Assembly: GCA_905339165.1 (NCBI GenBank)
Contig: CAJPFH010000107.1
Location: 1-43,353 of the forward strand
Source of the DNA: Flavobacteriales bacterium
GTDB lineage: Bacteria > Bacteroidota > Bacteroidia > Flavobacteriales_E > Vicingaceae
Length of the DNA: 43,353 bases
Direction of reading: 5' to 3'
Part shown: positions 1 to 43,353 of the stretch, in pieces
How positions within the stretch are numbered: position 1 is the stretch's first letter
Layout of the letters: every line of letters begins with the position of its first letter
The notes under the pieces: model-generated
What the model was told of the DNA's origin: nothing
The model's input: only the letters and a program-made list of their open reading frames with translations
Databases searched by the model: none
Made by a program: the position numbers and the translations under genes

Positions 1-273
1 ACAGCCTACAACGAGGGGCTGTTTAAGGTAAATATTTACAGCAAGCAAAATACGCTTATCTTACCACACTGCCCAAGCCGCAGGTATTCAAATCTGGCTA
101 TTTCGCCCGATGGCAATTGGATTATTGCGGAGAGACTAACCATGTATTACAGAGACTTTGTAAACCCTGACGGCAAAAAAGTAAAGAGAAATTCGGTAGC
201 TTTTCACAAATACACCTTAGAGCTAATGGATATAAACGGCAATAACCGCATGGAACTTAAACTGCCGGAGTAA
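1..273 (+). CDS. C-terminal end of a beta-propeller-like (PD40/TolB-type) protein, partial
   Basis: The first frame is open from base 1 to a TAA at 271-273, giving the last 90 residues of a protein whose start lies outside the window. The motif NLAISPDGNWIIAE is the kind of repeat seen in WD40-like/PD40 beta-propeller proteins such as TolB, where S-P-D-G marks the turn of each blade. The rest (KRNSVAFHKYTLELMDING) fits a following blade strand. The upstream domains cannot be seen, so the role is unknown; a periplasmic or outer-membrane-associated propeller is the most likely class. It is followed by a strong hairpin terminator, so it ends its transcription unit. The start of the window cuts it. 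Confidence 0.7.
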   Translation, partial: TAYNEGLFKVNIYSKQNTLILPHCPSRRYSNLAISPDGNWIIAERLTMYYRDFVNPDGKKVKRNSVAFHKYTLELMDINGNNRMELKLPE

Positions 274-292
274 GAAAATATTATGCTTACAC

Positions 293-371
293 ACAGCAAA
301 CACTTAAAGCAGCCACATTGGCTCTGCATAAAAGCCTAAGTTGCTTTAATAGTTTGCTGTTTTGCTTTTTT
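293..371 (+). terminator. Large two-part hairpin terminator
   Basis: Bases 293-301 (ACAGCAAAC) pair perfectly with 352-360, and after a 2+2 base internal loop bases 304-311 (TTAAAGCA) pair perfectly with 342-349, a 17-bp stem in all. The 30-base loop holds a further weak GGCT/AGCC pairing. The stem is followed by TTTTGCTTTTTT. It sits between two genes that converge. The U-rich tail is only on the plus-strand side, so it should stop the transcript of the partial propeller gene. The opposite direction has no U tract. Confidence 0.7.
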
Positions 372-391
372 GAATGTAAGGACAAAGCCCT

Positions 392-1939
392 TTATTGAAA
401 GCAAAGTTTTCCCAATTTGTATTTTTTGCCGCGTTGGGCAAAAATAATTAATTCATTAGGGTTTATTTGTTTAAAAAACTTGGGTCTTAAAATTACATTT
501 CCACCTTTGGCACTAAAAAGAGGTTCTCGTATTGTTTCACCGTTGGCGTTTATACTGCAAAGCATGGTAACCGCTCCCTGAGCTCCTGTCATAGCACGTA
601 AACGATTGGGCTTTGTTTCAGCAAGTTCAATATTTTTAGGGTTATCGTTGAAAATAAAATGCAGGTGGTTGTTTACGGTGGCCAGCGAATAAGAGGAGTA
701 AAATCCGTTATCGTTTACGGTATGCTGAAACTTGGGAATACGGTTTGCCCAGGTAATAGTACCTGTTGAATCGATATTTACCGCAATAATATCGTTATAA
801 AAAAAATGGTAGTTACAAATCAGGTTTCCGGTACGCATATCGTTAAAGCACACATTTTCTACATAGTGTTGTTCTCCAATTAACACGGCACTTCCATTAT
901 TGGTAAGTATAAAATGATTAAAATAAATATTGCTCAATCCCCTGCCTTTGTCGGCATTTTTTTCACTTAAAAAGTTCAGCAAAAAATCTCTGTCGAAGGG
1001 TTTAAGGTTCGTTATTTTTACGTCTCGCGATGCGGCATCGATGAGCATATAAAAAGTTCCGTTGATGTTGTAGAAACCGGAGTTTGAATAAAATCCGGCT
1101 ACCACCAAATCGTTTTTATCGTTTAGGCGAAACGTAATATCTGAAATAAATTTTCCGGAAAGCGTTATTTCAAATTCGCTTAACTCGCTTTCATTAGGGT
1201 AGAAAGCAAAGAGCACATGCTTGTGGTTAGGTAACCCTTTTATATTTTTTTCGCCTTTGTTTTTGTCGGGAAAAATGGTGGCTAGCATAAAAACATTTCC
1301 ATTGTTATCTATGCGGTATTCTGTAATTTCAAAATATTTATCGGTGTACGGAAGTTCCATTTCTTTATTCCATAAAAGATTAAAATGTTTATCGAAAACA
1401 CGGTAGCTGAATTTTTCCTGAGCGTATTTTTCAAAGGGTTCGTTACGGTATAAAAGTATTTTGCTGCTATCGGCCGAAAGTACAAAATCGAAAGTGCCGA
1501 TGTTTCTTTTTTTAGCAAAAGAAAGTTGATCTAACATGATGGCCTCTCCTGTTTTATTTCCACTTTTACTCAACAGTTGAGCGTATGCGGTACGCTGGTT
1601 AGCTTTATCTAAAACAGAATAAAAAACCACGAGGTGGTGGCCAATGTATTTAATATCTTCTACTAGTGCATCGGTATCGGTTAGCGGAGGTAAAAAGATT
1701 CGATTTAGCAGATTTAGATTTTCCGATGAGTAGGTTTCCATTATGTGAACATCGCGTTTTAAGCTTTCGCCCGAGGTGCGATAAATGTAAATGATGCCCT
1801 CGGTTTCGCAAATAATTTTTTTAATGTAGGTACGTGGGGCTTGTTTTTCTTCCTTTCCCCAAATAATGGTGGGTTTTTGTGCCCATGTATTTTGTAAACA
1901 AAAAAGCAACAGAATATGCAGCAAGAGGATTCGTTTCAT
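392..1939 (-). CDS. Secreted protein of unknown function (515 aa)
   Basis: I do not recognise a family. The protein starts with a clear signal peptide (KR, then a leucine-rich core, then a likely cleavage after TWAQ near residue 21) and has no later membrane segment, so it is exported to the periplasm or surface. The body is rich in beta-strand-like stretches with repeated aromatic/hydrophobic alternation (for example FVLSADSSKILLYRNE, near residues 152-167), suggesting a beta-propeller or similar all-beta fold, but no diagnostic motif is visible. No T9SS sorting domain is present at the C terminus. Its ATG lies only three bases after the rlmN stop, so it is probably translated from the rlmN transcript; that linkage says nothing obvious about function. 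Confidence 0.8.
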   Translation of the reverse strand: MKRILLLHILLLFCLQNTWAQKPTIIWGKEEKQAPRTYIKKIICETEGIIYIYRTSGESLKRDVHIMETYSSENLNLLNRIFLPPLTDTDALVEDIKYIGHHLVVFYSVLDKANQRTAYAQLLSKSGNKTGEAIMLDQLSFAKKRNIGTFDFVLSADSSKILLYRNEPFEKYAQEKFSYRVFDKHFNLLWNKEMELPYTDKYFEITEYRIDNNGNVFMLATIFPDKNKGEKNIKGLPNHKHVLFAFYPNESELSEFEITLSGKFISDITFRLNDKNDLVVAGFYSNSGFYNINGTFYMLIDAASRDVKITNLKPFDRDFLLNFLSEKNADKGRGLSNIYFNHFILTNNGSAVLIGEQHYVENVCFNDMRTGNLICNYHFFYNDIIAVNIDSTGTITWANRIPKFQHTVNDNGFYSSYSLATVNNHLHFIFNDNPKNIELAETKPNRLRAMTGAQGAVTMLCSINANGETIREPLFSAKGGNVILRPKFFKQINPNELIIFAQRGKKYKLGKLCFQ

Positions 1940-1942
1940 GGA

Positions 1943-3007
1943 CTATTTTTTTAATGAAAACGAAACGGCTTTATTTTTATTGGCCAACTGCCCACAGGCG
2001 GCATCAATGTCTTTTCCTCTGCTTCTACGCACGTTTACAATGAGGTTTTTGCTTTCTAAAAAAGCAGCAAACGATTGTACTTTTTCGGTGTCGGCCTGTT
2101 TAAATTCTCCGTTCTCAATAGGGTTGTATTCAATGAGGTTTATTTTGCAGGGTGCCGTTTTGCAGAATTCGGCCAGTTCCTTGGCATCTTGCAGCGAATC
2201 ATTAAAATCTTTAAAAAGAATGTATTCGTAAGTAATGCGGGCATGGGTTTTTTCGTAAAAATAACGGATGGCTTGTTTAAGGGCTTGCAGCGAATTTTGT
2301 TCATTAATAGGCATTATATAGCTGCGTTTTTCATCGTTGGCAGCATGTAAGGAAATAGCTAGGTTAAATTTTATTTGATCATCGGCCAATTTCATTATCA
2401 TTTTTGCAATGCCTGCGGTAGATAGGGTAATTCTGCGTGGCGACATTCCCAATCCTTCTTCCGAGGTAAGCATTTCTACAGAACGCAACACCTCTTTATA
2501 ATTCAGTAAAGGCTCGCCCATGCCCATATACACAATATTGCTAAGCGGAATATGGTAAGTGGTTTCGCTTTGGTTTTTTAGGGCCACCACCTGGTCGTAA
2601 ATTTCATCGGCTGTTAAATTTCTGATGCGTTCTAATTTTCCTGTAGCACAAAATTTACAGGTTAAACTGCAACCCACCTGAGAAGAAATACAGGCCGTCA
2701 TACGGGTTGCGGTGGGTATAAGCACTCCTTCGGCAATTTGCCCATCGTATGTTTTAAAAGCGGTTTTTATGGTTTTATCTTTGCTTACCTGTGTATCGGC
2801 TATCGAAACAGGCCGAAATTCAAATTCTCTTTCTAACCAATCGCGAGTGGTTTTTGGAATATTGTGCATTTCGCTAAAAGAGAGCGAATGTTTTTTCCAA
2901 ATCCATTCGTACACTTGCTTTGCCCTGAATTTTTTTTCGCCTTTTTTTAAAAACTCAGTTTCTAATTCAAGGTATGTGAATGAACGTATGTTCTTTTTGG
3001 TATTCAT
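1943..3007 (-). CDS. rlmN: RlmN, dual-specificity rRNA/tRNA adenine-C2 methyltransferase
   Basis: Radical-SAM enzyme that methylates C2 of A2503 in 23S rRNA and A37 in some tRNAs. The 4Fe-4S cluster motif CxxxCxxC is at residues 113, 117 and 120 (CSLTCKFC). The conserved methyl-carrying Cys near the C terminus is in AACGQL (about residue 338). The GMGEP motif near residue 166 is present, as in other radical-SAM proteins. At 354 aa the length is normal. An in-frame TTG at 3019 gives four more residues, but it overlaps a TAnnTTTG promoter box, so the ATG at 3007 (protein MNTKKNIRSF...) is preferred. It is divergent from the amidohydrolase, with 50 bases between the two ATGs, and is followed closely by the secreted unknown. 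Confidence 0.97.
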   Translation of the reverse strand: MNTKKNIRSFTYLELETEFLKKGEKKFRAKQVYEWIWKKHSLSFSEMHNIPKTTRDWLEREFEFRPVSIADTQVSKDKTIKTAFKTYDGQIAEGVLIPTATRMTACISSQVGCSLTCKFCATGKLERIRNLTADEIYDQVVALKNQSETTYHIPLSNIVYMGMGEPLLNYKEVLRSVEMLTSEEGLGMSPRRITLSTAGIAKMIMKLADDQIKFNLAISLHAANDEKRSYIMPINEQNSLQALKQAIRYFYEKTHARITYEYILFKDFNDSLQDAKELAEFCKTAPCKINLIEYNPIENGEFKQADTEKVQSFAAFLESKNLIVNVRRSRGKDIDAACGQLANKNKAVSFSLKK

Positions 3008-3016
3008 TATTTGCTG

Positions 3017-3024
3017 CAAAGATA
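3017..3024 (-). promoter_or_regulatory. -7 promoter box for rlmN
   Basis: On the minus strand this reads TATCTTTG, an exact match to the Bacteroidetes TAnnTTTG -7 consensus. It ends nine bases before the rlmN ATG at 3007. I see no convincing -33 TTTG at 19-21 bases. Confidence 0.5.
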
Positions 3025-3029
3025 ATCGT

Positions 3030-3037
3030 TATTTTTG
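3030..3037 (+). promoter_or_regulatory. -7 promoter box for the amidohydrolase
   Basis: TATTTTTG matches TAnnTTTG, with TTTG at 3010-3013 as a possible -33 element, although the 16-base spacer is short. The gene starts 20 bases downstream at 3058. Confidence 0.45.
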
Positions 3038-3057
3038 AGCGGTTTCTACTTTATAGA

Positions 3058-4215
3058 ATGAGAAAAATAAGTGCCGATATCCTATTTCCTGTTACTTCAA
3101 ATCCTATAGAAAACGGAGTGTTGGTGTTGAATAACAACGGAACTATAATAGATGTATTGCAAGGTGCAGAAGCAGATCGTTTAGACGAGGTAGAGAAATT
3201 CAGCGGGGTGTTGTGTCCGGGTTTTGTAAATACGCACTGCCATTTAGAACTTTCGCATTTAAAAGGAAAGATAAAGCAGGGTACCTCACTTCCTGTATTT
3301 ATAGAAGAGTTGCAACAAATACGTAAAGCAGACGAACAAACCCTTGCTGAAGCAATCTCTGAAGCCGAAAGTGAAATGAGGCAAAACGGCATTGTGGCGG
3401 TGGCCGATATTGCAAACGGGAGCAGCAGTTTTTTTCAGAAATCGAAACAAAATCTCTATTACCACACCTTTATGGAAGTGTTTGGTTTTAATGAAAACCA
3501 ATGCCATGAGATTTATGAAAAAGCAGAAGCATTATGCAAACAGTATGGTTGTGAGGTAAATAAGCAGGTAAGCATAACGCCACATGCTCCCTACTCGGTT
3601 TCATTAGCTTTATTACAAAAAATTGTAAATCAAAATCTTATTTTCAGCATTCATAATCAGGAAAGCGAAGAAGAAAATAAAATGTTTATAGAGGGGGAAG
3701 GATTACTGATAAAAATGCTGAAAAAATTTGGAATTAAAACCGAAGAGTGGAATATTCCTCAGCAACATTCCTTGCCTTACTTGCTAGAGCATATAAAAAA
3801 ACAAAGCAACATTTTATTGGTGCACAACACGTTTACTTCGGCAAACGACATAGAGGCGGCCATGCAAAGCAAAGCGAATATTTACTGGTGTTTTTGTCCC
3901 AACGCAAATTTGTATATAGAAAAAGTGTTGCCCGATATTCCTGCATTTGTAATGCATAATTGTAAAATTACCTTGGGTACCGATAGTTTAGCCTCGAACC
4001 ACCACTTATCGATATTAGAAGAAATAAAAACCATTAAAAATTATTTTCCCTCTGTCTCTTATCAGGAAATGCTCAAATGGGGTACAATAAACGGAGCCGA
4101 GTTTTTAGGAATACAAAAGAGAGCCGGAAGCTTAGAAAAAGGAAAAAAACCCGGTGTACTACTAATTGACCATGCTTTTACTAAGGTAAGAAAGATAGCC
4201 GATGCAATAATTTAA
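3058..4215 (+). CDS. Metal-dependent amidohydrolase of the deaminase type
   Basis: Member of the amidohydrolase superfamily, in the branch that holds SAH/MTA/deoxyadenosine, aminofutalosine, guanine and cytosine deaminases and chlorohydrolases. Visible metal and catalytic motifs in order: the HxH of NTHCHLELSH (about residue 60), the His of ITPHAPYS, the His and Glu of IHNQESEEE, and the Asp of GTDSLASN near the C terminus. The last fits the mononuclear-metal pattern. No signal peptide, so cytosolic. At 385 aa it is somewhat shorter than many relatives. Upstream in-frame ATG at 2980 would overlap rlmN coding sequence, so 3058 is chosen. The substrate cannot be read from sequence; being divergent from rlmN, which releases SAH and 5'-deoxyadenosine, a deaminase for those products is a possibility only. 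Confidence 0.85.
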   Translation: MRKISADILFPVTSNPIENGVLVLNNNGTIIDVLQGAEADRLDEVEKFSGVLCPGFVNTHCHLELSHLKGKIKQGTSLPVFIEELQQIRKADEQTLAEAISEAESEMRQNGIVAVADIANGSSSFFQKSKQNLYYHTFMEVFGFNENQCHEIYEKAEALCKQYGCEVNKQVSITPHAPYSVSLALLQKIVNQNLIFSIHNQESEEENKMFIEGEGLLIKMLKKFGIKTEEWNIPQQHSLPYLLEHIKKQSNILLVHNTFTSANDIEAAMQSKANIYWCFCPNANLYIEKVLPDIPAFVMHNCKITLGTDSLASNHHLSILEEIKTIKNYFPSVSYQEMLKWGTINGAEFLGIQKRAGSLEKGKKPGVLLIDHAFTKVRKIADAII

Positions 4216-4223
4216 TACTGCAC

Positions 4224-5201
4224 TTATTTGTACAGAACAGCTTTGATGGCTGCTGTTAAATTTTCTTTACTTGGTAAAAAGGCTTCTACCAAGGTGGGTG
4301 CATAGCTCATAGGTACATCGGCAGTAGTAACTCTGCGTATGGGTGCATCTAAATAATCGAAGGCTTCTTTTTGAACCATATAGGTAATTTCGGAGGCAAT
4401 GCTCCCCAGCGGCCATGCTTCTTCTAATATAACAAGGCGGTTGGTTTTTTTAACCGAATCTATTACCGTTTTGTAATCTATAGGGCGAACGGTACGTAAA
4501 TCAATAATTTCGCAGCTTATATTTTCTTTTTGCAGTTCATCGGCTACTGTATATGCCAATTTAATAATTTTTCCGAACGATACTATGGTTACATCACTGC
4601 CTTCGCGTTTTATATCGGCTACTCCAATAGGAATAAGATATTCGCCTTCGGGGACCAAGCCCTTATCGCCATACATTTGTTCCGATTCCATAAAAATAAC
4701 AGGGTCGTTATCGCGAATGGCCGATTTTAGAAGCCCTTTGGCATCGGCAGGGTTTGAGGGCACAATTACTTTCAGTCCGGGGCAGTTGGCAAACCAGCTT
4801 TCAAATGCTTGCGAGTGAGTAGCCGCCAGTTGCCCTGCAGAACCTGTGGGCCCTCTAAACACAATGGGCACCGAAAGTTGCCCCCCCGACATGTTTCGCA
4901 TTTTGGCGGCATTGTTTATAATCTGGTCTATGGCTACCAAAGAAAAATTGAAAGTCATAAATTCAACGATAGGCCGCAACCCTTTCATGGCAGCCCCTAC
5001 GCCAATACCCGAAAACCCTAATTCGGCTATAGGAGTATCAATAACCCTTTTAGGGCCAAACTCGTCTAACATTCCTTTGCTTACCTTATATGCTCCGTTG
5101 TACTCGGCTACTTCTTCGCCCATTAAAAAAACATTTTCGTTTCTTCTCATTTCTTCGCTCATGGCTTCTCCAAGGGCTTCTCGGAATTGAATTTCTCTCA
5201 T
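4224..5201 (-). CDS. pdhB: Pyruvate dehydrogenase E1 component, beta subunit
   Basis: Beta chain of the thiamine-diphosphate E1 enzyme of a 2-oxo-acid dehydrogenase complex, most likely pyruvate dehydrogenase. The N terminus MREIQFREALGEAMSEEM and the segment FLMGEEVAEYNGAYKVSKG are typical of PdhB, including the Glu that activates the cofactor. The stretch DTPIAELGFSGIGVGAAMKG and the C-terminal transketolase domain (RTVRPIDYKTV, LEEAWPLGSIASE) follow in normal order. Length is 325 aa from this ATG; a start 12 codons upstream (5237) adds a non-conserved tail and is not favoured. The alpha subunit and E2 are not nearby, so the complex is encoded at separate loci. It converges with the amidohydrolase, eight bases apart. 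Confidence 0.93.
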   Translation of the reverse strand: MREIQFREALGEAMSEEMRRNENVFLMGEEVAEYNGAYKVSKGMLDEFGPKRVIDTPIAELGFSGIGVGAAMKGLRPIVEFMTFNFSLVAIDQIINNAAKMRNMSGGQLSVPIVFRGPTGSAGQLAATHSQAFESWFANCPGLKVIVPSNPADAKGLLKSAIRDNDPVIFMESEQMYGDKGLVPEGEYLIPIGVADIKREGSDVTIVSFGKIIKLAYTVADELQKENISCEIIDLRTVRPIDYKTVIDSVKKTNRLVILEEAWPLGSIASEITYMVQKEAFDYLDAPIRRVTTADVPMSYAPTLVEAFLPSKENLTAAIKAVLYK

Positions 5202-5273
5202 GGAATGGTTTATTTTAATCCTCAAACAATTTAACATAAAGAGTGTTCATACACCCCTTTCTTTTTTAAGTTT

Positions 5274-5281
5274 CAAAGATA
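5274..5281 (-). promoter_or_regulatory. -7 promoter box for pdhB
   Basis: Minus-strand TATCTTTG, an exact TAnnTTTG match, 72 bases before the pdhB ATG. A -33 element is not evident. Confidence 0.35.
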
Positions 5282-5349
5282 CAAAGTATTCAATGGCTTA
5301 ATACTAAATACTGTTTTCAATTTGGTTTTATATTTTGGCTGCTTTTAGT

Positions 5350-5357
5350 TAGCTTTG
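5350..5357 (+). promoter_or_regulatory. -7 promoter box for etfB
   Basis: TAGCTTTG matches TAnnTTTG and ends 28 bases before the etfB ATG. Upstream TTTG candidates at 5321 and 5334 have non-ideal spacing (25 and 12 bases). Confidence 0.4.
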
Positions 5358-5385
5358 TCGGCAGAAAAAAATAATCTAGAATATT

Positions 5386-6126
5386 ATGAAATTATTGGTA
5401 TGTATCAGTAAAGCTCCCGATACCACATCGAAAATAAGTTTTACCGAAAATAATACAAAATTCAATGAGGCCGGAGTGCAGTATATCATTAACCCTTACG
5501 ATGAATGGTATGCCCTTGTAAGAGCTTTAGAATTAAAAGAAACATTGGGCGGAACGGTAACCACTATTACTGTAGGAAAGGCCGATAACGAACCTACCAT
5601 ACGAAAAGCGTTGGCTATTGGAGCCGATGATGCCGTGCGGATAGATGCTGAAGCCAGTGATGCATTGGCCGTAGCAAAGCAAATTGCTGATTACGTAAAA
5701 AATAACTCATACGATATTATTTTTTGCGGAAAAGAAACCATCGACTATAACGGCTCACAGGTTGGCGGCATGATTGCCGAGTTGCTAGATTTATCGTATG
5801 TCTCTTTAGCCTCTAAATTAGAAGTAAATGGAAATACGGCAACCTTGGAACGCGATATACAAGGCGGAAAAGAAGTGGTTGAAACCAATATACCCTTTGT
5901 TGTAAGTTGTGCTAAAGGAATGGCCGAAGCTCGCATTCCGAATATGCGGGGTATTATGGCGGCACGCACTAAACCACTTCAGGTACTACCAGGTTCCGAG
6001 GCTCCTAAGCTAACAGAAATTGTGGCCTATTCGCTTCTCCCGGAAAAGGCAGGATGCAAATTTATTGATGCAGAGAATCCGGGCGAACTATTTCAATTAT
6101 TACACAACGAAGCAAAAGTTATTTAA
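5386..6126 (+). CDS. etfB: Electron transfer flavoprotein, beta subunit
   Basis: Small subunit of the FAD/AMP-containing electron transfer flavoprotein, which takes electrons from acyl-CoA dehydrogenases and passes them to the quinone pool through ETF-QO. The ETF/adenine-nucleotide alpha-hydrolase-like fold is recognisable from KLLVCISKAPDTTSKI at the N terminus, the YDEWYALVRALELKE segment, and the signature VETNIPFVVSC...ARIPNMRGIMAARTKPL at about residues 165-200, the region that inserts toward the dehydrogenase partner. At 246 aa the length is normal. It is followed after 29 bases by etfA, so the two subunits are made from one operon. The cytosolic protein suggests fatty-acid or amino-acid oxidation. 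Confidence 0.95.
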   Translation: MKLLVCISKAPDTTSKISFTENNTKFNEAGVQYIINPYDEWYALVRALELKETLGGTVTTITVGKADNEPTIRKALAIGADDAVRIDAEASDALAVAKQIADYVKNNSYDIIFCGKETIDYNGSQVGGMIAELLDLSYVSLASKLEVNGNTATLERDIQGGKEVVETNIPFVVSCAKGMAEARIPNMRGIMAARTKPLQVLPGSEAPKLTEIVAYSLLPEKAGCKFIDAENPGELFQLLHNEAKVI

Positions 6127-6155
6127 TACAAAAAATATAAGCAAAAGCATTTACC

Positions 6156-7121
6156 ATGTCAGTATTAGTTTACACAGAACCACATAACGAGAAAATATCA
6201 AAAAACGCCATAGAGGCGGCTTCTTATGCAAGCAAATTAGCAACATTATTAGGAACTACAGCAACCGCACTGGTATGCGGAGAAGCCGGTGATGCCGAAA
6301 CATTGGGGCAAGTGGGCATTAGCAAAATTTTACAGGTTACCTCCGGAAGTATTTCACAGTTTGATACGCAAAAATTAAGCAAAGCAGTACAGGAAGCTGT
6401 TCAAAAAGAAAAGGCTACTGTAATTGTTTTTTCGCACGATTTTTCGGGGAAAGCCATTGCTCCGAGGGTGGCTGCAAAATTAGGGGCCGGCTTAGTGGCG
6501 GGAGCTGTTTCTCTTCCCGACACATCGAGTGGATTTATTGTAAAAAAAGCTGTTTTTTCAGGAAAAGCTTTTGCACATGTTTCAGTTACTTCTGAAGTAA
6601 AAGTTATTTCATTGCTTCCTAATTCTTTTTCTGTTGAAAAAACAGGTGGAACCGCAAGCATAGAAAGTTTTTCGCCCGAAACAGGAAAAGCAGGAGTTAC
6701 CGTTAAAGAAATACGGAAAGAATCGGCTAAACTATCGTTAACCGAAGCCGATTTGGTGGTTTCGGCCGGAAGAGGAATGAAGGGTCCCGAAAATTGGGGC
6801 AATATTGAGGAATTAGCAACTCTGATGGGTGCAGCTACTGCATGCTCTCGTCCCGTTGCCGATATTGGCTGGAGACCTCATCACGAGCACGTGGGGCAAA
6901 CCGGTTTAGCTATTCGCCCCAATTTATATATTGCTGTGGGTATTTCCGGAGCCATTCAACACCTTGCCGGTGTAAACGGAAGCAAGGTAATAGTAGTTAT
7001 TAATACCGATGCCGAAGCTCCATTTTTTAAAGCGGCTGATTATGGTATTGTGGGCGATGCTTTTCAGGTGTTACCCAAATTAATAGAGGCATATAAACAA
7101 TTTAAAGCTTCGAATAATTAA
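6156..7121 (+). CDS. etfA: Electron transfer flavoprotein, alpha subunit
   Basis: Large subunit of ETF that holds the FAD. The C-terminal FAD-binding domain is complete: VVSAGRGMKG, then ACSRPVADIGWRPHHEHVGQ, then TGLAIRPNLYIAVGISGAIQ with HLAGVNGSK, then VVINTDAEAPFFKAADYGIVGD at about residues 276-297. The N-terminal domain (residues 1-170) is the nucleotide-binding-like fold shared with the beta subunit. Length of 321 aa is typical. It lies directly after etfB. No dehydrogenase or ETF-QO gene is in the window, so the electron donor cannot be deduced from context. Confidence 0.96.
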   Translation: MSVLVYTEPHNEKISKNAIEAASYASKLATLLGTTATALVCGEAGDAETLGQVGISKILQVTSGSISQFDTQKLSKAVQEAVQKEKATVIVFSHDFSGKAIAPRVAAKLGAGLVAGAVSLPDTSSGFIVKKAVFSGKAFAHVSVTSEVKVISLLPNSFSVEKTGGTASIESFSPETGKAGVTVKEIRKESAKLSLTEADLVVSAGRGMKGPENWGNIEELATLMGAATACSRPVADIGWRPHHEHVGQTGLAIRPNLYIAVGISGAIQHLAGVNGSKVIVVINTDAEAPFFKAADYGIVGDAFQVLPKLIEAYKQFKASNN

Positions 7122-7122
7122 T

Positions 7123-7130
7123 TACTTTTG
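7123..7130 (+). promoter_or_regulatory. -7 promoter box after etfA
   Basis: TACTTTTG is an exact TAnnTTTG match, starting directly after the etfA stop and ending 34 bases before the DUF151 gene. It suggests a separate promoter for the gene at 7165. No good -33 TTTG. Confidence 0.35.
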
Positions 7131-7164
7131 TGAGAGGCGGAAATCGTATTACCTATCTGACTTA

Positions 7165-7764
7165 ATGGACAAAATTCAATTAGAAATAGTTGGGCTATCG
7201 TACAGCCAAACCCAATCGGGAGCCTATGCGTTGGTATTGGGCGAAGTAGATGGCCGAAGACGTTTACCCATTATTATTGGCGGTTTTGAAGCACAAGCCA
7301 TTGCCATTGAATTGGAAAACATGAAGCCTAGCAGGCCGCTTACACACGATTTGTTTAAAAGCATGGCCGATATGTTTGAGGTTACTGTAAAAGAAGTGGT
7401 TATCTATAATTTGGTAGAGGGTATTTTTTATTCAAAGTTAATTTGTGAAAAAAACGGTAAAGAAGAAGAATTAGACACACGTACCTCTGATGCCATTGCG
7501 TTAGCTGTTCGTTTTAAATGCCCTATTTATACATACGAATTTATACTAGCTCAGTCGGGAATCATATTAGAAGGAGAGGGAAAAATACTCGCTGAACCGG
7601 ATGTACCCGAAAAGCCAAAAAAAACCAAAAAGAAAGGAAAGTCCGATTATAGTACTCTCACCGATGAAGAATTAAATATTCAATTACAACACGCTATAGA
7701 AAATGAGAACTACGAAGAGGCTTCGGTAATAAAGAAAGAGTTAGATGGTCGAAAAAAATCGTAA
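7165..7764 (+). CDS. Bifunctional-nuclease-family (DUF151) protein with C-terminal UVR motif
   Basis: Residues 1 to about 130 form a DUF151/BFN domain (LEIVGLSYSQTQSGAYALVL, then GRRRLPIIIGGFEAQAIAIE, then RTSDAIALAVRFKCPIY). Plant members of the family were reported to have DNase and RNase activity; bacterial roles are poorly known. A basic Lys-rich linker (PKKTKKKGK) leads to a UVR-type helical motif at residues 165-199 (LTDEELNIQLQHAIENENYE, then EASVIKKELDGRK), which in UvrB/UvrC and Clp adaptors mediates protein contact. This pairing is common in Bacteroidetes. It is cytosolic. It lies between etfA and a nucleoside transporter. Confidence 0.88.
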   Translation: MDKIQLEIVGLSYSQTQSGAYALVLGEVDGRRRLPIIIGGFEAQAIAIELENMKPSRPLTHDLFKSMADMFEVTVKEVVIYNLVEGIFYSKLICEKNGKEEELDTRTSDAIALAVRFKCPIYTYEFILAQSGIILEGEGKILAEPDVPEKPKKTKKKGKSDYSTLTDEELNIQLQHAIENENYEEASVIKKELDGRKKS

Positions 7765-7844
7765 ATAATTCTTTATTGTCCTAAATACACTTTTCTATAT
7801 TTCAATTATTTTCTTAGTACCTTTCGCAATCATTTAATTAAAGT

Positions 7845-9149
7845 ATGCTTTTGTTTATTGATTTGCTTTCTGTTTCTCGGGGTATATTAGGCATAGTGGT
7901 GTTAGTGCTTATTGCATGGTTATTCAGCGTTAATCGTAAAAAAGTAAACTGGTCTTTGGTTGGAAAGGGAATTTTAATTCAGTTGGTGTTAGCCATCTTA
8001 ATTCTTAAAGTACCTTTTATCGAATATTTTTTTGAAATATTAAGCAAGGCATTTATTAAACTCATTTCATTTACACAGCATGGTTTAGAATTTTTGTTGG
8101 GCAGTTTTATAAACGGAAAAATAGAAACCGCCTTGCAGAACTTTGTGTTTATGGTGTTGCCAACCATTATCTTTTTTTCGGCTTTAACCAGCTTATTTTA
8201 TTATCTAGGCATTTTACAACGGGTGGTTTATGCTTTTGCATGGATAATGAAAAAAATAATGAATCTTTCGGGAGCCGAAAGTTTAGCCGCTGCCGGAAAT
8301 ATTTTTCTCGGACAAACGGAATCGCCATTGCTTATTAAACCCTATCTCTCAAAAATGACACGTTCGGAAATAATGTGTTTAATGACGGGTGGTATGGCTA
8401 CCATAGCGGGTGGAGTTCTTGCTTCGTACATTAACTTTTTGGGAGGAGACGACCCCGTGCAGCGTTTATTGTTTGCCAAGCACTTGCTTACCGCATCGGT
8501 AATGTCGGCTCCGGCAGCCGTAGTAGCTGCAAAAATTTTAATTCCGGAAACGGAAGCATTTAACAAAGACATGGAAATTCCAAAAGAAAAAATAGGCTCT
8601 AACGTACTGGAAGCTGTTGCCAATGGCACAACCGAAGGGATAAAATTAGCAGTAAACGTAGCGGGAATGTTGTTGGTATTTATTGCAATTATTTATTTTT
8701 TAAATTATGTGATGCAAGATGTAATAGGGCATTATTCGGGTCTAAACGAAACCATTGCCGCTCATACTGCATACAAAGGCTTTAGTTTGCAATTTATTAT
8801 TGGCTATTCATGCTCGCCCATCGCTTGGCTAATGGGGGTTCCCTCCGAAGATATTGTTTACGTTGGCCAGTTGCTTGGAGAAAAAACTATTTTCAACGAA
8901 TTTTATGCGTACACCACTTTAGGAAGTCTTAAAACTTCGGGTGCCATTATAAATGAAAAATCTATTATTATGGCTACCTATATGCTTTGTGGGTTTTCAA
9001 ATTTTGCATCTATAGGCATTCAAATAGGAGGCATAGGCTCCTTAGCTCCTAATAAAAAAGCAATGCTTTCTCAGTTGGGAATAAGAGCTTTGATAGGGGG
9101 AACCATAGCTTGTTTAATGACGGCCGTAATAGCCGGAATGTTGTTTTAA
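7845..9149 (+). CDS. Concentrative nucleoside transporter (CNT/NupC family)
   Basis: Inner-membrane ion-coupled nucleoside symporter of 434 aa. The N-terminal subdomain (about residues 10-75) has the first membrane helices with the conserved NWSLVGKGILIQLVLA segment. Core motifs follow: GAESLAAAGNIFLGQTESPL (about residues 144-163), which contains the G-Q-T-E-S-P nucleoside-binding motif; MTGGMATIAGGVLASYINFL; and SVMSAPAAVVAAK. The C-terminal half has FIIGYSCSPIAWLMGVPSED and a final YMLCGFSNFASIGIQIGG, both family hallmarks. It precedes thyA and folA, so it may feed nucleosides into pyrimidine metabolism. A TTG-N17-TATATTTC sequence at 7776-7803 is a possible promoter. Confidence 0.93.
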   Translation: MLLFIDLLSVSRGILGIVVLVLIAWLFSVNRKKVNWSLVGKGILIQLVLAILILKVPFIEYFFEILSKAFIKLISFTQHGLEFLLGSFINGKIETALQNFVFMVLPTIIFFSALTSLFYYLGILQRVVYAFAWIMKKIMNLSGAESLAAAGNIFLGQTESPLLIKPYLSKMTRSEIMCLMTGGMATIAGGVLASYINFLGGDDPVQRLLFAKHLLTASVMSAPAAVVAAKILIPETEAFNKDMEIPKEKIGSNVLEAVANGTTEGIKLAVNVAGMLLVFIAIIYFLNYVMQDVIGHYSGLNETIAAHTAYKGFSLQFIIGYSCSPIAWLMGVPSEDIVYVGQLLGEKTIFNEFYAYTTLGSLKTSGAIINEKSIIMATYMLCGFSNFASIGIQIGGIGSLAPNKKAMLSQLGIRALIGGTIACLMTAVIAGMLF

Positions 9150-9243
9150 TTTTTTTTGAAAACTTTTTACAATTCTTTTTTCTTTATATTGTTTTATTGG
9201 TCAATACAAGCCAACTTTGTTTTTTGTAATTTATCTTTTTCGT

Positions 9244-10038
9244 ATGCAACAATATCATCAGTTATTAAACCACATATTACAAAACGGCACAAAAAAAACC
9301 GATCGCACCGGTACAGGCACACTCAGTGTTTTTGGTTATCAGATGCGTTTTAATTTACAAGAAGGATTTCCTTTGCTTACTACCAAAAAACTGCACACAA
9401 AGTCTATTATTCATGAATTATTATGGTTTTTAAAAGGAGATACAAACATTCAATATCTAAAAGAAAATGGGGTGAGTATTTGGGATGAGTGGGCAGATGC
9501 AAACGGAAACCTTGGTCCGGTGTACGGCAGTCAGTGGAGGAGTTGGCCAACACCCGATGGGAAACACATAGACCAAATTTCGCAAGTTATACATCAAATT
9601 AAAAATACCCCCGATTCTCGAAGAATGATAGTGAGTGCGTGGAATGTAGGCGAAATTGATAAAATGGCGTTACCTCCCTGCCATGCTTTTTTTCAGTTTT
9701 ATGTCGCTGAAGGAAAACTTTCATGCCAACTGTATCAGCGAAGTGCCGACACTTTTTTAGGGGTGCCATTTAATATAGCTTCTTACGCCCTTTTAACCTT
9801 AATGGTGGCACAAGTATGCAATTTGCAAGCCGGTGATTTTGTACACACCACCGGAGATACCCACTTATATTTAAACCATATAGAGCAGGCTAAATTACAA
9901 CTCACCAGAGAATGCAGAGAGTTGCCTCAGATAAAAATAAATCCGGCTGTAAAAAATATTTTTGAATTTACATTTAATGATTTCGAATTAATCAACTACA
10001 ATCCACACCCTCATATTAAAGCACCTGTTGCTATTTAA
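9244..10038 (+). CDS. thyA: Thymidylate synthase
   Basis: Methylates dUMP to dTMP using 5,10-methylene-tetrahydrofolate, giving dihydrofolate. From this ATG the protein has 264 aa, the same as the E. coli enzyme, and the catalytic Cys falls at residue 146 in [13 protein letters not shown]. The R-T-G-T-G phosphate loop is at residues 21-25, the DSRRM dUMP phosphate-binding Arg pair is near residue 126, and the end of the protein ([11 protein letters not shown]) is intact. An in-frame ATG at 9217 is rejected because it adds a non-conserved hydrophobic tail. One base separates the stop from folA, so the two enzymes of the thymidylate cycle are co-expressed. Confidence 0.98.
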
Positions 10039-10039
10039 A

Positions 10040-10552
10040 ATGAAAGTAAGTTTAATTGTAGCCGTAGCAAGTAATGGAGCCATAGGTAAAAACAACCAGT
10101 TGCTTTGGCATTTGCCGGTGGATATGAAATATTTTAGAAACACCACAAGAGGCCATACGGTTATTATGGGTAGAAAAAATTACGAATCAATTCCTTCTAA
10201 ATTCAGGCCACTTCCGGAAAGAACCAATATTATTTTAACTAGAAAACCGCACTATGTAGCCGATAACTGCCTCGTTGCAAACTCGCTGAAAGAGGCTATC
10301 CACTTGGCAGAACAACAAAATGAAACCGAATGTTTTATTATTGGAGGGGGAGAAGTGTACAAAGAGGCCATAGAAAAAAAAGTGTGTACTAAACTTTACA
10401 TCACCTATGTAGAAACCGAAATTTTAAATGCCGATACTTTTTTTCATTTTAGCCCGGATGCTACATGGAAAAAAACGAAAGACGAAAAAGTAGATACCGA
10501 TGAAAAAAATCAATTTAATATGCGATTTTGTGTTTTTGAAAAAATCGGGTAA
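10040..10552 (+). CDS. folA: Dihydrofolate reductase
   Basis: Reduces dihydrofolate with NADPH and so regenerates the folate used by ThyA. Motifs: IVAVASNGAIGKNNQLLWHL (substrate pocket, residues 5-24), PVDMKYFRNTTRGHTVIMGR (catalytic acid Asp in the VDMKYF helix, NADPH-binding MGR) and FIIGGGEVYKEAI (cofactor glycines, about residue 98). The length of 170 aa is normal. The ATG at 10040 is chosen because the protein should start at MKVSLIV; a start at 10028 would lie inside thyA. It overlaps nothing and is one base after the thyA stop. Confidence 0.97.
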   Translation: MKVSLIVAVASNGAIGKNNQLLWHLPVDMKYFRNTTRGHTVIMGRKNYESIPSKFRPLPERTNIILTRKPHYVADNCLVANSLKEAIHLAEQQNETECFIIGGGEVYKEAIEKKVCTKLYITYVETEILNADTFFHFSPDATWKKTKDEKVDTDEKNQFNMRFCVFEKIG

Positions 10553-10574
10553 CTTCATGCCACAATTGTACAAC

Positions 10575-11378
10575 ATGAAAATAAGAGTTCTTTTTTGGCT
10601 TCTTTTTTGGCTTCTTGCTTGTCGTAAATCCGACAGAGATTTAGACAAAACGCTCAACTCCGTTGAAGATAACTCCTTGGCTGAATCCTATTTTTCTCAT
10701 GTATTTAAATTGGTTGATGCTGCAGCAAAATTCAATAAAGGTATTTCTTCTAACACTTCGCAAACTGATACCTCCTTGTTTGGTTGCGACCAAATAAGTG
10801 TAGATAGCCTTAGCTCTCCTAAAAAGATGAGTATAAATTTTAATTCTTCGTGTATAGGAAACGCCACAGAACACTCCGGTAAAATAACCGTTCTATTTTA
10901 TGGAAAGTACAATGAATTGGGCACGAAAACAAAAATAACTTTTTCTAATTTTAAACTCAATGGCAGGCTAATAGGAGGGGTAATGACTATTACCAACAAT
11001 GGTTTATTGATTAATGGAAACCAATCGTATTCATTCGAAGTAAGTAGTGGAACCGTTTCCGGAGAAAAAAGCCAATTAGCGTGGCAATGTAAACGAAAAT
11101 GGGAGATGGGAGTGGGGCAGGCAAGTGTGGCAGTACCTGATGATGTTTATTGGGTTACAGGAACAGCCGAAGGAAGAGCTTTTAAAGGAAATGCCTTTAC
11201 GGTAGAAATTACCGAAGCACTTGAAATTACAAACGATTGTGTATATATAACCAAAGGAAAGTGTGATGTTAAACCCGAAACATTACACACCCGCAGAATA
11301 GATTATGGTGCAGGTAACTGCGATGCAAAGGCACAGGTTTCTATTAACGGAGAAGAATACGAGGTGAACTTGCCTTAA
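10575..11378 (+). CDS. Lipoprotein of unknown function
   Basis: A 267-aa protein with a lipoprotein signal peptide: MKIR, a hydrophobic core FWLLFWLL, then the lipobox L-L-A-C with Cys16, so it is anchored in a membrane by lipid. The core is encoded by an in-frame 12-base tandem duplication. After Cys16 the charged linker ([10 protein letters not shown]) does not look like a cytosolic retention signal. The rest is predicted mostly beta (for example [20 protein letters not shown]) and ends with a Cys-containing segment ([18 protein letters not shown]). I do not recognise the family. In Bacteroidetes such proteins are often small surface or periplasmic lipoproteins. It converges with clpX, whose stop overlaps its own by four bases. 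Upstream in-frame ATGs lie inside folA. Confidence 0.85.
10588..10614 (+). repeat. 12-base tandem duplication in a signal peptide
   Basis: TTCTTTTTTGGC occurs twice in a row (10588-10599, 10600-10611) and is followed by a partial third TTC. In frame it encodes the FWLL-FWLL core of the lipoprotein signal peptide. Confidence 0.8.
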
Positions 11379-12613
11379 GCAACCTTTAACGAACTTATTT
11401 TGCTTTTTTCTAATTTCTCTTTTGCGTAACGAAGAGTTATTTTCAACTCTTTTCCATCGGGAGCTTCATCTATATTGTACATCGCATCGAGCATAATGGC
11501 TTCGCAGATAGAACGGAGTCCGCGAGCCCCCAGTTTAAATTCTACAGCTTTTTCTACAATAAAATCTAACACAGCTTTATCGAAACTGAGTTTAATTTTA
11601 TCCATTTCAAAGAGCCGGATATATTGTTTTATAATGGCATTTTTTGGTTCGGTAAGTATTCTTCTTAAGGCAGAGGCGTCAAGCGGGTCGAGGTGGGTTA
11701 ATACAGGAAGACGACCAATCAACTCAGGGATTAAACCAAACGATTTCAAATCTTGTGGAGCAAGGTATTGAAGCATATTGGTTTTATCAATTTCATGTAC
11801 CGTTTTACTTTGTTTAAAACCCAATACCTGAGTTTGCATACGCGATGCAATTTTCTTTTCAATTCCGTCAAAAGCTCCTCCGCACACGAACAGTATATTG
11901 CGGGTATCAATCTGAATCATTTTTTGTTCGGGGTGTTTTCTTCCGCCCTGAGGTGGAACATTTACAGAAGCTCCTTCCAATAGTTTCAGCAATGCCTGTT
12001 GTACACCCTCTCCAGATACATCTCGGGTAATGGAAGGATTATCACTTTTGCGTGCAATTTTATCTATTTCATCAATAAATACAATGCCTCGTTGTGCTGC
12101 TTCTACATTATAATCGGCAGCCTGAAGCAATCGGGTCAATAAGCTTTCTACGTCTTCTCCCACATATCCCGCTTCGGTAAGTACTGTTGCATCGGCAATG
12201 CAAAAGGGAACTTTTAAGATTTTAGCGATAGTGCGAGCCATCAATGTTTTTCCTGTTCCTGTTTCGCCTACTAATATAATGTTTGACTTATCAATTTCAA
12301 TATCATTGGTGTTTTGAGTACTATACAAAATTCTTTTGTAATGATTGTAAACAGCCACCGAAAGTACCTTCTTGGCTTCGTCTTGGCCAATCACGTATTC
12401 ATCGAGGTGTTGTTTAATTTGCTTCGGACTTAGTAGTTCTAATTCTGTTGATAAATCGAGTGTTTTTTTATTTCCTAATTCATCTTTTACAATATGTTGT
12501 GCCTGTGTAACACAATGGTCGCAAATATGTCCCGATAAGCCTGCAATTAAGATGGAAACATCGTGTTTATCTTTTCCGCAAAACGAGCATTTTATGGGAG
12601 TATGCTTTTCCAT
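11375..12613 (-). CDS. clpX: ClpX, ATPase subunit of the ClpXP protease
   Basis: AAA+ unfoldase that feeds substrates to ClpP. The N-terminal zinc-binding domain has Cys9, Cys12, Cys31 and Cys34 (CSFCGK, CDHC). The Walker A motif is GETGTGKT at residues 116-123, the Walker B segment reads [10 protein letters not shown], the pore loop GYVG is present, the RKH loop is GGRKHPEQK, and the ClpP-docking loop is LGF in [12 protein letters not shown], fitting the [L/I]GF consensus. At 412 aa it is full length. clpP is not adjacent, whereas in many bacteria it is. An in-frame TTG at 12622 would overlap a -7 promoter box, so the ATG at 12613 is chosen. Its stop overlaps the converging lipoprotein gene by four bases. 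Confidence 0.98.
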
Positions 12614-12619
12614 AGCAAA

Positions 12620-12627
12620 CAAAAGTA
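12620..12627 (-). promoter_or_regulatory. -7 promoter box abutting clpX
   Basis: Minus-strand TACTTTTG, an exact TAnnTTTG match, ending only six bases before the clpX ATG at 12613. It implies a very short or leaderless transcript. A -33 is not clear. Confidence 0.5.
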
Positions 12628-12724
12628 CGCAAAGAAATGTGTTTTTGATTCTGTTTTATCAAAACATTCCTATACAATAGAAGTACCCCAGTTTATTTCG
12701 TTTTTTGCTTATAGTACTATAAAC

Positions 12725-12755
12725 AAAAAAAGGGGTTAAATCAACCCCTTTTTTT
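12725..12755 (-). terminator. Rho-independent terminator after the choice-of-anchor L gene
   Basis: A 13-bp perfect stem, AAAAAAAGGGGTT (12725-12737) with AACCCCTTTTTTT (12743-12755), and a 5-base loop. It lies just downstream of the minus-strand gene ending at 12770. Its A/T flanks on both sides make it potentially functional in either direction. Confidence 0.85.
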
Positions 12756-12769
12756 ATATTTTGTAAGTG

Positions 12770-15145
12770 CTATCTTAAAATGGTAATACTGCCTGTATGT
12801 TCTTCTCCATTGGATCTTATCATCACGTAGAAATAAGTGCCGTCAGAAAGGGGCTTTCCGTTTACGCTACCATTCCAATCGTTTTTATAATCGGAGTTTT
12901 CGTAAACTTTCTTTCCCCAGCGATTGTAAATGAGTAGGGAATTCCCACTGCCGTATAAACCCTTAATAACAAACAAATCATTGCTTCCGTCTCCGTTAGG
13001 AGTAAAGATGTTGGGTATAATAAAATCATCTTCGATAGTTACTTCTTTACAAATTTCATTATAACAACCATCGGAGTTGTATGCTCTTAGGCAAATGGTG
13101 TAAACAGCGGGCTCAGGGTATGTAAAAATGGGAGTTTCTACGGTATAGGTATTTCCATTGCTGGTCCATAACCATGAAACATCATATTGTGATTTGTTTT
13201 CAACCAACACTTCTGTTTTGGGTTTAGCAGGCATGGCCGTAATAATATCAAAATCGGCAATAATGGGTGATATGGTAATGGTAAACGAAGCCGATGCAGT
13301 GGTGCCACATTGGTCAGTAACGGTAACAGTAACTACGGTACCGTTTTGTGGGTCGGCAATATAGGTGTTGGCTCCGTTAGTGCCATTGCTCCACGAGTAG
13401 CTGTATCCGCCTGCTCCACCAGTGGCATTTGCCCAAACAGGGAATTGCAGTGATGGGCAAATCATGGTATCGTTTAGGGTAGTAACCACTAAAGGAGGAT
13501 AGGTAGGTACGGTTACAGTAAAGGAAAATGAGGTGCTCATTCCGGCACAAGTATCTTGAATCTGAACAGTGTATGTGGTAGTGCCGTTAGGAGGGGTAAC
13601 TGTGGTGCCATTGGGGTAGTTGTTGACTCCATCTGTCCATATAAGAGGCAAGGTGTTTCCTGAACCACCACTTACATTCACTTGTAGAGTTACTTGGTCG
13701 CCAGGGCATGGAAGAGTTATATTCTGATTTCCACTTACAGATAAGGGAGGATGAGTTACTACAGTAACAGTAACCGTATCGTTCCAAAGGTAGCCGCACT
13801 CATCTTCTATGGTTACAACGTATGTTGTGGTTGAGCCTGGACTCACACTGATAGAGGAAGATGTTTGCCCTCCAGGCTGCCATAAATAAGTGAAGGGAGG
13901 GTCGCCATTTACAATATTAACACCCACCGTTACGTACTCATTAACACAGTTTTTGGTAACATTTAAGGGGGTGGAGGTGGGTATGGTGTAATCTCCGATG
14001 TAAAACTTTACGGATTGTGTATCCTGAATATTGCAGATGGTTTGAATAAGTTCAATTACTACGCTTTCCAATCCTTCTATTAAGCCATCGTTAAAAGCAC
14101 TTATATTTAGTATGTAGGTGCCTTGTCCGGGGTTTAATGTAATACTGTTGGGAATTGGTGTATAATCCACTCCATTGGTAGCTGTTCCATACACGTTGAT
14201 GGCGATGGTTTGAGCCATAGAACTATCACCTCGACTCAGTTTAATACTGGCCATACCACAGTTTTCAAACAAAACAGAATCACTACCGGTAATATCAATA
14301 TTTGAGGACATTAAAATGTTATTGCTGGAAAAACTGCCCGCTTCTAGAAATACTCCTGAGTCCCAAGATGCATCTCCAACGTCTGCAATGGCAATTTTAA
14401 TGTGAAAGGTATCGCCACAACTGAGTGGTGCGGCAATAGCAGTAAGTACGGTAGTAAAACCATCGTACTGAACAGTTGTGCCAGCACAATTATCTACGTA
14501 ATAGGCACAGTTCATGCAGGGGCCGTTGGGGCCGCCAAAGGGACAATCGTTACTGCCATTGTTTACGTTATTAATAGTAACCGGAGTGCTTGTGCCGGGA
14601 ATTAATGCAATATTTTTAGAGTTTCCGGTGTATGGTCCGTTAATGCCGGGGCCACTTAAAAAGAATCCGAAGGCATCGTTAAAGCCAGAGTTTACAAATT
14701 CGGGATATTCTTCAGAGCCAAAAACATATTTAAATTTTACAGTATCGCCAATGGGAACGAAATCAAATTCTAAAACAGCTTTGTCAAAGGTTGTAAAACC
14801 TCCACTAATAGTGGTTAAGTCGGGATCTCCTCCCGATGGAGGATTAGTGCCGGTGCTAGTACTACCGGAATTGTTGGGTCCTGGGGCTACTGTAATGTCT
14901 CCGGTGGTTAACAGTATTCCGCTGTTAATACCAATGTTGGAGTTTACTCCGTTAAAGGTGCCGGCCTGAGGTGTAATGGTATTTCCGGGTTGTCCATTGA
15001 ATGTAATATTGAAAATTTGCACTCCTCCACCTACTAATACGTTCTGCACTAACTGATTTGGAGTTAGCGTATTTTGTACGGTTAACTGTGCATAACTAGT
15101 TGAATAAATCAACAATGCGAGTAATAAAATTTTAATTGGTTTCAT
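12770..15145 (-). CDS. Large surface protein, choice-of-anchor L domain and type B T9SS sorting domain
   Basis: A 791-aa exported protein. After a signal peptide (residues 1 to about 19, ending STSYAQ) comes a choice-of-anchor L domain, recognisable by [39 protein letters not shown] and [19 protein letters not shown], to about residue 280. A Calx-beta-like stretch follows ([20 protein letters not shown]), then several PKD/Ig-like repeats with SYSWSNGT-type motifs, and a CHU_C domain at the end ([20 protein letters not shown], then [11 protein letters not shown], then [11 protein letters not shown]). CHU_C marks type B cargo of the type IX secretion system, released or held at the cell surface. 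It is followed by a strong terminator. Function beyond surface adhesion or a structural role is inference. Confidence 0.9.
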
Positions 15146-15278
15146 ATTTGTCTTATTTTATTAAGTAATCTAAAGAATAGATGCTTGACGTGAATAATTA
15201 ATAATTCGTTGCAAAAAAACAATGCAGAACCTAAATATTTGTACTCTAACATTTGTTTTATAAACAAGAACTTGAAAA

Positions 15279-16103
15279 CTAATTTTTTAAAAATTTCCCC
15301 GACCAAATTTTATTGCCTTTTATAACCTGCAAATAGTAAATCCCGTTTTTAAAATTAGCAAGAGAGATTTGCCCATTTGCTCTTTTGGTATCTGAAACTA
15401 ATTGTCCGTTGGAATTGTAAATGCAAACATTTCCTCCTCTAAATTCTGTTGGTAAATTTATAAAATCGTAGGCAGGATTAGGAGAAAGGGCGAGAGTGTT
15501 TTTTTTATCAGATAATTCATTCACACTATTAAAAAAACTGCCACAAATTATACCGCCTTTGTTGTAGTAAGTTAATTCATATTCGTAGGTGTATCCAAAT
15601 CCGGAAATATAAAATTTATAGTAGTAAGGGCCCCCTGCTCCTTCAATTACTTTAAAGTGCCAAATATCGGGTTCAAAGCAGTTAATGTCTTGGTTGGAAT
15701 GGTGTTCCCATACGTTGCTGCAATAACCTGTATAAAAGGTATCTGATGGCATTAAGCATGATGGTTGGTTGGGAAAAATATAGTCTAATCCCAGATGAGT
15801 ATAAAAAACATTGATTGTGGTATCGGTTATTTGGGCTGGCAAACCTGGTCCGGAAGGGGTAACATATATTTGTCTTTTTATGGTGTAAAATACGGTATCG
15901 TTTAAATTCGACCAGCTTTTAGAAACTACAGAATCGGTGTAGTAGGTGGGAGGCCCCCATGCAATACCATTGTTTCCTGTAGCATATTTCGATTGAAAAA
16001 TATCTCCTACTTCAAAATTGTATATCTGCCCGTAGGTTAAGGTTTGTGCTGTTCCTGTAACAGCACAGAAAAAAATAAGAAGATTCAAGAGTATGTATTT
16101 CAT
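15279..16103 (-). CDS. Secreted protein with type A T9SS sorting domain
   Basis: A 274-aa protein with an N-terminal signal peptide (MKYILLNLLIFFCAVTGTAQ). The last 80 residues form a T9SS type A sorting domain: LALSPNPAYDFINLPTE, then VCIYNSNGQLVSDTKR, then LANFKNGIYYLQVIKGNK, then WSGKFLKN. The remaining 170 residues are Tyr- and aromatic-rich with several Cys but no recognised domain. It lies 20 bases after the upstream type B gene, so the two are probably co-transcribed. Its 5' partner uses a type B signal, so the same operon appears to use both sorting classes. Confidence 0.88.
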   Translation of the reverse strand: MKYILLNLLIFFCAVTGTAQTLTYGQIYNFEVGDIFQSKYATGNNGIAWGPPTYYTDSVVSKSWSNLNDTVFYTIKRQIYVTPSGPGLPAQITDTTINVFYTHLGLDYIFPNQPSCLMPSDTFYTGYCSNVWEHHSNQDINCFEPDIWHFKVIEGAGGPYYYKFYISGFGYTYEYELTYYNKGGIICGSFFNSVNELSDKKNTLALSPNPAYDFINLPTEFRGGNVCIYNSNGQLVSDTKRANGQISLANFKNGIYYLQVIKGNKIWSGKFLKN

Positions 16104-16123
16104 TTTTCTAAAATTTAGCTCAT

Positions 16124-18289
16124 TTAACGAATTAATGTAACATGTCCAATGTATTCGTGGCTTTTGCCGAATACATCTTTTATTTTTGCCAAATACACGT
16201 ATACGCCAACCGGCATAGGCGAATCATTATGGGCTTTTCCATTCCAACCTTCGGCTTGTTCAGTAGTATTAAAAAGCACTTTGCCCCATCGGTCAAAAAT
16301 ATAAAATTCATATTCTTTTACTCCCATCATTTTGGGTAAATAAAATTCGTTTTTCCAATCCCCATCGGGGGTAAAAGCGTTTGGAATAAAGAATACAAAT
16401 TCAGGATTTACCCTAACAATGCGGGTTTGGGTATCGGTACAGCCAAATTCGTTAATTGTAATAAGTGAAATGGGGTAATAACCACTATCGGCATATTCAT
16501 GAAACTGGTTATCGCAGCTTTCAATAATAGTTCCATCGCCAAAAAGCCATGTACAAGCAGTGTGAAGTTTAGAAAAATTATAGGTGTTGAAAAAAGGCTG
16601 AAAGATCGACTGTTCTTCAGGCTGAACTGTAAAAGAAGAAACAGGGCGAGGGAACACATGGAAAATATCAGGCTTTGTGATAGTAACGGTATCTATGCAC
16701 CCATAGGAAGTGGTAACAATGAGTGTTACGGAATAAGTGCCCGAATCCCAATAGGTATGAATGGGGTTAGGTTCGGTAGATGTGCTGCCATCGCCAAAAT
16801 TCCATAAATACTGCATATTCGTCCATGCTTGCGATTGATTTACTAGGTTTACGGTAAAGGGTTGGCAGGCTAATCCTCCCGGAAAATCAAATTCCGGAAC
16901 CGGATGTGGATATACTTTAACCGTATCGGTGTATGAAAGAGTACATCCATCTTGTGATACCGTTAAGGTAACAGGGAAAAAACCAGCCACATCGAATGAG
17001 ACATTCTGGGGGTTTTCATCGGTAGAAGAGGGTGGGGTAGCATTTATTCCGAGGTTCCACAGAAATTCGGCAGCAATGGTATCATACAAACCGCCTGCAA
17101 AAAAATCAAACGAATTACCGTTTAAACACTGAGGATTTGGAGGGATAAAAGAGGGTTTTAGCTTGTATCGTATATCAAATGTTTGATACGAAGTATCGGC
17201 ACAACTCCAACTTGGATTGGCAACTAACATTACCGTATAAGTTCCGGTGTCGGAATAGGTGTAGGTAGGATTAGTTAAGCTAGAAGTGTCGGCTGTTGAG
17301 TTAGGGTCTCCAAAATTCCAAAAGTAAAAACTAGAGCCTTGACTACTATTTTGGAATGAAACCGTAAGCCCGTCACAAAAAACGGTTTGCGAAGAAATAC
17401 TGGAGATAATGGCCGGGTCACATAGAGCCACATTAAACTGAAAGTCGCGCACATTCTCCGAAAGAAGGTTTCCGTTTCGGTACTCTTTTACTTTTACTCC
17501 CATAACGTACTGTCCTTGCTGTGTAGCCATACCTGTTAAATTACCCGTTGTTGCATTTATTGCAAAAGCTGGGTTTGAAGTAATTTGATAATTATCATTG
17601 AATCCGCCCATCCAAATGATGTTGTTAAACGGAGGAGGTGATGGGGGGTTTGGGGCAGGATTTCCGGAAGAACCACCATGATAGGGACGACAAAATTCAT
17701 ATACCAACACATCTCCGTCAGGATCAGTGGCAGAATGATCGAAATTTAACAAATCATTCGTGCAAATGGCAATAGGCGGAAAATTTTTAAATCTTGGACT
17801 GCTGTTACAAACCGCCATACCAGGGTCGGGTACGTGAGCCCAGTACGTATTACCATAGCTTGCAGGGGTAACAATATTGAGAATAGTTGGATTACGGCAA
17901 CAACGCTGATACACTAAATCGTAGCCCCCTGTTAACGGGGGTAAATCAGTAATTCCGGTATATATAGCTTCTTCTACACAAATATTGGGTGGAGCAACCA
18001 AACAAGGATTAGTTAAATTCATGGGTAATTGATTGGCTCCCGGAAAAGGCAAATTAACCGTTTTTATTAAGACCCCGGAAGCGTTGTAAACCCCTACCAC
18101 TGCATTTTGGTCGTAGCCTGTTCCTTGTGTGTTTGAAGGGCCGCAATCGCGGTATATTTTTAGGGTAATTTTATATTGGTTATTACCTAAGCAATCGTAA
18201 TACATTTCGCCTCCAATTAAATGGGTAGCGTGTGTGAGAGTAACTCCCCAAACCAAAAGAACTGAATATAAAAATATTTTTTTGTTCAC
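16124..18289 (-). CDS. PKD-domain surface protein with type B T9SS sorting domain
   Basis: A roughly 721-aa exported protein. The GTG at 18289 is chosen because it gives a standard signal peptide (VNKKIFLYSVLLVWGVTLTHA); a TTG at 18319 would add ten residues and is less convincing. Next comes an N-terminal domain typical of Bacteroidetes gliding-motility-associated proteins (THLIGGEMYYDCLGNNQYKI, then YRDCGPSN). Four PKD-type repeats follow, with WNFGD, FLWNLG, YLWNFGDGS and WLFGDG motifs, then a C-terminal CHU_C domain (IPNAFTPDGDWKNEFYLP, then YIFDRWGKVLFN, then MPVGVYVYLAKI). It is therefore T9SS cargo. Its 3' end is 20 bases from the type A protein gene, so the two form a short unit. Confidence 0.9.
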   Translation of the reverse strand: MNKKIFLYSVLLVWGVTLTHATHLIGGEMYYDCLGNNQYKITLKIYRDCGPSNTQGTGYDQNAVVGVYNASGVLIKTVNLPFPGANQLPMNLTNPCLVAPPNICVEEAIYTGITDLPPLTGGYDLVYQRCCRNPTILNIVTPASYGNTYWAHVPDPGMAVCNSSPRFKNFPPIAICTNDLLNFDHSATDPDGDVLVYEFCRPYHGGSSGNPAPNPPSPPPFNNIIWMGGFNDNYQITSNPAFAINATTGNLTGMATQQGQYVMGVKVKEYRNGNLLSENVRDFQFNVALCDPAIISSISSQTVFCDGLTVSFQNSSQGSSFYFWNFGDPNSTADTSSLTNPTYTYSDTGTYTVMLVANPSWSCADTSYQTFDIRYKLKPSFIPPNPQCLNGNSFDFFAGGLYDTIAAEFLWNLGINATPPSSTDENPQNVSFDVAGFFPVTLTVSQDGCTLSYTDTVKVYPHPVPEFDFPGGLACQPFTVNLVNQSQAWTNMQYLWNFGDGSTSTEPNPIHTYWDSGTYSVTLIVTTSYGCIDTVTITKPDIFHVFPRPVSSFTVQPEEQSIFQPFFNTYNFSKLHTACTWLFGDGTIIESCDNQFHEYADSGYYPISLITINEFGCTDTQTRIVRVNPEFVFFIPNAFTPDGDWKNEFYLPKMMGVKEYEFYIFDRWGKVLFNTTEQAEGWNGKAHNDSPMPVGVYVYLAKIKDVFGKSHEYIGHVTLIR

Positions 18290-18462
18290 AAGGCTAAAAT
18301 GTAACGCATAAAAGTACAAAAAATAATATGATTTTCAATTCTTTAAAATGGTATTATTGAAAACGTAAAGTTATTCAATAAGGATAGTTAATATTTGAAT
18401 GTTTAACTACTTAAAAGGATAAAAAAACTTTTATTTCTTCGCAGCTCTTTTTAATCTTTAAT

Positions 18463-19365
18463 ATGCAAAAGGCTTTTTTCCTTTTTCTCACATTTATAGG
18501 CTTTTTCTCGATTACAGAGGCACAAATGCTCGATGCACGAAAATCGTTATTTTCTGATATGCCTTTTTTTCGCGAGGAATTCATTAGAAAAAATCAAATC
18601 AAATCGTTTTACGGTAAAGTTTCTACCAAAAAAGAACTAGATATTATTCGTACTAAAGGAGAATTTATGCATTTCGAGTTTTACGAAAATGGCTTACTAG
18701 CCAAACAATATAAGGTATTTAGTTTGGCAAATGGAAATAAGGATACCTTGCTCATTATGTATTTATACGACTCTAATAATCGAATAAATGGGGTGCTTAA
18801 AACCGATGCCAATGGGTATTATGGTAATGAATATACATTTGATGCCGATGGAAACATTACTAAACAAACGTATTGCCGCTACGAAAACAGCAACTCTTCT
18901 AAGGTAAATTTTGAGATGGAGAAACGATACGAAATTTCATCCGAAACATATACCTACACCCAACTTACCTCCACTCAAGTAAAGAAGAAATACTACAATA
19001 CCTACGGCAATATTTACCGCGAAGACATTATAAATACCGATGCCAATGGTTATTTAATTTCATCCGATGCCGTTTATATTATCGGAAATAACCGTTTTTC
19101 CTATGTGTATACTTACAACGAAAAAGGGTTGCTTGCCAAGTTAACAGAAGAGGCAGTGGCTGACGTAATATCGGTTACAGAAATAACCTATAAATATGAT
19201 GAAGCAGGGAATTTACTGGAAGAAAACATTTTCAAAAATGGAAAACATACCACCGTTAAACAATATTTGCTCGATGAAAAAAATATGTTGGTTAAGGCTA
19301 CTTTAGTAAAAGAGGTATCCACTAATTTAATTACCATTTTTGAATACAAATATTTATTCTATTAA
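18463..19365 (+). CDS. Secreted protein with YD/RHS-like repeats, function unknown
   Basis: A 300-aa protein with a signal peptide (MQKAFFLFLTFIGFFSITEAQ) and no other membrane segment. The middle and C-terminal parts repeat a Y-x-x-x-G-x-(N/L)-x pattern reminiscent of YD/RHS or MORN-like repeats: YTFDADGNITKQTY, YNTYGNIYRED, YTYNEKGLLAKLTE, YKYDEAGNLLEENI. Such repeats form beta hairpins in RHS shells, but the protein is small and lacks a core RHS domain, so it is more likely a small periplasmic or surface beta protein. No T9SS sorting domain is seen. It is divergent from the PKD gene, with a spacer of 173 bases, and is followed after 51 bases by the FadL-type porin. Confidence 0.8.
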   Translation: MQKAFFLFLTFIGFFSITEAQMLDARKSLFSDMPFFREEFIRKNQIKSFYGKVSTKKELDIIRTKGEFMHFEFYENGLLAKQYKVFSLANGNKDTLLIMYLYDSNNRINGVLKTDANGYYGNEYTFDADGNITKQTYCRYENSNSSKVNFEMEKRYEISSETYTYTQLTSTQVKKKYYNTYGNIYREDIINTDANGYLISSDAVYIIGNNRFSYVYTYNEKGLLAKLTEEAVADVISVTEITYKYDEAGNLLEENIFKNGKHTTVKQYLLDEKNMLVKATLVKEVSTNLITIFEYKYLFY

Positions 19366-19416
19366 GTGTTGTATTTCTTGATTTTTAATTTACATTTACC
19401 TTATATTTTTTAAATT

Positions 19417-20706
19417 ATGAAAATTCTTACCATTCTTTTTTTATTTTCGTTTTATTCTGTTTTTGCCGGAGGATTTCAAATAAATATGCAAAGCCATAAA
19501 GCCACCGGAATGGGAGGAGCCTTTTCCTCTATTTGTTCCGATGCTAGCAGTTTATTCTATAATCCGGGAGGAATGGCTAATTTAAAAGGACATCAGTTTA
19601 CTTTGGGCGGAACACTTATTTCTCCGGCTGTTTCCTTGCGTACACAGGTGTACAGCAATATAGATCAAACCAGTAAAAACTCAACCCCTATACATTTTTA
19701 TTACTCCTATCGATTAAAAGAAAAATTAAATGTAGGATTTGGAGTAAACAATCAGTTTGGCTCCAGTTCATCTTTCGAAGATTCTTGGCAAGGTCGTTAC
19801 ATTGTACAAAATATATCGCTGAAAACATTTATGTTTCAGCCCACGGTTTCGTATCGTGTACACGAAAAAATAAGTGTAGGGGCGGGTTTTGTTTTTACAA
19901 ACGGTGCATTTACTTATAATAAAGCCATACCGGTAAGTTCTGCTACTACCGATTATGGAACAGCCCGTTTAAAGGGCTCAGGTAATAGTATGGGATTTAA
20001 CATTGGGGTTCATTCAAACCTATACGAAAAACAAGGAGAGAAATGGAATACAAAAGTAGGAGTGGCTGCATCGTGCCGTTCTTCTTTGAATTTAAAACTA
20101 AAAAAAGGAACGGTTGAATTTGCCGATATTCCGGTTTCTCTGCAAGATAAATTTCCTGCATCACAAAAATTTACATCGGAACTAACACTTCCTGCCGTAT
20201 TTACCGCAGGATTTAATGTAAAATTTTCCGATGCCGATAAATACTCCATTCAATTTGTGTACGACTTTAATTACACATTTTGGTCGGTGTACGATACCCT
20301 TGCATTCGATTTTGAAAATGAACTTACCCCCGATTCGAAAACCGCCAAAGAATGGAAAAACTCTCCGACCCACCGCGTTGGAATAGATTTTACATGGAAA
20401 GAAAAATACAGTTTGCGGGCAGGAGTTTATGCCGACCAAACTCCTATTCAAAATGGATTTGTTAGTCCGGAATTACCCGACAATTCCCATGTAGGACTAA
20501 CTTTAGGTGCAGGCATAAAAATAAACGAAACCCTTTCGGCCGATTTTTCTTTTTTACGTTCCCGTTTTGAACGGATGAATGCCTCTTTAGATGCAGAAGG
20601 TTTTACAGCCGATTATCGCAGAATTGTAAACGTATTTGGTTTGGGAATAAATATTAAAATAGATAAGAACGAAAAGAAAAAAGAATCGGCCCCTTCAATG
20701 GATTAA
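19417..20706 (+). CDS. OmpP1/FadL-family outer-membrane channel
   Basis: Outer-membrane beta-barrel of the FadL/TodX family, which moves long-chain fatty acids and other hydrophobic compounds across the outer membrane. The signal peptide ends SVFAGG. Family hallmarks are at the mature N terminus: GGFQINMQSHKATGMGGAFS and DASSLFYNPGGMANLKG (residues 18-62), the N-terminal hatch that includes the N-P-G-G motif. The body alternates short polar and aromatic strands to the C terminus. At 429 aa it is normal size. It precedes an SGNH esterase lipoprotein by 34 bases, so an esterase/uptake pair is plausible. A near-consensus TTG-N21-TATATTTT lies upstream at 19378-19409. Confidence 0.92.
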   Translation: MKILTILFLFSFYSVFAGGFQINMQSHKATGMGGAFSSICSDASSLFYNPGGMANLKGHQFTLGGTLISPAVSLRTQVYSNIDQTSKNSTPIHFYYSYRLKEKLNVGFGVNNQFGSSSSFEDSWQGRYIVQNISLKTFMFQPTVSYRVHEKISVGAGFVFTNGAFTYNKAIPVSSATTDYGTARLKGSGNSMGFNIGVHSNLYEKQGEKWNTKVGVAASCRSSLNLKLKKGTVEFADIPVSLQDKFPASQKFTSELTLPAVFTAGFNVKFSDADKYSIQFVYDFNYTFWSVYDTLAFDFENELTPDSKTAKEWKNSPTHRVGIDFTWKEKYSLRAGVYADQTPIQNGFVSPELPDNSHVGLTLGAGIKINETLSADFSFLRSRFERMNASLDAEGFTADYRRIVNVFGLGINIKIDKNEKKKESAPSMD

Positions 20707-20740
20707 AAAAATATCAAAGAACAAAAAGAAAAATTACAAT

Positions 20741-22126
20741 ATGAATAAAATAATATTTTTTACAAGCCTTGTTCTTCTTGCATTGCTTCACTCGTGCAAG
20801 AAAACACAATTTCCCGATTTTGAACCAAGCACAGGTTCTGCCGATTTTACAAACTACATTTCGGTGGGAAATTCGCTTACACAAGGTTATCAAGATGAAG
20901 GCCTTTACGAAGCTACACAGCGAAACTCCTATCCGGCATTATTGGCTGCACAAATGCGCATGGTTACTCCTTCCATGAAGACATTTGTTCAACCTTTAGC
21001 ACAAGGAAATGGCTCTGGCTATAGGCATCTGAAATACATAAACGGTAAAATAGAAGTAGTGTCAGCTTCCGACCCAGATGGCTATGCTGCTGATGCCACT
21101 TGGAGCAATTGGGGAACACAAAGTGCTCCGGGGTTTTACAGCAATTTAGGAATTTCAGGAGTGCGATTGGTAGATTGCGTTGCCCTAAATACCGAACAAG
21201 CCACTATAAACAATATTATCTTAAACAGTATCAATATTCCGGGTTTTGGAAGTTTTGGAACAAACCCCTTCTCTCGGTTTTTAAGTTTCGGTCAGCCCCC
21301 TAATACACTCTCCTACCTCGACCATATAAAACAAAGCAACGCTACTTTTTTTACCTGTTGGCTTGGTAATAACGATGTATTAGGCTACGCTTCTGGTGGA
21401 GGGCAAGATATGACGGTAGCTCAAATGGTTGAAAATATTTTAGGATTTCCGGTTCCCCCTTTTGTTCTACCTCCAAATATAGCGAACTATAAGGCAGTTG
21501 GGTTATCAAATCCCGAAGAATTCAGACAAAAATACGATTCTGTTCTATTTGCCTTTACTTCTCGAGGTGCCAAAGGCGTATGTGCTACCATCCCTGATGT
21601 TACATCAATTCCTCTATTTACCACGCTTACCCCCGATGTGATTAAAGAAAAATTAGGAGTGGCTGAGGTTTGGATTCAAGACGGAAACAGCAATGTAAGA
21701 GCCATGACTAACAATGATATGGTTTTGCTCAATGCTATTACAAACATAGAAGAAAACAAACACGGAAATAGTGCAGGCAATCCGATTTTACACACGCAGG
21801 TATTAGATTACTCTGAAGTTGCAGCGGCAAAAAATCATACCATTATATTGAATAACCATATCAAAAACACAGCAAAAAAATACGGTGTTGCCGTGGCCGA
21901 TATGTACGAATATATGAAAACCTTTGAAAAAGGAATGAAGGTAGATGGAATAGAATTCAGTGTAAAATACATTGAGGGCGGTGCATTTTCATTAGATGCT
22001 GTACATCCTAATCAGCGAGGGTATGCCTTGGTTGCAAACGAATTTATTAGAACCATAAACCAATTTTATGGCTCCAACTTACCCTTGGTTGAAACAGGAA
22101 AATACAAGGGAATCATTTTTCCGTAA
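20741..22126 (+). CDS. SGNH/GDSL-family esterase lipoprotein
   Basis: A 461-aa lipoprotein (lipobox L-H-S-C, Cys19) of the SGNH hydrolase superfamily. Block I reads ISVGNSLTQGY, with GNSL replacing the usual GDSL and holding the nucleophilic Ser. Block III is CWLGNNDVLGYA (oxyanion Asn), and block V, DAVHPNQRGYALVAN near the C terminus, carries the catalytic Asp and His. It acts outside the cytoplasm as a lipase, esterase or acetyl-hydrolase; substrate is unknown. It follows the FadL-type channel closely, so hydrolysis of a lipid or ester and uptake of the released acid is a reasonable model, but inference. Another such pairing in Bacteroidetes would support it. Confidence 0.9.
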   Translation: MNKIIFFTSLVLLALLHSCKKTQFPDFEPSTGSADFTNYISVGNSLTQGYQDEGLYEATQRNSYPALLAAQMRMVTPSMKTFVQPLAQGNGSGYRHLKYINGKIEVVSASDPDGYAADATWSNWGTQSAPGFYSNLGISGVRLVDCVALNTEQATINNIILNSINIPGFGSFGTNPFSRFLSFGQPPNTLSYLDHIKQSNATFFTCWLGNNDVLGYASGGGQDMTVAQMVENILGFPVPPFVLPPNIANYKAVGLSNPEEFRQKYDSVLFAFTSRGAKGVCATIPDVTSIPLFTTLTPDVIKEKLGVAEVWIQDGNSNVRAMTNNDMVLLNAITNIEENKHGNSAGNPILHTQVLDYSEVAAAKNHTIILNNHIKNTAKKYGVAVADMYEYMKTFEKGMKVDGIEFSVKYIEGGAFSLDAVHPNQRGYALVANEFIRTINQFYGSNLPLVETGKYKGIIFP

Positions 22127-22156
22127 CATTGAAAGAAACAATAAAAACCAATAGAT

Positions 22157-23761
22157 ATGAAATCTCTACACATTTTTAAAAAAGCAGTATTATTTGCATT
22201 CGGGTTAATGGCATTGCAAATCGGTTTTTCTCAATGCCCTCAAATAACCTGCCCAAGTAATATTACTGTAAACAACGCCCCCGGCACATGCGGTGCGGTA
22301 GTAAATTATGTTACGCCAGTGGGTACCAATCCTTGTGGCTCGGGAACGCAAACATTTAGCTATACAGGCTCTACGCAAACATTTACCGTACCAGCAGGAG
22401 TTACAAAAATTACCATTGAGGCATGGGGAGCACAAGGAGAAGGAGGCAACGGAGGCTTAGGAGGTTATGTGAAAGGAGACTTAACAGTAACACCAGGGCA
22501 GGTATTAAATATTTACGTGGGCGGAAAAAATGGATACAATGGAGGTGGTTTGGGCCATGCCGCAGTATTAAGAAACGGAGGAGGAGCTTCTGATGTAAGA
22601 GTGGGAGGCACTGCGTTAGCAAACAGAGTAATTGTAGCCGGAGGAGGCGGAGGCGGAGGCCAAACAGATGTAGGTAATCATCAGGGAGGGCACGGGGGTG
22701 GAGGCTCTTGTGGTGCCAATTATTGTGGTGGAGGTGGTGCCGGAGGGTATGGTGGTGCCGGAACACCCGGAGGTTTAAATGGAGGTTCGGGAAATTCCAG
22801 TTGCCACTCCGGTGGTGCAGGAGGAGGCGGGCTGAATAGTGGAGGGAATGGCTCTTGTAATACTTGTTACACCAATACCTGTGGGCAAAATGGAACTTTA
22901 GGCATAGGAGGGAATGGCGATACTTGGGAAAACGGTATTTGTTATAATACATATGGAGGCACTTCTGGTGGTGGTGGTGGTTACTATGGCGGAGGAGGTT
23001 CTTCGGTTGGAAACTGCGGAAGTGGAGGAGGAGGAGGAGGCTCTTCTTGGTCAGGAACATTAACCAATACATCGTTTACAGGCGGAGCAAAAACGAATAA
23101 TGGACAAATCATTTTATCGTGGACAGGCGGTACTGCTATTACCACACAAATTGGGGGTTTGCCCGATGGCGCCACTTTTCCTGTAGGAACTACTACCAAT
23201 AGTTTTAAAGTAGAAGATGGCTTAGGTAATGCAGATAGCTGTTCGTTTACCGTAACCGTGGTTGATAATGAAGTTCCATCCATAATTTGTCCAAATGATA
23301 CTACCATTTGTTGGGGAGTGTACAATGCTAATATCACCGGCAACGATAACTGTCCGGGTGCAGTAGTAACTCAAACAGCAGGCCCTACCTTAGGCAGTAG
23401 CTTTAATGTTGGCACATACAACTTGGTTTTTGTGGTAACCGATGCCAGCGGTAATAATGATACCTGCGATTATACCGTAACGGTTGAAGTATGCGGAGGT
23501 ATAAATGAAACCGAAAAACAAACACTTTTTACCGCTCAACCAAATCCTGCAAACCATCAATTAATGATTCAAATAAATGAAGAGTATAAAAATATGCAAC
23601 TAGTAATTACAGATTATACAGGTAAGACGGTTTTACAATATACTCCGGAGGCGAACCAAAGAAATATTGTAATAGATATAAGTCATTTCAGTAAGGGAAT
23701 GTATTTCCTTACGCTGCAAAATGAAAACCTGAAACAGACACAAAAATTAGTGAAGAATTAA
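22157..23761 (+). CDS. Glycine-rich domain inserted in a HYR domain, type A T9SS cargo
   Basis: A 534-aa exported protein, 30 bases after the esterase gene. Signal peptide to about residue 26. Residues 27-63 (CPQITCPSNITVNN, then TCGAVVNYVTPVG) are the first half of a HYR (hyalin-repeat) domain; residues 326-370 (GLPDGATFPVGTTTNSFKV, then SFTVTVVD) are the second half. Between them, residues 65-325 form a glycine-rich domain starting SYTGSTQTFTVPAGVTKITI and ending NGQIILSW, with long Gly runs and many Cys. It resembles the Gly-rich family found in bacterial surface proteins and in ALK/LTK receptors. A second HYR-like domain (371-446) and a type A sorting domain (456-534, QPNPANHQLMI, GMYFLTL) follow. 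A paralogue with the same layout begins at 42145. Confidence 0.9.
   Translation: MKSLHIFKKAVLFAFGLMALQIGFSQCPQITCPSNITVNNAPGTCGAVVNYVTPVGTNPCGSGTQTFSYTGSTQTFTVPAGVTKITIEAWGAQGEGGNGGLGGYVKGDLTVTPGQVLNIYVGGKNGYNGGGLGHAAVLRNGGGASDVRVGGTALANRVIVAGGGGGGGQTDVGNHQGGHGGGGSCGANYCGGGGAGGYGGAGTPGGLNGGSGNSSCHSGGAGGGGLNSGGNGSCNTCYTNTCGQNGTLGIGGNGDTWENGICYNTYGGTSGGGGGYYGGGGSSVGNCGSGGGGGGSSWSGTLTNTSFTGGAKTNNGQIILSWTGGTAITTQIGGLPDGATFPVGTTTNSFKVEDGLGNADSCSFTVTVVDNEVPSIICPNDTTICWGVYNANITGNDNCPGAVVTQTAGPTLGSSFNVGTYNLVFVVTDASGNNDTCDYTVTVEVCGGINETEKQTLFTAQPNPANHQLMIQINEEYKNMQLVITDYTGKTVLQYTPEANQRNIVIDISHFSKGMYFLTLQNENLKQTQKLVKN
22231..22358 (+). repeat. Dispersed repeat A, copy 1
   Basis: These 128 bases align without gaps to 42201-42328, with 14 differences by hand count (about 89% identity). 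They encode the end of the signal peptide and the first half of the HYR domain in both paralogues. Confidence 0.85.
23156..23416 (+). repeat. Dispersed repeat B, copy 1
   Basis: These 261 bases align without gaps to 43093-43353, the last part of the window. They encode the second half of the first HYR domain and the start of the second. Confidence 0.8.
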
Positions 23762-23779
23762 TAGGCCAACAAGCAAATA

Positions 23780-23808
23780 AAAAATGCCCGAATTTTTCGG
23801 GCATTTTT
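23780..23808. terminator. Bidirectional terminator between two converging genes
   Basis: AAAAATGCCCGAA (23780-23792) pairs perfectly with TTCGGGCATTTTT (23796-23808) around a 3-base loop, with T-rich sequence on the plus side and A-rich sequence before it. It lies between the Gly-rich gene and ruvC and could end both. Confidence 0.88.
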
Positions 23809-23870
23809 TATTTATTCTTCCCTTAAAAAGTATTCAATAATCTAAGTTCTGAACAGGATTTTTTTAATAG

Positions 23871-24440
23871 TTATTTCACTCTTCCTGGATTCGATTTTAT
23901 AAAGGCATCCCACGAATTTTTTTTCTTACCTATACCAATATTACCCGCTCCTGAATTTTGAAACAGATGACATAGAGCTGCAGCCAAGGCATCGGTAGCA
24001 TCAAAAAACTTTTCGTTTAATTCATGTTTTAATATGCTTTGCAGCATGGAAGCCACTTGTTCTTTACTGGCAGTTCCTTTACCCGTAACCGATTGTTTTA
24101 TTTTTTTTGGGGCGTACTCAAATACCGGAATGCTTTTTGACAGTGCAGCCGCCAAACAAACCCCTTGTGCTCGGCCAAGTTTTAGCATAGACTGAATGTT
24201 TTTGCCGTAAAAAGGAGCTTCGATGGCCACTTCATCGGGCTTGTATTGGTTTATAATGGAAAGCGTTTTATGAAAAATTTGTAATAATTTTTGGCTGTGT
24301 TCTTCGTATTTCTTTAAGTGAATTGCTCCAAGTGTGATGAGCGTAGGGTTTGTATTTTTAACGCTAATTAAACCATATCCCATTACATTTGTGCCGGGAT
24401 CAATACCCAAAATTACCTTATCTTTATCGCTGTTATTCAT
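23871..24440 (-). CDS. ruvC: RuvC, Holliday junction resolvase
   Basis: Endonuclease that cleaves Holliday junctions with RuvAB in recombination repair. The RNase H-like active site is intact: Asp14 in ILGIDPGTNVMGYG, the Glu in VAIEAPFYGKN, and the C-terminal pair of acidic residues in DATDALAAALCH. Length 189 aa, normal. A TTG codon at 24452 would give a few extra residues, but it sits in a TAnnTTTG box, so the ATG at 24440 is chosen. It diverges from the glycosyltransferase with 52 bases between the ATGs and converges with the Gly-rich gene over a bidirectional terminator. ruvA and ruvB are not nearby. Confidence 0.96.
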   Translation of the reverse strand: MNNSDKDKVILGIDPGTNVMGYGLISVKNTNPTLITLGAIHLKKYEEHSQKLLQIFHKTLSIINQYKPDEVAIEAPFYGKNIQSMLKLGRAQGVCLAAALSKSIPVFEYAPKKIKQSVTGKGTASKEQVASMLQSILKHELNEKFFDATDALAAALCHLFQNSGAGNIGIGKKKNSWDAFIKSNPGRVK

Positions 24441-24449
24441 GCCGTAAAG

Positions 24450-24457
24450 CAAAAGTA
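24450..24457 (-). promoter_or_regulatory. -7 promoter box abutting ruvC
   Basis: Minus-strand TACTTTTG, an exact TAnnTTTG match, ending nine bases before the ruvC ATG at 24440, the third such short-leader arrangement in the window. Confidence 0.5.
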
Positions 24458-24492
24458 GATATAATTGAATTAGAAATAAATTTAACCGTGTA

Positions 24493-25620
24493 ATGGATTT
24501 TATTTTGCCGGCTGCAGGTCTTGTGGTAATCGTTGTGTATTCTCTGTTTTTCCTAAAACTTGCATTGTTTTTTAAAAAAGAAACTAATCTTTCTTCCGGA
24601 AAAAGTACTATCGATTCGGCTACCGTTATAGTACCCTTCAGAAACGAAACAGAAAATATTTTACACTGTTTAAATGCCTTAAAAAAACAAAAATGCGATT
24701 CTTTTCGTTGGGAGGTTGTTCTGGTAAACGACCACTCGGAGGATGATTCTGTGCAAAAAATAAATCATTTTATTTCAGAAAATAATCTCGACTCTACCTA
24801 TCGGGTAGTATCACTTTCTGCCAATGAAAAAGGAAAAAAAACGGCATTAAAAAAAGCGATAATGTTGGCAAATGGAGAACTCATTATAACCACCGATGCT
24901 GATTGTGTATTTACGGAACAATGGTTAAACGAATTAGTAAAAGCATTTACCCCGAATACACATTTTGTGTTTGCTCCGGTTTTATATCAAAATGAAAAAA
25001 CTTTTTTCCATGTGTTTTTTTCATTAGAATTTTTAACCATGATGTGTGCCGGTATTGCAATGGCAAATTGCCAAAAACCGGTTTATTGTAATGCCGCAAA
25101 CATGGCCTTTAGAAAAGAAAGTTATTTAAAAATCGAAAATAAAATTACAGGTAATCAATCGGCCTCTGGCGATGATGTATTTACATTACACGCATTTGCT
25201 GTGCATTACCCCGAGGGAACAAAAGCATTGAAGATCGAAGAATCGGTGGTTTATACTAATATTCCGTGTACGCTAAAGGAAATATTACATCAGAGGTTAC
25301 GTTGGGCGTCAAAATCGGTATATTATAAGAATATTTCGGTTCATTACATGATGCTTTTAATAGGAGTAACTAATATTCTGCTTTTACTTATGCTTCTCTG
25401 GAGCATTTTTAACTATAAAAGAATAGGGCTTTGTCTAATCATTTTTGCAATTAAATGTGGTATTGACTATTGTTTTATATTTTTGGGGGCTAAACAAATG
25501 AAAAAAACCAAATTATTAAAGGTATTTTTACCCTCGTTTATTATATACCCGTTTTATTTATTTGTTTTATTGCTGTTAAATTTTGTAATGCCTGTGTATT
25601 GGAAAGGCAGAAAGATATAG
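24493..25620 (+). CDS. Membrane glycosyltransferase, family 2 (GT-A fold)
   Basis: A 375-aa inner-membrane glycosyltransferase. It has one N-terminal membrane segment (FILPAAGLVVIVVYSLFFL), a GT2 catalytic domain (TVIVPFRNETENILHCLNAL, then WEVVLVNDHSEDDS) at about residues 35-260, the metal-binding DxD in TTDADCVF, and an acceptor-side motif near QRLRWASKS, the (Q/R)xxRW signature. Three C-terminal membrane helices follow, between about residues 285 and 370. The pattern fits processive or surface-polysaccharide enzymes, but no polysaccharide operon lies here and the sugar donor cannot be told. It is followed after eight bases by the permease gene, which has a GTG start. Confidence 0.9.
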   Translation: MDFILPAAGLVVIVVYSLFFLKLALFFKKETNLSSGKSTIDSATVIVPFRNETENILHCLNALKKQKCDSFRWEVVLVNDHSEDDSVQKINHFISENNLDSTYRVVSLSANEKGKKTALKKAIMLANGELIITTDADCVFTEQWLNELVKAFTPNTHFVFAPVLYQNEKTFFHVFFSLEFLTMMCAGIAMANCQKPVYCNAANMAFRKESYLKIENKITGNQSASGDDVFTLHAFAVHYPEGTKALKIEESVVYTNIPCTLKEILHQRLRWASKSVYYKNISVHYMMLLIGVTNILLLLMLLWSIFNYKRIGLCLIIFAIKCGIDYCFIFLGAKQMKKTKLLKVFLPSFIIYPFYLFVLLLLNFVMPVYWKGRKI

Positions 25621-25628
25621 AGTAAAAA

Positions 25629-26864
25629 GTGGCTAAAAAAAATAAACTATATTCATTAAGAGCATTGGCATGGCAAAGGTTTAAAAGAAACAAACCGGCC
25701 ATGTTTTCGCTGCTTGTAATTATTTTAACTGTTATAGTGGCTCTGTTAGGACCCTTTATCAGACCCGATGCCACTCCAAAATCGAACGATCAGAATCTAG
25801 AAATCACACTGAAACAACCCGGATTTTCGCTGCAAATTCTGAAAATAAGAAAAAACAGCTTAAGCAAAGAAACCTCCTTTTTTAACCAATTAATTTGGGG
25901 TATCGAAAGCGAATACAGAACCTACCCTATTTACAGTTACAATTTTGAGGGAACCGATATTGTAGTAGAAAAATATACCGGAGATATGCCTAACAATGGC
26001 GAGGTTATCCGTTTTAATTTGGCCGATGTGGCATACCCTATTGATGCCACCAAACATGCCTTTATTGAAGGAAGCACCATTAATTTTTATTCTTTAGAGG
26101 GCAAACAATACAGCTTGGAAATAGAATCACTAAAAACCGAAGTGATAGAAAATAATATTGAAAATAGAAAATACTATTTAGGAACCGACCGCTATGGAAG
26201 AGATTTTTTAAGTCGTATTATGGCCGGAACCTGGATTTCCTTAACCGTAGGACTTATTTCTGTATTCATTTCCATTATTATAGGCGTTTTAATGGGTGCA
26301 CTGGCAGGGTATTTTAGGGGCTGGATAGATGATGTAATTATGTGGCTCATTAATGTAGTGTGGTCTATTCCCACACTTCTATTAATAATAGCCATTACAT
26401 TGGCCATTGGTAAAGATTTTTGGCAGGTATTTGTAGCTGTAGGTTTAACCATGTGGGTAGAAGTAGCCCGTGTAGTACGCGGGCAGGTGCTTAGTATTCG
26501 CGAAAAAGAATTTGTAGAAGCAGGCCATGCCCTGGGTTTTACCAATTACAGAATTATCTACAGACATATTCTCCCTAATGTAATGGGGCCTGTAGTGGTA
26601 ATTTCGGCAGCCAATTTTGCCGCAGCCATTTTAATTGAAGCAGGGCTTAGCTTTTTAGGTCTGGGGGCCCCCCCCCCCCAAGCTACATGGGGTAAAATAA
26701 TAAGCGAACATAGGGGATATATTTTTACCGGAAGTGGTACAGAATATTTAACTATTATTCCAGGAGTGGCTATTATGATTCTTGTGTTAGCCTTTATATT
26801 CATTGGCAACGGCCTTCGCGATTCGCTCGACTCTAAAACCCAAAAGGATTTTACCAGTCTTTAG
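25629..26864 (+). CDS. OppC/DppC-type ABC transporter permease, lone gene
   Basis: Inner-membrane permease of a peptide/nickel ABC transporter. The GTG start is supported by position (eight bases after the glycosyltransferase stop) and by the OppC-type N terminus. After TM1 (LLVIILTVIVALLGPFIRPD, about residues 30-50) comes a periplasmic segment of about 130 residues, longer than in E. coli OppC. The core has five further helices; the EAA loop for the ATPases is EAGHALGFTNYRIIYRHILP near residue 297, and the family motif LSFLGLGAPPPQATWG is near residues 341-356. In that motif a run of 12 C bases encodes three Pro. No OppB, ATPase or binding protein is adjacent, so partners are elsewhere. Confidence 0.93.
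   Translation: MAKKNKLYSLRALAWQRFKRNKPAMFSLLVIILTVIVALLGPFIRPDATPKSNDQNLEITLKQPGFSLQILKIRKNSLSKETSFFNQLIWGIESEYRTYPIYSYNFEGTDIVVEKYTGDMPNNGEVIRFNLADVAYPIDATKHAFIEGSTINFYSLEGKQYSLEIESLKTEVIENNIENRKYYLGTDRYGRDFLSRIMAGTWISLTVGLISVFISIIIGVLMGALAGYFRGWIDDVIMWLINVVWSIPTLLLIIAITLAIGKDFWQVFVAVGLTMWVEVARVVRGQVLSIREKEFVEAGHALGFTNYRIIYRHILPNVMGPVVVISAANFAAAILIEAGLSFLGLGAPPPQATWGKIISEHRGYIFTGSGTEYLTIIPGVAIMILVLAFIFIGNGLRDSLDSKTQKDFTSL
26668..26679 (+). repeat. 12-C homopolymer tract inside the permease gene
   Basis: Five G followed by twelve C interrupt an otherwise AT-rich sequence and are in frame (G-A-P-P-P-Q). Such a tract is prone to slipped-strand mispairing. See findings. Confidence 0.9.
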
Positions 26865-26866
26865 CA

Positions 26867-26898
26867 TTTGCACAATATCTTTTAAAACAATACTTTTG
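26867..26898 (+). promoter_or_regulatory. -33/-7 promoter of the pyrophosphatase gene
   Basis: TTTG at 26867-26870, a 20-base spacer, then TACTTTTG at 26891-26898: the best match in the window to the Bacteroidetes -33/-7 promoter. It ends 45 bases before the ATG at 26944. Confidence 0.65.
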
Positions 26899-26943
26899 CC
26901 GACTTTAAAACGCTAACTTTTAAAACTACAATTAATTACATTT

Positions 26944-29706
26944 ATGGAAAATCTTATTTATCTGCTGCCTATTTTCGGAGTTCTTGCCTTGGTGTACATG
27001 TTCTTTCTTTCTGTTTGGGTAAACAAACAAGATGTAGGGAATGAAAAAATGAAACAGATTTCTACTTATATCCGAGAAGGAGCAATGGCTTTTCTTAAAG
27101 CAGAATACCGTGTATTGGCCGTTTTTGTTGTCATTGCAGGAATATTATTGGGAATTGTTTCGGCTATAGTTCCTACTACACATTGGTTTATCGTAATTGC
27201 TTTTATAATTGGTGCTGTATTTTCTGCCATTGCAGGAAATATAGGTATGCGTATAGCTACAGCAGCCAATGTACGCACCACCCAAGCAGCACGTACCAGT
27301 TTACAAAATGCGTTGAATGTATCTTTTAAAGGAGGTACGGTAATGGGTTTGGGTGTTGCAGGCTTAGCCGTTTTTGGCTTGAGTGTATTGTTTGCTTTTT
27401 TAAGTTCGTGGTTTATTGTTGGTCAATCTGATTTTTATACGGAAATGACCATTGTACTCGAAGCCTTAGCCGGTTTTTCACTGGGAGCAGAATCCATCGC
27501 TCTCTTTGCTCGTGTAGGGGGTGGAATTTACACGAAAGCAGCCGATGTAGGAGCTGATTTAGTTGGAAAAGTAGAAGCCGGCATACCCGAAGATGATCCA
27601 AGAAATCCGGCTACTATTGCCGATAATGTTGGTGATAACGTAGGTGATGTAGCTGGTATGGGTGCCGATTTATTCGGATCTTATGTGGCCACCGTATTAG
27701 CTTCAATGGTGTTAGGCAACTACCTGATTAAAGATTTAAGCAATGCAGCCGGAGAGCAATTTACCGATCATTTTAACGGAATGGGACCTATTTTACTCCC
27801 AATACTTATTGCAGGCTTGGGAATCATTTTTTCTATTGTGGGTACTTTTTTTGTAAAAATTTCCGGAGCAAGCCCTACCGAAAACAATGTGCAGGCAGCC
27901 CTAAACAGAGGAAACTGGATTTCTATTGCATTAACCGCAATCGCTTCCTTTTTCGTTATAAAATGGATGTTGCCCGAAACATTAAACATGGTTTTCTTTG
28001 GTGAAGGAATTAAAGAAGTTTCATCACTTAGAGTATTTTTTGCAGTATTAGTAGGTCTTACAGTAGGAGGTTTTATTTCTTATTTTACCGAATACTATAC
28101 CGGACTAGGCAAAAAGCCTGTATTGGCCATCGTTCAGAAATCTTCTACCGGAGCAGGAACCAATATTATTGCCGGTTTAGCTACCGGAATGATTTCTACG
28201 TTTTATCCCATCTTATTATTTGCTTCGGCTATTTGGGGGGCTTATGCTTTTGCGGGTTTTTATGGTGTTGCCATAGCAGCATCGGCTATGATGGCCACTA
28301 CTGCCATGCAGCTTGCCATTGATGCTTTTGGCCCTATTGCCGATAACGCAGGTGGAATAGCTGAAATGAGTGAGCTTCCTAAAGAAGTACGTACAAAAAC
28401 CGATATTCTAGACTCTGTGGGCAACACCACTGCGGCCATTGGGAAAGGCTTTGCCATTGCCTCTGCAGCACTTACTGCATTAGCCTTGTTTGCAGCGTAT
28501 GTAACATTTACGGGAATAGATGGCATCAATATTTTTAAAGCACCTGTTTTAGCTTGTTTGTTTGTGGGGGGTATGGTGCCTGTGGTTTTCTCTGCATTGG
28601 CTATGAATTCTGTAGGAAAAGCAGCCATGGATATGGTAAAAGAAGTACGGAGGCAGTTTAAAGAAATACCCGGAATTATGGAAGGCTCCAGCAAGCCTGA
28701 GTATGGAAAATGTGTGGAAATTTCTACCAAAGCGGCCCTACGAGAAATGATGTTGCCGGGAGTACTAACCATAGCAATGCCTATTTTAATAGCCTTTTTG
28801 CCCATGTTGTTTGGTTATGAAAGTGCACAAGCGGCCGAGATGTTAGGCGGATACATGGCCGGAGTTACAGTTTCAGGTGTGTTGTGGGCTATATTTCAAA
28901 ATAATGCAGGGGGTGCTTGGGATAATGCCAAAAAATCTTTCGAAGCCGGTGTAATGATTGATGGCCAAATGACCTATAAAGGCTCCGATGCACATAAGGC
29001 AGCTGTAACGGGTGATACTGTTGGAGACCCCTTTAAAGATACTTCGGGCCCTTCTATGAACATTTTAATTAAACTCACTTGCCTGGTTGGGCTTGTTATA
29101 GCTCCCATTTTGGGAGGGCATACATCAGAAAACAAAGAAACGCCTCTTAATGAAATCAAAATAGAAGAAGCAAAAAGCGAATTCGATGGTGTGTATTCTA
29201 TTAATGCGTCAGCATCAGCATTAAATTGGTCGGGAAAAAGTTTTAAAGGAGAACATGTAGGCACAGTAAAATTAACTTCAGGAGGTTTTGAAGTGGCCAA
29301 TGGACAGATTGTGTCGGGAGAGGTTTTGGTAGATATGAAATCTATGGTATGCACCGATATTACAGATGCAAAAGATAATGCAGACTTTATCGAACATATG
29401 GCTTCTGATGATTTTTTTTCTACCGAAAAATTTCCTGTGGCTTCGCTTTCTATTTTAAGTTCAGATAAAAAAGAAAACAATGCCTATTCTTGCAAAGGCA
29501 ATTTAACCATTAAAGAGATTACTAAAACCATAGATTTTGATTTAATCCTTACCTCCGAAGGAAACAACGTAAAAGCAATAGCCAAATTAGAGATAGATAG
29601 AACGTTGTTTGATATTAAATACAAATCGAAAAAATTTGGAGCGTTAGCCGACAATTTTATTTATGATAACTTTACCATTGAAGCGAATTTAATGGCCGGA
29701 AAATAG
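26944..29706 (+). CDS. hppA: Membrane pyrophosphatase (ion pump) fused to a YceI-like domain
   Basis: A 920-aa protein in one frame. Residues 1 to about 722 are a membrane-integral pyrophosphatase with many helices that couples PPi hydrolysis to H+ or Na+ export. It shows [20 protein letters not shown] (201-220), [17 protein letters not shown] (227-243), [10 protein letters not shown] (462-471), [10 protein letters not shown] (493-502) and [14 protein letters not shown] (690-703). The Ala after GNTT points to the K+-dependent subclass; many of these pump Na+, which is inference here. After a charged linker (723-745), residues 746-920 resemble YceI, the lipocalin-like periplasmic polyisoprenoid-binding fold ([20 protein letters not shown], then [15 protein letters not shown], then [16 protein letters not shown]). 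If both ends of the pump are outside the cytoplasm, as known for TmPPase, the YceI domain is periplasmic. Confidence 0.93.
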
Positions 29707-29713
29707 TTTTCTA

Positions 29714-29899
29714 TTACTTAAGCAGGCGGGTAAAAAATAAATAAAGCAAAACCACAACTACAATTACGGCAAGCACTTTTAGCGAGTCTTTTCCGTACCC
29801 CTGCTGATTTTTGGCATCTTTACGATAAGCAAAAACCATTAAAAGAATAAAACCTGCCACTAAAATTAAGGTGAAAATAATGCGACCTGTGGTAAACAT
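29714..29899 (-). CDS. Small two-helix membrane protein
   Basis: A 61-aa protein with two predicted membrane helices (IIFTLILVAGFILLMVFAY, residues 8-26, and VLAVIVVVVLLYLFFTRLL, residues 42-60) joined by a basic loop (RKDAKNQQGYGKDS). I do not recognise a family. It is considered real because the hydrophobic pattern is clean, the ATG is four bases after the stop of the upstream secreted-protein gene on the same strand, and the frame fills the gap up to the hppA stop eight bases away. It could be a small membrane protein that aids a neighbouring complex; no function is claimed. Confidence 0.6.
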   Translation of the reverse strand: MFTTGRIIFTLILVAGFILLMVFAYRKDAKNQQGYGKDSLKVLAVIVVVVLLYLFFTRLLK

Positions 29900-29903
29900 A
29901 GCC

Positions 29904-30329
29904 TTAGCCGGCTTTAGATGAAATTATCTTCCAGTCTCCATTATCTTTTTCAAAAACCACTTTAATATTTATCGGATTGTGTTTTCTGAAAGTGCCTATT
30001 ACTTCTGCTTTGGAATCGTCTAGTTTAAAAATTTTAAGTTGAAAATAACTATCTAAATTCCCCTTGTATATTTTACTTAAAGTTTCAATCTCTTCGGGGG
30101 TAAGTAATTTTACTCTTTTGTTAAACTTAAAAAGAATTAAATTATCAGGAATATTTTCATCGTTAATTAAAATAATAGGAGTGTATCCGCTTACTTCTTC
30201 CTCAGAGTAATGTGCTTTTAGGGCACTTAAATCAATGGTTTTTTGCAGCAGAATATTTACATCTTTAGCCGTTTGTGTGTACGCAAATGCCACCAAATGG
30301 ATAAGTGTTAAAAACAGTATATTCCTCAT
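29904..30329 (-). CDS. Secreted protein of unknown function (141 aa)
   Basis: A 141-aa protein with a short signal peptide (MRNILFLTLIHLVAFAYTQ). The rest is a mixed, Lys/Glu-rich sequence ending VVFEKDNGDWKIISSKAG, the kind of W-K-I-I end seen in NTF2-like or DUF4878-type periplasmic domains, though the family is not certain. No lipobox. It has its own exact -7 box upstream (30347-30354) and shares a transcript with the two-helix protein, four bases downstream. The role is unknown. Confidence 0.7.
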   Translation of the reverse strand: MRNILFLTLIHLVAFAYTQTAKDVNILLQKTIDLSALKAHYSEEEVSGYTPIILINDENIPDNLILFKFNKRVKLLTPEEIETLSKIYKGNLDSYFQLKIFKLDDSKAEVIGTFRKHNPINIKVVFEKDNGDWKIISSKAG

Positions 30330-30346
30330 AATGTAATTATTGCAAA

Positions 30347-30354
30347 CAAATATA
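30347..30354 (-). promoter_or_regulatory. -7 promoter box for the 141-aa secreted protein gene
   Basis: Minus-strand TATATTTG, exact TAnnTTTG match, 17 bases before the ATG at 30329. Confidence 0.4.
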
Positions 30355-30397
30355 CTAAAAATTATGCCGAATAGTAGAGTTTACGATTCATATTTAT

Positions 30398-30982
30398 TTA
30401 CAACCTCATTTTTATGTTTTCTGTAAAAGCAATTAATTCCGGAAAAAAATCAAAAAAATGTTGTTGATACTCATCGTAATTTTCCAAGAGAGTTAGCGGT
30501 GCTTCATGCATATTATTAGAATAGTTTGTTCGCTTACTAATGCCCTTTAATGCCTTGGAAATTCCTTCGTGCTGTGCATAATTGTATAGCCAATTGTTTT
30601 TTACCATATAGGTGTATGTAATTTGGGCATTTAACGGAAGCAATAGAATGTTTTTTCCGAGTGTTCTATAGATAGAGTGGCTGTATGATTTTAATGGAAC
30701 AGCAGAATATTTTTCCCAGTTCGAAGCTAAAAAATGGTCGTAAATAATATCGGAAATTACCGGAGAAAATTTACCGTGTTTAATGCGTAAACTTTCTTTT
30801 GTTTTCATTACAATGGCGTGTTTATCGGTAAACTCATCAATCTGTCGGTGCAACAGAATTCCTTTTTGAATATCTTTTGGAAAATGTTCAAATTGTTTTC
30901 CTTTTACCGAATCGGCAATAAAATTGCCTACAATTAATGCTTCGTTGAAATTACTTAAATAAAAATGGGCTAAAAAATTCAT
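30398..30982 (-). CDS. AcpH-like acyl carrier protein phosphodiesterase (DUF479)
   Basis: A 194-aa cytosolic protein of the ACP phosphodiesterase family, which in E. coli removes the 4'-phosphopantetheine arm from holo-ACP. Conserved features of the family, related to HD-domain hydrolases, are MNFLAHFYLSNFNEALIVGN at the N terminus, GNFIADSVKGKQFEHFP, LLHRQIDEFTDKHA and SDIIYDHFLASNWEKYS, with His and Asp residues as likely metal ligands. The length matches the family. It is close to a possible weak -7 (minus-strand GTAATTTG) before the ATG at 30982. It diverges from the M61 peptidase. Confidence 0.88.
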   Translation of the reverse strand: MNFLAHFYLSNFNEALIVGNFIADSVKGKQFEHFPKDIQKGILLHRQIDEFTDKHAIVMKTKESLRIKHGKFSPVISDIIYDHFLASNWEKYSAVPLKSYSHSIYRTLGKNILLLPLNAQITYTYMVKNNWLYNYAQHEGISKALKGISKRTNYSNNMHEAPLTLLENYDEYQQHFFDFFPELIAFTENIKMRL

Positions 30983-31072
30983 TATTCCAAATTACGGATT
31001 TTGTTGTAAATCCTTTAATAAGGATATTTTACCGTCAATGTAAATTTATAGGTAATTGCGTTTACATTCTGT

Positions 31073-31080
31073 TATATTTG
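31073..31080 (+). promoter_or_regulatory. -7 promoter box for the M61 peptidase gene
   Basis: TATATTTG, exact TAnnTTTG match, ending 18 bases before the ATG at 31099; a TTG at 31056 is only 14 bases upstream. Confidence 0.4.
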
Positions 31081-31098
31081 TGGTATTAAACTCGTTGT

Positions 31099-32943
31099 AT
31101 GAAAAATGTTGTATTATTTTTAGGGTGTTTAGTCTCGCAAATGCTGTTGGCACAACAAACTCCTGTTTATAAGTATAGCTTAAATTTAGAAGAGGTGTTA
31201 GAGGATAAATTAGAGATAACCTTATTGACTCCAAAAATAGAAAACAAAAAAGAGATTTTTTTTCGTTTTCCTAAAATAGTGCCGGGCACCTATGATGTAT
31301 ATAATTTTGGACAATATATATCAAATCTAAAGGCATTTGATAAAAGCGGAAATCAAATTGCCGCTACCCGTACCGACCAAAATTCATGGAGCATTTCGAA
31401 TGCCGAAAACCTTTATTCCATTACTTATATGGTTGATGATACATGGGATGCGAAAGAGGTAGACGAATTTGTTTTTGAACCCGGAGGAACCAATATTGAA
31501 GAAGGAAAAAATGTAGTAATCAATACGCACGGATTTTTTGGTTATTTTGAGGGATTAACAGATTGGCCTTTCGAAATTTCAGTTACACGTTCCCCCTCTT
31601 TTTATGGTTCTACAGGTATTTTAAAAATGATTTCAACACCTCATTCCGATGTTTTTTATGTTAGCAATTACAACGAGTTGGTAGATTCTCCTATTATGTA
31701 TTGCGAACCCGATACCACTTTTGTAAATGTGGGAAATACCAAAGTATTAATTTCTGTGTATTCAACCGGTAAAAAGGCCGATTCTAAAATTATTGCCGAA
31801 AATATTAAAACCACTTTAGATGCTCAACGAAAATATTTAGGAGGAACCCTTCCTGTAGAGAAATATGCATTTATTATTTATCTGTATTCAGGAATGAGCC
31901 AATCGGGTGCGGCAGGAGCTTTAGAACATTCCAATTCTTCCTTTTATTACCTGCCCGAAATGGAACCTAGGCAGTTGGCAAAAACCGTAACCGATGTGGC
32001 AGCCCACGAGTTTTTTCACATTGTAACGCCATTAACCGTTCATTCCGAAGAAATACGGTATTTCGATTTCAATAAACCTAAAATGTCTAAGCATTTATGG
32101 CTTTACGAGGGAGTTACCGAATATTTTGCCGGACATATGCAGGTGTACGAAAAATTAATTTCTCCGGAAGAATATCTCTTAGAAATTCAATCGAAAATTA
32201 AAGGAGCCGAAAATTACAGCGAAAAAATTTCGTTTACCGAACTTAGCTTGGGAGCCCTCGATAAACACAAAGACCAATATCCGAACGTATACCAAAAAGG
32301 GGCATTGATTGGAATGTGTTTAGATGTGCTGCTTCGTGATTTGTCTAATGGAGAAACAGGCGTAAAGGATGTGATGGCCAAATTATCTGAAAAATTTGGA
32401 AAAGATAAAGCCTTTAAAGACGATGAGTTATTTAATATAATTGGTAAAGTTACCTTTCCGGAAATAAAAGAGTTTTTAGAAAAACATGTAGAAAAAAACA
32501 ATCCGCTGCCCATACAAGAAATGTTTGCTAAGGCCGGAATAGATTATATCAGCGAGGCAACAGTTAAAGAACCTTCGTTAGGTGGAGCTGCTTTTGGATT
32601 TAATTACGAAACAAACCTCCTGGTAGTAATGGATATAAGCAACCTCGATGCAATGGGTAAAAAATTAAAACTAAAAAATGGAGACGAAATCATCAGCATC
32701 AACAACATCGCTCTATTACCCGAAAATATTGAAAAAGAAATAAACGCGTACAAAAAGAAAACAAAAGAAGGGCAGAAAGTAACTTTTGTGGTAGCCAGAA
32801 AATATGGAGATAAAACAGTAAGCAAAAAATTAACGGCAAAAGCCATTTTTGTAGAACAAAAAATAAAGCACGTATTAAGTTTTAACGATAAGGCCAGCCC
32901 TAAACAGTTAACCACTCGCAACACTTGGCTAAATATAAAATAG
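31099..32943 (+). CDS. M61-family metallopeptidase with PDZ domain
   Basis: Exported zinc peptidase of family M61 (glycyl aminopeptidase type), 614 aa. A signal peptide ends QMLLAQ (about residue 19). The N-terminal M61 beta domain runs to about residue 200. The zinc site is HEFFH at 303-307 (His303, Glu304, His307) in AAHEFFHIVTPLTVHSEEI, and the third ligand is the Glu of WLYEGVTEYFA at about residue 337. Residues 520-600 resemble a PDZ domain (NLLVVMDISNLDAMGKKLKL, then GDEIISINNIAL, then GQKVTFVVARKYGDK), as in other M61 enzymes. It begins a run with the LytS/LytTR pair (nine-base gap), so a signalling link is possible but unproven. Confidence 0.93.
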   Translation: MKNVVLFLGCLVSQMLLAQQTPVYKYSLNLEEVLEDKLEITLLTPKIENKKEIFFRFPKIVPGTYDVYNFGQYISNLKAFDKSGNQIAATRTDQNSWSISNAENLYSITYMVDDTWDAKEVDEFVFEPGGTNIEEGKNVVINTHGFFGYFEGLTDWPFEISVTRSPSFYGSTGILKMISTPHSDVFYVSNYNELVDSPIMYCEPDTTFVNVGNTKVLISVYSTGKKADSKIIAENIKTTLDAQRKYLGGTLPVEKYAFIIYLYSGMSQSGAAGALEHSNSSFYYLPEMEPRQLAKTVTDVAAHEFFHIVTPLTVHSEEIRYFDFNKPKMSKHLWLYEGVTEYFAGHMQVYEKLISPEEYLLEIQSKIKGAENYSEKISFTELSLGALDKHKDQYPNVYQKGALIGMCLDVLLRDLSNGETGVKDVMAKLSEKFGKDKAFKDDELFNIIGKVTFPEIKEFLEKHVEKNNPLPIQEMFAKAGIDYISEATVKEPSLGGAAFGFNYETNLLVVMDISNLDAMGKKLKLKNGDEIISINNIALLPENIEKEINAYKKKTKEGQKVTFVVARKYGDKTVSKKLTAKAIFVEQKIKHVLSFNDKASPKQLTTRNTWLNIK

Positions 32944-32951
32944 CACCCTAA

Positions 32952-33995
32952 TTGAACAGAAAAAAAGTGTATTGGATTTCGCAGCTATGTGGGTGGAGCA
33001 CTTACGTGTTACTGGCGTGGCTCATCAATAAATTAAACGGAAGCGAGTTTACTTCCGAACTTTTCTATAACCTATTTTCTATTTTTATTATTGGAGTAGC
33101 AAATACACACCTTTACCGTTCTATCATTTTACGGTTTCACTGGTTGCGTTTAAATACTGCCCAACTTATTCCTCGTGTATTATTGGCCTCACTTGTATTT
33201 GGATTCCTTTTTCACGTGCAACAAACCTTTGTTTCGGAGTTGTTAATTGCACAGCAGTTCTTTAAAATTGAATTAATAGACACGTTTCAAAAAATTATAA
33301 ACTGGACAGGCATATTTGTTCTATGGTCTTTATTGTATTTCATTGTACATTTTATAGACAATTACAAAAAAGAAGAAATAAAAAATTTAAAGTGGGAAGC
33401 CATGAAAAGTGAAACAGAGTTGAACAAATTAAAATCGCAACTCAATCCGCACTTTATTTTCAATACCATGAACAGTATACGTGCACTAATTGAAGAAAAT
33501 CCGACAGGAGCCAAAACGGCTGTTACACAACTTTCGAATATTTTACGCAGTACGCTATTAATGAGCCGAAAAAAATTTATTACCTTCGAAGAAGAAATGA
33601 AGTTGGTAGAAGATTATCTTAATTTGGAAAAAATAAGGTTAGAAGAAAGATTAAAAATAACCACCTACATACAAGTTAATCCTAATATTTTTGTGCCACC
33701 CATGATGCTTCAAACATTAGTAGAAAACGGCATAAAGCACGGTATTGCACAATCTGCCACCGGAGGAGAAATTTCTATTACCGCCACTTCTGACGCATCT
33801 TTCTTAACCATAGAAATTTCTAATACCGGCCAACTGCAAAACACTTTTTCCGATACCGGTTTCGGAATTATTAATACTCAACAACGCCTAAAAATATTAT
33901 ATACCGAAAAGGCAGAATTTAAGATATATAACGCAAGCAATAATAATGTAATTACCTATCTAAAAATACCCCTTTATTTTACCGATACTATATGA
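32952..33995 (+). CDS. LytS-type sensor histidine kinase
   Basis: A 347-aa inner-membrane histidine kinase of the His_kinase/HATPase_c (LytS/YehU) class. The TTG start at 32952 follows the M61 stop closely and gives an N terminus (NRKKVYWISQLCGW) typical of Bacteroidetes members. Four membrane helices span residues 10-135. The phospho-acceptor His is in SQLNPHFIFNTMNSIRALI (His about 167); the ATP domain has MMLQTLVENGIKHG (N box) and TGFGIINTQQRL (G box). It overlaps the downstream regulator by four bases (ATGA), so the two are translationally coupled. Its signal cannot be read from sequence. Confidence 0.93.
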   Translation: MNRKKVYWISQLCGWSTYVLLAWLINKLNGSEFTSELFYNLFSIFIIGVANTHLYRSIILRFHWLRLNTAQLIPRVLLASLVFGFLFHVQQTFVSELLIAQQFFKIELIDTFQKIINWTGIFVLWSLLYFIVHFIDNYKKEEIKNLKWEAMKSETELNKLKSQLNPHFIFNTMNSIRALIEENPTGAKTAVTQLSNILRSTLLMSRKKFITFEEEMKLVEDYLNLEKIRLEERLKITTYIQVNPNIFVPPMMLQTLVENGIKHGIAQSATGGEISITATSDASFLTIEISNTGQLQNTFSDTGFGIINTQQRLKILYTEKAEFKIYNASNNNVITYLKIPLYFTDTI

Positions 33996-34717
33996 GAACC
34001 ATAATTATAGACGATGAACGCCTGGCTCGTTCCGAACTAAAAAGTTTACTCAAGGAGTTTGCCGAGGTAGAAATTATTGCCGATACAGGCAATCCCGATG
34101 AAGCCATACAGTTAATTAACACCGAAAAACCCGATTTAATCTTTTTAGATATACAAATGCCCGAAAAAGATGGTTTTACATTATTAGAGCATTTGTTGCA
34201 TTTACCCAAAGTAATTTTTGTTACCGCTTTCGATGATTTTGCTCTCAGAGCGTTCGAAGTAAATGCACTCGATTACCTTCTAAAACCTGTTCAGGCAGAA
34301 CGATTAGCAGAGGCAATAAAAAAAATAAAAACAGCCGATAAGTTAAATTCGGCCCTACACCCACCAATTTCAAACGAAATATTAGGGCTAAACGACCGTG
34401 TTTTTGTAAAAGACGGAGAAAAATGCTGGTTTGTGAAACTAAGCGATGTTCGTATATTCGAGTCGGAAGGAAATTATGTGCGTATTTACTTCGATAAAAA
34501 TAAACCTCTTATTTTAAAATCGCTCAACAACCTCTACGAAAAACTAAACCCAAAAGAGTTTTTTAGAGCCAACCGAAAACATATTATTAATCTCAGTTGG
34601 ATTGAAAATGTAGAAAACTGGTACAACGGAGGCTTAGTGGTAAAACTTAAAAGCGGAGAGCAAATTGAGGTATCACGAAGGCAGGCCTCCAAATTGAAAG
34701 AGGTAATGAGCCTATAA
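33992..34717 (+). CDS. LytTR-family response regulator
   Basis: A 241-aa transcription regulator. The receiver domain (residues 1-120) starts TIIIDDERLARSE and has the phospho-acceptor Asp53 in DLIFLDIQMPEKDG and the Lys in LDYLLKPVQAERL. The C-terminal LytTR DNA-binding domain covers about residues 135-241 (VFVKDGEKCWFVKLSDVRI, then ESEGNYVRIYF, then FFRANRKHIINLSWI). It pairs with the kinase upstream through an ATGA overlap. The neighbouring M61 peptidase or downstream SiaC may be regulated, but no LytTR binding site (two imperfect direct repeats) is obvious nearby. Confidence 0.95.
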   Translation: MRTIIIDDERLARSELKSLLKEFAEVEIIADTGNPDEAIQLINTEKPDLIFLDIQMPEKDGFTLLEHLLHLPKVIFVTAFDDFALRAFEVNALDYLLKPVQAERLAEAIKKIKTADKLNSALHPPISNEILGLNDRVFVKDGEKCWFVKLSDVRIFESEGNYVRIYFDKNKPLILKSLNNLYEKLNPKEFFRANRKHIINLSWIENVENWYNGGLVVKLKSGEQIEVSRRQASKLKEVMSL

Positions 34718-34830
34718 ACAAATCCGTCTGTATTTTATGTATATTAGTCTTGTAAATACTTGGTTACGTATAATTTCTGTTAATTCTTTTAATGCTTTTA
34801 AGCAACTTTAAGTAATTATTTTTTCGAGGA

Positions 34831-35253
34831 ATGAATGCTTTACAAGTAAAACCAACAAACGAATCGCCCATGGTTTGCCTAGACCTTGAAAATAATATTT
34901 TCGAAATATCCGGCAAATCGGTGCTTTCAGAAGTAGACGAATTTTACGATAAAATACTTGACTGGCTCGATCATGTCGCCAAAAAAGAAATAAACTCCAT
35001 TAACTTCGTATTTAACCTCGATTACTTTAATATCGCATCATCTAAACGCATTTTGTTTATACTGTACAAACTAAATGAGATGCACAAAAGTGGTAAAAAA
35101 ATTATAGTTTCTTGGTGCTATAAACACGAAGACGATGATATGAAAGAGGTAGGAGAAGATTTTGCTTTTATGGTAAATATTCCATTTAACTTCGTAGGGT
35201 ATGCAGCTAACGAAAAGCCCTTTACCGATATTCCAAAAACTTTAGATGTTTAA
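34831..35253 (+). CDS. SiaC-family (DUF1987) protein
   Basis: A 140-aa cytosolic protein of the SiaC/DUF1987 family. In Pseudomonas aeruginosa, SiaC is a phosphorylation-controlled activator of the diguanylate cyclase SiaD, switched by the phosphatase SiaA and kinase SiaB. Family features are visible: CLDLENNIFEISGKSVLSEV, then INFVFNLDYFNIASSKRILF, then KIIVSWCYKHEDDDM. The segment that in characterised members holds the regulatory Thr reads N-I-A-S-S here, so the phosphosite appears to be changed. No siaA, siaB or siaD gene is in the window. It is preceded by a 113-base AT-rich gap and is separated from the LytTR regulator. Confidence 0.87.
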   Translation: MNALQVKPTNESPMVCLDLENNIFEISGKSVLSEVDEFYDKILDWLDHVAKKEINSINFVFNLDYFNIASSKRILFILYKLNEMHKSGKKIIVSWCYKHEDDDMKEVGEDFAFMVNIPFNFVGYAANEKPFTDIPKTLDV

Positions 35254-35343
35254 AATTTCTGCATTACCATTCTCCTATTAAACTTTTAAAGGATACTTCG
35301 TTGTTCTTTCGTAGAATAATAGGAACTTTGAAAAAAAAGTATT

Positions 35344-35976
35344 GTGAAAAACTCATCTATTATTACCCAAATTATTTTGGCTGCTGCAATCATTATTTTA
35401 TATGTACTGCATTTTTCCGGAAATAAAAAAGAGGCCGAAAAACAAACAACTTCACCAGCACTAACCACCGATAGTATTCCAAAAAATACACCAACTGAGT
35501 TGCCCGATTTTTCTATTGTGTATATTAATTCCGATTCCCTAATGGAAAATTATGAGTTGGTAAAAGACATGAAAAAAAAGTTGGAAAGCAGAATGAAAGA
35601 TTACGAGAATTCCTTCCAAACAAAGCTAAAAAAGTTTGAAAAAGATGTACAAAGTTTTCAGGAAAGTGCACGGTATTATACCCAAGAAGAAGGACAGAAA
35701 AAACAGTTGGAATTAATGGAGCGGGAACAAGAACTCACGGCTCTAAAAGAAGATTTGAGCAACAAGCTGGCCGAAGAAGAACACAAGATGAATGTTGAAC
35801 TTAAAAAACGGATAAACGATTTTCTAAAAAAGCAGAATCATCAAAAGCAGTATCATTTTATACTTGGATATTCCGATTTAACCAATATTTTATACGCCAA
35901 CGATTCGCTTGATATAACCACCATAGTGCTAAACGGGCTAAACACCGAGTACAAAGCAGAAAAAGAAAAGAAATAA
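35344..35976 (+). CDS. OmpH/Skp-like coiled-coil protein
   Basis: A 210-aa protein with an N-terminal membrane anchor or signal segment (ITQIILAAAIIILYVLHFS, residues 5-23), so it is periplasmic or tethered to the inner membrane. Residues 58-75 (FSIVYINSDSLMENYELVKD) match the start of OmpH/Skp chaperones, and residues 75-170 form a long, heptad-like coiled coil rich in Lys, Glu and Gln. OmpH-like proteins are periplasmic chaperones for outer-membrane proteins. Start is a GTG at 35344. It overlaps the DUF4924 gene by one base (TAATG), so the two are coupled. Confidence 0.87.
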   Translation: MKNSSIITQIILAAAIIILYVLHFSGNKKEAEKQTTSPALTTDSIPKNTPTELPDFSIVYINSDSLMENYELVKDMKKKLESRMKDYENSFQTKLKKFEKDVQSFQESARYYTQEEGQKKQLELMEREQELTALKEDLSNKLAEEEHKMNVELKKRINDFLKKQNHQKQYHFILGYSDLTNILYANDSLDITTIVLNGLNTEYKAEKEKK

Positions 35977-36536
35977 TGCTTATTGCACGAAATAAAGAAA
36001 AAGAAAACATTGTAGAGTTTTTACTTTACATGTGGCAGGTAGAAGACATTATTCGAGCCTATCATTTCGATATAAACCTTATCCAAATTGGACTAATTGA
36101 TAAGCACGATGTTCCACAAGAAGTTAAATACGAAATGCGAGAATGGTATCAACGTATTATTGATGAAATGCTGAAAGAAGGTTCATCTGAAAGGGGACAC
36201 ATTGGACGAGTAAAATTTGTAATGTCTGAAATACAACACTTACATTTACAACTGTTAACCGTATGGCAAGATAAAAAATACATGGCATCGTACGAAAAAG
36301 CCTCTCCATACATACAAGATTTATATCGCAAGTCGGCCGGATTAGTAGTTCAGGAAACAGAAGTGTGTCTGAATGCTCTTTACGGATTATTGTTGTTAAA
36401 ACTAAAAAAAACAACGATAAGTCGCGAAACCACCGATGCCCTAAAAACAATTTCTGAAATGTTGGCATACCTTGCTGCCAATTACAAATTATACAGATCG
36501 GGAAAACTCGATATCTCTAAAGAAAAAAGCAACTAA
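35976..36536 (+). CDS. DUF4924 family protein
   Basis: A 186-aa cytosolic protein of the DUF4924 family, found mainly in Bacteroidetes and of unknown function. The N terminus NKEKENIVEFLLYMWQVEDI, then HFDINLIQIGLI, and WYQRIIDEMLKEG match the family; the protein is mostly alpha-helical with no catalytic motif seen. It overlaps the OmpH-like gene by one base and precedes hpt by 52 bases. Confidence 0.88.
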   Translation: MLIARNKEKENIVEFLLYMWQVEDIIRAYHFDINLIQIGLIDKHDVPQEVKYEMREWYQRIIDEMLKEGSSERGHIGRVKFVMSEIQHLHLQLLTVWQDKKYMASYEKASPYIQDLYRKSAGLVVQETEVCLNALYGLLLLKLKKTTISRETTDALKTISEMLAYLAANYKLYRSGKLDISKEKSN

Positions 36537-36588
36537 ACAAATTTTCCTATACTCCATAAAAATAAATAGAAAAGAGTAGAAAACCGCA

Positions 36589-37128
36589 ATGGAAATCATT
36601 CAGCTAAATAACAAACCATTTAAAACATATATTTCATCAATCGAAATTGCCGAAAGCTGCACAAAAATGGCAAATCAGATTAACAGCGACTACAAAAACA
36701 AACGCCCCCTATTTTTAGCGGTTTTAAATGGTAGTTTTATTTTTGCTGCCGATTTGTTTCGCAAAATAAATTTACCATCGGACATCTCCTTTGTAAAAAT
36801 AGCTTCCTATTCAGGCACTAACAGTACCGAAAAAATAAATAATCTTATTGGCATCAACGAAAATATTGAAGGCAGAGATATCATAATTATTGAAGATATT
36901 GTAGATACAGGTAATACACTGCATTATTTATTCGAAATATTGAAAGAAAAAAAAGCAAATACTATTCAAATTGCAACCCTGCTGTTTAAACCCGAGGCAT
37001 ATAAATGGAACTACCCCGTTCAGTACGTAGGCAAAACCATTCCAAATGTTTTTGTGGTAGGCTACGGATTAGATTATGACGGGTTCGGAAGAAATTTAAA
37101 TTCTATATACATACTAAACGAAAAATAA
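36589..37128 (+). CDS. hpt: Hypoxanthine phosphoribosyltransferase
   Basis: Purine salvage enzyme that converts hypoxanthine or guanine plus PRPP to IMP or GMP. The PRPP-binding loop is in IIIEDIVDTGNTLHYLFEIL at about residues 101-120, with the conserved E-D-I-V-D-T-G-N core; the earlier LNGSFIFAADLFRKI segment and the late FVVGYGLDYDGFGRNL segment are also typical. Length 179 aa, normal. It begins a run with adk, one base downstream, in the common Bacteroidetes order hpt-adk-obg. Confidence 0.96.
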   Translation: MEIIQLNNKPFKTYISSIEIAESCTKMANQINSDYKNKRPLFLAVLNGSFIFAADLFRKINLPSDISFVKIASYSGTNSTEKINNLIGINENIEGRDIIIIEDIVDTGNTLHYLFEILKEKKANTIQIATLLFKPEAYKWNYPVQYVGKTIPNVFVVGYGLDYDGFGRNLNSIYILNEK

Positions 37129-37129
37129 T

Positions 37130-37714
37130 ATGCTAAACATTGTTTTATTTGGCCCCCCGGGAGCCGGAAAAGGAACACAGAGCGAAAAATTAGTAAATAA
37201 ATATTCGCTTATACATCTCTCTACAGGTGATATTTTCAGAGCAAATATGAAGGGCGAAACCGATTTAGGAAAATTGGCAAAATCGTACATGGATAAAGGC
37301 GAACTAGTACCCGACCAAGTAACCATCAATATGCTCGAGGCCGAAGTAAACAAATACCCCAACGCTATGGGATTTATTTTTGACGGTTTTCCAAGAACCG
37401 TTCCGCAAGCCGAAGCCTTAGATACTTTTTTAGCTCAACGAAATACCCCGATTACTTTAATGTTGGCATTAGAAGTGCCCGAACAGGAACTAATAAACCG
37501 ATTACTGCTAAGAGGAAAAGACAGTGGACGTACAGACGACCAAGACGAAAACATCGTAAAAAACAGAATTAAAGTATACAACGAGCAAACGGCAGTTGCC
37601 GCAGCATTTTATCAAAAACAAAATAAATACTTGGCAGTTAACGGCATAGGAACAATAGATGAAATTTTTCAGAGACTTTGTAGAGCCATTGATACTAGGA
37701 GTGTAGTTCACTAA
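37130..37714 (+). CDS. adk: Adenylate kinase
   Basis: Interconverts ATP + AMP and 2 ADP. It has the P-loop GPPGAGKGTQSEKL (residues 7-20), the AMP site STGDIFRAN, FDGFPRTVPQAEAL, and the short LID form: GRTDDQDENIVKNRIKVYN with no zinc-binding insertion, which fits its 194 aa (short type). It lies one base after hpt and 26 bases before obg. Confidence 0.97.
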   Translation: MLNIVLFGPPGAGKGTQSEKLVNKYSLIHLSTGDIFRANMKGETDLGKLAKSYMDKGELVPDQVTINMLEAEVNKYPNAMGFIFDGFPRTVPQAEALDTFLAQRNTPITLMLALEVPEQELINRLLLRGKDSGRTDDQDENIVKNRIKVYNEQTAVAAAFYQKQNKYLAVNGIGTIDEIFQRLCRAIDTRSVVH

Positions 37715-37740
37715 TCAACATTTAAAGAAAGCAAAGAAAA

Positions 37741-38733
37741 GTGGGCGAATCGAATTTTGTAGATTATGTAAAAATATGCTGCCGTTCCGGACACGGAGGA
37801 GCGGGAGCCATGCACCTGCACCGAAGTAAAATTACCGCAAAGGGTGGGCCAGACGGTGGAGATGGAGGAAGAGGCGGGCATATTATACTAAGAGGAAATG
37901 CACAACTTTGGACCTTGCTACATCTAAAATATCGCAAACACGTTATTGCAGGAGATGGAGGCAAGGGAGGAGCTCAACTGATGACCGGTGCTTTTGGAGA
38001 AGACATTTACCTTGATGTTCCACTGGGAACCGTAGCTAAAGACGCAGAAACAGGAATAGTAGAAGCCGAAATTACAAAAGATGGGGAAGAAATAATTTTT
38101 GTAAAAGGAGGAATGGGTGGCAAGGGGAATGCTCATTTTAAAACATCAACCAACCAAACACCACGCTTTGCCCAACCCGGAGAATCCGGTCAGGAAATTT
38201 GGAAAGTGCTCGAACTGAAAGTGCTTGCCGATGTAGGATTAGTGGGCTTTCCAAACGCAGGAAAATCAACCCTTTTGGCCGCTGTTACCGCAGCAAAACC
38301 CGAAATTGCCAATTACCCTTTTACCACCCTTGTTCCTAATTTAGGCATAGTGCAATACAGAGATTATAAATCTTTTGTAATGGCCGATATTCCTGGTATT
38401 ATTGAAGATGCCCACCTTGGAAAAGGGCTTGGAATAAGGTTTTTGAGACATATAGAACGTAATTCCATATTGCTCTTTTTAGTACCTGCCGATACCGATA
38501 ATATTTCTAAAGAATACAAAATACTACTCAAAGAACTTAAAGAATACAACCCGGAGCTACTTCACAAAAAAAGAATTTTAGCCATCTCGAAAAGCGATTT
38601 ATTAGACGAAGAATTAAAGAATGAAATAAAGAAAACCCTTCCCAAAGTAGAATACGTTTTTATATCAGGAATAAGCGGAGAAGGACTTACACAACTTAAA
38701 GATTTACTCTGGAAACACCTAAATAATCAATGA
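37741..38733 (+). CDS. obgE: Obg GTPase (CgtA)
   Basis: Essential ribosome-associated GTPase of the Obg family. The N-terminal glycine-rich Obg fold covers residues 1 to about 155 ([18 protein letters not shown], then [13 protein letters not shown], then [16 protein letters not shown]). The G domain has the P-loop [11 protein letters not shown]3 [20 protein letters not shown] and G4 (SKSD). The start is GTG. It ends at about residue 330, with no C-terminal OCT domain, as in many Bacteroidetes. It overlaps the PAP2 gene by four bases (ATGA). Confidence 0.97.
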
Positions 38734-39314
38734 TTGTAATGGAATTAATAACCCAATACGATATTAAATTATTTTTATTTTTGAACGGATTAAACACTCC
38801 GCTTCTTGATTCAATAATGTATTTTGTATCTCAAAAATGGGTATGGATTCCGCTCTATTTATTTCTTCTATTCTTGTTGTATAAAAAATACAAAACCCAA
38901 ACTTTTTATTTACTCTTTTTGGTTTTGTTTATTATTGTATTGAGCGACCAAAGTTCGGTAGTTTTTAAAAATTACTTTCAGCGGCTTCGCCCTTGTCATA
39001 ATCCTGATATTATTGAGTTAGTTCATTTGGTAAAAAATTATTGCGGAGGAACCTACGGTTTTATTTCCTCGCATGCATCAAATGTATTTGCTCTGGCAAC
39101 ATTCATTATTCTTTACCTTGGTTATTCGTACAAATGGATTTCCATTTTTATCCTTTTATGGGCGGCCATCGTTTCGTACAGCAGAATTTATTTGGGAGCC
39201 CATTTTCCTATCGATGTTCTTTGCGGTGCCGTTTGGGGAATTTTTATTACCTTGCTCTCCGTAATATCTTTTAAAAAAATAAAACCTCAATATTTTAATT
39301 CGGCACGACAATGA
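38730..39314 (+). CDS. PAP2-family membrane phosphatase
   Basis: A 194-aa inner-membrane phosphatase of the PAP2 (type 2 phosphatidic acid phosphatase) family. The three signature motifs are present: [11 protein letters not shown] (C1), GFISSHASN (C2) and [14 protein letters not shown] (C3), set between several hydrophobic helices. Likely substrates are phosphatidic acid, PGP or undecaprenyl diphosphate. It overlaps obgE by four bases; an internal ATG at 38739 is a second possible start. It overlaps crcB by four bases (ATGA). Confidence 0.93.
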
Positions 39315-39679
39315 TTTATACTGCAGTTGCTATTTTTTTAGGAGGAGGCTTAGGGAGTTTGGCACGTTGGATAATTTCTAAGTCAACTCTTGCATTTTAC
39401 AGCGGAAGTTTTCCATTAGGAACTTTTTTGTCAAATACAATCAGTTCTGCACTTCTGGCTACAGGGGTTCTGTTTTTTTCTTATCGTACAGACCTTAGTG
39501 AAAACTGGCGATTCTTTTTACTTACAGGTTTTTGCGGAGGGTTCAGCACATTTTCCACATTCAGTTTCGAAAACTTCGAATTAATTAAAACAGGAAACTG
39601 GACCATGGCCATTCTTAACATTTTAATAAGTATTGTGTGTTGTATCGTTCTTTTGTTTGCCATCATCAAAAATAAATAA
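39311..39679 (+). CDS. crcB: CrcB/Fluc fluoride channel
   Basis: A 122-aa four-helix fluoride exporter. The motifs GGGLGSLARWIISK (TM1), GTFLSNTISSALLATG (with the conserved Asn), and TGFCGGFSTFSTFSFENFEL, which contains the pore phenylalanines, are intact. Fluc proteins work as dual-topology dimers and export F-. It overlaps the PAP2 gene by four bases and is one base before the PafA-type gene. I see no fluoride riboswitch upstream, so it is driven by the operon. Confidence 0.96.
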   Translation: MIYTAVAIFLGGGLGSLARWIISKSTLAFYSGSFPLGTFLSNTISSALLATGVLFFSYRTDLSENWRFFLLTGFCGGFSTFSTFSFENFELIKTGNWTMAILNILISIVCCIVLLFAIIKNK

Positions 39680-39680
39680 T

Positions 39681-41369
39681 ATGAGAATCCTTCCGTTTAT
39701 ATTCCTTCTTTTTTCAATTTCATTATTTTCTCAGCAAGCATACCAAAAACCACCAAAATTAGTGGTGGGAATTGTAGTTGACCAAATGCGGTACGAGTAC
39801 ATTTACCGTTACTGGGATAAACTAGGCAGTAATGGATTTAAACGATTGATAAACGAAGGAATGAATTGCAGAAATACACGATATAATTATGTGCCCACCT
39901 ACACCGGCCCCGGACATGCCTCTATATACACCGGTTCTACGCCCATGCACCACGGAATTGTGGCAAATGATTGGTTTAACAAGCAAAGCAACAAAATGTT
40001 ATATTGCACCAGCGATACGTCTGTAAAAACAATAGGAGCAGAAAATACTTCAGGAAAACACTCTCCCCGTAATTTATTAGCTACTACAGTAACTGACCAA
40101 TTACGACTTATCAGCAACTTCAACTCAAAATGTATAGGAATAGCATTAAAAGACAGAGGAGCCATATTGCCTGCCGGACAGCTTGCTAATGCGGCCTATT
40201 GGTTCGATGCCGTTTCCGGAAATTTTGTAAGCAGTTCGTATTATATGGATTCTTTGCCTTCATGGCTTATTCAATTTAACAAACAGGAACTCCCTAAAAA
40301 ATATTTACAAAATACATGGAATACACTTCTACCTATAGACCAATATACCGAAAGTTTTCCCGATGCCAATCCATACGAAGGTAGCATTAATGCCGGAAGC
40401 CCAGGTGTTTTTCCTTACAACTTGGCTTATTTATACGCCAAAGCAGGGTTGGGCATAATCCGTTATACTCCGTGGGGAAATACAATCACTACTGATATGG
40501 CAAAGGCAGCTATAAAAGAAGAAAAAATGGGTCAAACAAGTTACACCGATTTCTTATGCCTTAGTTATTCAACTCCCGATTATGTTGGGCATATGTATGG
40601 AGCACACTCCGTAGAAGTTCAAGATGTTTACCTAAGGCTTGATAAGGAACTGGGTGAGTTTTTTACTTTTTTGGAAAAAGAATTCGGTAAAGAAAATGTG
40701 TTGGTATTTTTAACAGCCGACCACGGAGGGGCAGAAACTCCATCTTTGCTTATGGATAAAAAAGCGAATGCCGGTTATTTTCCGTATCAGTTTATAAAGG
40801 ATACCGTAAATACTTTTTTAAGCAAATGGTTAGGCAGTGGTAATTGGGTTTTTGCTTACGAAAATCAACAAGTCTATTTAAATCGTGCGGCTATTGAACA
40901 AAAATTAAATACCAACAGTAGCCTTTATAATGGATTATCGGGTAATAAAACTTTTATAAATAATACGAGTTTGGATTACGATGAAATAAACCAACGAATA
41001 GTTGATTTTTTGCTTAGCATGAAAGGAGTGGCAAATGCATATACTTCTAAAGAAATAGAACTATATAATCATGAAAACAATTTGGCTACACTCATAAAAA
41101 ATGGGTTTTACAAAAAACGATCGGGCGATATCATTATTCAATTTGAACCGGGCTGGATGGAATACAACCAATATGGCACCACACACGGTTCGGAGTATAG
41201 CTATGATACACATGTGCCCTTGCTGTGGTGGGGGTGGAAAACTCCCAAAGGAAAAGCGAGTGTAAACAAGGTAAATATAACCGATATTGCCCCCACTCTA
41301 TCCTTAATTCTAAACGCAAGTTTTCCGAGTGCTTGTGTTGGAAACCCTATCGAAGATTTTTTTAAATAG
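39681..41369 (+). CDS. pafA: PafA-type alkaline phosphatase
   Basis: A 562-aa exported enzyme of the alkaline phosphatase superfamily, resembling PafA of Elizabethkingia. Signal peptide to about residue 18 (LFSISLFSQQ). Nucleophilic Thr75 in TYTGPGHAS, with Asn96 in IVANDW and Lys157/Arg159 in LKDRGA, which correspond to PafA residues T79, N100, K162 and R164. Zinc ligands are Asp34 (VVDQMR), STPDYVGHMYG, TADHGG, and the late His in THGSEYSYDTHV. It removes phosphate from monoesters in the periplasm. The ATG at 39681 is chosen because it leads into the signal peptide and follows the crcB stop by one base. Confidence 0.93.
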   Translation: MRILPFIFLLFSISLFSQQAYQKPPKLVVGIVVDQMRYEYIYRYWDKLGSNGFKRLINEGMNCRNTRYNYVPTYTGPGHASIYTGSTPMHHGIVANDWFNKQSNKMLYCTSDTSVKTIGAENTSGKHSPRNLLATTVTDQLRLISNFNSKCIGIALKDRGAILPAGQLANAAYWFDAVSGNFVSSSYYMDSLPSWLIQFNKQELPKKYLQNTWNTLLPIDQYTESFPDANPYEGSINAGSPGVFPYNLAYLYAKAGLGIIRYTPWGNTITTDMAKAAIKEEKMGQTSYTDFLCLSYSTPDYVGHMYGAHSVEVQDVYLRLDKELGEFFTFLEKEFGKENVLVFLTADHGGAETPSLLMDKKANAGYFPYQFIKDTVNTFLSKWLGSGNWVFAYENQQVYLNRAAIEQKLNTNSSLYNGLSGNKTFINNTSLDYDEINQRIVDFLLSMKGVANAYTSKEIELYNHENNLATLIKNGFYKKRSGDIIIQFEPGWMEYNQYGTTHGSEYSYDTHVPLLWWGWKTPKGKASVNKVNITDIAPTLSLILNASFPSACVGNPIEDFFK

Positions 41370-41470
41370 AGAAATAAAATTCTTTTTATTCAACCCTACA
41401 AAACCGTATTTCAGCTAAATTTTTTTATGGTGTACATTTTCTTCGCGTACTTTGTTTCAAAACCATTACC

Positions 41471-42085
41471 ATGAAAAAGTTTATTGCCTTTTTTTATATT
41501 TCCTATTCATTGCTTTCGTGCACTACAGAAACGAAAGAAAAGTTAGATTCAGACCAAACAGACAAAAAAGAACTTGAAGGCGATACTCCTAAACTATTAG
41601 AGTTTAATGAAGCCTATTCTTCCTTTTTCTGGGCTTTGGTAGATAAAGATGAAAAAACATTTAACACATTTATTCACCCGCAATTTGGAGCATATTTTAT
41701 TGAATCCAATGGGGCACTACCCTCATTTGTAACCGTAAAGGATATTGCAAATTTTAAAAGAATTACAGACGGAAAATCGTTTTTTAATATTGATATAGAA
41801 AAAGTGGGAACAGAACCATTATTAGAGGAATTACCTATTGTAATTTGCGAAGAGAATATTTACAACAAGCAGGGATGTTTTACACAAAATATAAATAAAC
41901 TAAGAGAATCCGGTTTGTGGAATATCCCAGACTTGAAAGAGCAGGAGAAAAAAAATATGGACAAGTTATCCGAAACTATAGAATACACAGTGGTAAATAC
42001 AGCTAATTATATATATTATTTTTCACAAATAGACGGAGCATGGTATGTTACCTTTATTGATATGCGAACTCCTTGCCAAGCATAA
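41471..42085 (+). CDS. Lipoprotein of unknown function (204 aa)
   Basis: A 204-aa lipoprotein with the lipobox L-L-S-C (Cys17) after MKKFIAFFYISYSL, followed by a Lys/Glu/Asp-rich linker. The rest has no recognised domain; it has Phe- and Tyr-rich segments and ends with DMRTPCQA. The upstream sequence TACTTTG (41450-41456) is one base short of the -7 consensus. A possible ligand-binding or sensor role is not supported by any motif. Confidence 0.75.
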   Translation: MKKFIAFFYISYSLLSCTTETKEKLDSDQTDKKELEGDTPKLLEFNEAYSSFFWALVDKDEKTFNTFIHPQFGAYFIESNGALPSFVTVKDIANFKRITDGKSFFNIDIEKVGTEPLLEELPIVICEENIYNKQGCFTQNINKLRESGLWNIPDLKEQEKKNMDKLSETIEYTVVNTANYIYYFSQIDGAWYVTFIDMRTPCQA

Positions 42086-42144
42086 TTTATTCTATCTTTT
42101 CTTTTTCATTACATTTGTCCAACAAACAAATTAAATCAGATTAT

Positions 42145-43353
42145 ATGAAAAAACTATTATTCATTACCGTGGGAGTATTGAGTGCCTTTACCGTAAGTGC
42201 TCAATGCCCTCAAATTACTTGCCCAAGCAATATTACGGTCAATAACGCCCCCGGCACATGCGGTGCAGTGGTAAATTATGTTACGCCAGTAGGTGTTAAT
42301 CCATGTGGTTCGGGAACGCAAACATTTAATTATACAGGAAGTATACAAACATTTACAGTTCCCAACGGAATAACTTCCGTTACAATTGAAGCAAGAGGAG
42401 CTCAGGGTGGTTCCGGAGGAGGTAAAGGAGCAAGGATGATAGGAGATTTTACAGTTACTCCAGGTCAAGTATTGCAGGTCTTAGTTGGGCAAGAAGGAGG
42501 TATTGCTCCCAATCAGGTTGGAAACGGAGGTGGAGGAGGTTCTTTTGTTGTATACAATAACACGCCATTGTGTATCGCTGGCGGAGGCGGAGGAACAGGG
42601 CACAATTCAAGTAATGGGAATTATCAACTGATAGGAGGAACGACTTCTCAAAATGGACAAATTGGTCAATATAGTGGAGCAGGGGCTGGTGGTACAGGTG
42701 GAAGTGGGGGAGGAGAGAGTTATACTCCGGGGGCAATACCAAATGCTGCAGGTGGTGGTGGATTTTTAGGAGACGGAGGAAGTAGTGGAGCTGCAAACGG
42801 TGGTAAATCTTTTCTAAATGGAGGAGCTGGAGGATCTTCTACAGGAGGTTTTGGAGGAGGAGGCGGCTCTAATCTTTTTATTTATGGTTGCGGAAGTAGT
42901 CCACATGGCGGTAGTGGTGGTGGAGGATATTCTGGTGGTGGTGGTGGTGGTGATAATTGCAACGGAGCAGGAGGAGGAGGGGGGTCTTATAATTCAGGAA
43001 CTAATCAGTCAAATACATCTGCGTACCAATCCGGCAACGGTCAAGTAATTATTTCCTGGGCAGGTGGCCCTGCCACAACCACTCAAACAGCAGGTTTGCC
43101 CGATGGAGCAACATTCCCGGTGGGAATAACCACCAACTGGTATAAAGTAGAAGACGGCTTAGGCAATGCCGATAGCTGCTCGTTTACCGTAACGGTAGTA
43201 GATAACGAAGCACCCAGCATTACCTGCCCCGGAGATACAACAATTTGTTGGGGAGTGTACAATGCCAACATTACCAGCAGTGATAACTGCCCCGGAGCTA
43301 CGGTAACCCAAACAAACGGCCCTACCTTAGGCAGCAGCTTTGATGTAGGTACT
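42145..43353 (+). CDS. Second Gly-rich/HYR surface protein, partial
   Basis: The frame is open from the ATG at 42145 to the end of the window (403 codons), so the gene continues outside. Signal peptide residues 1-20 (LLFITVGVLSAFTVSAQ), then HYR half-domain residues 21-57 (CPQITCPSNITVNN), then a roughly 255-residue Gly-rich region, then the second HYR half from about residue 318 (GLPDGATFPVGITTNWYKVE) and the start of a second HYR-like domain. The architecture matches the gene at 22157, with ungapped flanks but a differing Gly-rich core. It is likely also T9SS type A cargo, but the C terminus is not in view. No stop codon or terminator is visible. Confidence 0.9.
   Translation, partial: MKKLLFITVGVLSAFTVSAQCPQITCPSNITVNNAPGTCGAVVNYVTPVGVNPCGSGTQTFNYTGSIQTFTVPNGITSVTIEARGAQGGSGGGKGARMIGDFTVTPGQVLQVLVGQEGGIAPNQVGNGGGGGSFVVYNNTPLCIAGGGGGTGHNSSNGNYQLIGGTTSQNGQIGQYSGAGAGGTGGSGGGESYTPGAIPNAAGGGGFLGDGGSSGAANGGKSFLNGGAGGSSTGGFGGGGGSNLFIYGCGSSPHGGSGGGGYSGGGGGGDNCNGAGGGGGSYNSGTNQSNTSAYQSGNGQVIISWAGGPATTTQTAGLPDGATFPVGITTNWYKVEDGLGNADSCSFTVTVVDNEAPSITCPGDTTICWGVYNANITSSDNCPGATVTQTNGPTLGSSFDVGT
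42201..42328 (+). repeat. Dispersed repeat A, copy 2
   Basis: Partner of 22231-22358: 128 bases, no gaps, 14 differences by hand count. Confidence 0.85.
43093..43353 (+). repeat. Dispersed repeat B, copy 2 (cut by window end)
   Basis: Partner of 23156-23416; aligns without gaps to the last base of the window. Confidence 0.8.

Follow-up and report, generated by a model that had tools for sequence, protein, structure and literature searches.

The window, by which we mean the whole stretch of 43,353 nucleotides analysed here, belongs to the genome of a Flavobacteriales bacterium (G000; 3.16 Mb in 136 contigs, one pump gene found). At positions 26944..29706 of its forward strand lies a frame, uninterrupted over 920 codons, whose 920-aa product joins a membrane pyrophosphatase to a YceI domain. 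The pyrophosphatase core, residues 13-719 (26980..29100, +), is complete, as had been claimed from the sequence: it matches the Pfam profile H_PPase (PF03030) over positions 1-645 of 645 (E 1.3e-262, 873.6 bits for a cut-off of 29.7), and it is 42% identical to the Vigna radiata pump over the fold. A flexible linker follows at residues 725-745 (29116..29178, +), variable among relatives, and then the YceI domain itself at residues 751-916 (29194..29691, +), where the Pfam profile PF04264 is matched over positions 1-148 of 150 (E 2.3e-20, 73.9 bits for a cut-off of 23.7). No Pfam family besides these two was found in the protein at E <= 1. The G+C content is 0.42 for the core, 0.34 for the YceI part and 0.38 for the window.

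The fusion is real, and we regard it as confirmed. The same fused layout of 920 aa, 98% identical, is present in the sister genome G001. A stop or frameshift near the junction had been named beforehand as evidence against the fusion; the frame is open there, and the longest homopolymer in the surrounding 200 bases does not exceed 5.

Upstream of the gene, a promoter-like site of the Bacteroidota type, TTTG-N20-TACTTTTG, is found at 26867..26898 (+). The pattern, which we take to be the Bacteroidota promoter consensus, has 3 matches in the window for 1.87 expected, so that the site is a weak one with its position as the sole argument. In a sigma-70 scan, promoter-like sites were rarer than in shuffled sequence. 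The neighbouring frame, on the same strand at 25629-26864, encodes 411 aa resembling by eye a permease of the ABC dipeptide type, and ends 80 bases before the fused gene.

Predicted structure, membrane side and ion type

The AlphaFold2 model of the full chain (25 sequences) has a mean pLDDT of 83.2 and 16 long helices by count; 16 is also the number given for a membrane pyrophosphatase in the part of PMC5150537 cited here. Its linker is loose, with pLDDT below 50 over residues 725-745, and leads to a barrel spanning residues 749-919. The best Foldseek matches of the full model are solved pumps, with TM-scores by target of 0.89-0.91; ABC transporters also appeared in this search, with poor TM-scores, and were disregarded. 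Modelled alone (32 sequences), the YceI domain reaches a pLDDT of 90.3, and it matches the folds of BcnA (5ixh; Z 21.6, 1.9 A over 157 residues, Foldseek E 3.5e-11) and the polyisoprenoid-binding protein TT1927b (1wub; Z 21.6, 2.3 A over 163 residues, Foldseek E 3.0e-12). The best match outside the YceI family has a Z of 10.2, and the scores of 8-10 obtained with small outer-membrane barrels were taken to reflect a shared general shape. Domain search and predicted fold thus agree on the YceI-like domain that the original prediction had placed behind the linker.

The fused YceI domain is without a signal peptide or lipobox of its own and continues in frame from the last helix of the pump; its free and split relatives have a signal peptide or a lipoprotein-like start. 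The residues conserved in YceI proteins are retained in the fused copies. Before the last helix of the pump stands a conserved loop of 12 residues, which we take to be part of the cytoplasmic catalytic site of these pumps; one more helix follows, and the C terminus would therefore be in the periplasm. In the Thermotoga pump, both ends lie outside. The YceI barrel should accordingly be periplasmic, the side on which the added domain had been expected: the catalytic loops lie across the membrane from the point where the barrel leaves the last helix, and a lipoprotein-like YceI protein is encoded beside the pump gene in some relatives.

For the ion type, we used the generic residue numbering on the assumption that R242 is 5.50. 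In the alignment to the Vigna radiata pump, Glu183 (codon 27490..27492, +) corresponds to Ser235, that is, position 5.43, while G245 and A249 occupy 6.53 and 6.57, with no Glu at either. A Glu at 5.43 together with K+ dependence characterises the H+-pumping Flavobacterium johnsoniae type in the subclass table of PMC6882861. Judged from the alignment, the residues fit this K+-dependent, H+-pumping Glu-5.43 subclass; K+ dependence of the fused pump is only suggested, by a 10-residue motif that it has in common with the Vigna pump, itself K+-dependent. The NCBIfam name 'sodium-translocating pyrophosphatase' was not followed, because the Glu stands at 5.43 and not at 6.53 or 6.57.

Neither a family I (PF00719) nor a DHHA2 pyrophosphatase was found in G000. 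A PF00719 protein is present in 28 of the 36 other genomes of the family, the sister genome included, so that the absence of PF00719 from G000 is possibly an assembly gap as well as possibly a real loss, and we do not claim that the fused pump is the sole pyrophosphatase of the cell.

Distribution of the fusion

Our set of relatives comprises 60 genomes, 37 of which (G000-G036) make up the family of the window. A search of related genomes for the fusion had been proposed with the original prediction. A fused pump is present in 34 of these 37 genomes: judged from the tails, 24 are of type A, the YceI type of the window, and 10 are of type B, a more classical YceI. In the remaining three, G014 has a plain pump of 749 aa, the match in G010 is cut by a contig end, and no pump match was found in G035 (87% complete).

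Profiles spanning the junction were used on a draw from the class, where 58 of 395 genomes are fused, 20 with type A and 38 with type B, without overlap and over 20 family codes; given the type-B cut-off of 1e-55, this count is a lower bound. It leaves out G204, a would-be 21st type A whose pump is in pieces, and it includes G136, a type B with an internal stop. The tails of 50 of the 58 were also read and scored singly, the other 8, all type B, resting on the profile match. Among the genomes with a fused frame is the one-contig, 4.1-Mb G290. In a draw from the phylum, type B was found in 0 of 395 genomes at E 1e-50 and type A in 1 of 395 at E 1e-58, which is the window genome itself. Taken literally, this means that the fusion is no general trait of the phylum. 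Genomes of higher quality seem to be preferred here relative to the class draw: the genomes listed, about 20, all belong to that same class, with a completeness of 100% and almost no contamination.

Among the best 80 named nearest relatives, a YceI tail is fused to the pump in four: L113 and L114 with type A, L118 and L157 with type B. These four come from metagenome or uncultured assemblies, so that no cultured carrier was found among these 80; the tails of L113 and L118 are confirmed by Pfam, and L119, also among the 80, is truncated at a contig end. A plasmid search with the protein as query returned pumps only, none covering 80% of the query. We found no description of an H_PPase-YceI fusion among the matches listed in the open-licence PubMed Central literature; we do not assert novelty of publication, and domain databases may list this architecture already.

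Tails, split genes and their exchange

The YceI domains are part of a wider collection of tails. On 223 pump cores, we counted 33 type A, 23 type B, 5 OmpA, 3 FKBP, 5 split, 82 Cys-rich, 17 small-module and 55 short tails, with rough labels (at least 4 Cys for the Cys-rich class, a regular expression for the small module). The sample behind these figures is uneven, being made up of relatives, class genomes and the named nearest matches, and it omits tail-only loci, cores shorter than 600 aa and cores with identical last 650 residues. The OmpA tail occupies the same C-terminal place as YceI, according to Pfam in L036, L152 and L230 and by motif only in L237 and L238; so does a tail made of FKBP_N and FKBP_C (Pfam in L170 and L266, motif only in L267). 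Cys-rich tails with KCDMSKCATMTKDECAKMCDSLGCSPEQKEMCLSHYD-like repeats are seen in many Flavobacterium and other Bacteroidia (for example, L115, L120, L122, L124, L218, L247 and L262). No Pfam tail family was found for the five tried (L022, L038, L040, L120 and L262), and the Cys-rich tails are possibly metal-binding. Many pumps of Flavobacteriaceae (L178, L183, L188, L195 and others) are closed by a small VRVEVKNINGKTTGTVTKTVNGKTTTEVFEGTEAEVLAKVEAAK-like module, alone or behind a Cys-rich part.

In the split state, a type-A YceI gene lies immediately 3' of the pump gene on the same strand. Separate genes in relatives had been set against the fusion by the original prediction: they do exist, at 5 of the 223 loci, all outside the family of the window, and the fusion at the present locus stands. 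The five split YceI proteins have lipoprotein-like starts by eye (LCAVGC in L131, LAAC in L134, LGGC in L143, LAAC in L171 and LIASC in L197), and in L131, L143 and L171 the stop of the pump gene and the start of the YceI gene overlap in an ATGA. Three of the five are close kin on the core tree, so that few of these cases are independent, and 15 of the 223 loci have less than 900 bases of 3' flank, in which further split cases may be missed. Between lipobox and YceI domain, the proteins of L131, L134 and L197 have a stretch containing PCDC.

Two loci deserve mention for irregular ends. In Tenacibaculum aquimarinum, the intact gene is followed, about 1.6 kb further on, by a degraded second copy of the C-terminal end of the pump and its tail (L162:9846-9947), a match of this kind being seen at 1 of 281 loci; this copy may be the trace of a tail duplication or exchange. 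In L191, from a Flavobacterium metagenome, the pump frame runs out at a contig end with a final helix, MSIVSLVIAPY, that belongs to the other core type; an assembly error is a likelier cause than natural recombination.

How the tails are distributed over the cores was examined with trees. On the core tree (FastTree), 13 changes are required for type A and 19 for type B, of which starred branches force at least 11 and at least 13, respectively; gain and loss are not distinguishable in these counts, and the core-tree statistics carry L036 (OmpA by Pfam) and L197 (split) as short tails, both of which are corrected in the tail counts above. In the A-tail tree, 32 of 36 fused A domains form one clade (SH-aLRT 96), which also takes in the split L171 on a long branch and none of the 28 free A domains; the fused domains outside it are L068, L071, L072 and L114. 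In the B-tail tree, the free B domains, a small sample of 3, are separate from all 40 fused ones.

Pairs within the family of the window illustrate the exchange. The cores of L012 (A) and L024 (B) are 93% identical and their tails 38%; for L006 (A) and L018 (B), the figures are 95% and 33%. For pairs in which both members have the same type, the figures are 78% and 67% in L009 and L011 (A), and 85% and 69% in L018 and L021 (B). A Cys-rich tail is borne by L115 from Flavobacterium dankookense, whose core shares 93-95% identity with those of L005, L006, L014, L018 and L020. The tails of L005, L006, L007, L009, L011 and L012 form a clade with support 99; forcing this clade on the cores lowers the log-likelihood by 437 (AU p 6.4e-105). 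Those six tails sit on unrelated cores and cannot be a clade by core. Since the linker start GGHT(N/D)(D/E)AHAEE is common to A and B members (L009, L012, L021 and L024), the swap point seems, from the sequences, to be inside the linker. That this end of the pump works as a platform on which tails are exchanged is a larger finding than the single fusion.

In seven pairs, dN/dS is 0.07-0.25 for the YceI part and 0-0.05 for the core. The YceI part is under purifying selection, and less constrained than the pump.

Role of the tail and known systems

The reading that we favour, and hold to be reasonably probable, is that of a tethered periplasmic barrel, predicted to bind a lipid or an isoprenoid, for which the pump is the anchor, the tail being an exchangeable module. 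A K+-dependent, proton-pumping pyrophosphatase would be continued, after its last helix, by a flexible linker of about 20-25 residues and a lipocalin-like YceI barrel on the periplasmic side. By analogy with YceI proteins of solved structure, the barrel would have as its ligand a long isoprenoid or some other lipid, be it a quinone, a polyprenyl phosphate or an oxidised lipid. The pump would hold the barrel at the inner membrane, replacing the lipid anchor of the separate version seen in some relatives. Because these pumps are homodimers, each would bear two barrels, and pumping probably proceeds as in unfused pumps.

Since two YceI types, OmpA, FKBP and Cys-rich tails interchange on similar cores, an anchoring role is suggested more than a part in pump chemistry, and the envelope-type families (OmpA, FKBP) among the other tails count for the anchored barrel. 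So does a precedent reported in the part of PMC9113575 considered here: in alpha-proteobacteria, YceI is fused to cytochrome b561 and a linker replaces its signal peptide, other bacteria having the two as separate neighbouring genes, and YceI is linked there to protection from lipid peroxyl radicals. The domain and fold matches, the loose linker, the frequency of the fusion in the family and in the class draw, the split genes with their lipoprotein-like starts, the exchange of tails and the purifying selection on the YceI part also speak for the anchored barrel. The absence of the fusion from the phylum draw outside the window genome counts against the anchored barrel. Three further YceI matches lie elsewhere in the window genome, and the fused copy may be redundant. 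Nor does the pump depend on the tail, since relatives bear unrelated domains instead and G014, from the same family, lacks one.

Could the tail nevertheless act on the pump, a link to a lipid or isoprenoid ligand that the original prediction had raised? The ligand state might regulate pumping, or the exiting protons might supply the force by which a ligand, for example a quinone or polyprenyl lipid, is loaded or released on the outer side of the inner membrane. In favour of such functional coupling are the retention of a YceI fusion in 34 of 37 family genomes despite cores of several unrelated lineages and the ATGA-overlapping gene pairs of three relatives; however, unrelated tails occupy the same place on very similar cores, and the linker is loose and variable, so that we consider coupling unlikely. 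A broader proposal, which we would advance as a speculation with slightly poorer prospects, is a general docking port at the periplasmic end of the pump in Bacteroidia. A site at which cassettes recombine (two YceI types, OmpA, FKBP, Cys-rich) might place envelope functions at a source of proton motive force, the work of the tails (lipid loading, folding, wall contact) being coupled to, or tuned by, local proton release. The result of the phylum draw and the looseness and variability of the linker weigh against these bolder readings.

If the chain were instead a polyprotein, it would be cut after the last helix, which would serve as signal sequence, and a free periplasmic YceI would be released. 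In favour are the predicted looseness of the linker and the many free YceI proteins, with signal peptides, that these genomes encode. However, conservation of the last helix does not depend on the tail and extends to pumps with none, so that the helix was not shaped for cleavage, and the starts of the split versions resemble those of lipoproteins, which are membrane-bound; we therefore judge this scenario improbable. The tail might also be a mere passenger, gained by recombination and without a function tied to its place, in keeping with its frequent exchange, its faster evolution than the core and the tailless pump of G014. The dN/dS values of the seven pairs, the conserved YceI residues kept in the fused copies and the recurrence of the same tail class on unrelated cores within one family speak against this, and leave it a small share of our belief. 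An assembly or sequencing artefact, towards which the metagenome or uncultured origin of the four named fused cases and the lack of any besides the window genome in the cleaner phylum draw might point, is rejected as very improbable, given that there are no stops and no long homopolymer at the junction, that independent genomes agree on the frame (the sister genome, 34 of 37 family genomes and the one-contig G290) and that most fused tails fall in clades apart from free YceI.

The anchored barrel bears on both partners. Membrane pyrophosphatases are described as compact and their subunit as a single domain in the part of PMC6882861 cited above, and here many lineages of one class bear swapped modules predicted to be periplasmic. 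YceI is a lipid-binding family whose role is still poorly known, and the fused and split gene pairs offer a direct route to its function at the inner membrane, and to the question of whether cells can use a primary ion pump as an anchor, or regulate it, from the periplasmic side. Were coupling true, the energy of PPi would be tied to envelope lipid handling.

Compared with known systems, the pump resembles the Flavobacterium johnsoniae type: its core is complete and has the catalytic motifs, the model shows 16 long helices, and a Glu stands at 5.43 but at neither 6.53 nor 6.57. It differs in bearing an extra domain, predicted to be periplasmic. With the YceI family (TT1927b, 1wub; BcnA, 5ixh; E. 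coli YceI, 1y0g), the tail shares profile, barrel fold and conserved residues, whereas it is without a signal peptide of its own and anchored to an ion pump. The closest parallel is the LcoA-BcnA chimera, as described in the cited part of PMC9113575: a C-terminal YceI on an inner-membrane protein, a linker for the signal peptide, and separate neighbour genes in other species. In contrast to that chimera, the membrane part is here an H_PPase ion pump and not cytochrome b561, and the tail is also swapped between cores and against unrelated domains.
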